From IMG/VR virus record IMGVR_UViG_3300034375_001012, positions 1 to 28,942 of that record: a DNA stretch of 28,942 bases; one strand, given 5' to 3'. This stretch comes from a virus. Below the pieces are notes generated by a model, which saw only the letters and a list, made by a program, of their open reading frames with translations, made no database searches and was not told the origin of the DNA. This document shows positions 1-28,942 of this stretch, piece by piece; within the stretch, counting starts at the first letter, position 1; each line of letters opens with the position of its first letter. The position numbers and the translations under genes are program-made.

Positions 1-2
1 TT

Positions 3-656
3 TTTGAAGAATTTAGGGCAAATGTTGAAATAGCAAACTCTTTACAGACTGCTTTTGATGGTGTCACAAGAGGTATTGGTGATGCCGTTGCTCAATCATT
101 GATATTTGGAAAATCATTTAAAGAAACATTTGGTAATATAGCCAGACAAGTATTGGCACAACTAATATCTTCATTAGTTCAAATTGGAATTAAAATGGTT
201 TTAAATGCTACAATAGGTAGGACATTACAAGCCACCGCATTAGCACAAGGAGCGGCAACTGCTGCCGCCTTATCAGCAGCATATGCTACACCTGCAGCTT
301 TAGCATCATTGGCATCTTTTGGAACAAATGCTATTCCTGCTCAAGCAGGAATAACATCCACTGTAGCTTTGTCACAAATTCTATCTAGCACTGGTGGTAT
401 TCCTAGACAAAATGGTGGTCAAGTTTTTGCAGGGCAAATGTACACAGTTGGAGAAAATGGGCGTGAGGCGTTTATTCCAAGAGAATCAGGAACGATTGTA
501 TCTAATGATCAATTAAATAGAGGAACTGTGGTTAATGTAAATATCATGGCTAATGACACAGAGGGATTTGATGAATTATTAGTTAAGCGTAGAAGTGTTA
601 TTGTTAATGTGATAAATGATGCACTCAACAGTCAAGGGAAGGAAGCATTAATCTAA
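3..656 (+). CDS. Tail tape measure protein, C-terminal part (5' truncated)
   Basis: The reading frame is open from the first bases, so this is the 3' end of a longer gene whose start lies outside the window. The visible part has an Ala/Leu/Ile-rich hydrophobic stretch, then the segment GGQVFAGQMYTVGENGREAF with IPRES after it. That segment is the usual C-terminal signature of lambda-like tape measure proteins (compare the common form VGERGPELFIP). The end resembles tape measure tails of the FDELLVKRR type. The tape measure sets tail length and is ejected into the cell envelope at infection. The stop overlaps the ATG of the next tail gene. A TTG at 99 could be read as a start, but homology-like sequence continues upstream, so it is internal. 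Confidence 0.85.
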   Translation, partial: FEEFRANVEIANSLQTAFDGVTRGIGDAVAQSLIFGKSFKETFGNIARQVLAQLISSLVQIGIKMVLNATIGRTLQATALAQGAATAAALSAAYATPAALASLASFGTNAIPAQAGITSTVALSQILSSTGGIPRQNGGQVFAGQMYTVGENGREAFIPRESGTIVSNDQLNRGTVVNVNIMANDTEGFDELLVKRRSVIVNVINDALNSQGKEALI

Positions 657-1243
657 TGGCAGGTACATATCCAACAACACCAGAGTTTTCATCAGTAGGT
701 TTTTCATCTGAGCAAAAGACAATCACCACCACTACAGACAGTGGGAAGATGTTTGCAGTTCAGGTAGATGGGCAGAGATTTAAATTTAGCGCAAGTTATC
801 CGCCAATGAATAGATCAGAATTTGCTCCAGTTTATGCTTTCATTATGAAACAAAGATCACAAAAAGAAACATTCCAGATTGCCTTACCAGACTTAAAGAA
901 CGCCAAAGGTAGTATATCAGGAACAGTCTTAGTGAATGGATCACATAGTGCAGGAGATACTACCATTGATGTAGATGGAATGACTGGAGAAATTAAAGCA
1001 GGGGATTTTGTTAAGTTTGCAGGAGATACAAAGGTTTATATGGTAGTAAGTGATGCAACGGCAGTAGCAGGAGCAGCAACCTTGACGATTGAGCCACCTT
1101 TAAGAAGTGCTATAGCTGATGATGCAGCAGTCACTTATGATGGTGTAGAATTTACAGTAAGACTGACAAATGATGTGCAGCAATTCAATACAGGGGATTT
1201 AGATTTATATAGATTTGAAGTTGATTTTATAGAGGCGTTGTAA
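656..1243 (+). CDS. Distal tail / minor tail protein
   Basis: A 195-aa protein directly after the tape measure gene (TAATG overlap) and before two further tail-tip genes. This position corresponds to lambda M or a distal tail protein. The sequence is rich in beta-strand-type residues. A middle segment (about residues 95-160) reads like an inserted small beta domain (GDTTIDVDGMTGEIKAGDFV), and the ends (SVGFSSEQKT; YRFEVDFIEAL) look like the flanking structural core. No enzymatic motif is visible. The role is inferred mainly from gene order in long-tailed phages: a ring or cap between tail tube and tip. Confidence 0.65.
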   Translation: MAGTYPTTPEFSSVGFSSEQKTITTTTDSGKMFAVQVDGQRFKFSASYPPMNRSEFAPVYAFIMKQRSQKETFQIALPDLKNAKGSISGTVLVNGSHSAGDTTIDVDGMTGEIKAGDFVKFAGDTKVYMVVSDATAVAGAATLTIEPPLRSAIADDAAVTYDGVEFTVRLTNDVQQFNTGDLDLYRFEVDFIEAL

Positions 1244-1788
1244 TGGCTAGAGGACTATCCACTGCCTTAAAGAATGAACTAGCAAATCAATCTATTAATC
1301 CTGTTATCTTACTTGAAATATTATTTCCTACACCTGTTAGATTAACTAATCATTACAAAGATTTATCTCATAATGGTAATACTTATACTGCTAGTTCTCA
1401 TCTTTTAGAGATAACTAATAATTCAGAAAGTTCTCAAATTAATGTATCTAGTTTTTCTATTAGATTATCAGCAGTAGATAGCACATTTACTTCTATTGTT
1501 TTAAATAACAATGTATCTAATGATGAAGTCACTATTGATATTGCTTTTTTAAACAGTACAGGCGCTATTATTGATACTTTCAATTATAATAAAGGATTTG
1601 TAGAAAGTTTTGGCATAGATACTAAAAATGGAATTTTGGGTTTAAATTGTACTTCTCACTTTGCAGATTTTAGTAGAGTAGCAGGTCGTAAAACAAACGA
1701 AGGTAGCCAACAAGTTTATTTTTCAACAGACAAAGGAATGGAATTTGCATCATTAACAGTCAAAGATATTTTGTGGGGTAGAAAATAA
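1243..1788 (+). CDS. Minor tail / baseplate-hub protein (lambda L- or DUF2163-like)
   Basis: A 181-aa protein. Its N-terminus (LKNELANQSINPVILLEILF) and the beta-rich segment SHNGNTYTASSHLLEI resemble the N-terminal half of phage minor tail proteins of the L/DUF2163 kind. The C-terminus (VAGRKTNEGSQQVYFSTDKG) resembles the region where lambda L binds an iron-sulfur cluster. Only one cysteine is seen there (LNCTSH), so a cluster is unlikely. Start and stop overlap the neighbours by one base, consistent with translational coupling in a tail-tip operon. The role is inferred from order (tape measure, M-like, L-like, J-like). Lambda K and I counterparts are absent. Confidence 0.6.
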   Translation: MARGLSTALKNELANQSINPVILLEILFPTPVRLTNHYKDLSHNGNTYTASSHLLEITNNSESSQINVSSFSIRLSAVDSTFTSIVLNNNVSNDEVTIDIAFLNSTGAIIDTFNYNKGFVESFGIDTKNGILGLNCTSHFADFSRVAGRKTNEGSQQVYFSTDKGMEFASLTVKDILWGRK

Positions 1789-4673
1789 TGGGTTGGAATC
1801 CGTTTAGTGCAATAGTCAATGGTATTACAAATATTGTCACTGGTGTTGTTGGTGCAGTACAAGATTTTATAGGGTGGATAAGAGATCCATTTAATATACC
1901 AGATATTCCAGATTATGATCAAGGAGATCAACAAGCACAAGGTGCTTTAATCAATAAACAATCTAACAATTCTTATATTCCTGTTGTTTACGGAACAAGA
2001 AGGGTTGGCGGTACGCGTGTATTTTTAGAAGTTTCTGGAAATGATAATCAATATCTTTATGGAGCAATCGTATTATGTGAAGGCGAAATAAATGCGATTA
2101 CAAATATCTATGTTGAAGATGATGAAGTCACTTTTAATACTGGGTTTACTGATGGCGGAACAATCACATCAAACGATAGTCGTTTTGGATCAACAATCCA
2201 GATGCAAACCTTTTATGGAACTGACGGACAATCAGCATCTTCATTATTAACTACATTAGATAATTGGACTGCAAATCATAAATTATCTGGATTATGTTAT
2301 ATTGCATTCCGTTTTGAATGGGATAGTGACAAATATACAGGAATACCAAAAATTCAAGCAGAGATACAAGGTAGAAAAGTAGTTAGTTATAATTCTAGTT
2401 TGGTTGCTCAATCCCCTGCCCATTCTTCTAATCCTTCTTGGTGTCTATTAGATTATTTGACCAATACAAGATACGGAAAAGGAATTGATGTATCTGATAT
2501 TGATTTACAAAGTTTTTATGATTCTAGTCAAATAGCTGAAACACAAGTCACCCCTTATTCTGGTGCATCAACAATTAATCTTTTTGACTGTAATGCTTAT
2601 TTAGACACATCTAATAAATTAATGCAGAATGTCAAAGTTCTTTTAAAAGGTATGAGGGGATTTTTACCCTATACGCAAGGTAAATATAAATTAATTATTG
2701 AAAATACAGGAACGGCTACAGTCACTTTAAATGAAAATAATATTATTGGTGGTTTAAAAATAAATTCTGAAAAGAAGAATGAAAAATACAATAGAGTATT
2801 AGTAGATTATGTTTCACCAGACAAAGATTGGCAAAATGATACTGTTGTTTACCCAGAAACGGATGCTGAACATCAAACATTAAAAAATGCTGATGATGGA
2901 TTTTTACAAGAAACTACAATTACAATCCCTACTATTACTAATCCTTATCAAGCACTGGAATTTGGCGAAATTATCCTTGAAAGAAGTAGAAATAATTTAA
3001 CTGTTGAATGTTTAGCAAATTATGAAGCGTTAGATTTAGCTATCGGCGATATAATTGCTTTGGATTATGATCTAGTCGGATTTAGTTCTAAACCATTTAG
3101 AATTGTAGGAATGGCAATTAATCCAGATTTTACAGTCTTATTAAATTTAATTGAGCATCAAAACAGTTGGTACACTTTTACAGAAAAAAACCAAGTAGCT
3201 ATTATTCCAGATACTAATTTACCTAATCCTTTTACAGTTCAACCACCTGCGTCAATAACATTAGGTGATGACTTAGTAGAATATAATGATGGTACAGTCA
3301 TAACTAGATTATTGATTACTGTTGGTGATTCACCAGATGCTTTTGCAGATGATTTTGAGATTGAGGTAAAACAGACTTTAGACAAAGACGGAAACGCGAT
3401 TGTTGATAATTACAGATTAGTTTCTCAAGGTAAATCTTTAGAATATCAATTATTAAATGCTATTGACGGCGCTACTTATGAAGTAAGAGCAAGAGCAATT
3501 AACAGTATTGGCGTTAAATCAACTTATATTACAGGAACACATCAAGTAATTGGTGCTACCTTGCCACCTGCTAATGTGGATGATTTTTCTATTTCATTAA
3601 TTGGTAGTGACCAAATGCAGCTTTCATGGTTGCCAGTTGCAGATTTAGATGTAGAGAGTTATGAGATCAGATATCAGAAAGTATCTAGTGGATATTCTTG
3701 GTTTAATTCTACTGACCTTGTAAGAGTTCCAAGAAGAAGCGCTAATAGTGTTATCTTAAACAAAATTGATCCACCCTTTACTTTAGGAATTAAGGCTATT
3801 GACAAACTAGGAAATGAAAGTTTAGAGCCTGCCCTGATTGTATCTTCTAATGTGACCGCTCAGGGTTATCAACTTATTAACAGTATTTCAGAACATCCTA
3901 ATTTTGCAGGAACATTTACTAATACTTTTAAAAGAACAGAAACAGGATTAGCTTCTGGTGATAATGTTATTACTTTAGATACTATTAGTTTATTTGATAG
4001 CAAAACAGGATTATTTGATGCCGTACCTTCTGGTTATGTCTTTGAAACAGGCGGAATTGATAAGAATATTATTGGTAGTGGTTTTTATAATTTTAATAGC
4101 ACCTTCACTTTACCATTTATCTATGATGCTACCTTTAAGATCCAATTAGACATGGTTTCAGATGATCCATACGATTTATTTGATTTTGGTAGAGGTAAAG
4201 ATTTATTTGAAAATGCTAAAGCGCCATTTGATGGCAATCTACCTACCAATGCAGGTACAAATATTCAAATAGGAGCAAGTGAAACCAGTCTTGATGATAT
4301 ATCTACATTTACAAGCGTAGCCCAACAAGGAACATTTAAAGGTAAATACTTTAAGTTTAGAGCCAGACTAATCAGCTTAAACAATCAATCCAGAGCCTTA
4401 GTTAAAGGTTTAACTGTATCTCTGAACTTACAGAATAGATCAGAAACAGGAGATGATATAGTAAGTGGAGCAGGAACTTATAGCGTCACCTTTACAAATC
4501 CTTTTTATGCTAATCCAAATGTCAATATTACAGGTCAGGATATGGCTAGTGGTGATTATTTTGTAGTGGCTAATAAAAGCATATCTGGTTTTGATATAAC
4601 TTTTTATAATGGCGCAACTCCAATATCACGAACTTTTGATTATCAAGTTAATGGTTATGGGTTGAAATCATAA
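1788..4673 (+). CDS. Tail tip attachment protein, lambda J-like
   Basis: A 961-aa protein, the largest in the window. After a hydrophobic N-terminus (NPFSAIVNGITNIVTGVVGA) it has the segment NNSYIPVVYGTRRVGGTRV and then LLDYLTNTRYGKGIDVSDID, both typical of phage central tail tip (host specificity) proteins. A fibronectin type III-like stretch lies at about residues 590-690 (LPPANVDDFSISLIGSDQMQ, then LSWLPVADLDVESYEIRYQK). The C-terminal 270 residues are beta-rich and probably fibre- or receptor-facing. The N-terminal half would form the hub that closes the tail tube. It is followed by the fibre genes. The lambda J-like assignment is solid in outline, but the domain limits are estimates. Confidence 0.85.
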   Translation: MGWNPFSAIVNGITNIVTGVVGAVQDFIGWIRDPFNIPDIPDYDQGDQQAQGALINKQSNNSYIPVVYGTRRVGGTRVFLEVSGNDNQYLYGAIVLCEGEINAITNIYVEDDEVTFNTGFTDGGTITSNDSRFGSTIQMQTFYGTDGQSASSLLTTLDNWTANHKLSGLCYIAFRFEWDSDKYTGIPKIQAEIQGRKVVSYNSSLVAQSPAHSSNPSWCLLDYLTNTRYGKGIDVSDIDLQSFYDSSQIAETQVTPYSGASTINLFDCNAYLDTSNKLMQNVKVLLKGMRGFLPYTQGKYKLIIENTGTATVTLNENNIIGGLKINSEKKNEKYNRVLVDYVSPDKDWQNDTVVYPETDAEHQTLKNADDGFLQETTITIPTITNPYQALEFGEIILERSRNNLTVECLANYEALDLAIGDIIALDYDLVGFSSKPFRIVGMAINPDFTVLLNLIEHQNSWYTFTEKNQVAIIPDTNLPNPFTVQPPASITLGDDLVEYNDGTVITRLLITVGDSPDAFADDFEIEVKQTLDKDGNAIVDNYRLVSQGKSLEYQLLNAIDGATYEVRARAINSIGVKSTYITGTHQVIGATLPPANVDDFSISLIGSDQMQLSWLPVADLDVESYEIRYQKVSSGYSWFNSTDLVRVPRRSANSVILNKIDPPFTLGIKAIDKLGNESLEPALIVSSNVTAQGYQLINSISEHPNFAGTFTNTFKRTETGLASGDNVITLDTISLFDSKTGLFDAVPSGYVFETGGIDKNIIGSGFYNFNSTFTLPFIYDATFKIQLDMVSDDPYDLFDFGRGKDLFENAKAPFDGNLPTNAGTNIQIGASETSLDDISTFTSVAQQGTFKGKYFKFRARLISLNNQSRALVKGLTVSLNLQNRSETGDDIVSGAGTYSVTFTNPFYANPNVNITGQDMASGDYFVVANKSISGFDITFYNGATPISRTFDYQVNGYGLKS

Positions 4674-4696
4674 TGAATATGAGGTATTAAAAAGTA

Positions 4697-5008
4697 ATGT
4701 CACAAGTTTCACAAATTACTATAGATAATGTTGCATTTGGTACTTTTAGATCAAATCTTAACGATACATTAAACGCACTTAATTCTCAGCATATTGGAAG
4801 CACTGCGCCTACTTCAGCAGTGGCAGGTACAATTTGGATTGACAACTCCGCAGCAAATACGCTATCTGTAAAGATATATGATGGTGCTGATAGCTTAGAG
4901 TTGTTTTCTATCAACACATCAACAAACGCAATAACCCTGCCAAGTGGTATTAGCGTCACCGAAAGTGATCCTAATAGTATTCCATTTGCAGTAGCTTTAG
5001 GGAGTTAA
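4697..5008 (+). CDS. Small tail-fibre-associated structural protein
   Basis: A 103-aa protein between the tail tip gene and the fibre genes. The segment NALNSQHIGSTAPTSAVAGT, followed by IWIDNS, resembles a linker found in many marine phage fibre proteins, in which short beta elements display a product label (compare GSTAPSSPVAGQLWYDT). No cysteines or transmembrane segment are seen. A GAGGT sequence about 13 bases upstream is a weak ribosome site for the ATG. It is probably a fibre trunk or accessory protein of the tail tip. The family is recognised by style and position only. Confidence 0.55.
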   Translation: MSQVSQITIDNVAFGTFRSNLNDTLNALNSQHIGSTAPTSAVAGTIWIDNSAANTLSVKIYDGADSLELFSINTSTNAITLPSGISVTESDPNSIPFAVALGS

Positions 5009-5014
5009 AAAAGA

Positions 5015-5335
5015 ATGGCAAATAATTTTTCAGATGCACAGGCAAGTCTAACAGATGCGACTTTGACTGATGTTTATACTGCAACTAATAAATCACTTGT
5101 TATTGCAGGAACAGTAGCAAATACGACTACTACATCAATGAATGTTTCCGTAAAGAAATATGATGATAGTGCAACCGCAGGAAAATTCATTTTCAAGAAT
5201 GTACCTTTACCACAAGGCTCATCTTTAGAATTACCAAAGGTCGTATTACAGACATCAGATAAAATTCAAGTTCAAACAGATGATGCCTCTGGCAACTGTG
5301 ATGTTCATTTACAACTATTAACAGATGTGAGTTAA
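5015..5335 (+). CDS. Small beta-rich virion protein, tail region
   Basis: A 106-aa, Thr/Ser/Val-rich protein with no membrane segment or cysteine cluster. The pattern NKSLVIAGTVANTTTTSMNV, followed by SVKKYDDS, then LPQGSSLELPKVVLQ, reads as a single beta-sandwich-like domain. Similar small proteins lie between structural genes in marine phages, but I cannot name a family. It lies 6 bases after the previous stop, with GGGAG just upstream as a plausible ribosome site, so it belongs to the tail-tip operon. A decoration or fibre-connector role is inferred from position. Confidence 0.5.
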   Translation: MANNFSDAQASLTDATLTDVYTATNKSLVIAGTVANTTTTSMNVSVKKYDDSATAGKFIFKNVPLPQGSSLELPKVVLQTSDKIQVQTDDASGNCDVHLQLLTDVS

Positions 5336-5337
5336 GT

Positions 5338-6021
5338 ATGGGATATATTGGAAATTTCCCAACTGCCTTACCTTTAAGTTCAAATGATTTAAATGATGGA
5401 ATAGTCACTACTTCAAAATTAGCTAACGATTCAGTTAATGCTTCTAAATTAGATGAAACAGATAATTATGCCTTTACTGGTACTGTGAGTGGTGCAGGTG
5501 CTTGGAATTTAATTTCTACTAATGAAATAACTACTGCAGTTAATACAGTAGAGTGGACTGGTCTTGATGATACCTACAAAGTATATGTTGCTGTTATAAA
5601 TAATATGCAATTAACTGGTGACGGTGGTATAGGATTTAGAATTGGTGATAGTGGAGGGTATAAAACTTCTAATTATAGATATACAGGTTTTGAATCTGTT
5701 GCTAATACAACTGCTATTAATGGTGTTGGTAATACTAGTTCTAATAGAATTTCTTTATCTGGCTCACATTATAATTTTGGTGGTGATACTTTTGAAAGTG
5801 CCAACCTAACAATTTGGTTTTATAATTTAAGAGGAACATCTGGACATAAACATTTCTTAGCACATACTTCATTTGTAGAAGCAGGAAATTATCACGCACA
5901 AAGTCTTTATAGTGGAAGATTATATGAAACCACTGCTATGGATAGAATACAATTTGGAAATATTGGTGGTGGTCAAAATATGGATACAGGAACATTTAGT
6001 TTATATGGAGTATCACAATGA
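5338..6021 (+). CDS. Tail fibre protein
   Basis: A 227-aa fibre-like protein. The N-terminus (MGYIGNFPTALPLSSNDLND) followed by GIVTTSKLANDSVNASKL is the repetitive trunk linker common in marine phage fibres, in which SKL units precede a receptor-facing head. At residues 43-53 the motif DNYAFTGTVSG recurs in the protein at 7618-8136. The rest is a Gly/Asn/Thr-rich beta domain, presumably the tip. The stop overlaps the start of a small chaperone-like gene (ATGA), the usual fibre/chaperone pairing. Receptor binding is inferred. Confidence 0.7.
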   Translation: MGYIGNFPTALPLSSNDLNDGIVTTSKLANDSVNASKLDETDNYAFTGTVSGAGAWNLISTNEITTAVNTVEWTGLDDTYKVYVAVINNMQLTGDGGIGFRIGDSGGYKTSNYRYTGFESVANTTAINGVGNTSSNRISLSGSHYNFGGDTFESANLTIWFYNLRGTSGHKHFLAHTSFVEAGNYHAQSLYSGRLYETTAMDRIQFGNIGGGQNMDTGTFSLYGVSQ

Positions 6022-6305
6022 AAAAATATAGTAATGGTATATTGGTTGATATGACTGCTGAAGAAATAAATCAATGTAATATTGATATTGCAGAAGCACA
6101 AGCAAACGCATTTCCAAATGCTCTTAAATTTTTAAGAGTTAAAAGAAATGCTCTCTTATCACAAACAGATTACTTAGCATTATCTGACCAAACAATGAGT
6201 GCAGAGATGACTACTTATAGACAAGCATTAAGAGATATTACTAACGGATTAACTACAGTCGCAGATGTTGAAGCAGTGGTATTCCCAGAAAGACCAGAGG
6301 CATAA
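6018..6305 (+). CDS. Tail assembly chaperone-like protein (Phage_tail_APC type)
   Basis: A 95-aa protein whose C-terminal 55 residues carry the pattern KRNALLSQTDYLALSD, then YRQALRDITNGL, then VVFPERP. This matches the phage tail assembly chaperone family (R..LL..TDW..L.D ... W..YRQALRDI ... WP..P). It overlaps the fibre gene upstream by 4 bases. In related phages such proteins accompany fibre genes and help fold or attach the fibre. A second, diverged copy lies at 8142-8552. The first 40 residues are not recognised. Confidence 0.7.
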   Translation: MKKYSNGILVDMTAEEINQCNIDIAEAQANAFPNALKFLRVKRNALLSQTDYLALSDQTMSAEMTTYRQALRDITNGLTTVADVEAVVFPERPEA

Positions 6306-7334
6306 ATGAGTTATATAGGGCGTTCACCACAAATCGGAGCATATTCTAAACTAGATAGTATCACCACAGACGGCAGTGCATCTTACACAATGCAATTAAA
6401 TTCAGCTAACTTTGTACCAGAAAGTGTTAATCATTTAATCGTATCTGTTAATGGTGTTATCCAAGCACCTACTGATTCTTTTACAGTAAGTGGATCAACA
6501 ATTACTTTTGCATCTTCATTAAGTGCATCTGACACTATTGATTTTATTATGGCATTAGGAAATGTTTTAGATATTGGAGTACCAAGTGATGCAACAGTTT
6601 CAACTTCTAAGATTATTGATAATGCAGTCACATCAGCAAAATTATTTAGTTCATTTGCAAACGGATTAACAAATATTAACTATCAAACATTTACTTCATC
6701 TGGAACATACACACCAACAACAGGAATGGCATTTTGCGAAGTTTATTGCACTGGTGGTGGTGGAGGTGCAGGGGGTACAGACGGAAATGATACCTCTTGT
6801 TCTTTAGCGTCTGGTGGAGGCGGAGCAGGTGGAACGGCTATTAAAATTTATTCAGCAACAGAAATAGGTGCATCAGCAACAGTCACTATTGGCTCTGGTG
6901 GCTCTGGTGGAAATGGTGCTACTAGTGGTTCTAGTGGTGGAAATTCTACATTTATCCCTGCAGGAACAGGAGGAACTATTACAGGAAATGGTGGTAATGG
7001 TTCATCTGGTTATAATGGTGGTGGTGATGAAGCCAGAAGGGGTGCTGATGGTGGTGGTGCATCTGGTGGTGATTTAAATTTAAATGGTGAACACGGGCAT
7101 CATGGCGAAACAAGTAATGACGGAGTTATTGGTGGAAACGGAGGTAGTTCATTTTTTGAAAGAGGTGGATTGGCTAATGACAGAGCAAGGAATGACGGTT
7201 CTGGTACAACAGGTGTTGCGGGAAGCAAAGGTTCTGGTGGTGGTGGAACAGTAGTAAGAAACGATACAGGAACTTCTACTGGTGGTGCAGGTGGCTCTGG
7301 TTTCGTAGTAGTTAAGGAGTTTATAAATGGCTAA
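6306..7334 (+). CDS. Tail fibre / adhesin with glycine-rich head
   Basis: A 342-aa protein that starts MSYIGRSPQIGAYSKLDSIT, a start common in marine phage fibres. It has a predicted beta region (residues about 20-90), a linker (TVSTSKIIDNAVTSAKL), then a glycine-rich domain (about residues 145-335) with many GGGGG, GGAGG and GNGGNG clusters. Such runs resemble the polyglycine sandwich of phage adhesins, whose variable loops contact the receptor. It ends in VVVKEF, typical of glycine-rich fibre tips. Its start directly follows the stop of the chaperone-like gene. The next (frameshifted) gene overlaps its end by 8 bases. Confidence 0.75.
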   Translation: MSYIGRSPQIGAYSKLDSITTDGSASYTMQLNSANFVPESVNHLIVSVNGVIQAPTDSFTVSGSTITFASSLSASDTIDFIMALGNVLDIGVPSDATVSTSKIIDNAVTSAKLFSSFANGLTNINYQTFTSSGTYTPTTGMAFCEVYCTGGGGGAGGTDGNDTSCSLASGGGGAGGTAIKIYSATEIGASATVTIGSGGSGGNGATSGSSGGNSTFIPAGTGGTITGNGGNGSSGYNGGGDEARRGADGGGASGGDLNLNGEHGHHGETSNDGVIGGNGGSSFFERGGLANDRARNDGSGTTGVAGSKGSGGGGTVVRNDTGTSTGGAGGSGFVVVKEFING

Positions 7335-7616
7335 AGTTTGTATTTTAAACAAAACAACTAATGTTGTTGAAGATATTGTTTAGTAGATGATTTAAATAAT
7401 ATTCCAGATTTCATCTATAATGAAAATCAAAAGATAGCAACTGACCATACAGGCGAGATTGGTGATACTTGGAATGGTAGTTCTTATGATAATATTAGAG
7501 ATAATACAGATTTAACCTATTCACAAAATCAAATTGATAAAAAAAATTCAGCAAGACAAAAACTTGTTGATTTAGGATTAACAGTAGAAGAAATTAAGGA
7601 GGCATTCGGTATTTAA
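7327..7616 (+). pseudogene. Frameshifted small fibre-associated gene
   Basis: An ATG at 7327, overlapping the end of the adhesin gene, reads MAKVCILNKTTNVVEDIV and stops at a TAG at 7381. The next frame then stays open from 7380 to a TAA at 7614-7616, reading LVDDLNNIPDFIYNENQ and ending LTVEEIKEAFGI. One extra T in the GTTT run at 7378-7381 would join the two parts into a single protein of about 97 aa that contains GEIGDTWNG, a phrase typical of small phage fibre-associated proteins. The gene is therefore broken by a one-base deletion or by a sequencing error in a T run. The slip site is not a classical heptamer, so programmed frameshifting is unlikely. Confidence 0.7.
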
Positions 7617-7617
7617 T

Positions 7618-8136
7618 ATGGCGCTAATTAAAATAAAATCTGAATCTATGAATTTAGCTGATGACTATGCCTTTACAGGTACAGTGACAGGTGCAGGTGG
7701 GGGTAAGGTTTTACAAGTACAATCAGCAAATTATACTTCTGTTTATGGTACTGCTAGCACTGGTTATGGTATTGTTATTACTGTTGTCATTTCACCTACT
7801 GCAAATACAAGTAAATTTTATATCGTACATAATAACGGAGCAAATAGTGGTACTAATTCCACAAACTTTGGTCATTCAACTATTGTAAGAGAAGTTAGTG
7901 GTGGAGGAACAACAAATCTAGGTGGTGGTCATGGCTCATCTTTTACTATTAATAAAGATGCTACTGGAGGTGAGAGTTCTGTATCAACAATATTAGATTC
8001 ACCAAACACAGTTTCACAATTAATTTATACTGTTCAAGTAAAATCAGATAACGCAGGAAGAACATATTATTACAATGGTATTTCAAGCGGACAAGCAGGA
8101 CAGGCGTGTTTAACAGTAATGGAAATAGCAGGTTAA
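7618..8136 (+). CDS. Fibre-like structural protein (partial paralogue of the 5338-6021 fibre)
   Basis: A 172-aa beta-rich protein. Residues about 15-27 (DDYAFTGTVTGAG) repeat the motif of the fibre at 5338-6021 (DNYAFTGTVSGAG), but the SKL linker trunk before it is missing. It then reads GKVLQVQSANYTSVYGTAST and further Gly/Ser/Thr-rich beta sequence. It starts one base after the stop of the frameshifted gene and uses an AAGGAGG ribosome site inside that gene's 3' end. Probably an additional fibre tip or virion decoration protein that arose from a duplicated module. Function inferred. Confidence 0.6.
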   Translation: MALIKIKSESMNLADDYAFTGTVTGAGGGKVLQVQSANYTSVYGTASTGYGIVITVVISPTANTSKFYIVHNNGANSGTNSTNFGHSTIVREVSGGGTTNLGGGHGSSFTINKDATGGESSVSTILDSPNTVSQLIYTVQVKSDNAGRTYYYNGISSGQAGQACLTVMEIAG

Positions 8137-8141
8137 AAACA

Positions 8142-8552
8142 ATGATAGACATAGCAAAAATAATAGAATCACTTAATAAAAAGAATGGAAATAATTATGA
8201 ATTTGTAGTCAAAGGAAATCCAACAACTGAGGAAGAATATAATAATAATGTTGATTTTGTATCTAGTATTGACATTAATGGTTTTGCTATTTTTTCTGAT
8301 ACTAAATTTTATACATGGTCACAAATACAAACAGAATTACCTTTAGTAGAATTTAATAATGCTATGGAAGAACTTAGAACTAAAAGAAACGCATTATTAG
8401 AAGAAACTGATTACATAGTCATCAAAGCAAAAGAAACAGGTGCAACAATCCCAACTGCTTGGAAAACATATAGACAGGCATTAAGAGATATAACCAATGG
8501 ACTGACTACTGTTGAAGAAGTAGAAGCAGTCATATTCCCAGAGAAGCCCTAA
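8142..8552 (+). CDS. Tail assembly chaperone-like protein, second copy
   Basis: I take the ATG at 8142 (MIDIAKIIESLNKKNGNNYE), not an upstream alternative start, because the upstream part overlaps the previous gene; the product is 136 aa. The C-terminus (KRNALLEETDYIVIKAKETG, then YRQALRDITNGLTTVEEVEA, then VIFPEKP) closely matches the protein at 6018-6305. The N-terminal 75 residues differ and resemble a sensor-like segment of fibre chaperones (DINGFAIFSDTKFYTWSQIQ). Together with the gene before it, it forms a second fibre/chaperone pair. It ends with a TAATG overlap into a membrane protein gene. Confidence 0.7.
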   Translation: MIDIAKIIESLNKKNGNNYEFVVKGNPTTEEEYNNNVDFVSSIDINGFAIFSDTKFYTWSQIQTELPLVEFNNAMEELRTKRNALLEETDYIVIKAKETGATIPTAWKTYRQALRDITNGLTTVEEVEAVIFPEKP

Positions 8553-8764
8553 TGAACTTAGATAGCAAGACTATCGGTATTATTATGGCGATTGCAATAC
8601 AATCGGTATCGCTTGTATGGTTTATATCTAAAATGGATAGTAGAATAGCCAACAATGAAAGAGATATGCAACGCATTATGGAAATGCACAAAGATTATGA
8701 TAAAATGCAGAAACAAATAGACCGAATATCTTGGCTATTAGATGCAGATGCTAGAACAAATTAA
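8552..8764 (+). CDS. Small membrane protein with coiled coil
   Basis: A 70-aa protein with one N-terminal membrane segment (about residues 7-25, IGIIMAIAIQSVSLVWFIS) and a charged helical tail (RIANNERDMQRIMEMHKDYD) that looks like a short coiled coil. It is the first of a run of small membrane or coiled-coil genes leading to lysozyme and holin, so a role in lysis (holin, antiholin or inner-membrane spanin-like part) is possible. No family-specific motif is seen. Its start overlaps the previous stop by one base. Confidence 0.6.
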   Translation: MNLDSKTIGIIMAIAIQSVSLVWFISKMDSRIANNERDMQRIMEMHKDYDKMQKQIDRISWLLDADARTN

Positions 8765-8773
8765 GGAGGCATT

Positions 8774-9049
8774 ATGGCTACAGAAAAAGAACTACAAAAA
8801 CAATTAAGAGAAGTTAAAAGAGAAGTAAGAGAATTAAGAGAGCATAATAAGTTCTTATTAGATAGACTAGAAAAAGCACACGAAAGAAATGCGGAAGTTA
8901 GAAAGCAAATGATGACTATGACTTTTGATGATGTTTTAAAAACACAAAAAGAACTAGCGGAATATCAAGCTAAATTTAAAAAAGATCAGGAATTAATGGA
9001 AGCATTTGACAAACAATCACAAATTAAACTAGGCGAGTTAGGTGCATAA
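8774..9049 (+). CDS. Coiled-coil protein of unknown function
   Basis: A 91-aa, highly charged, almost wholly helical protein (KQLREVKREVRELREHNKFL; AEYQAKFKKDQELMEAFDKQ). No membrane segment, cysteine or catalytic motif is visible. A strong TAAGGAGG ribosome site lies 5-6 bases before the ATG. It sits between two small membrane coiled-coil proteins and may pair with them, but this is inference. The coiled coil could serve in a virion or lysis complex. Confidence 0.55.
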   Translation: MATEKELQKQLREVKREVRELREHNKFLLDRLEKAHERNAEVRKQMMTMTFDDVLKTQKELAEYQAKFKKDQELMEAFDKQSQIKLGELGA

Positions 9050-9288
9050 TGGCTAACATGACTAAGTTAGAGATTGGTGAAAAGGTAGAAGTATTAATCA
9101 CCAAGCTAACAGTCATGGAAGAAAAAATAGATCACCTTCAAGAAGGTTTAGAAAACGCAAATACTAAAATTGAGGATTTAGATAAATCAATCAATATGGC
9201 TAAAGGCGGATTAAAGGTTTTAGTCATCATTGGAACAGTGGTTGCTATCTTAGTAGGATTTGTAAAACTAATTGGTGTCATTAAGTGA
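9049..9288 (+). CDS. Small coiled-coil protein with C-terminal membrane anchor (XhlA-like topology)
   Basis: A 79-aa protein with an N-terminal heptad-type helix (KLTVMEEKIDHLQEGLENAN, then TKIEDLDKS) and a C-terminal membrane segment (about residues 55-77, LKVLVIIGTVVAILVGFVKL). This layout is that of XhlA-type haemolysin/holin accessory proteins, but no sequence-level match is claimed. It overlaps the coding end of the gene before and the GTG start of the gene after. A lysis or membrane-anchoring role is likely from context. Confidence 0.55.
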   Translation: MANMTKLEIGEKVEVLITKLTVMEEKIDHLQEGLENANTKIEDLDKSINMAKGGLKVLVIIGTVVAILVGFVKLIGVIK

Positions 9289-9473
9289 CCTTAAAAGCAA
9301 TATTCCTTGTGGGATATTTTTGCTACAATTCAGTCTGTATCTCTGTTAATGAAAAAACCCAATCCTTTGAACATTGTAAAATCTTAGGAACTGATCTAAA
9401 GTTAATCTTAGATGAATACAATATTCGCAAATACAGATTTGCTTGTGTAAACGCAGCAGATGTTGGCGCATAA
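9285..9473 (+). CDS. Small cysteine-containing protein, possibly exported
   Basis: A 62-aa protein read from a GTG at 9285 that overlaps the previous stop (GTGA). The first 12 residues are hydrophobic (TLKAIFLVGYF). Four cysteines at about 13, 18, 31 and 54 suggest one or two disulfides after export. Small phage proteins with a hydrophobic start and spaced cysteines occur near lysis genes, but I do not recognise a family. The reading frame overlaps the next gene by 14 bases. It has no AGGAGG-like site, so translation is probably coupled to the upstream gene. Confidence 0.5.
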   Translation: MTLKAIFLVGYFCYNSVCISVNEKTQSFEHCKILGTDLKLILDEYNIRKYRFACVNAADVGA

Positions 9474-10167
9474 AAAAATATTAGTTATTGGTGATACTCA
9501 CTTTCCTTACAGTCACCCTGAGTGCATAGAGTTCTTAGCTAAACTCAATAAATATTACAAACCTGATACAGTCATTCATATTGGAGATGAAGCTGATTAT
9601 CATTCACAGAATTTTCATGGTGTTGATCCTGATCTACCCAGTGCCTTTGATGAATTAGAAGTCACTAAGTCATGGATTAAAAGACTAGAAAAGATATTTC
9701 CAAAAATGACCTTACTAGAAAGTAATCATGGTAGTTTAGTCTTGCGTAGAGCCGTAGCTAATAAGATGTCTAGGAGATTTATAAAACCCTATAATGATAT
9801 TTTAGAAGTCAATAAGAAATGGGAATGGAAAGACAAACACATTATTAAAACAGATAAGAATACAATTTGCTTTGCACATCAGTTTTCCAAAGATATTGCC
9901 AAAGCGGTCAAAGAAACGAGTATGTGCTGCGTTCAAGGACACTTTCACACAGTATCAGAGGTTAAATTTGTAGCTAATGATTTTGCTTTAAACTGGGGTA
10001 TCTCTACAGGATGCCTAGTGAATAAAGATAGTTTAAGCATGGCATATATGAAAGTTAATGTAGCAAAACCTATTCTTAGCTGCGCTTTGATTACAGATGG
10101 CATCCCTGCCATTACACCTATGGTCTTGAAGAACAATGGATCATGGGATAAAAATATCTACATATGA
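9460..10167 (+). CDS. Calcineurin-like metallophosphoesterase
   Basis: A 235-aa protein with the metal-binding motifs of the calcineurin-like phosphoesterase fold in order: GDTH (D12, H14), GDEADYH (D43), NH (N89, H90) and GHFH (H161, H163). These residues bind two metal ions and cleave phosphoester bonds. The substrate is unknown; phage members may act on nucleic acid ends or nucleotides. The ATG at 9460 lies inside the end of the previous gene, and the stop overlaps the next gene (ATGA). Placement among lysis genes is unusual, since such enzymes often sit with nucleotide or DNA metabolism genes. Fold assignment is strong; role is open. Confidence 0.85.
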   Translation: MLAHKKILVIGDTHFPYSHPECIEFLAKLNKYYKPDTVIHIGDEADYHSQNFHGVDPDLPSAFDELEVTKSWIKRLEKIFPKMTLLESNHGSLVLRRAVANKMSRRFIKPYNDILEVNKKWEWKDKHIIKTDKNTICFAHQFSKDIAKAVKETSMCCVQGHFHTVSEVKFVANDFALNWGISTGCLVNKDSLSMAYMKVNVAKPILSCALITDGIPAITPMVLKNNGSWDKNIYI

Positions 10168-10343
10168 GGATCGTTAAAGTAGGTAATCAGATAAGATTAA
10201 CTATGACGAATGAAGAACTGGCAGAGGTCACAGAACGCAACAGTTTAGATTTACATATTGGATATCTAAATGTATTGCAGCAGGATCTTAGTAAGGTAAT
10301 GACGGAACTATTACCAAAGGTTAAGAAGGTGAGAAAGAAATGA
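10164..10343 (+). CDS. Hypothetical protein, 59 aa
   Basis: A short frame with ATGA overlaps at both ends, linking the phosphoesterase gene to the lysozyme gene. The protein (MRIVKVGNQIRLTMTNEELA ... LLPKVKKVRKK) is basic at its C-terminus and probably helical, with no membrane segment. The exact fit between two overlapping neighbours is good evidence that it is translated. Function is unknown. Confidence 0.6.
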   Translation: MRIVKVGNQIRLTMTNEELAEVTERNSLDLHIGYLNVLQQDLSKVMTELLPKVKKVRKK

Positions 10344-10774
10344 ACATAGATAGAATTAAAAGGGATATTATTTTATCGGAGGGGATCAGACACACTGCTT
10401 ACAAAGACACGCTCAATAATTGGACTATAGGCGTAGGTCATTTAATCAAATTACCTGATGAGGAATATTTAATAGATAAAGAACTCACATCTTTAGAAGT
10501 AGATCAGATATTTACCACTGATTTAAATCAAGCCATTGATGATGCAAGAAAGTTTATTGATGTAAATGATATCCATGAAGAAGCATTTGAAATAGTGGTT
10601 GATATGGCATTTAATCTTGGACTACCTAAGTTGATGAAGTTCCAGAAGTTCAGACAAGCCTTACTAGCCAAGCAGTATAAAATGGCATCTATAGAAATGT
10701 TAAATAGTTTGTGGGCTAGGCAGCTACCGAACAGATCAAAAAGATTAGCTAAAAGAATGAGAGGTTTAGCATGA
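10340..10774 (+). CDS. T4-type lysozyme (GH24 endolysin)
   Basis: A 144-aa muramidase that cuts the glycan strand of peptidoglycan at lysis. The catalytic region is intact: SEG (E14), YKDT (D23) and WTIGVGH (T29), matching Glu11/Asp20/Thr26 of T4 lysozyme. Later conserved parts are DMAFNLG (about 99-105) and WARQLPNRSKRL near the C-terminus. No signal peptide is seen, so it needs the adjacent holin to reach the wall. Length is close to the roughly 160 aa of the T4 enzyme. The stop overlaps the holin start. Confidence 0.93.
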   Translation: MNIDRIKRDIILSEGIRHTAYKDTLNNWTIGVGHLIKLPDEEYLIDKELTSLEVDQIFTTDLNQAIDDARKFIDVNDIHEEAFEIVVDMAFNLGLPKLMKFQKFRQALLAKQYKMASIEMLNSLWARQLPNRSKRLAKRMRGLA

Positions 10775-11154
10775 TGGGATTATTAAGTGCGGCTGCACCT
10801 ATGATCAAAACTTTATTTAGTACCATAGATAAAACGATAGACAACAAAGCAGAAGCGGAAAAGATCAAACAAAAAATTCAAGAACAATTAATTTCAGGAC
10901 AACTAAAAGAATTAGAAGCCCAAGCCAAAGTCATTACGGCAGAAGCTAATGGAAGTTGGCTACAAAGAAACTGGCGACCATTATTAATGCTAATATTTGC
11001 AGGATTAGTTGTTGCGCATTGGTTTGGATTTACTGCACCTAACATTCCTGAGAGTGTTCAGAACAGTTTATTAAATATTGTCTTAGTGGGTGTAGGCGGT
11101 TATATTGTTGGTCGGTCAGGCGAGAAGATCGCCGATAAATTTAAGAAGGAGTAA
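10771..11154 (+). CDS. Holin, three-TM type (Holin_3TMs-like)
   Basis: A 127-aa membrane protein following lysozyme. An N-terminal hydrophobic segment (MMGLLSAAAPMIKTLF) is followed by a charged helix (KAEAEKIKQKIQEQLISGQL), then the hallmark SWLQRNWRPLLMLIFAGLVV and a last membrane helix (NIVLVGVGGYIVGRSGEKI). The WLQRNWRP part with these flanking segments is typical of Holin_3TMs proteins. It would form the inner-membrane lesion that frees the lysozyme. Two starts (10771 and 10774) are possible. Confidence 0.85.
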   Translation: MMGLLSAAAPMIKTLFSTIDKTIDNKAEAEKIKQKIQEQLISGQLKELEAQAKVITAEANGSWLQRNWRPLLMLIFAGLVVAHWFGFTAPNIPESVQNSLLNIVLVGVGGYIVGRSGEKIADKFKKE

Positions 11155-11157
11155 ACT

Positions 11158-11289
11158 ATGAAAGATTGGATAATGAATAAAGTAAACTGGGTACTAGATG
11201 AACTAGATCCGTATTGGACTTGGAACAATCTATGGAAACTAGCAATCATCATTTTGGTGGTCTGGTTTGGTCATGGATTAATGCACTAA
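11158..11289 (+). CDS. 43-aa membrane protein
   Basis: An ATG at 11158, six bases after AAGGAG, gives a 43-aa protein with a short charged front (MKDWIMNKVNWVLDELDPYW) and one membrane helix (KLAIIILVVWFGHGLMH). It sits right after the holin and overlaps the next small gene by one base (TAATG), a typical lysis-cassette position. It may be a holin partner or antiholin; no family is recognised. Confidence 0.6.
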   Translation: MKDWIMNKVNWVLDELDPYWTWNNLWKLAIIILVVWFGHGLMH

Positions 11290-11435
11290 TGATCACTACT
11301 ACTGGAAGCCTAGCCGTTTTAATTAAACCAAGAATAATTGGCAGCAAAGGTAGAACATTTAAAAAACTATCATTTGGGAAGATACCCATAAAGAAACCTA
11401 AATTAAGAATAGGCAAATTAAAAAAGGCAAGATGA
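11289..11435 (+). CDS. Small basic protein, 48 aa
   Basis: I take the ATG at 11289, which overlaps the stop of the membrane protein before it, rather than an earlier start lying inside that gene. The 48-aa product has a short uncharged start (MITTTGSLAVLI) and a very basic end (FGKIPIKKPKLRIGKLKKAR). It could bind nucleic acid or membrane, but nothing specific is seen. The stop lies inside the hairpin that closes the lysis region. Confidence 0.5.
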   Translation: MITTTGSLAVLIKPRIIGSKGRTFKKLSFGKIPIKKPKLRIGKLKKAR

Positions 11436-11451
11436 TTAACACCTTGCCTTT
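11423..11451 (+). terminator. Hairpin at end of late (tail/lysis) operon
   Basis: A perfect inverted repeat AAAGGCAAG (11423-11431) / CTTGCCTTT (11443-11451) with an 11-base loop overlaps the stop of the last lysis-region gene. It is followed by TATATATACACAC rather than a clean T run, so termination may be weak. It lies at a natural boundary, since a different class of genes starts 54 bases later. Confidence 0.55.
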
Positions 11452-11468
11452 ATATATACACACAAACT

Positions 11469-11497
11469 TTGGACTCCCATTGTTTGTTAATTGTTAT
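11469..11497 (+). promoter_or_regulatory. Possible promoter before the 11505 gene
   Basis: TTGGAC (11469) and TGTTAT (11492) are spaced by 17 bases, and the ATG of the next gene is 7 bases after the -10-like box. No ribosome site precedes that ATG, so a leaderless message would be needed. It follows the hairpin at 11423-11451, where a new promoter is expected. The match to consensus is weak. Confidence 0.25.
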
Positions 11498-11504
11498 CAG
11501 TATA

Positions 11505-11801
11505 ATGAAAAAAGAAACTGAAACAATACTGTATTTAGAATTTTATGATCACAGTTCATCCACGAATGAATGGCAAAACTATAAAGAAATTTTATCTGAT
11601 TTAGATCCAGATCAGAGCATCATGAGAGCCGTAGGAAGATTAATAGGAGAAACTGAAATAGCCTATAAATTAACTTCTATGTGGGGTGATGAATGTGCAG
11701 GATCAGGTCACTGTATTATCAAATCCACCATCATTAAGGAAATCAGGTGGGAAGTACCTAAAAAAACCCCTAAAAAATCCGTTTTAAAGACCTTACAGTA
11801 G
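11505..11801 (+). CDS. Hypothetical protein, 98 aa
   Basis: I choose the ATG at 11505 (MKKETETILYLEFYDHSSST) over an upstream TTG, because the 98-aa product then starts with a compact domain. The front YLEFYDHSS with NEWQNY resembles small phage proteins of the form YLEF.DH.S...W that occur near early genes, but no function is known. The middle has two cysteines (DECAGSGHCII), and the C-terminus is basic (KKTPKKSVLKTLQ). It stands alone between a hairpin and a 200-base non-coding stretch, and lacks a Shine-Dalgarno sequence. Confidence 0.55.
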   Translation: MKKETETILYLEFYDHSSSTNEWQNYKEILSDLDPDQSIMRAVGRLIGETEIAYKLTSMWGDECAGSGHCIIKSTIIKEIRWEVPKKTPKKSVLKTLQ

Positions 11802-11845
11802 GGTTTTAATCTAAATAGCATAAATACCACTCTAAAATGAAAAGA

Positions 11846-11871
11846 GGGGTAATCAGTTGCCCAATTACCCC
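11846..11871. promoter_or_regulatory. Perfect 8-bp inverted repeat in the 11.8-12.0 kb gap
   Basis: GGGGTAAT (11846-11853) and ATTACCCC (11864-11871) form a perfect 8-bp stem with a 10-base loop. It is the most GC-rich spot in the gap between two transcription blocks. It has no T run, so it is not a standard terminator on either strand. It could be a protein-binding site or an RNA hairpin just upstream of the AGGAGG at 11874. A second, weaker hairpin (CTTATTT/AAATAAG, 11884-11903) follows. Confidence 0.45.
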
Positions 11872-11873
11872 AC

Positions 11874-11957
11874 AGGAGGAACTCTTATTTGCTAAAAAAT
11901 AAGATATTTCCTAGATACACTATAATCACCCAAAAACAATGCCAACAGGGATATTAA
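11874..11957 (+). other. Orphan Shine-Dalgarno with possible 22-aa leader peptide
   Basis: AGGAGGAACT (11874-11883) matches the ribosome sites used at 13498, 14259 and 16077, but no ATG follows. A TTG at 11889 at a permissive distance opens a 22-codon frame (MLKNKIFPRY...) ending at 11957. Either a leader peptide is made, or this is the remnant of a lost gene whose start was destroyed. Evidence is limited to the strong ribosome site. Confidence 0.25.
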
Positions 11958-11975
11958 TTATTTATAATTTAGCTA

Positions 11976-12005
11976 TTGACGAATTATAAAAAAATGTGGT
12001 ACAAC
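11976..12005 (+). promoter_or_regulatory. Putative sigma70-type promoter of the 12-kb gene block
   Basis: TTGACG (11976-11981) and TACAAC (12000-12005) are separated by 18 bases, in a very AT-rich stretch. The expected start point is near 12012, just before the shared 23-base leader. The same geometry recurs at 23072-23100. The -35 box is good, the -10 box moderate. Confidence 0.5.
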
Positions 12006-12017
12006 TATCACAATGAA

Positions 12018-12040
12018 AAATACAGGAGAAACTAAAATGA
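12018..12040 (+). repeat. Shared 5' leader element, copy 1
   Basis: A 23-base sequence containing ACAGGAGAAACTAAAATG is repeated exactly at 23115-23137. It holds a Shine-Dalgarno (AGGAG) and the ATG (12037) that I take as the true start of the following gene. An upstream in-frame ATG at 12013 would add eight residues including NTGETK; a similar short extension (also with NTGETK) exists at the second copy. The repeat looks like a transplanted expression module. Confidence 0.75.
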
Positions 12041-12741
12041 TTAATTATTTTTTCAGAGATGGTGAAAAAGTTGAATACAAAGTATTTGACGATAACGGAA
12101 AATTAGTAGCTAACAGATATTGCGGTAAGTGCGGCGGTACAGGTTTAACACCTTACTACTGGGTACAGGGTGGTACTTGTTTCAAATGTGATGGAACAAA
12201 AATTGATCCTACTCCTAGAAGGGTATTTACAAAAGAGGAGTTAGATAGATTAAATAAAAATGCAGAGATAAGACTAGAAAAGAGAATGGCAAAAATTAAA
12301 GTAGAAAATAATCTAGTTATTTCTGGAATTGAATTTGGTCATTATTGGAAAAGTTTTAATGAAAGAGTAGAATTTAAATCATGGAGAGAAATTAAAAAAT
12401 CTAAATATTTAGCCTGCATCAAAACAGGTTTTAGCTTAGAAATTTTAGAGTCAAAGACAAAAGATTTCTGGGTTAAAGTAAAATCTGACTTTGTTGAATT
12501 AGGTAAATATGTCAAAGAACTAACTTTAGTTTTTAAACATGGTTTTGAAACTCAATATGGTTATTCAGAAATTTTTAAATTTATTGATGACCAAAGTAAT
12601 CAATATGTTTGGTTTACTTCTTCTTATCCTAAGTTAGAAAAAGGCAAAACTTATAATGCTAAATTTATTGTAAAAGATAATCAAGAGTCTGAAGAATATG
12701 GCAAACAGAATATGATTAAAAATTTTAAGGAGGTAAAATAA
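12037..12741 (+). CDS. Zinc-ribbon-containing hypothetical protein
   Basis: A 234-aa protein started at the ATG at 12037, eight bases after AGGAG. Residues about 28-55 hold CGKCGGTG and CFKCDGT, a four-cysteine DnaJ-type zinc-binding site. The rest is an unrecognised domain rich in aromatic and charged residues (HYWKSFNERVEFKSWREIKK), ending in a beta-like region (NQYVWFTSSYPKLEKGKTYN). Such proteins are common in marine phages, with unknown function; nucleic acid or protein binding is possible. Its last codons contain the ribosome site of the next gene (AAGGAGGTAAAATAA). Confidence 0.65.
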   Translation: MINYFFRDGEKVEYKVFDDNGKLVANRYCGKCGGTGLTPYYWVQGGTCFKCDGTKIDPTPRRVFTKEELDRLNKNAEIRLEKRMAKIKVENNLVISGIEFGHYWKSFNERVEFKSWREIKKSKYLACIKTGFSLEILESKTKDFWVKVKSDFVELGKYVKELTLVFKHGFETQYGYSEIFKFIDDQSNQYVWFTSSYPKLEKGKTYNAKFIVKDNQESEEYGKQNMIKNFKEVK

Positions 12742-12828
12742 ATGATACACGATCTAATCACAGTGCTAGTTCACTTAGGAACATTTGCTTTCATACTTTA
12801 TTTCATTAAGGAGATATTCAATGACTAA
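12742..12828 (+). CDS. 28-aa membrane micropeptide
   Basis: A strong ribosome site (AAGGAGGT, 12727-12734) precedes the ATG at 12742 at a good distance. The 28-aa product (MIHDLITVLVHLGTFAFILY plus FIKEIFND) is one hydrophobic helix with a charged end. Its end overlaps the next gene, whose ribosome site (AAGGAG) lies inside it. Small single-pass peptides like this are easily missed. Function unknown, perhaps a membrane modulator of the host. Confidence 0.5.
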   Translation: MIHDLITVLVHLGTFAFILYFIKEIFND

Positions 12829-13006
12829 ATTAACTGCTCAAGAAGAAAAAGAATTTAATGAGTTTGTTGAAAGAATGACAGAAGAATTTGGTAGCACAGG
12901 TGCATCTTGGAGATACGGAACAAAAATAGGCAAAGGTGGACTTAGTGGTGAGAAAAGAACTAAAGGAAAATATTTTCATACATTGAAAAATGGGAGTGTA
13001 AAATAA
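12821..13006 (+). CDS. Hypothetical protein, 61 aa
   Basis: The ATG at 12821 follows AAGGAGATATTCA, so it is preferred to an upstream start inside the micropeptide gene. The protein starts with an acidic helix (MTKLTAQEEKEFNEFVERMT) and ends basic and glycine-rich (KGGLSGEKRTKGKYFHTLKN). No family is recognised. It overlaps the next gene by one base (TAATG). Confidence 0.55.
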   Translation: MTKLTAQEEKEFNEFVERMTEEFGSTGASWRYGTKIGKGGLSGEKRTKGKYFHTLKNGSVK

Positions 13007-13317
13007 TGACTTGGACTATGCACTATGGATATCTGAATGATACAGATATTCTTGATACAACGATTTTTGTTAAGGAGAATGAGCGTAGCTATTTAGCAGT
13101 TGCGCTTTTCTCAGGTAAGTCAAAATCATTCTATAAGAAAGATGCGAAGAAACTTTTGAATAGAATATCTAATCCTAAAAACTTAACAAAAGACTGGGTT
13201 GATAGTTTTATCAATCCTGCAGACAAAGCTAGTAGTGATTTTATGAGCAGAATGTTTGATCAGAATAATCACACTAGAGAAATCAAACAATTCCTTGAAG
13301 GGAGAATACATGACTAA
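13006..13317 (+). CDS. Hypothetical protein, 103 aa
   Basis: A soluble 103-aa protein with a beta-like front (MHYGYLNDTDILDTTIFVKE) and a helical, basic middle (SKSFYKKDAKKLLNRISNPK), with no cysteines or membrane segment. It is tightly coupled to its neighbours by overlaps at both ends. Probably one of the small early host-takeover proteins of this block; function is unknown. Confidence 0.55.
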   Translation: MTWTMHYGYLNDTDILDTTIFVKENERSYLAVALFSGKSKSFYKKDAKKLLNRISNPKNLTKDWVDSFINPADKASSDFMSRMFDQNNHTREIKQFLEGRIHD

Positions 13318-13492
13318 ACTAGAACTAATCTATGGCAAGAAGCCAAAGAGAGAACAATTCATTACTAAGGCTCTACCAATAGAGTTATGTGATGAAATTG
13401 AGAAAATAACTAATGGCTATGATGCGCCTTTTTACATTAAGGTAAAAGCATTTGTAGAACATTATAAGAAAACACCAAACGCTAAATACTAA
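13310..13492 (+). CDS. Hypothetical protein, 60 aa
   Basis: The ATG at 13310 overlaps the end of the previous gene and follows GGGAG, so I use it rather than a start 54 bases upstream. The 60-aa product (MTKLELIYGKKPKREQFITK ...) is basic in front and helical behind (LPIELCDEIEKI), compatible with a small DNA-binding fold such as ribbon-helix-helix, but this is a guess from pattern only. Confidence 0.5.
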   Translation: MTKLELIYGKKPKREQFITKALPIELCDEIEKITNGYDAPFYIKVKAFVEHYKKTPNAKY

Positions 13493-13509
13493 CCAAAGGA
13501 GGAACTTTT

Positions 13510-14259
13510 ATGGAAAAGAAAATATTTAGTACAACTCAATACGATAACTTTACTTTCTTTGAAGGTAATAGATCAGTAGATCAAAACAGGATCAAACAAT
13601 TAATGGAAAGTATTAAGATTAATGGTTTGATTAATCCGCTAGTGGTATCTCAGAACTTGGAGATTATTGATGGTCAGCATAGATACGCTGCATTAAAAAT
13701 CTTACAGATGCCTATTGACTATCATATTCACAATGTGGATAGAGGTCAGCTAATCTCATTAGTAAGAGATATCAATTCAGTTCAAAAGAATTGGACTAAC
13801 TATGATATTGCTAATGCCTATGCCGTACATTCACCTAATAAGATCCATTACAAAAGATATTTGGATTTAGTTGATCTAGGTATTAATCACTCAGCAGCTT
13901 TAGAAGCCTGTGGTTATTTATCTGTAGGTGATAATGAAAAAGGCTATAGCAAATTCTACAAGAACTTTAAGAATGGCAATCTGGAGATTACCGAACAGGT
14001 ATTCAACAATGTTAAAGGGTTTGTAGCAACTTTAGTTCAATCACCTTTTGAGAAGAAGATTTGGAATAAGGCACACTTCATTAGAGCGTTATTACATCTT
14101 CATAAGTTATATAAGTTAGACATTAAGAAGTTCTTTAGAGCCTACGAGAATAATCCTTATAAGTGGAAAAAAGCATCTACTTATGATGATCATAAAACTT
14201 CTATGGTTAAACTTTATAACTTTAATAATCAAAGACCAATTAAGGTCTTGTTTGAATAG
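13510..14259 (+). CDS. ParB-like nuclease-domain protein
   Basis: A 249-aa protein with an N-terminal ParB/Srx-like domain (residues about 10-80): DQNRIKQLMESIKINGLINP, LVVSQNLEIIDGQHRYAALK. GQHR corresponds to the GHHR-type CTP-binding box. The C-terminal two thirds are helical and basic and not recognised, so it is not a full ParB with centromere-binding domain. Possible roles are DNA binding or nuclease activity, or gene regulation. AGGAGGAACTTTT precedes the ATG. A second, unrelated ParB-like protein is at 18238-18696. Confidence 0.75.
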   Translation: MEKKIFSTTQYDNFTFFEGNRSVDQNRIKQLMESIKINGLINPLVVSQNLEIIDGQHRYAALKILQMPIDYHIHNVDRGQLISLVRDINSVQKNWTNYDIANAYAVHSPNKIHYKRYLDLVDLGINHSAALEACGYLSVGDNEKGYSKFYKNFKNGNLEITEQVFNNVKGFVATLVQSPFEKKIWNKAHFIRALLHLHKLYKLDIKKFFRAYENNPYKWKKASTYDDHKTSMVKLYNFNNQRPIKVLFE

Positions 14260-14267
14260 GAGGAACT

Positions 14268-14417
14268 ATGCAAGAAAAAGAAAAATCAGTCTGTGACATT
14301 TGTCAGGGAAATCATTACTACATTGATGCTGATGAAAACATCATCCAGTGTAGCGAATGTACGGCACAAGGCTATAAAGACGAACAGGAGAATATACCCA
14401 ATGAAACCAGAAGCTAA
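14268..14417 (+). CDS. Small zinc-finger-like protein, 49 aa
   Basis: An ATG at 14268 preceded by AGGAGGAACT gives 49 aa with two CxxC pairs (CDIC and CSEC, 16 residues between), a likely zinc-binding site. The strong ribosome site and zinc pattern make it a real gene. It overlaps the next frame by 17 bases. Function unknown; small zinc ribbons in phages often bind host transcription or replication proteins. Confidence 0.6.
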   Translation: MQEKEKSVCDICQGNHYYIDADENIIQCSECTAQGYKDEQENIPNETRS

Positions 14418-14580
14418 ACCTTTTATGCACATCTTAGAGAAGTGCTTTGAGAGAGATGGGAAATTCTCTATACCCTTAGTAGAAAAACAGGAGGTGAAAA
14501 ATGAGGATATTAATTATACTACTTATAATTTTTCTAACTTCATGCTCATCAAAGATCATTCACGATCCAAGAGGAAATAA
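14401..14580 (+). CDS. Hypothetical protein, 59 aa
   Basis: The ATG at 14401 follows CAGGAGAATATACCC, so a 59-aa product (MKPEAKPFMHILEKCFERDG ...) is preferred to an upstream start in the same frame. The second half (codons after about 34) overlaps the lipoprotein gene in another frame for 80 bases, which is long for real overlaps. Its first part has a plausible helix. Function unknown; existence moderately likely. Confidence 0.45.
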   Translation: MKPEAKPFMHILEKCFERDGKFSIPLVEKQEVKNEDINYTTYNFSNFMLIKDHSRSKRK

Positions 14581-14791
14581 GGGTAGCGAAGTGGCTCAGA
14601 GATATTTAGATGATAAATATAGCTGCGAACAGTTAGCTAAAGACAATACTAATGGTGTTGTTGAAGGCTATAAGGTAGTTCATAACTGGTACATCAGACC
14701 ATCTTTTCTTTTCTTAATTGATAAGATGGAGTATAGTTATAACAATTTAGTAAAGGAATGTTTACGAGGTCGTGGGCATTCCATACTTTAA
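14501..14791 (+). CDS. Lipoprotein
   Basis: A 96-aa protein with a short signal peptide (MRILIILLIIFLTSC) and a lipobox LTSC with the acylated Cys at position 15, so it should sit in the outer or inner membrane. AGGAGGTG precedes the ATG. The mature part (IIHDPRGNKGSEVAQRYLDD ... LVKECLRGRGHSIL) resembles the ends of bacterial lipoproteins with a glycine zipper, including CLRGRG and a likely Cys-Cys pair (C at YSCEQLA and KECLRG), but the zipper is replaced by a short loop. It may alter the host surface (superinfection exclusion). A spanin role is less likely, as it is far from lysozyme. Confidence 0.7.
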   Translation: MRILIILLIIFLTSCSSKIIHDPRGNKGSEVAQRYLDDKYSCEQLAKDNTNGVVEGYKVVHNWYIRPSFLFLIDKMEYSYNNLVKECLRGRGHSIL

Positions 14792-14806
14792 GGAAGGAAC
14801 TTTAAA

Positions 14807-15247
14807 ATGGAAATAAGAACGGAAAAGCTGCTATCCGCACTTGAAGCAGCAAAGAGAGAGTTTAAGCCATTACAGAAAAACGGCAAAAACAATTTCTTTA
14901 AAACTCAAAACGGAGTGCATGAATACAGTACCTTAGTAGATATCAAAAATGCTACAGATGAAGCATTAAATAAACATGATCTATCATTGTACTACACAAT
15001 CACTTTTGAAAATGATCTTCAATTCCTGACTACTAACTTAGTACACACAGGATCAGGTCAGTTCATAACTTCAAGATCAGTCTTAGGTAATCTATCAAAC
15101 AATCCGCAACAAATTGGATCAGCGATTACTTATTACCGCAGATATCACATTCAGGCTATGTTAAATCTGGAAGCTGATTTTGATGATGATGGAAATAAAG
15201 CATCAACCCCAAAGCCTAACAATACACCAATTAAAGGAGGTCTATAA
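14807..15247 (+). CDS. erf: Erf-type single-strand annealing protein
   Basis: A 146-aa recombinase resembling the ERF superfamily: front LLSALEAAKREFKPLQKNGK, middle EYSTLVDIKNATDEALNKHD, and the key segment NNPQQIGSAITYYRRYHIQA followed by ML.LEADFDDDGN. The GSAITY.RRY box is the family hallmark. It anneals complementary single strands in phage recombination, likely with the nuclease at 16086-16859 and the SSB-like protein that overlaps its end. Length is shorter than P22 Erf (about 200 aa), as in many Erf cores. It opens the replication module. Confidence 0.88.
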   Translation: MEIRTEKLLSALEAAKREFKPLQKNGKNNFFKTQNGVHEYSTLVDIKNATDEALNKHDLSLYYTITFENDLQFLTTNLVHTGSGQFITSRSVLGNLSNNPQQIGSAITYYRRYHIQAMLNLEADFDDDGNKASTPKPNNTPIKGGL

Positions 15248-15516
15248 TGACTGCATATGTGACTTTGTTTTTTAATGATAAAAAACAAGACGGAGATAAC
15301 TTACCACTTTATCAAAATGGTAAAGTTAAATTTGATGAAACTATTACCTTAGAAGCAGGTAAGGTTTATGAGATTGCGCTATGGAAAAAAACCGAAAATA
15401 AAAATGGTGATCCTATGAACGCAGTGAGCATCAAGATTGATGAGAGCGATTACTGGAACAATAAAGAGCCAGAAACTACGCAGCAGTCAAATCCGCATGA
15501 AAATATCCCATTCTAA
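15247..15516 (+). CDS. Single-strand DNA-binding-like protein
   Basis: An 89-aa protein coupled to Erf (TAATG overlap). It has a beta-rich front (NLPLYQNGKVKFDETITLEA), a segment EIALWKKTENKNGDPM with repeated charged residues, and a C-terminus ending in ENIPF. The last four residues match the DDIPF tail with which SSB proteins bind partner proteins. No full OB-fold signature can be confirmed. Position next to Erf supports a ssDNA-binding role. The downstream gene overlaps its end by 20 bases. Confidence 0.5.
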   Translation: MTAYVTLFFNDKKQDGDNLPLYQNGKVKFDETITLEAGKVYEIALWKKTENKNGDPMNAVSIKIDESDYWNNKEPETTQQSNPHENIPF

Positions 15517-15838
15517 AAGAGATATTATCAAGGATAAAAAATACCTGATGTGGGTATGTAGTTTACCCTGCATCTCATGTCAGGTAAGGGATGGAACTTA
15601 TAAGATCAGTGACACCATACAGGCTCACCATGTTCAACTTAGAAGATACGGCGCTATGATTAGAGATGATAGTAGAGTAGTGCCGTTATGCTTTTACCCA
15701 TGTCATCACTTACTACATACGAAATTTGGGGAAAAGAAATTCTGGGGTGATCTAAATTTTGATCCGATTGAGTACGCTGATAAACTATACAAACATTACA
15801 AGGAGAAGCTAAAAAATGAGAAAAGTACACGAATATAA
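15497..15838 (+). CDS. HNH-like / DUF968-type nuclease
   Basis: I take the ATG at 15497 (MKISHSKRDIIKDKKYLMWV), inside the end of the SSB-like gene, giving 113 aa. Two cysteines (CISC), IQAHHVQLRRYGAMI, VVPLCFYPCHHLLH and FGEKKFWGDL follow. The AHH, C and HH pattern is that of HNH or DUF968 nucleases, with zinc ligands C and H and the active His in AHH. It may resolve recombination intermediates. Position among recombination genes fits. Confidence 0.65.
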   Translation: MKISHSKRDIIKDKKYLMWVCSLPCISCQVRDGTYKISDTIQAHHVQLRRYGAMIRDDSRVVPLCFYPCHHLLHTKFGEKKFWGDLNFDPIEYADKLYKHYKEKLKNEKSTRI

Positions 15839-16076
15839 AATCAAATCTCTATTCAAGGGATTTGCACCAGTGAGAGATAAAGTAATCAATGACTGTAAAC
15901 GCAGAAATGAAGATATTGCGATTTTGGTCTATGAGAAAAAGATGATCCTGCCGATAGAAAGTTTTGGCAGCTTCGCTTATTCCGTACCAGTTAAAGATAA
16001 ATTCACTTCTGATATTCATCAGTTATTATACTTTGAATTTAAAGAAGAAGATAAACAACAAACTAATTTATTCTAA
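15816..16076 (+). CDS. Hypothetical protein with possible clamp-binding tail
   Basis: An 86-aa protein that overlaps the nuclease before it by 23 bases. It has a helix-rich basic front (KIKSLFKGFAPVRDKVINDC) and a beta-like middle. It ends in DKQQTNLF: the last five residues (QTNLF) match the Q..LF form of beta-clamp-binding peptides. This is suggestive but short. It sits inside the replication module. No family is recognised. Confidence 0.5.
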   Translation: MRKVHEYKIKSLFKGFAPVRDKVINDCKRRNEDIAILVYEKKMILPIESFGSFAYSVPVKDKFTSDIHQLLYFEFKEEDKQQTNLF

Positions 16077-16085
16077 GGAGGAACA

Positions 16086-16859
16086 ATGATGAATAAAGAA
16101 GGATTTGAACATTGGGATCTATTACCCATGTCATACTCAAAATTAAACTCATGGAGGTCATATCCCTGCCAGTTTATTATTAATAAAATATTTAAGATCA
16201 ACACAGGAACTAATCCTGCCATGTTTACAGGGATTATTGTTGAAGAATTATTGAAAGATTTATTAATGGGAAATGAATCTGAAGATAATACTCAAATGAA
16301 GTTAAGAGATTTTCAACAAACTCTGAAAGATTATCATGATCAGGATGAAGTAGCTAAATACTTAAAATTGATCCCAAAGTATTACGAAAACTGTAGAGCC
16401 TTATTTAATAGATTTGGTAATCAACCCCTGCACTCTTACCAAGAAGAACTAACAGTGGAAATAGAGGGTATTCCCTTTATTGGTTATTCTGATTTTGTCT
16501 GGGATTTAGGCGAGGAAGGGATGTTTATTTTTGATCTTAAGACTAAAGGTAGAATGGCGATCAATCATTCAGATAAGTTGCAGCAGCTAATTTATAAAAA
16601 GGCATTAGAACAGAAATACCAAAAACCAGTTCACTGCAGTTTATTTGTAGTCACACCTACAAAGCATCACTTTGAGGAAATAGAATTTACTGATGAACAT
16701 GAAATAGAGATCAGAAATATTCTTAAAGGCATAGATAGGGTTTTACAATTATGTGATGAGCCTAAAGACTGGGCATATATCTATCAACCTAATGTGGATG
16801 ACTTTATTTGGAATAATCCAAAAATGGTAGAAGCTAGGCGGCAAATATGGGGTATCTAA
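16086..16859 (+). CDS. PD-(D/E)XK nuclease, RecB/Cas4-like exonuclease
   Basis: A 257-aa protein with the order of motifs of the PDDEXK_1 group: YSKLNSWRSYPCQFII in front, TGIIVEELL (likely metal-site Glu in the front helix), GYSDFVWD (D136) and FIFDLKTKG (D150, K152), then LQQLIYKKALEQ as the supporting helix. Such phage exonucleases resect DNA ends and partner with annealing proteins such as the Erf at 14807. The ribosome site is AAGGAGGAAC. Substrate strand and polarity cannot be told from sequence. Two ATGs (16086, 16089) are possible starts. Confidence 0.8.
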   Translation: MMNKEGFEHWDLLPMSYSKLNSWRSYPCQFIINKIFKINTGTNPAMFTGIIVEELLKDLLMGNESEDNTQMKLRDFQQTLKDYHDQDEVAKYLKLIPKYYENCRALFNRFGNQPLHSYQEELTVEIEGIPFIGYSDFVWDLGEEGMFIFDLKTKGRMAINHSDKLQQLIYKKALEQKYQKPVHCSLFVVTPTKHHFEEIEFTDEHEIEIRNILKGIDRVLQLCDEPKDWAYIYQPNVDDFIWNNPKMVEARRQIWGI

Positions 16860-17023
16860 TGGTTAGCAATAGAGGATTTGTACCTAACAAAGAAAGAGTA
16901 GTCATAAGATGTGAAAATTGTTTAAGAAAATTTACTAAATTTATGGCAATAAGATTGTATCAACATAAAGAAATCTATAAATGTATAAGTTGCTATAATT
17001 CAGGAGGTAGTAAAAATGGCTAA
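16859..17023 (+). CDS. Small zinc-ribbon protein, 54 aa
   Basis: An ATG at 16859 overlapping the nuclease stop gives 54 aa with CENC and CISC, two CxxC pairs about 20 residues apart, in a basic background (NKERVVIRCENCLRKFTKFM). It probably binds a zinc ion. It overlaps the initiator gene by 8 bases, and the latter's ribosome site (AGGAGGT) lies in its 3' end. Function unknown; nucleic acid binding is plausible. Confidence 0.6.
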   Translation: MVSNRGFVPNKERVVIRCENCLRKFTKFMAIRLYQHKEIYKCISCYNSGGSKNG

Positions 17024-17861
17024 AATGATATTTATCAATTATTGCCCTGATGATCAATTATCTGGGTGCATGATCCTCAGTTATAAAGCTGAATTAACTT
17101 ATAGAAGGCTACAGGATTTAATTTATACCAATGATGATCTATTATTTGATGATCCTATTATCTGGGAACTAGCAACCAGAGGATTTTGCGAAGATTTATC
17201 AGAGGTCAAATCTGAACTTATCAAAAAAGGGAAAATCAGAATAGAGGATGGAAAGATCAGGAATAAGAGATGTTCTGAGGAAATCCAAGCAGCTAAAGAA
17301 AGACATGATAAATCAAAGAAAGCTGCTACTGCTAGATGGGGTGTTCCAAACAAGTCATTTGGTACACCAAATAGGGATGAAAATACAACACCTAATGCTA
17401 ACGCATCATCTGAGCATATGCCTGAGCATGATCCAAGCATATGCCAACCACTAACCACTAACTACAAACCACTAACTACTAATAATAAACTAAATATATA
17501 TACACAGGAGTTTGATATTTTCTGGCGAAAATATGTTCTTGATGAGAATGACAGAAGATCAACTAAGTATGATAGTTATCAGCAGTGGAAGAAGTTAAAA
17601 GATGAAGATAAAAAATCTTTAGGCGAGAAGTTCCTTACTTACAGAAATCAAAAAGGGGAATATTATAAAGCATTAGAGAGGTTTATTTCAAAGAAAATAT
17701 TTATGGAGATAGTACCTGAGAAGCAGCTTTCTGATCAAGAAATGAAAGATTGGAAATTTAATTCTGATGTAGATATGCGCCGTAAGGGGATGAAACCTTT
17801 ATCTTGGTCAGTAAGTTATATCAGGGAACTTGACGAATATATTGAGAAAAACCCAGTATGA
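17016..17861 (+). CDS. Replication initiation protein, DUF1376-like
   Basis: A 281-aa protein. Residues about 20-100 (ELTYRRLQDLIYTNDDLLFD, then DPIIWELATRGFC, then LSEVKSELIKKGKIRIEDGK) look like the winged-helix DUF1376 domain of phage replication initiators. Residues about 105-165 are a low-complexity linker, encoded by repeats that look like an origin (17413-17500). The C-terminal part (EFDIFWRKYVLDENDRRSTK ...) resembles the domain in helicase-loader or lambda O-like proteins. It would melt the origin and recruit the host replisome. The phage has no polymerase in this window. Confidence 0.72.
   Translation: MAKMIFINYCPDDQLSGCMILSYKAELTYRRLQDLIYTNDDLLFDDPIIWELATRGFCEDLSEVKSELIKKGKIRIEDGKIRNKRCSEEIQAAKERHDKSKKAATARWGVPNKSFGTPNRDENTTPNANASSEHMPEHDPSICQPLTTNYKPLTTNNKLNIYTQEFDIFWRKYVLDENDRRSTKYDSYQQWKKLKDEDKKSLGEKFLTYRNQKGEYYKALERFISKKIFMEIVPEKQLSDQEMKDWKFNSDVDMRRKGMKPLSWSVSYIRELDEYIEKNPV
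17413..17500 (+). repeat. Iteron-like repeats inside initiator gene, putative origin
   Basis: Two copies of AGCATATGCC (17413-17422, 17436-17445) each contain the palindrome GCATATGC, 23 bases apart. Then seven 7-base units follow in tandem from 17446 to 17494: AACCACT, AACCACT, AACTACA, AACCACT, AACTACT, AATAATA, AACTAAA, decaying into AT-only TATATATA (17495-17502). In lambdoid phages, iterons lie within gene O. The mixed palindromes, tandem heptads and AT-rich end are origin-like, though the region also codes for a Pro/Thr-rich linker. Confidence 0.55.
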
Positions 17862-18017
17862 TTATTTATGGGCTAGGAAATGGATCTTAGCCCACTCTCT
17901 ATCTTGCTCTTTAAATTCTACTTCTACAAACTTGTCAATGCCTTGAGCAGCATGATCAAACTTGAACAAGTCAAGAAAAAACTGAATAGATTTATTAGTA
18001 ATATGGTAAACATTCAT
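17862..18017 (-). CDS. Possible minus-strand gene, 51 aa
   Basis: The only stretch where the minus strand looks coding. From the ATG at 18017 (complement) the product reads MNVYHITNKSIQFFLDLFKF, then DHAAQGIDKFVEVEFKEQDR, then EWAKIHFLAHK. The composition looks like a real protein, and the + strand has no frame here. A longer version starts at 18086 but overlaps the next + gene. No ribosome site is seen upstream. It may be a real gene, or a leftover of one. Function unknown. Confidence 0.35.
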   Translation of the reverse strand: MNVYHITNKSIQFFLDLFKFDHAAQGIDKFVEVEFKEQDREWAKIHFLAHK

Positions 18018-18058
18018 GGTTGGAATATAGGAATAAATGTTTATCTTTGAATTGATAA

Positions 18059-18238
18059 ATGAGTAAATCAGATATGCAAAAACCACAGAATTACATCATT
18101 ATAGATAATGAAGATGGCACATATTCCGCTTATGTGAATTATGGTGTATTTGAAAGCAAAGAAGATGCAGAAATAAGTTTACAATATGTTATGGATCTTA
18201 TGGGATATAAATTACAACCCCAAGTGACTTATCACTGA
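18059..18238 (+). CDS. Hypothetical protein, 59 aa
   Basis: The ATG at 18059 gives a 59-aa protein (MSKSDMQKPQNYIIIDNEDG, then TYSAYVNYGVFESKEDAEIS, then LQYVMDLMG) ending in an ATGA overlap with the ParB-like gene. The sequence reads as a beta-hairpin plus helix (the DGTYSAYVNYGVFESKEDA part is like that of small SPOR-like or phage modulators). No ribosome site is clear. Function unknown. Confidence 0.55.
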   Translation: MSKSDMQKPQNYIIIDNEDGTYSAYVNYGVFESKEDAEISLQYVMDLMGYKLQPQVTYH

Positions 18239-18696
18239 TGAATGTTCAATTAAAAGCAATTACGGATATAAAACCTTACGCTAGAAATCCTAGAAAAAAG
18301 AAAAATTTAAATAAAGTTGTAGAAAGCATTAAACAGTTTGGATGGCAGCAACCTATCGTAGTAGATAGAGCAGGAGTGATTGTTGCAGGTCATTCCAGAT
18401 ATGAAGCAGCTAAGATATTAGAATGTAAAGAGATACCAGTGCTGATTGCTGATCTATCCCCTGAAAAAGCAAAAGCCTATAGAATAGCAGATAACAAAAC
18501 AAATGAGTATAGTGAATGGGATTTTTCCTTATTAAACAAAGAATTTACGGACTTGCTAGATATCAATATGGATTTAGAGATCACAGGGTTTGATACTAAA
18601 GAACTTGAAGATTTCTTTACATTTGATAAAGAGGATGATGTAGCCAAGATTAAGACAGAGAAATCCTGCCCAAATTGCGGTACAAAATTAAAATAG
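18238..18696 (+). CDS. ParB-like protein next to terminase, with C-terminal zinc ribbon
   Basis: A 152-aa protein with a ParB/Srx domain: DIKPYARNPRKKKNLNKVVE, QQPIVVDRAGVIVAGHSRYE, AAKILECKEIPVLI, then ADNKTNEYSEWD. The GHSR box corresponds to ParB motif GHHR. In phages this domain is often fused to a DNA methyltransferase. Here the methylase is absent and the protein ends in a CPNC zinc knuckle (one CxxC pair, so perhaps dimeric). It lies just upstream of TerS/TerL, where such proteins are thought to act in packaging. That role is inferred. Confidence 0.78.
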   Translation: MNVQLKAITDIKPYARNPRKKKNLNKVVESIKQFGWQQPIVVDRAGVIVAGHSRYEAAKILECKEIPVLIADLSPEKAKAYRIADNKTNEYSEWDFSLLNKEFTDLLDINMDLEITGFDTKELEDFFTFDKEDDVAKIKTEKSCPNCGTKLK

Positions 18697-18726
18697 AGTA
18701 CACTCTACTCATAAAGAGGTAAAAAC

Positions 18727-19029
18727 ATGGCAAGACCAAAACTAGATATCAAAGGGGAGGAAGTTCAAAAATTAGCATCATATGGATGCACTAATACAGA
18801 AATTGCAGACTATTTTAATTGTAGTGAAGGCACTATTAGGAATGGTTTTTACGAATATTTGACAAAAGGCAGAAGCATAAAGAAATTGCGTTTAAGACAG
18901 ATCCAATGGCAGATAGCAGAAAAGGGAAATGCAGCTATGGCTATTTGGCTAGGGAAGAATGAATTAGGTCAATCTGATGGTGGATTGATTGCAGAAGATA
19001 ACGAGCCTTTAGCATGGTCAGTTGATTAG
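18727..19029 (+). CDS. Terminase small subunit-like protein
   Basis: A 100-aa protein directly before the large terminase. Residues about 10-45 (VQKLASYGCTNTEIADYFNC, then SEGTIRNGFYEYL) form a helix-turn-helix that would read the packaging site. The following segment (KKLRLRQIQWQIAEKGNAAM, AIWLGKNELGQSD) is typical of short phage TerS-like proteins. It would bind the pac/cos site and load TerL. AGAGGT precedes the ATG; its stop overlaps the GTG start of the large subunit. Short for TerS, but consistent with marine phage versions. Confidence 0.72.
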   Translation: MARPKLDIKGEEVQKLASYGCTNTEIADYFNCSEGTIRNGFYEYLTKGRSIKKLRLRQIQWQIAEKGNAAMAIWLGKNELGQSDGGLIAEDNEPLAWSVD

Positions 19030-20252
19030 TGCCGCTAAGTAAACCTCAAAAGCAGATATTAGAATGTGATAAGCGTTTCCGAGTATTAATTACTGGAAGA
19101 AGATTTGGTAAGACCTTTTTATGTATTCAAGAAATAGCTAAATTTGCTAGATACCCTAAAAAGAAAGTTTGGTATGTAGCGCCAACTTATAGAATGGCTA
19201 AAGACATTGTTTGGAATGATCTAGTAGATAGAATGGTCAAACATAAATGGGTAAGCAAGATTAATCATAGTGATCTGAAGATTATCTTAAAAAATGGTAG
19301 TGAGATTTCCCTGAGAGGTGCAGATAACGAGAATAGCCTGAGAGGTGTTGGATTAGATTTTCTTGTGATGGATGAATTTGCGGATATCAAAGAACACGCC
19401 TATACGGAAGTATTGCGACCAACCTTATCTGATAAGGGAAGAATGGGTGCTGCTCTATTCTGTGGAACTCCAAGAGGATATGGAAACTGGTCTTACAATC
19501 TATTTACGAGAGAGAAAGATGACGACCAATGGCAATCATTCCAGTTCACTACATTAGAGGGTGGTCAGGTATCTAAACAAGAAATAGAACAAGCTAAATC
19601 TGATCTGGATGAAAGAACATTTAAACAAGAATATCAGGCATCATTTGTTAATTATGCAGGACAGATTTATTACAACTTTGATAGGAAAGAGAATGTCATA
19701 GACAAATACACTCCTCAAACGGCAGAACTACACATAGGCATGGACTTCAACATTGATCCCATGAGTGCCGTAGTATCAGAGATTATAGGCAATAAGATTA
19801 TTATCCATGATGAGATAGTGATTTACTCATCCAATACTGATGAATTAGTACAAGAGATAAATGCAAGGTATAAAGATAAGCACATCTATGTTTACCCTGA
19901 TCCTGCTGCCAAGCAAAGAAAGACATCCGCAGGTGGCGTGACGGATTTAGCCATCTTGAAAAATGCAGGATTTAATTTAAGAGTTAGAAATACACATCCA
20001 CTAATTAGAGATAGGATTAATGCAGTGAACACTAAATTGAAGAACGCTAATGGAGTTAGAACTTTATTTATTGCTAATAGTTGTAAAAATGTGTTAAAAA
20101 GCATTGAAAGACAAATTTATAAGGAAGGCACGACCATACCTGATAAAGATAACAATTATGATCATATGAATGACGCATTAGGATATTTAGTGGAATATTT
20201 ATACCCTGTAAGAAGGGATTTTAAACCTAGCAAACCCCAGAGGTGGAGTTAA
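19029..20252 (+). CDS. terL: Terminase large subunit
   Basis: A 407-aa packaging ATPase-nuclease read from a GTG overlapping the TerS stop. The Walker A is GRRFGKT (residues 23-29), and Walker B with the catalytic acid is LVMDEFAD (D115, E116). The coupling motif is CGTPRG (about residue 145-150). The nuclease domain starts with GMDFNID (D239), and its last acids are D378 and D382 in NNYDHMNDALGYLVEY. It pumps DNA into the prohead through the portal encoded next. All motifs are intact, and length is normal for short terminases. Confidence 0.95.
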   Translation: MPLSKPQKQILECDKRFRVLITGRRFGKTFLCIQEIAKFARYPKKKVWYVAPTYRMAKDIVWNDLVDRMVKHKWVSKINHSDLKIILKNGSEISLRGADNENSLRGVGLDFLVMDEFADIKEHAYTEVLRPTLSDKGRMGAALFCGTPRGYGNWSYNLFTREKDDDQWQSFQFTTLEGGQVSKQEIEQAKSDLDERTFKQEYQASFVNYAGQIYYNFDRKENVIDKYTPQTAELHIGMDFNIDPMSAVVSEIIGNKIIIHDEIVIYSSNTDELVQEINARYKDKHIYVYPDPAAKQRKTSAGGVTDLAILKNAGFNLRVRNTHPLIRDRINAVNTKLKNANGVRTLFIANSCKNVLKSIERQIYKEGTTIPDKDNNYDHMNDALGYLVEYLYPVRRDFKPSKPQRWS

Positions 20253-21673
20253 TGGCATTATACAGTAGAGAATTTTTAACATCCAGACATAAACACTATC
20301 AAGAAAAGTTTAAGGATTGGCATTTCCATTTAATGTCATATCTGGGCGGTCAGGACTATCAAGAAGGATATCAACTTAATAGATATATTTTAGAAACTGA
20401 TGAGGAGTATTTAAAACGAGCAGAGAATACTCCGATAGATAACCACTGTAAGAATGTGGTGCAGATTTATACTTCATTCCTATTCAGAGTTCCACCTACA
20501 AGAGATTATGGATCATTACAAGGTGATCCGCAGCTAGAGAGTTTTATCAATGATGCAGATTTAGATGGAAGATCATTTAACAATGTGATCAGAGAAATGC
20601 AAGTGAACGCATCTATCTATGGTACTTGTTGGGCAATCCTAGATAAACCTGCCGTACAAACACAAACCAGAGCAGAGGAAATACAATTAGACATCAGACC
20701 ATACATCAGTCTTTATACCCCTGAGAATGTCTTAAACTGGAATTTTGAGCGTAGTTTAAATGGTAAGTATATTTTAAACAGATTAGTTCTATTAGAAGAT
20801 TTATTTGATGATGTAGCAACCATTAGAGTATGGACTAATGAAGATATTACTACTTACAAAGTAAAAGATTACACCAAAGGATATTCTACATCTAAGCCTA
20901 TGCTATTAGATGAGATGCCTAATATGCTAGGCAAAGTTCCTGCCGTAATTTTATATAACCAGAAATCTCAGCGTAGAGGTATTGGTATATCTGATTTGAA
21001 TGATGTGGCAGAATTGCAGAAAGCTATTTACAATGATTATTCTGAGATAGAGCAGCTAATCAGATTATCTAATCATCCTAGTTTAGTAAAAACACCTAAT
21101 GTAGAAGCTAGTGCAGGTGCAGGATCTATTATTGAGATGCCTGAGGATTTAGATAGCAACTTAAAACCTTATCTGATCCAACCTAGTTCCCAGTCATTAG
21201 ATGGCATTATGAACAATATCAATATGAAGGTAGAAGCTATTAATAGAATTACACACATGGGAGCAGTCAGAGCCACTCAGGATAGAGTGCAATCTGGCAT
21301 AGCCTTACAGACAGAGTTTCAATTATTAAATGCTAGATTAAGTGAGAAAGCAGATTACTTACAGAACGCAGAAGAACAAATCTGGAAACTATTTGCAGAA
21401 TGGCAAAACCAAACATTTGATGGTGAGATAATTTACCCAGACTCATTTAATTTGCGTGACTATGCCAGTGATCTACAATTCCTACAAGCAGCTAAAGCTA
21501 GTGGTGTTCCTTCAGATACCTTTGCTAAAGAAGTAGATAAACAGATTGCTAGAGCCGTAGTAGATGATGATGAAAAGATTAATACGATTGATAGTGAGAT
21601 AGATGCGAAAGCAGCACCTATTGGTCAGTTTAGTACACCAACAATAGAAGGGGAAGAAATTGCCGAAGTTTGA
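20252..21673 (+). CDS. Portal protein
   Basis: A 473-aa protein between TerL and the head genes. I use the ATG at 20252 (MALYSREFLTSRHKHYQEKF), not the GTG nine bases upstream. Sequence features (YLGGQDYQEGYQLNRYILET, ENTPIDNHCKNVVQIYTSFL, FRVPPTRDY, and IGISDLNDVAELQKAIYNDY) fit a phage portal. Portals form the dodecameric gate for DNA. The conserved segment with D-L-x-x-V-x-x-L-Q-x-A-I-x-N-D is seen near residue 250. Family beyond portal is not assigned. Confidence 0.87.
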   Translation: MALYSREFLTSRHKHYQEKFKDWHFHLMSYLGGQDYQEGYQLNRYILETDEEYLKRAENTPIDNHCKNVVQIYTSFLFRVPPTRDYGSLQGDPQLESFINDADLDGRSFNNVIREMQVNASIYGTCWAILDKPAVQTQTRAEEIQLDIRPYISLYTPENVLNWNFERSLNGKYILNRLVLLEDLFDDVATIRVWTNEDITTYKVKDYTKGYSTSKPMLLDEMPNMLGKVPAVILYNQKSQRRGIGISDLNDVAELQKAIYNDYSEIEQLIRLSNHPSLVKTPNVEASAGAGSIIEMPEDLDSNLKPYLIQPSSQSLDGIMNNINMKVEAINRITHMGAVRATQDRVQSGIALQTEFQLLNARLSEKADYLQNAEEQIWKLFAEWQNQTFDGEIIYPDSFNLRDYASDLQFLQAAKASGVPSDTFAKEVDKQIARAVVDDDEKINTIDSEIDAKAAPIGQFSTPTIEGEEIAEV

Positions 21674-22385
21674 TGATCAGAATATAGATTTACCTTATGG
21701 TATTCCTGTTCAAAAAGGATTAGTGGATAATTTTACATCCGCAGGTCAATTTGGATATAACACTTCAGTATCTACAACCTTTGCGACTGTTTGGGGTGGC
21801 ACAGGTTTATATGTTTATCCAACAAGTGCTTCAACTGCAGTTGCTACAAGTTCAAATACTGGATCTGATGATGGGGGAACAGTATTAATTACAGGACTAG
21901 ATGAAACTTATGCAGAAGCATCAGAAGTTATTACTATTGGTGGATCAGCATCCACTACAACATTTATCAGAGTTTTTTCCGCAAGATTAATCACTGCTAA
22001 TACAGGTGATTCTAATGTAGGTAATATTACGATTACTGCAGACTCAAAAACTGTTGCTTACATCAATGCAGGTTATGGATCTAGCTTACAGGCGGTTTAC
22101 ACAGTTCCAGTCAATAAGAAAGCATGGATTATTTCCGCATCTATTGGAATGAGTAAACAAAAAGAAATTGAGTCTAAGATTATGACGAAACAAATCAATA
22201 ATGGTAATGTATGGAATACGATTGGTTATCAAACTACATTCGCAGTTCCCTTATACAGAAAATTTGAAATGCCTATCCCTATTACAGAAAAAAGTGATAT
22301 TGAACTAAGAGCCAAAGCAGATGCTACTTGTGCAGTATCAGGAAGTTTTGAAATACTATTAGAGGATGTCACCTATTCCGCCTAA
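21660..22385 (+). CDS. Virion structural protein (head fibre/decoration-like)
   Basis: A 241-aa protein starting at a TTG (MPKFDDQNIDLPYGIPVQKG) that overlaps the portal stop. It reads as beta-rich domains: the front LPYGIPVQKGLVDNFTSAGQ followed by FGYN, then YAEASEVITIGGSASTTTFI and a Gly-rich stretch. The features LITGLDETYAEASEVITI and then RVFSARLITANTG match a head or tail-fibre protein common in marine phages, in which IRV with V-N-G-N-I-T is typical. Probable decoration or fibre protein on the capsid. Function inferred from position and composition. Confidence 0.7.
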   Translation: MPKFDDQNIDLPYGIPVQKGLVDNFTSAGQFGYNTSVSTTFATVWGGTGLYVYPTSASTAVATSSNTGSDDGGTVLITGLDETYAEASEVITIGGSASTTTFIRVFSARLITANTGDSNVGNITITADSKTVAYINAGYGSSLQAVYTVPVNKKAWIISASIGMSKQKEIESKIMTKQINNGNVWNTIGYQTTFAVPLYRKFEMPIPITEKSDIELRAKADATCAVSGSFEILLEDVTYSA

Positions 22386-22617
22386 AGGCAAAACAGTATC
22401 TACTACTGAGTTCTACAACTGGTCACATCAGCAGCATAATTTAAAAAGATGTTTTTGCGGCGAATTTGCAAGTATCGGTTTTAATTACAAATTTGGTATG
22501 TTAGAACTATTATGTTTTAAACATTACAAAGAGAGGATAGGAAAATGCCATACGGAAAAGGAACATACGGCTCAAAAGTCGGCAGACCACCAAAGAAATC
22601 AGTTAAACCTTCTATGA
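22366..22617 (+). CDS. Small cysteine-containing head-region protein
   Basis: An 83-aa frame starting inside the end of the structural protein gene. The front (MSPIPPKGKTVSTTEFYNWS) and a Cys/His pattern (CFCGEFA ... LLCFKHYKERI) suggest a small zinc site. Its last 24 codons overlap the next small gene in another frame; the real product probably still uses this stop. No clear ribosome site before the ATG, so coupling to the gene upstream is likely. Function unknown. Confidence 0.5.
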   Translation: MSPIPPKGKTVSTTEFYNWSHQQHNLKRCFCGEFASIGFNYKFGMLELLCFKHYKERIGKCHTEKEHTAQKSADHQRNQLNLL

Positions 22618-22640
22618 AAAAGAAGAAAAAGAAGAAGTAA
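22545..22640 (+). CDS. Small lysine-rich protein, 31 aa (MPYGKGTYG type)
   Basis: The ATG at 22545 follows AGAGGATAGGAAA and gives 31 aa: MPYGKGTYGSKVGRPPKKSV and a C-terminal lysine run. This short protein type is frequent in phage head clusters and probably binds DNA or packs in the capsid. It overlaps the previous gene by 73 bases out of frame. It directly couples to the next lysine-rich protein (TAATG). Confidence 0.65.
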   Translation: MPYGKGTYGSKVGRPPKKSVKPSMKKKKKKK

Positions 22641-22783
22641 TGCCACTAATTAAGGGTTATTCAGCTAAATCTATCAGTAAGAACATCAGGACTGAATTAA
22701 AAGCAGGGAAACCTAGAAAACAGGCTATAGCAATAGCTTTATCTACTGCTAGAAAAGCTAAAAAGAAAAAGAAAAAGAAATAA
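22640..22783 (+). CDS. DUF6496-like small basic protein, 47 aa
   Basis: An ATG at 22640 gives 47 aa: MPLIKGYSAKSISKNIRTEL, then KAGKPRKQAIAIALSTARKA and a lysine run. The core (MP.IKG.S...I..NI..E..AGKP.KQA.AIAL..AR) matches DUF6496-type phage proteins. Such proteins sit in the head module of many phages, perhaps as DNA-condensing virion components. Both ends overlap the neighbours by one base. Confidence 0.8.
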   Translation: MPLIKGYSAKSISKNIRTELKAGKPRKQAIAIALSTARKAKKKKKKK

Positions 22784-23061
22784 TGGCTAATTATAAAGGT
22801 CGTCAGGTCAAACTCAATAAACCATTCCGAACACCCAATAAAAGCAAGAAATTTGGTGTTTATGTGAAGGATAAATCCAGTGGGAATGTGAAAGTAGTGA
22901 GATTTGGCGATCCTAAAATGAAGATAAAAAAGAATATCCCTGCCAGACAAAGGTCATTTTTGGCTAGAATGGGGGGTGTTTTAAAGCAAGTCAGAGGTCA
23001 AAAGACCTTATCCCCTGCCTATTGGTCAATTAGGGCATGGAAAAAAAACTTTCCTTTATAA
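22783..23061 (+). CDS. DUF5872-like head-region protein
   Basis: A 92-aa basic protein: KKFGVYVKDKSSGNVKVVRF, then GDPKMKIKKNIPARQRSFLA, then SPAYWSIRAWKKNF. The VYVK, VVRFGDP.M.IKK and PARQRSFLAR phrases are those of a conserved phage head-cluster protein. Common members have a cysteine pair (around ARHNC and YWSC); here both positions lack cysteine (RMGGV, YWSI). It may be a protein of the head cluster with unknown function. Confidence 0.75.
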   Translation: MANYKGRQVKLNKPFRTPNKSKKFGVYVKDKSSGNVKVVRFGDPKMKIKKNIPARQRSFLARMGGVLKQVRGQKTLSPAYWSIRAWKKNFPL

Positions 23062-23071
23062 AAATAAATAG

Positions 23072-23106
23072 TTGTAATTTAGTTATAAATTGGTTATAAA
23101 ATAACC
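23072..23106 (+). promoter_or_regulatory. Promoter with overlapping dyad operator for the 23-kb cassette
   Basis: TTGTAA (23072-23077) and TATAAA (23095-23100) are spaced 17 bases, a good sigma70-type match. A direct repeat GTTATAAA (23082-23089, 23093-23100) spans the -10 region one turn apart, and the dyad GGTTAT-AAA-ATAACC (23092-23106) covers the -10 and start point, so a repressor site is likely. The expected start is at about 23107. Confidence 0.6.
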
Positions 23107-23114
23107 ATGAACAC

Positions 23115-23137
23115 AAATACAGGAGAAACTAAAATGA
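23115..23137 (+). repeat. Shared 5' leader element, copy 2
   Basis: Identical 23 bases to 12018-12040, including the AGGAG and ATG (23134). It begins about 8 bases downstream of the expected transcription start. At both sites an in-frame ATG upstream (23107 here) could add a peptide with NTGETKM, but the internal ATG has the better ribosome site. Confidence 0.75.
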
Positions 23138-23409
23138 CTAAAGTAAGCAAAGAGTGGATTGCACACTGTGAAAAAATGCAAAAATTATATAACGATAGTA
23201 TTTCTAATGTTGCTTTAAATGAAGCAAATCAAGAAATTAAAAGCGGTGATGTAATCACTGGTTGGGGTGGCGGAGAATTTATTTTCTGTTTCATCTACAA
23301 AACTGGCGACTTGCTAGTATGTGAGAAAGATCAGGATTGGAAAAATATCCAAAATCGTTTCTTAACTAAAGCAAATTTCTTTAATTTAAAATGTAAGGAG
23401 TGGGCATAA
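23134..23409 (+). CDS. Hypothetical protein, 91 aa (cassette gene 1)
   Basis: Started at the ATG at 23134 of the shared leader. The 91-aa product (MTKVSKEWIAHCEKMQKLYN, then EIKSGDVITGWGGGEFIFCF) has a helical front, a beta-like GWGGGEFIF segment, and three or four scattered cysteines. No family is recognised. First gene of an accessory cassette in the head operon, under its own promoter. Confidence 0.55.
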   Translation: MTKVSKEWIAHCEKMQKLYNDSISNVALNEANQEIKSGDVITGWGGGEFIFCFIYKTGDLLVCEKDQDWKNIQNRFLTKANFFNLKCKEWA

Positions 23410-23416
23410 GCCCACT
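23399..23416 (+). promoter_or_regulatory. Hairpin spanning the stop codon of cassette gene 1
   Basis: AGTGGGC (23399-23405) and GCCCACT (23410-23416) make a perfect 7-bp stem with an ATAA loop that contains part of the stop codon. The next ribosome site (AGGAGG, 23421) is five bases after. There is no T run, so it may stabilise the mRNA or modulate read-through rather than terminate. Confidence 0.5.
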
Positions 23417-23431
23417 TCTCAGGAGGTAAAT

Positions 23432-23722
23432 ATGAATCTTACAGACTTAGAAAAATTATTAGTAAAACATCTTTTTAACTGTAATGGTTATGAAGAAGCT
23501 AAATGTTTTAGATTTGATTGTGAAATCTATCCAACAGAGGGTAGATATTCAGCAGCTAATGTAGAAGGTGCTGATTTAATGGTAGGTCAGTGGAAGGGTG
23601 TTTTTGGATCATTAGAGAAAAAAGGTGTTATTCAACTTTGTGAATACCTTAATGATAATCGTAGAATGCCTATATATATGTTTACTTATGAAGCAGAGAA
23701 AAAATTAAAGGAGGTAAAATAA
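23432..23722 (+). CDS. Hypothetical protein, 96 aa (cassette gene 2)
   Basis: A 96-aa protein preceded by AGGAGGTAAAT. The sequence (MNLTDLEKLLVKHLFNCNGY ... WKGVFGSLEKKGVIQLCEYL) looks like a small winged-helix fold: helix, then a helix ending in LEKKGVI and beta wing to MFTYEAE. This would suggest a DNA-binding regulator, but is inference. Its last codons hold the next gene's ribosome site (AAGGAGGTAAAATAA). Confidence 0.5.
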   Translation: MNLTDLEKLLVKHLFNCNGYEEAKCFRFDCEIYPTEGRYSAANVEGADLMVGQWKGVFGSLEKKGVIQLCEYLNDNRRMPIYMFTYEAEKKLKEVK

Positions 23723-23907
23723 TGACTGACACAAAATGGATTATTGAAAAAGATCACATTTCAAAAGGTAGAAAAAAAACCTTTAATGGATGGATTGCAA
23801 CTTTAGTTGGTAAGAATGATGAGAGATTAGACATCATCAGATCATGGACTAAGAAATCATTAATTGAAGAAATAAACTTTAGATACCCATATCAGGAGGT
23901 AAAATAA
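23722..23907 (+). CDS. Hypothetical protein, 61 aa (cassette gene 3)
   Basis: A 61-aa soluble protein (MTDTKWIIEKDHISKGRKKT, then FNGWIATLVGKNDERLDIIR) with a basic patch and no cysteine. Both ends carry the TAATG seam with the ribosome site inside the previous gene's 3' end. Function unknown. Confidence 0.5.
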   Translation: MTDTKWIIEKDHISKGRKKTFNGWIATLVGKNDERLDIIRSWTKKSLIEEINFRYPYQEVK

Positions 23908-24188
23908 TGAGCAAATATAAATTACCATTCGGTCAGAAACTTATCCAAGAAGTGGGTAATTTTCTATTCATTCAACAAAACCATTTCTATGAGCATAGCG
24001 GCGTAGTCACTGATCAGGTATGGTTTAAGTATTATATCCATAAAGATGCTCTTAATAAAAAAGGGAATTATGGTGTTGTTAGTATCAGAGATGACAAGAC
24101 ATATTCAGTCTTTGATAAGCAGTTTAATATATCTATCTACAAGAACTTAGAGGATGCCTTTAAGTATGTAGAGGAGATGTGGAGTTAA
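23907..24188 (+). CDS. Hypothetical protein, 93 aa (cassette gene 4)
   Basis: A 93-aa protein, last of the cassette, with a beta-like middle (DQVWFKYYIHKDALNKKGNY, then GVVSIRDDKTYSVF) and an aromatic helix at the end (LEDAFKYVEEMWS). A GGAGGTAAAATAATG seam precedes it. No family is recognised. It ends at the first base of the 24188-24209 hairpin. Confidence 0.5.
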   Translation: MSKYKLPFGQKLIQEVGNFLFIQQNHFYEHSGVVTDQVWFKYYIHKDALNKKGNYGVVSIRDDKTYSVFDKQFNISIYKNLEDAFKYVEEMWS

Positions 24189-24209
24189 GTAAATAATCCT
24201 GTATTTACT
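24188..24209 (+). terminator. Inverted repeat closing the 23-kb cassette
   Basis: AGTAAATA (24188-24195) and TATTTACT (24202-24209) form a perfect 8-bp stem with a 6-base loop directly at the cassette's last stop codon. The stem is AT-rich and has no long T tail, so termination strength is uncertain. It marks the cassette boundary. Confidence 0.4.
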
Positions 24210-24213
24210 AATT

Positions 24214-24245
24214 AGCCATCCTGTTATATACAAAATGGGATGGCT
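24214..24245 (+). promoter_or_regulatory. Extended -10 promoter and start-codon hairpin before the MuF gene
   Basis: TGTTATATA (24222-24230) matches an extended -10 (TGn followed by TATATA). The ATG of the next gene lies nine bases downstream, and no Shine-Dalgarno exists, so a leaderless message is possible. The same stretch is flanked by a perfect inverted repeat AGCCATCC (24214-24221) / GGATGGCT (24238-24245) whose 3' arm covers the ATG (24240). It could hide the start codon in read-through transcripts, or act as an operator. Confidence 0.45.
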
Positions 24246-26069
24246 ACAAAGCAAGAGATATTATCAAAACTAGCTGCTTCTCACGAACAAAGAATTTCCA
24301 AAGTTCTTTTTGATCTTGAAGAAGATATTATTGCTCAATTACAAAGAGCCACAGACGGAGTTCCCCTTACTACTGATTTAGCTATTCAGCTAAGACCAAA
24401 TCTTAAAAGACTAATAGAGCAGAACTATCTTAAAGAAGGCTCTAAGATTATTTCAGAATATGATGAAGTTGTTAAAGGATATATGGACTATATCCGCACT
24501 ACTCCAGTTTCCGCTAAATTTAAAACGCTTACCAAACCTGATCTAGTCTTAATCAATCAATTAAAACAATTATCCTTTAGTGGATTTGAAGATGTAGCCA
24601 ATAGATTTCTTGATACGATTGCTACAGAGATATATTCATCCGCCGTCACTGGTAAACCATTTCCTCAGGTGGTAGAAAACATCAGAGCATCTATTAATGG
24701 TGTCTATAGACGAAGTAATGAGGAAGCAGTCAATAGATTAGTTAGGATTGTAGAGGAGAATAGATATTCAGATGATCCTTTAGCTAAAAAGAAATACTTA
24801 GATGCCAGAAAGATCCTGCATAGCAAATACGCATCCGATATTAGAGGTGAGAATATGCGCAAGTACGCTAATCAGATTGCTCACGATAGTATCATGCAGT
24901 TTGACGGACAATTCACTAAGTACAAAGGTCAAGAAGCAGGAATAGACACATACAAATATACTGGCACAAATATTACGACTACTAGACAATTCTGTAGAGC
25001 CTATCTTAATGAAATAAAAACAGAGGAAGAATGGAGAGAAGTATTTACTGGCAACTGGAGAGGTAAATCAGGATCAGATCCTTTTGTGAATAGAGGTGGT
25101 TATAGATGCCGCCATAGTTTAATCCCTTATGATCCTGCATGGGATGCAGATGAAGAAGTAAAACAAAAAGTAGATGATATAAAACCAAAAACTAAACCAG
25201 TTGGAAACATTCCTCAAAAAAATATTTATTCCCCATTCCCAAATACAAATGGTAATTCAGTTAATAAAATATTAAATGATTTAGATGGTAATGAAGAATC
25301 TACTATAAGAATAAATAATTTTATTAATGCTAGAAATATTGGACTTAATTTCTTACCTAGAGCAACAAGAAATATAAACAATAGAAGGAAAGAATTACCA
25401 AAAGTACAAGAATGGTATAGTGGATATATTAAAGAAAACAAAGATACATTTAAATATGGAAACCAAAATTATCCAATACAATCAGTAGAGTTAGGAAGTT
25501 TAAAAGGAAGAAAAACTTATAATGGATGGGCTACTCCATTGAATAATATGCCAATAGCTTTAGTAGATGAAGCAACAGATTTATCAAAAATAGATATAAA
25601 AAAATTACAAGATTCAATAGCTTTTACATTAGATAGAACAAGCAAAAATCAAGGTAAGTATGTTTCAAAATTAAATATTGTAGGGAAAAGAGAAATCAAA
25701 AATGCAGATTTTTCTTTTTCAGCTAATTTAAATGCACTAAAACTAGATAACGAACAGAAATTTACAACTATGATGCACGAGATTGGGCATCAAGTTCATT
25801 ATTACGCAATTAAAAATGTAGGTACATCAGATAGAGTGACAACAAATTCAGTTGCAGATGCAATAAATTTTATAAGAAACAAATATCCAAATAGCAATAA
25901 TTTTATATTAACAAAATATGGATCATCAAATGCACATGAATTTCATGCAGAATTATTTGCTGCGTATGCAACTAACAGAAAAGCATTAGAAAAATTTAAC
26001 AAAGGATTAGTAGAATATATGGATGACTTAATTGAAAAAGCTACACAAAGTAAGGTGAAAGGACACTAA
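24240..26069 (+). CDS. MuF-like minor head protein fused to a zincin-like metalloprotease domain
   Basis: A 609-aa fusion. Residues 1 to about 305 look like a Mu F / SPP1 gp7-type head morphogenesis protein (GENMRKYANQIAHDSIMQFD, then TRQFCRAYLNE, then the family's NRGGYRCRHSLIP). After a Lys/Pro linker (about 310-325) comes an unrelated, Asn/Lys-rich region. It holds HEIGH (H513, E514, H517), preceded by TTMM, and then NAHEFHAELFAAY (E567 or E571), the layout of a gluzincin-type zinc protease with a Glu third ligand. In other phages, MuF proteins carry C-terminal toxin domains and are injected with DNA. The front and back halves visibly differ in base composition. Expected to enter the host with the genome or act in head maturation. 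Confidence 0.8.
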   Translation: MATKQEILSKLAASHEQRISKVLFDLEEDIIAQLQRATDGVPLTTDLAIQLRPNLKRLIEQNYLKEGSKIISEYDEVVKGYMDYIRTTPVSAKFKTLTKPDLVLINQLKQLSFSGFEDVANRFLDTIATEIYSSAVTGKPFPQVVENIRASINGVYRRSNEEAVNRLVRIVEENRYSDDPLAKKKYLDARKILHSKYASDIRGENMRKYANQIAHDSIMQFDGQFTKYKGQEAGIDTYKYTGTNITTTRQFCRAYLNEIKTEEEWREVFTGNWRGKSGSDPFVNRGGYRCRHSLIPYDPAWDADEEVKQKVDDIKPKTKPVGNIPQKNIYSPFPNTNGNSVNKILNDLDGNEESTIRINNFINARNIGLNFLPRATRNINNRRKELPKVQEWYSGYIKENKDTFKYGNQNYPIQSVELGSLKGRKTYNGWATPLNNMPIALVDEATDLSKIDIKKLQDSIAFTLDRTSKNQGKYVSKLNIVGKREIKNADFSFSANLNALKLDNEQKFTTMMHEIGHQVHYYAIKNVGTSDRVTTNSVADAINFIRNKYPNSNNFILTKYGSSNAHEFHAELFAAYATNRKALEKFNKGLVEYMDDLIEKATQSKVKGH

Positions 26070-26243
26070 ATGGCTATAGAATTTTCAGAAGCATATCAAA
26101 AAGCTGAACTTTTATTACAGGAACAACCTATAAGTCAGGAAACGATAAAAGAAGTTTTAGATTTACGGGATAAGATACCTGAGAATGAATTAGAGTTTTT
26201 TGAGCAATTATTAGATCATTTGCCAATATTAGAAAACTTGTAA
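26070..26243 (+). CDS. Small acidic protein after MuF-zincin (immunity candidate)
   Basis: The ATG at 26070 directly follows the stop of the fusion gene. The 57-aa product (MAIEFSEAYQKAELLLQEQP, then ISQETIKEVLDLRDKIPENE, then LEFFEQLLDHL) has 14 acidic and about 4 basic residues and should be all-helical. Its place after a putative toxin-domain gene, its size and its charge fit an immunity protein that blocks the zincin domain in the producing cell. It may instead be a head-assembly accessory protein. No family is recognised. Confidence 0.6.
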   Translation: MAIEFSEAYQKAELLLQEQPISQETIKEVLDLRDKIPENELEFFEQLLDHLPILENL

Positions 26244-26274
26244 AAAGACAAAAATAACTATATCTCTTAAATAA

Positions 26275-26294
26275 ATAACTAACAAAGGAGTTAT
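26275..26294 (+). promoter_or_regulatory. Hairpin with ribosome site in the loop, before scaffold gene
   Basis: ATAACT (26275-26280) and AGTTAT (26289-26294) form a 6-bp stem with an 8-base loop ending AAAGG. The Shine-Dalgarno AAAGGAG spans the loop and the first two bases of the 3' arm, and the ATG follows at 26298. The same element occurs before the coat gene (27005-27021). Confidence 0.55.
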
Positions 26295-26297
26295 AGA

Positions 26298-27008
26298 ATG
26301 TCTGACGAGAATAAAACGGAACAGGTGGAACAGACAATAAACGAAACAGTAGAAGCTAAACAAGAACAACCAGTAGAGCAACCCAAGCCAAGTCAATTTG
26401 ATATTGATAAGGTCGTTAAGGACAGACTTTACAGACAAGAGAAACAATTACTAGAATCTTTAGGCGTAAACGATTTATCTGAAGCTAAAGCAGCTATTGA
26501 AGAACGCAATAAGATTGAAGAACAGAAGCAGCTAGAGCGTGGCAAGTTTGATGAGGTGATGAAAAAGAAAACCTTAGAATTTAATGAGAAACTAACCAAG
26601 CTAGAGCAAGAACTTAAAAGTGAAAGAATTGATAAACAATTAATCAATGCTGCTTCTAAACATAGAGCGATTTCACCAGATCAAATCAAAGAGTTGATGA
26701 AAAACCAAGTACAACTAAATAAAGAAGGTAAAGTAGAAGTGCTTGATAATTCTGGAACTCCTAGATATAACAAAGATGGCGACTTGCTGACTGTTGATGA
26801 GGCAGTGCAAGAGTTTTTGACGCAGAACGCACACTTTCAAAGCGCAACTCCTCAGGGGAGTGGAAGTGTAAGTAATGTGGGAAAGTCACCTACGCAAAAG
26901 ACTTTAAATGTTGCGGACTTAGACATGAGTAATCCTGATGATCGTAAGTTATATGCGGATTATCGCAGACAGAGAGATTCAGTGACTCATATTAAACTAA
27001 ACAAATAA
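26298..27008 (+). CDS. Scaffold protein
   Basis: A 236-aa, highly charged protein just before the coat gene. An acidic, Gln/Glu-rich front (NKTEQVEQTINETVEAKQEQ) leads to a long coiled coil (LGVNDLSEAKAAIEERNKIE ... KLEQELKSERIDKQLINAAS), then a flexible Gly/Ser-rich part (TPQGSGSVSNVGKSPTQ), ending in DDRKLYADYRRQRDS. This is the layout of phage scaffolding proteins that guide capsid assembly and leave later. No protease domain is fused. Preceded by a hairpin that presents its ribosome site. Confidence 0.8.
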   Translation: MSDENKTEQVEQTINETVEAKQEQPVEQPKPSQFDIDKVVKDRLYRQEKQLLESLGVNDLSEAKAAIEERNKIEEQKQLERGKFDEVMKKKTLEFNEKLTKLEQELKSERIDKQLINAASKHRAISPDQIKELMKNQVQLNKEGKVEVLDNSGTPRYNKDGDLLTVDEAVQEFLTQNAHFQSATPQGSGSVSNVGKSPTQKTLNVADLDMSNPDDRKLYADYRRQRDSVTHIKLNK

Positions 27009-27021
27009 CTAAAGGAGTTAT
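27005..27021 (+). promoter_or_regulatory. Hairpin with ribosome site in the loop, before coat gene
   Basis: ATAACT (27005-27010) and AGTTAT (27016-27021) with loop AAAGG; the Shine-Dalgarno AAAGGAG lies in the loop and first two bases of the 3' arm. The ATG is at 27025. It overlaps the scaffold stop. Likely tunes the very high coat translation rate. Confidence 0.55.
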
Positions 27022-27024
27022 AAC

Positions 27025-27870
27025 ATGGCAAACGAAACAACAAGTACAGGTTTAAGTGAACTGTACACCGAGATCGTTGCTGAAGCTGAGTTCGTGATCC
27101 AAGAGAAATCTATCATGAAGAACTTGGTTAAAAACTACACTATTGCAGGTGGTGGTAAATCCGTAGAAGTACCGATTTACTCAGCTATCGCAGCAGCAGC
27201 AGTAGCAGAAGCAACCGATCTTTCAAACACTGCAGTTAATCCGTCATCAGTGACAATTACTGCATCAGAAGTAGGCGTAATGACTACACTAACTGATCTA
27301 GCAAGAAACTCAGCACCTAGAAATGTTGCTGCAGATATTGGTAGATTATTTGGTGAAGGTATTGCTAAGAAAATGGATCAAGATTTGATTGCATTATTTG
27401 ATGGTTTCTCAACCACTTTAGGTGACGGAACTACTGCTATTGCAGCATCTTCTATTTTCAATGCAGCATCAACACTCAGAGCAGCAGGTTTACCAGTTGA
27501 GGAGTGTTTCTGTATTCTACACCCAAAGATTGCTTATGACTTAAAAGCAAACTTAACAAACACATTTGCAAATCCAAACGCAGGTGATTTACAGAACGAA
27601 GCATTAAGAAGCGGTTATGTAGGTCAGTTAGCAGGTATTAGCGTATTTGAAACTTCAAATATGTCTAACACTGGTACTGCAGGTGATTACAAAGGCGCAG
27701 TATTCCATAAGGATGCTTTAGCCCTAGCTATGATGCAGGACATCAAAATTGAAACTCAAAGAGATGCTTCTCTAAGAGCAGACGAGATTGTTGCTACTGC
27801 AGTTTACGGCGTAGGCGAATTGCATGACTCTTATGGTGTAGAATTGCACTTTGATTCATCAATCCAGTAG
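27025..27870 (+). CDS. Major capsid protein (HK97-type fold)
   Basis: A 281-aa protein following the scaffold gene. Ala/Thr/Gly-rich, with codon use towards more G/C than its neighbours (typical of highly expressed genes). A hairpin-tuned ribosome site precedes it. The front (GLSELYTEIVAEAEFVIQEK, then SVEVPIYSAIAAAAVAEATD), a middle with GEGIAKKMDQDLIALFDGFS, then ILHPKIAYDLKANL, and the end AVYGVGELHDSYGVELHF correspond to the N-arm, backbone helix and P-domain pieces of HK97-like coats. Identity rests on gene order and these patterns. A strong hairpin follows. Confidence 0.85.
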   Translation: MANETTSTGLSELYTEIVAEAEFVIQEKSIMKNLVKNYTIAGGGKSVEVPIYSAIAAAAVAEATDLSNTAVNPSSVTITASEVGVMTTLTDLARNSAPRNVAADIGRLFGEGIAKKMDQDLIALFDGFSTTLGDGTTAIAASSIFNAASTLRAAGLPVEECFCILHPKIAYDLKANLTNTFANPNAGDLQNEALRSGYVGQLAGISVFETSNMSNTGTAGDYKGAVFHKDALALAMMQDIKIETQRDASLRADEIVATAVYGVGELHDSYGVELHFDSSIQ

Positions 27871-27880
27871 TATATGCTTG

Positions 27881-27903
27881 TGGGTGGGGTTAATCCCCAC
27901 CTA
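27881..27903 (+). terminator. Strong hairpin after coat protein gene
   Basis: GGTGGGG (27883-27889) and CCCCACC (27895-27901) form a perfect 7-bp GC-rich stem with loop TTAAT, extended by one G-U and one T-A pair (27881-27903). It is the most stable hairpin seen and sits 11 bases after the coat gene stop. No T run follows; instead the ribosome site of the next gene comes. It could be a partial terminator or an mRNA stabiliser that makes coat the most abundant product. Confidence 0.55.
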
Positions 27904-27918
27904 CTAAGGAGATTATTT

Positions 27919-28083
27919 ATGACTGAATTAGTTAAATTACAAAAAGGCGATAAAATCATCACCAGAACTAAATTTGATTATGAAAAAAATTATATCCATT
28001 GGAAATTAAGAGGTTTTGAATTAGTAGAAGATCAACCTGCAGAAGAAAAACCTAAAAGAACTAGGAAGAAGAAAGAAGATTAA
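27919..28083 (+). CDS. Small basic protein after coat gene, 54 aa
   Basis: The ATG at 27919 follows AAGGAG and is chosen over an ATG at 27874, because that one lies before and within the hairpin. The 54-aa product (MTELVKLQKGDKIITRTKFD, then YEKNYIHWKLRGFELVEDQP) has a charged Lys/Arg/Glu end (RTRKKKED). It resembles small head-joining or decoration proteins in phages, but no family is certain. It overlaps the connector gene by one base. Confidence 0.6.
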   Translation: MTELVKLQKGDKIITRTKFDYEKNYIHWKLRGFELVEDQPAEEKPKRTRKKKED

Positions 28084-28559
28084 TGGCAACCACAGAATTT
28101 TCAGTAGCATTAGCAGATGTGCAGCAGTATCAACCTGATATAGCTGAATACGGAATTGCAGACTTTGATACACAATTACAACACGCTGAAAATGATGTAA
28201 TCAGACAGATTAGAGAAGAATGGTGGGAAAGATACCGCCATACTGTACGCTATAAAGATATTACTAAGGTCACATCTTTAGAATTAGATAGTGGCAAACT
28301 CACCAATTCCCAATGGACTAGAAGTGTCGTTTATAAGGCATTGGCAGATTATATTTTACCTATGCTTACTAAATGGAAAGATCCACAAGGCGGAGATGGT
28401 GCAGATACATTTCAAGTCAAAATGGATTATTACAGAAAAAAATATAATGAGGAGTTCCAAGCCGTATTGCGTGATGGGGTAGATTATGATGAGGATGATA
28501 GCGGAACTATCTCAGAGAGCGAAAAAGAGCCTATTCACCATTTACGATTAGTTAGATAA
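28083..28559 (+). CDS. Head-tail connector protein with EF-hand-like loop
   Basis: A 158-aa protein in the place of head-tail connector or adaptor proteins (after coat, before the virion morphogenesis gene). The front (MATTEFSVALADVQQYQPDI, then IADFDTQLQHAENDVIRQIR) and the middle (VYKALADYILPMLTKWKD) are helical and of connector type. The C-terminal part contains a 12-residue loop DEDDSGTISESE (residues 136-147) that fits the EF-hand calcium-binding pattern (D136, D138, S140, G141, I143, E147). Calcium may stabilise the neck in sea water. Role inferred from order. Confidence 0.7.
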   Translation: MATTEFSVALADVQQYQPDIAEYGIADFDTQLQHAENDVIRQIREEWWERYRHTVRYKDITKVTSLELDSGKLTNSQWTRSVVYKALADYILPMLTKWKDPQGGDGADTFQVKMDYYRKKYNEEFQAVLRDGVDYDEDDSGTISESEKEPIHHLRLVR

Positions 28560-28942
28560 TGGTCGCTACCATTAAGGTAAAAGATAATTCTATAGAAGTA
28601 AGAAAAGAATTACTTAAAGTTTCCCAAAGAGTACCTAAGGCTATTAAAAAAGCACTGGCTAACGCTGCTGCATTTGAGATCGGTGCTATCAAGAAAAGAA
28701 CACAAACAAGAGGTGTTGATTATAGAGGAAATGCTTTTGCTCCCTATTCACCTAAATACAAAAGAGCCGCAGTTAAACAATCAGGAGTAGTTGATCTTAC
28801 TGACACTGGTCAAATGTTTAGTTCCTTAACTAGCAAAATATCAGCTAGTAAAGGTGAACTATTCTTTAGGCAAGGATTCGCTAACAGAAAAGCATTTTTC
28901 CATGATGAAGCAGGAGCAGGTAGAAAGAAAGTTATCAGACCA
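28559..28942 (+). CDS. Virion morphogenesis / tail completion protein (3' truncated)
   Basis: A frame starting at 28559 (overlapping the connector stop) and open to the window end: 128 codons visible. The product (MVATIKVKDNSIEVRKELLK ... FEIGAIKKRTQTRGVDYRGN, AFAPYSPKYKRA, then VVDLTDTGQMFSSLTSKI) shows the R.......D..G..F..YS..Y pattern of the phage virion morphogenesis or HK97 gp10-like neck family. It builds the neck or tail terminator. The rest lies outside the window. Confidence 0.75.
   Translation, partial: MVATIKVKDNSIEVRKELLKVSQRVPKAIKKALANAAAFEIGAIKKRTQTRGVDYRGNAFAPYSPKYKRAAVKQSGVVDLTDTGQMFSSLTSKISASKGELFFRQGFANRKAFFHDEAGAGRKKVIRP

Follow-up and report, generated by a model that had tools for sequence, protein, structure and literature searches.

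A replication origin placed inside the gene of its own initiator is a known kind of arrangement, and the papers cited here describe its closest examples. The origin of phage lambda lies in the middle of gene O, where repeats for the initiator are followed by an A/T-rich tract (PMC7466680). In the rep gene of plasmid pSK41 the Rep boxes are central, and the encoded protein binds them through a winged-helix N-domain, contacts the host primase through its C-domain and has a dispensable linker (PMC5703833). Silent mutations of the A/T region of the repC oriV abolish replication (PMC3155836). Plasmid Rep proteins with a winged helix first bind iterons as duplex and afterwards a single strand of the repeated DUE elements next to them (PMC4081077). 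A contiguous 7-bp period has been described for the parS site of pSM19035, in which each WATCACW repeat takes up one dimer of Omega, which acts in both regulation and partition, and the array is wrapped in a spiral (PMC9499535).

How does the locus described here compare with these systems? The window, by which we mean the whole stretch of 28,942 bases of a virus record that was analysed, carries in the middle of a predicted initiator gene a ladder of 7-base units, preceded by other repeats and followed by an A/T tail. This arrangement resembles lambda ori in lying midway along an initiator gene and, in the window's family, in the order of repeats and then an A/T-rich tract. Lambda, however, has four longer iterons, the excerpt of PMC7466680 mentions no 7-base ladder, and the protein families differ. 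An origin of the pSK41 type (RepA_N) likewise has its repeats in the centre of the gene, and the fold matches of the window's initiator include 4pql, 4pta and 5kbj (Z 6.7-7.5), values that may mean a common fold only, and the two initiators have no demonstrated sequence relationship. The pSK41 origin has four Rep boxes, and no 7-base ladder is reported in the excerpt of PMC5703833. The repABC oriV is similar to the window in that the origin is in the initiator gene and dissimilar in that repC is without iterons. In plasmids of the Rep/DUE kind the origin is outside the Rep gene. The mechanism that we propose for the ladder copies that of plasmid Rep and DUE, the DUE repeats being 13-mers and the ladder units 7-mers (PMC4081077). 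The heptads of the pSM19035 parS differ from the ladder in sequence, protein fold, location and role. No description of the ladder or of the start of replication in DUF1376 phages was found in open PubMed Central papers. We propose that the block is probably a replication origin of two parts, set within the linker region of the initiator gene, a function that we infer from initiation-type neighbours, from matches of related proteins to phrog_678 and from the known origins within initiator genes.

The predicted initiator and its repeat block

All main genes of the window are on the + strand. They encode tail and lysis proteins, an Erf-like single-strand annealing protein (14807-15247, +; phrog_2324, E 1e-31), an exonuclease (16086-16859, +; phrog_69, E 5e-12), the initiator, a ParB-like protein, terminase, portal, scaffold and major head proteins. 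The GC skew of this fragment is one-sided. The small phage fragment has two ParB-like genes, at 13510-14259 and 18238-18696, the second shortly 3' of the initiator gene. Between the portal and scaffold genes, positions 24240-26069 encode a 609-aa protein with Pfam matches below the cut-off (MBG and a metallopeptidase-like domain) and no PHROG match.

The initiator gene (17016-17861, +) encodes a protein of 281 aa of the primosomal-protein type. It matches phrog_9327, 'primosomal protein' (E 3e-14), as do all 40 members of the related-protein set A4, and phrog_678 (replication initiation O-like) is matched by 25 of 40 related proteins over part of their sequence. The Pfam scan of the window protein returned DUF1376 (PF07120) alone, and weakly (E 0.082; 13.7 bits against a gathering cut-off of 30.1), with no RepA_N and no lambda-O type domain; we name the protein DUF1376-like because it matches phrog_9327 while its PF07120 score is below the cut-off. 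In the AlphaFold model, residues 4-110 (17025-17345, +) form a predicted winged-helix N-domain with pLDDT mostly about 90 and the topology helix-helix-helix-hairpin-long helix. Residues 112-159 (17349-17492, +), which hold the DNA block, are a linker predicted to be disordered (pLDDT under 50), and the C-part is modelled as helical. Fold comparison of the N-domain by VIA placed 4pql (Z 7.5), 4pta (6.8), 5kbj (6.7) and DnaD 2vn2 (6.1) at the top, all at Z values below the tool's safe level, so that these matches are not trustworthy alone; three of the four rows are what we take to be plasmid Rep structures of the pSK41/RepA_N kind. Foldseek found no match in the PDB at E <= 0.001. A sequence search of solved structures gave three weak matches to GCN4 fusions (E 0.066-0.54), which were judged to be chance.

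The original prediction had described seven tandem 7-base units, two palindromes 23 bases apart and an AT-only tail in this linker. The seven units are present at 17446-17494 (+), with the core AAC[CT]A. Five are good copies (17446 AACCACT, 17453 AACCACT, 17460 AACTACA, 17467 AACCACT, 17474 AACTACT) and the last two are degenerate (17481 AATAATA, 17488 AACTAAA). TRF reports period 7 with 5.3 copies and also period 21 with 2.1 copies. When lags 4-24 are compared over the whole window, the highest 35-base self-match (27 of 35, at 17443) belongs to lag 7, equalled by its multiple 14; 3 of 5000 synonymous shuffles that kept the protein fixed reach this match. Immediately 5' of the ladder, the upstream block at 17413-17445 (+) contains AGCATATGCC at 17413-17422 and again at 17436-17445, 23 bases from start to start, with a half-match, AGCATGATCC, seen by reading between the copies at 17425-17434; we propose that these are duplex sites specific to the initiator. 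The two palindromes are there too, as GCATATGC at 17414-17421 and 17437-17444, with the same distance of 23 bases between starts. A third copy lies at position 279, so that the window has three where 0.49 are expected, a number reached in 1 of 100 shuffles. A 12-base period in the upstream block of the window alone is not significant, being reached by 4642 of 5000 synonymous shuffles. The tail, a possible unwinding site, spans 17480-17502 (+); the A/T stretch exists, but 'only' went too far, as a C at 17490 separates the A/T runs 17480-17489 and 17491-17502. Longer A/T-only runs occur elsewhere in the window.

Could the block be a DNA-binding site of another sort, used for autoregulation of the initiator or for partition in the manner of parS? 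The Omega arrays of pSM19035 have the same period and 7-10 copies (excerpt of PMC9499535), and the window does contain ParB-like genes. The proteins that these encode, however, match phage ParB-nuclease/methyltransferase families and not Omega, and the fold predicted for the initiator is a winged helix, not a ribbon-helix-helix. Moreover, the core AACCANN of the family differs from the WATCACW consensus, and the ladder lies mid-gene in initiators, not at promoters. We regard a regulatory or partition site as unlikely and retain the embedded origin as the preferred reading.

Codon choice and distribution of the ladder in DUF1376 genes

When the linker was compared among relatives, as had been suggested, the outcome that would have refuted the original prediction, a lack of the repeat in relatives sharing the initiator, did not occur. 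Across 17 sequences of the window's family, the window included, 11 of the 18 testable codons in the array and tail are synonymously invariant, compared with 36 of 168 elsewhere (Fisher p 7e-4), and the A/T tail is largely invariant among the close relatives. Both copies of GCATATGC are kept in 2 of 16 aligned relatives (L129 and L132), near-identical ones being left out, and the palindromes were rejected as the key element.

Family-wide, the core of the ladder is AACCA followed by two free bases (AACCANN). Of 84 non-redundant DUF1376 genes found by their N-domain, 61 have an unbroken run of four or more exact AACCA cores at period 7, against a mean of 0.89 genes and a maximum of 5 in the synonymous-shuffle control. 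For this set 102 loci were read; four, in which the gene was truncated or very short, were dropped, and removal of near-duplicates reduced the remaining 98 to 84. The search profile, A1, covers the N-domain only and hence removes selection for the repeat from the sampling of genes; because A1 was built from ladder-bearing genes, 61 of 84 holds for that subfamily and is too high a share for the entire DUF1376 family. Lag 7 is found in 50% of the 84 genes, whereas none of 116 other ORFs at the same loci shows it. The array starts on average at codon 125 (66 genes), and in the 61 genes the ladder is 67% A/T. By eye, some loci keep period 7 with other cores, namely ACACANN in L246, L249, L250, L255 and L256, AAACANN in L168 and AACTANN in L214, and spacings of 7 and 8 are mixed in L215 and L228.

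Running through three frames, AACCANN should encode N-[HQ]-[KEQ]-P-x-T-x by means of the codons AAC, xxA, CCA, xxA and ACC. Codon choice in the motif N-x-[KEQ]-P(-x-T-x) follows this prediction closely: Asn is AAC in 131 of 134 instances (45% elsewhere in the same genes), Pro is CCA in 129 of 134 (39% elsewhere) and Thr is ACC in 81 of 89 (27% elsewhere), while the codon of the third residue ends in A in 133 of 134 and that of the fifth in 88 of 89. Within the array, then, codon choice serves the DNA sequence and not the protein. It might be argued that the linker matters as protein, as a flexible Asn/Pro/Thr-rich spacer that arose by replication slippage and has no DNA function, and both its predicted disorder and the recurrence of the peptide motif N-H/Q-K/E-P-L-T-T would agree with this. 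Yet slippage by one unit shifts the frame, because 7 bases are not a multiple of a codon, and a spacer of this kind does not account for synonymous codons that are nearly fixed at core positions or for the synonymous invariance in the window's own family. The same core is also found in unrelated initiators, those of phrog_2447, in which the Gln codon is CAA in 31 of 31 cases inside ladders and in 18 of 77 elsewhere. Chance or a protein-only repeat was rejected on codon counts and controls, the codon counts by themselves largely refuting the latter, and we give the spacer explanation very little credence. What stands firmly of the origin-like block that the original prediction placed in the initiator is a DNA-level element, strongly supported by synonymous constraint and by the relatives, in which the ladder core AACCANN carries the signal.

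The element is associated with initiator genes and has a fixed strand. Four cores at period 7 were scanned over 2.9 million viral contigs (IMG/VR). A DUF1376 ORF was on the coding strand in 111 of the 119 loci classified among 120 for AACCANN, in 98 of 120 for ACCAANN (a scan that overlaps the AACCANN loci and is not independent of it) and in 99 of 120 for ACACANN. For the C-to-G control core AAGGANN, 0 of 120 loci had a DUF1376 ORF, and placement on the opposite strand in DUF1376 ORFs was 0 in all four scans. An exact 17-base heptad pattern matched at least 120 stretches of IMG/VR. Among the matches listed, 93 of 120 loci had the pattern in a same-strand ORF of at least 180 aa, and 91 of these 93 ORFs form one blastp component of DUF1376 type with varied C-terminal parts, one member of which (L036) does not look like DUF1376 and probably entered the component through its repeat only. 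The 27 listed loci without such an ORF are mostly intergenic, with another heptad type. Intergenic arrays of CCACTNN / GATAGTGG, which also fit the 17-base pattern, are not in initiator genes; arrays of this other type lie at about 707 in L009, 4649 in L045, 1420 in L053, 2428 in L087 and 3069 in L091.

Not every feature of the window is general. Downstream of the ladder the A/T content of DUF1376 genes is 57.9%, against 56.6% gene-wide, and the A/T tail was rejected as a general element. A PF07120 profile search of 274 gammaproteobacterial genomes found 10 places, with an AACCA ladder in three (L706, L707 and L709) and a variant in one (L711); at L712 and L713 the ORFs chosen reach scores of no more than about 22 bits, so that the search may have overlooked the true gene. 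The ladder is absent from divergent members of DUF1376, E. coli K-12 ydaU (L157, 9320-10177) included. The ydaU linker has three TGTTCAAAC-type elements, two direct and one inverted, and these could mark the location of the Rac oriJ. An active oriJ is confirmed for the Rac prophage in the excerpt of PMC3945230, which gives no position. As ydaU is also without an AACCA ladder, Rac oriJ was not used as support.

Upstream repeats, a second initiator family and neighbouring genes

In 28 of 66 genes, the 100 bases 5' of the ladder match themselves at lag 11 better than do 99% of synonymous shuffles. The same test gives lag 22 in 18 of 66 and lag 23 in 10 of 66, and each of nine other lags in at most 2. 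On reading, the upstream repeats differ in sequence among lineages, and together with the lags this yields a fixed order, in which repeats particular to the lineage and spaced by one helical turn precede the common ladder. Of the claim about palindromes, the presence of repeats before the ladder was borne out and the palindromes themselves proved unconserved; family-wide, the repeats are lineage-specific and about 11 or 22 bases apart.

Two hits of the scans, L408 and L439, belong to phrog_2447, 'replication initiation protein', and not to DUF1376. A search with the N-domain gave nine phrog_2447 loci (L408 is L716 among them), and all nine have 3 to 6 AACCA/AACACA cores at a spacing of 6, 7 or 8, in a corresponding position within the gene. 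Upstream lag-11 matches reach at least 17 of 22 in seven of the nine. A search for phrog_2447 in 185 gammaproteobacterial genomes gave 0. The ladders of L716-L724 are 6-base AACCAA ladders, some of 7 or 8, and GGAATCC-type repeats stand at 11 or 22 bases before several of them. DUF1376 genes are also found in three plasmid records, with AACCA runs of 4, of 6 and, in one case, of irregular spacing (7, 6, 8, 7). The DUF1376 gene at 21372-22262 of L725, on a resistance plasmid that has a repM of its own, has a four-unit ladder and adjoins a gene for an ATP-binding protein. Plasmid pSWBY1 does not decide on origin use, because its own repM is present.

The second family bears on the idea that the ladder is a recombination joint, a shared patch of homology for swapping C-terminal domains behind one N-domain. 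In 66 genes the N-domains do form one blastp component and the C-terminal parts eight (50, 6, 3, 2, 2, 1, 1 and 1 genes). A joint, however, predicts neither the 7-base period nor the strand, neither the upstream 11-base repeats nor a second family with 6-base spacing, and we consider it very improbable as an explanation. Recombination at the ladder could be a by-product of the embedded origin that we favour.

What lies next to these genes? Among 79 downstream ORFs, seven have DnaB_C and five an IstB/DnaA-type ATPase, and most have no recognisable helicase or loader. Two Vibrio phages (L704 and L705) have a DnaB-like helicase directly downstream of the initiator gene; their linkers contain a degenerate AACNA ladder only, with no run of three exact cores. 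Thalassomonas phage BA3 (L703) carries seven perfect AACCANN units at 31759, within the gene at 31330-32163. Its cumulative GC skew has a minimum at 30153 of 37313, 1.6 kb from the array and also near a change of gene direction. In L704 and L705 the minimum is at the start of the record, so that it lies near the array in one of three whole or partial phage records (BA3). That the array supplies primase start sites on the complementary G/T strand instead of an initiator site would suit the strand bias, the short regular spacing and the primase/helicase that adjoins the initiator gene at L726, but fixed spacing beside 11-base repeats fits protein assembly better, and we find the idea scarcely credible.

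Proposed mechanism and implications

We propose the following model for the embedded bipartite origin, in which initiator binding, single-strand binding, unwinding and origin activity are the inferred steps. The winged-helix N-domain would bind a few lineage-specific repeats, 11-12 bases apart, on the 5' side. Initiator protomers, or a recruited factor, might then occupy the adjacent AACCA cores on one strand, one per 7 bases. The occupied ladder would help to open the A/T-rich, nearly G-free ladder itself and, in the window, the A/T tail as well, and the opened DNA may let the helicase load. A broader reading can be offered tentatively, as a possibility that we rate below even chances: the arrangement might be a general phage origin module, in which lineage-specific 11-bp duplex iterons are followed, in fixed order and strand, by a near-universal ladder that is read single-stranded by a helical initiator filament. 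The nearly G-free ladder of such a module would be AACCA, with ACACA, AAACA and AACTA variants, every 6-8 bases, and would be common to two or more families of initiators whose N-domains are unrelated. Its bacterial counterpart would be the DnaA boxes and DnaA-trios.

What would an origin of this kind mean for phage replication? Phages and prophages of many bacteria commonly carry DUF1376 genes, and if the proposal is true, the origin would be readable from the gene sequence in a large phage group. For an initiator, a period of 7 bases would be unusual in its geometry, as it amounts to two thirds of a helical turn. If true, a core common to unrelated initiators would suggest that these share a step of single-strand binding or helicase loading.

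Follow-up and report, generated by a model that had tools for sequence, protein, structure and literature searches.

The window analyzed here, a virus record of 28,942 bases, derives from an HTVC111P-type pelagiphage. Judged by portal protein, its closest phages are Pelagibacter HTVC202P, HTVC111P, HTVC026P, and HTVC112P (57–60% identity), whose genomes span 31.6–32.5 kb, and the record is therefore probably short by about 3 kb. The local gene order reads terminase, portal, a 241 aa gene, an 83 aa gene, small basic genes, p92, four small genes (c1–c4), MuF, scaffold, and capsid. The four-gene unit (23072–24239) is bounded on its left by p92 (22783..23061; 92 aa), which in relatives adjoins either inserted genes or MuF directly, and on its right by the MuF-type head gene (24240..26069), conserved over the N-terminal ~300 aa and variable in its C-terminal part. 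The unit, its elements, and both flanking genes all lie on the plus strand. The left neighbor, taken for a DUF5872-like gene in an earlier, sequence-only reading of this DNA, is phrog_7595 (PHROG, 1.4e-15) and has no DUF5872 match in Pfam. Elsewhere, the window carries two consecutive small basic genes (22545–22783; 31 and 47 aa), each with a seven-lysine terminal run; tail-assembly-chaperone-like paralogues (6018–6305 and 8106–8552) with a common 77-nt stretch, 82% identical; two ParB-N-domain-like proteins (13510–14259 and 18238–18696); and, in the Pfam scan of its proteins, a GmrSD_N match whose gene was not pinpointed.

The unit opens with a promoter-like element (23072..23106) made of TTGTAA (23072–23077), a 17-nt spacer, and TATAAA (23095–23100), the latter 6 nt before the first ATG of a leader (23107..23133). 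This leader is likely a 5′ untranslated region and contains a Shine–Dalgarno (SD) sequence, AGGAG (23121–23125). Its 21-nt core, AATACAGGAGAAACTAAAATG, occurs exactly twice in the window, at 23116 and at 12019 (to 12039), the start of the early operon, and never in shuffles; it is also found at many filled sites. The ATG at 23107, 6 nt past the −10 hexamer, probably marks the start of transcription; because transcription should begin there, it is unlikely to be the start of c1, for which the ATG at 23134, behind AGGAG, is the most likely candidate. A conserved N-terminal peptide beginning at the in-frame upstream ATG was considered and rejected, as this ATG is missing or out of frame in some leaders (L264, L065, and L182). 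A dyad, GGTTAT-AAA-ATAACC (23092–23106), overlaps the promoter as the sequence-only reading had described, but it is confined to the window's own subgroup and was rejected as a conserved operator.

Four open reading frames follow: c1 (23134..23409; 91 aa), c2 (23432..23722; 96 aa), c3 (23722..23907; 61 aa), and c4 (23907..24188; 93 aa). Across homologous pairs, dN/dS ranges from 0.04 to 0.43 (0.07–0.21 for c1, 0.04 for c3, and 0.09–0.19 for c4 against the window copy), and c1–c4 are therefore real genes. Pfam and PHROGs gave nothing usable for any of them, and no homologue of c2 or c4 was found among 50,697 phage records. The search of homology and structure that had been proposed for the four proteins was informative only for c2, whose family resembles MarR/PadR winged-helix proteins with weak fold matches (best E about 0.04); c1, c3, and c4 had no match, with no relative of c1 beyond the window's subgroup, and the structure model of c4 was too poor to use (pLDDT 51).

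The genes are joined by seams of two kinds. SD-in-gene TAATG seams, seen directly in the sequence, lie at 23722 and 23907. At the end of c1, a stop-codon hairpin, AGGAGTGGGC-ATAA-GCCCACTTCT (23396..23419; fold −17.4 kcal/mol), precedes the SD of c2, and the first gene of other cassettes often ends in the same way, the next gene's SD coming after the hairpin. Because the hairpin covers the stop codon, unrelated proteins end in -EWA. The paired positions covary: four of ten pairs are altered on both sides, 99% of cells are paired, and none of 500 shuffles reached the observed covariation. CAGGAGG or CTTG follows the hairpin, without a U tract. An Rfam search returned no family.

The closing element is more elaborate. 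An inverted repeat, GTAAATA-ATCCTG-TATTTAC (24189..24208), is near-identical in the window's clade and is not a repeat in L291-type elements. Next to it lie a second promoter-like site (24204..24239), TTTACT-17-TATACA, whose second hexamer is 7 nt upstream of the MuF ATG, and a 13-bp hairpin (24213..24246; loop 24226–24233) whose 3′ arm contains the MuF start codon. The −10-like TATACA overlaps the loop of this hairpin at a fixed distance, and among closing elements the −10 ends 6–9 nt before the MuF ATG. In 18 distinct closing elements, the promoter score is 8.06 of 12 versus 6.25 in shuffles (0/300), while empty sites score 6.32 versus 5.92 in their shuffles. The hairpin has a folding energy of −18.3 kcal/mol (z about −4.7), whereas the median over the 42 gene starts of the window is −3.9; the MuF start is among their two most structured. 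The mean probability that the AUG is paired is 0.82 at filled and 0.38 at empty sites.

Of 31 distinct start regions at filled sites, 14 clearly show this start-codon hairpin, hereafter the gate; a TTGCAC class (9/31), usually with a stop-codon hairpin just upstream, and a reverse-strand class are without it. For gates of the window type, all seven distinct sequences have a helix that is 100% paired, and its compensatory changes track MuF codons 2–3, so the start codon is sequestered in a conserved helix. In a second gate class (L182, L065, L173, and L227), this layout recurs with arms of unrelated sequence, and L227 has a further matched change, GACAT/ATGTC. A search with a 30-nt closing pattern matched 23 viral stretches, and the matches that were checked sit beside p92 or at a MuF start. 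The closing motif was also considered as a general late promoter and rejected, as the window has no second copy. We found no intrinsic terminator on the plus strand at the end of the unit, and the closing hairpins have no U tract. The four reading frames, opening promoter, dyad, leader, SD-in-gene seams, and closing repeat of the sequence-only reading are all in place, but the closing element looks like a promoter combined with a start-hiding hairpin, and the 13-bp gate matters more than the plain repeat just upstream.

To compare relatives at this exact site, loci were collected with portal, MuF, p92, c2, c4, and the leader as queries, and identical copies were dropped. The seam is empty in 75 distinct related loci, with p92 and MuF 0–3 nt apart, and filled in 46 distinct loci with 188–1178 nt of differing genes from about 22 families. 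Most filled sites have the promoter and leader at the opening and a closing element running into the MuF start codon, with one to four genes in between. A quick maximum-likelihood tree built from the N-terminal domain of MuF at 109 loci requires at least 16 changes of occupancy, and well-supported branches force 10 of these. All 12 loci of the window's own clade are filled, with differing contents, and the window's four-gene set is restricted to near-identical contigs. The four genes are not universal in relatives, in keeping with the moron-like added unit first proposed: it is self-contained, sits where many relatives have contiguous genes, and varies in presence and content. It is, nonetheless, one filling of a slot rather than a fixed moron.

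Other arrangements occur near this seam. In cultured HTVC112P and HTVC026P, MuF directly follows the portal gene, and in HTVC202P and HTVC111P a minus-strand gene unrelated to the cassettes occupies the portal–MuF seam; these genes (L293, 7488–7700, and L294, 7461–7919, respectively) lie beside a strong hairpin after the portal gene. Reverse-strand fillings are found at the p92–MuF seam itself in L020, L080, L169, L176, L202, and L172, with common ends (TATGGTTGGTTTGTTTAG... and ...TTGACACGATTTTTGG), and L172 is the sole locus that combines one reverse and one forward cassette. Homology between the minus-strand genes of HTVC111P/HTVC202P and the reverse-strand cassettes was rejected, as no match was found. 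Most loci are metagenome contigs in which the leader repeat could produce chimeras. The suspect case is L167 (3943–5906), where the early-operon left flank, a cassette, and MuF are adjacent and the replication-to-portal region is absent between them, representing either a true rearrangement via common seams or an assembly chimera.

The second copy of the leader (12013–12039) leads to a second slot, which stands first in the early operon (11960..13005, plus strand) and is recognized by its leader and gene families. The MuF site has 22 families and the early site 26; five, including that of c2, are common to both. Copies of these five families are 31–96% identical between slots, and therefore assembly error does not explain the sharing; furthermore, site-specific flanks are present on both sides in L129, L135, L124, and L126 at the early site and in L151, L031, L040, and L048 at the MuF site. 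In geometry, the opening promoter of the window agrees with the promoters that relatives have at the early operon (TTGACA-17-TATAAA, 6 nt, ATGAAC). Given the early-operon leader, the common gene families, and this promoter geometry, the cassette is best read, from sequence, as an early-type unit placed within the late head operon.

Two other accounts of expression have to be weighed at this point. In one, c1–c4 would be small genes transcribed late as part of the head operon, perhaps encoding accessory virion or assembly factors, and the promoter-like sites would be noise of A+T-rich DNA. The genes do lie within the head operon in the same direction, and the opening promoter alone is not significant in such A+T-rich DNA. 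However, its score at the fixed position in 15 distinct opening modules was reached in none of 300 joint shuffles, so that by sequence the unit has a promoter of its own, and both promoter-like sites are conserved in position. The early leader and early-operon families, together with the absence of the cassette from most relatives, also speak against late genes, and we consider this account unlikely. In the other, a classical moron would be expressed from a prophage and benefit or protect the lysogen while late genes are silent. An added unit with its own promoter, patchy presence, and small genes without assigned function suits such a moron, as does the occurrence of reverse-strand variants at the same seam. 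Against it, no integrase or repressor family was detected in the Pfam scan of 42 window proteins (from a record that may lack about 3 kb), a provirus search of 84,980 cellular genomes gave no relative of the portal gene, and the leader and gene families match an early lytic operon. Early lytic expression therefore fits better than the lysogenic expression raised in the sequence-only reading, for which we found no support, and a prophage moron appears quite unlikely. We conclude that the region is probably one filling of an accessory-gene slot, an apparent early-type unit that separates p92 from MuF within the late head operon.

How the slot is refilled can be read from gene ends. In the window, L287, L289, and L291, c4 closes the cassette; in L090 and L219 it comes first and there gains the -EWA hairpin. 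Similarly, c3 is internal in the window and L090 and, as the last gene in L137, is without its -EVK end, and family F19 opens the cassette in L198 and takes second place in L048 and L303. Gene ends are thus a property of the slot and not of the gene. L289 is the product expected from joining the c1/c2 and c3/c4 SD seams. In L303, p92 and MuF are 74% and 64% identical to those of the window, respectively, whereas its F19 gene is 96% identical to F19 of the window's clade. From the slot-bound ends, the L289 joint, and the F19 gene of L303, it follows that single genes move between lineages. The comparison shows genes swapped one by one at common seams, namely the leader, the stop-codon hairpin with its SD, and the closing element. 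A candidate driver of exchange is an ERF-family recombinase (14807..15247, plus strand); the Pfam ERF match (1.9e-20 among window proteins) was assigned to this reading frame by homology context and recognizable ERF sequence. Rad52-like phage recombinases, Erf included, efficiently recombine diverged sequences (PMC3945230), and the short seams would fit exchange via such an enzyme.

The cargo offers some guidance to function. At the MuF site, confident hits are limited to anti-restriction and methyltransferase genes: the L101 filling encodes an ArdC N-terminal domain (Pfam above cut-off; PHROG anti-restriction), and the L182 and L065 fillings encode a phage DNA methyltransferase (phrog_757, 8e-65). 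These fillings make counter-defence or host takeover the likeliest general role of the slot, one that c1–c4 may share. A regulatory cassette, in which c2-like winged-helix proteins would act on phage or host promoters with the other genes as passengers, would agree with the MarR/PadR resemblance of the c2 family, with its recurrence in both slots, and with the promoter dyads of the window's subgroup. The fold matches are weak, however, many fillings have no member of the c2 family, and neither kind of confident hit at the site is a regulator, which leaves this alternative doubtful.

MuF itself varies beside the cassette. Among relatives, its C-terminal part (residues about 330–609) is of three types or absent, and it contains an HExxH metallopeptidase-like motif, with metallopeptidase-type Pfam matches below cut-off. 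The adjacency of the cassette to a head gene with so variable an end could suggest that c1–c4 are an immunity or accessory set for the metallopeptidase-like part. Yet one C-terminal type occurs with many different cassettes, cassette family F3 is found beside two of the types as well as beside MuF proteins that have none, and this part is missing from MuF at many filled sites. On these mismatches, the immunity set was rejected as extremely improbable.

For the early-type unit, a working sequence of events can be proposed in four steps, with both promoters taken as consensus matches. (i) Early expression: the host sigma-70 polymerase would use the opening promoter early in infection, so that c1–c4 would be made early despite their position among late genes. 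(ii) Gating: in early transcripts that read through the unit, the hairpin would take up the MuF start codon, and MuF would stay untranslated. (iii) Release: later transcripts would begin inside the hairpin and, being leaderless and without the 5′ arm, would be translated. (iv) Exchange: genes would be replaced by annealing at short common seams, probably with the phage ERF recombinase, and the cargo would serve counter-defence or host takeover. In its fullest form, this proposal describes a two-slot plug-and-play system: small early genes drawn from one pool (anti-restriction, methyltransferase, regulators, and others) would be swapped singly between the head of the early operon and the late head operon at standard seams, with a covarying exit gate that silences the next head gene until late transcription. 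We hold the odds on this complete system to be even.

Several known systems have similar parts. Like the morons of lambdoid and other phages, the unit brings extra genes with their own promoter to a seam contiguous in relatives, with patchy presence; unlike them, it has no terminator that we could find, an early-operon leader instead of a prophage-type promoter, singly exchanged genes, and an exit gate. The promoter-early/stem-loop (PeSL) units of T4-like phages (Arbiol 2010; Comeau 2014, cited in PMC4503421) are, in that citing account, common intergenic units of early promoter and stem-loop that shuffle small ORFs. The leader and the covarying stop-codon hairpin on unrelated genes correspond to this layout as summarized there; differently from it, the present hairpin lies over stop codons and is without a U tract, the phage is an unrelated small SAR11 phage with Pelagibacter HTVC phages as its closest relatives, and one marked slot lies in the head operon and one at the early operon. 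The gate has its counterpart in T4 genes e, soc, 49, and I-TevI, where a late promoter is embedded in a hairpin that hides the start codon; for gene e, the start region is concealed in the long early transcripts, and the late transcript, which is translated, arises from promoters on the 5′ side (PMC3014915). MuF likewise has its start codon in the 3′ arm, and its promoter-like site in the 5′-side region would restrict concealment to long transcripts. The MuF gate differs in standing at a head gene beside an inserted cassette, in being absent at empty sites, and in a sigma-70-like −10 with a short mRNA that would be leaderless. Overall, the unit works like a moron and, so far as PMC4503421 describes them, a PeSL shuffling unit, with a gate of the T4 gene e type; strict membership of the first two fails because no terminator was found and the phage is not T4-like.

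Other resemblances are looser. The SAS/ESAS of cluster K mycobacteriophages (PMC3203893) are also short standard sequences at small-gene starts with inverted repeats, but they are genome-wide instead of marking one slot, differ in sequence, and have no promoter or gate described. Here, a genome-wide start-associated repeat of the GGGATAGGAGCCC type was not found; the leader repeat, AATACAGGAGAAACTAAAATG, has two copies only. Integron cassettes are likewise exchangeable single-gene units behind one promoter with a gene-end hairpin, whereas homologous seams suffice here, and no tyrosine recombinase family was found by Pfam among the 42 proteins of a window that may lack about 3 kb. The hypervariable regions of HTVC010P-type phages (PMC10504331) are similarly variable in SAR11 phages and linked to an arms race, although they lie in tail and virion genes of another phage type, with no modular seams reported. 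A literature search, not exhaustive, found no published description of the p92–MuF site.

SAR11 is among the most abundant groups of marine bacteria, and little is known of how its phages gain and control accessory genes. The arrangement suggests how a phage may keep an early gene amid a late operon without upsetting virion assembly. For uncultured phages, it also provides a rule: genes between the leader and a MuF gate are likely early host-interaction genes.
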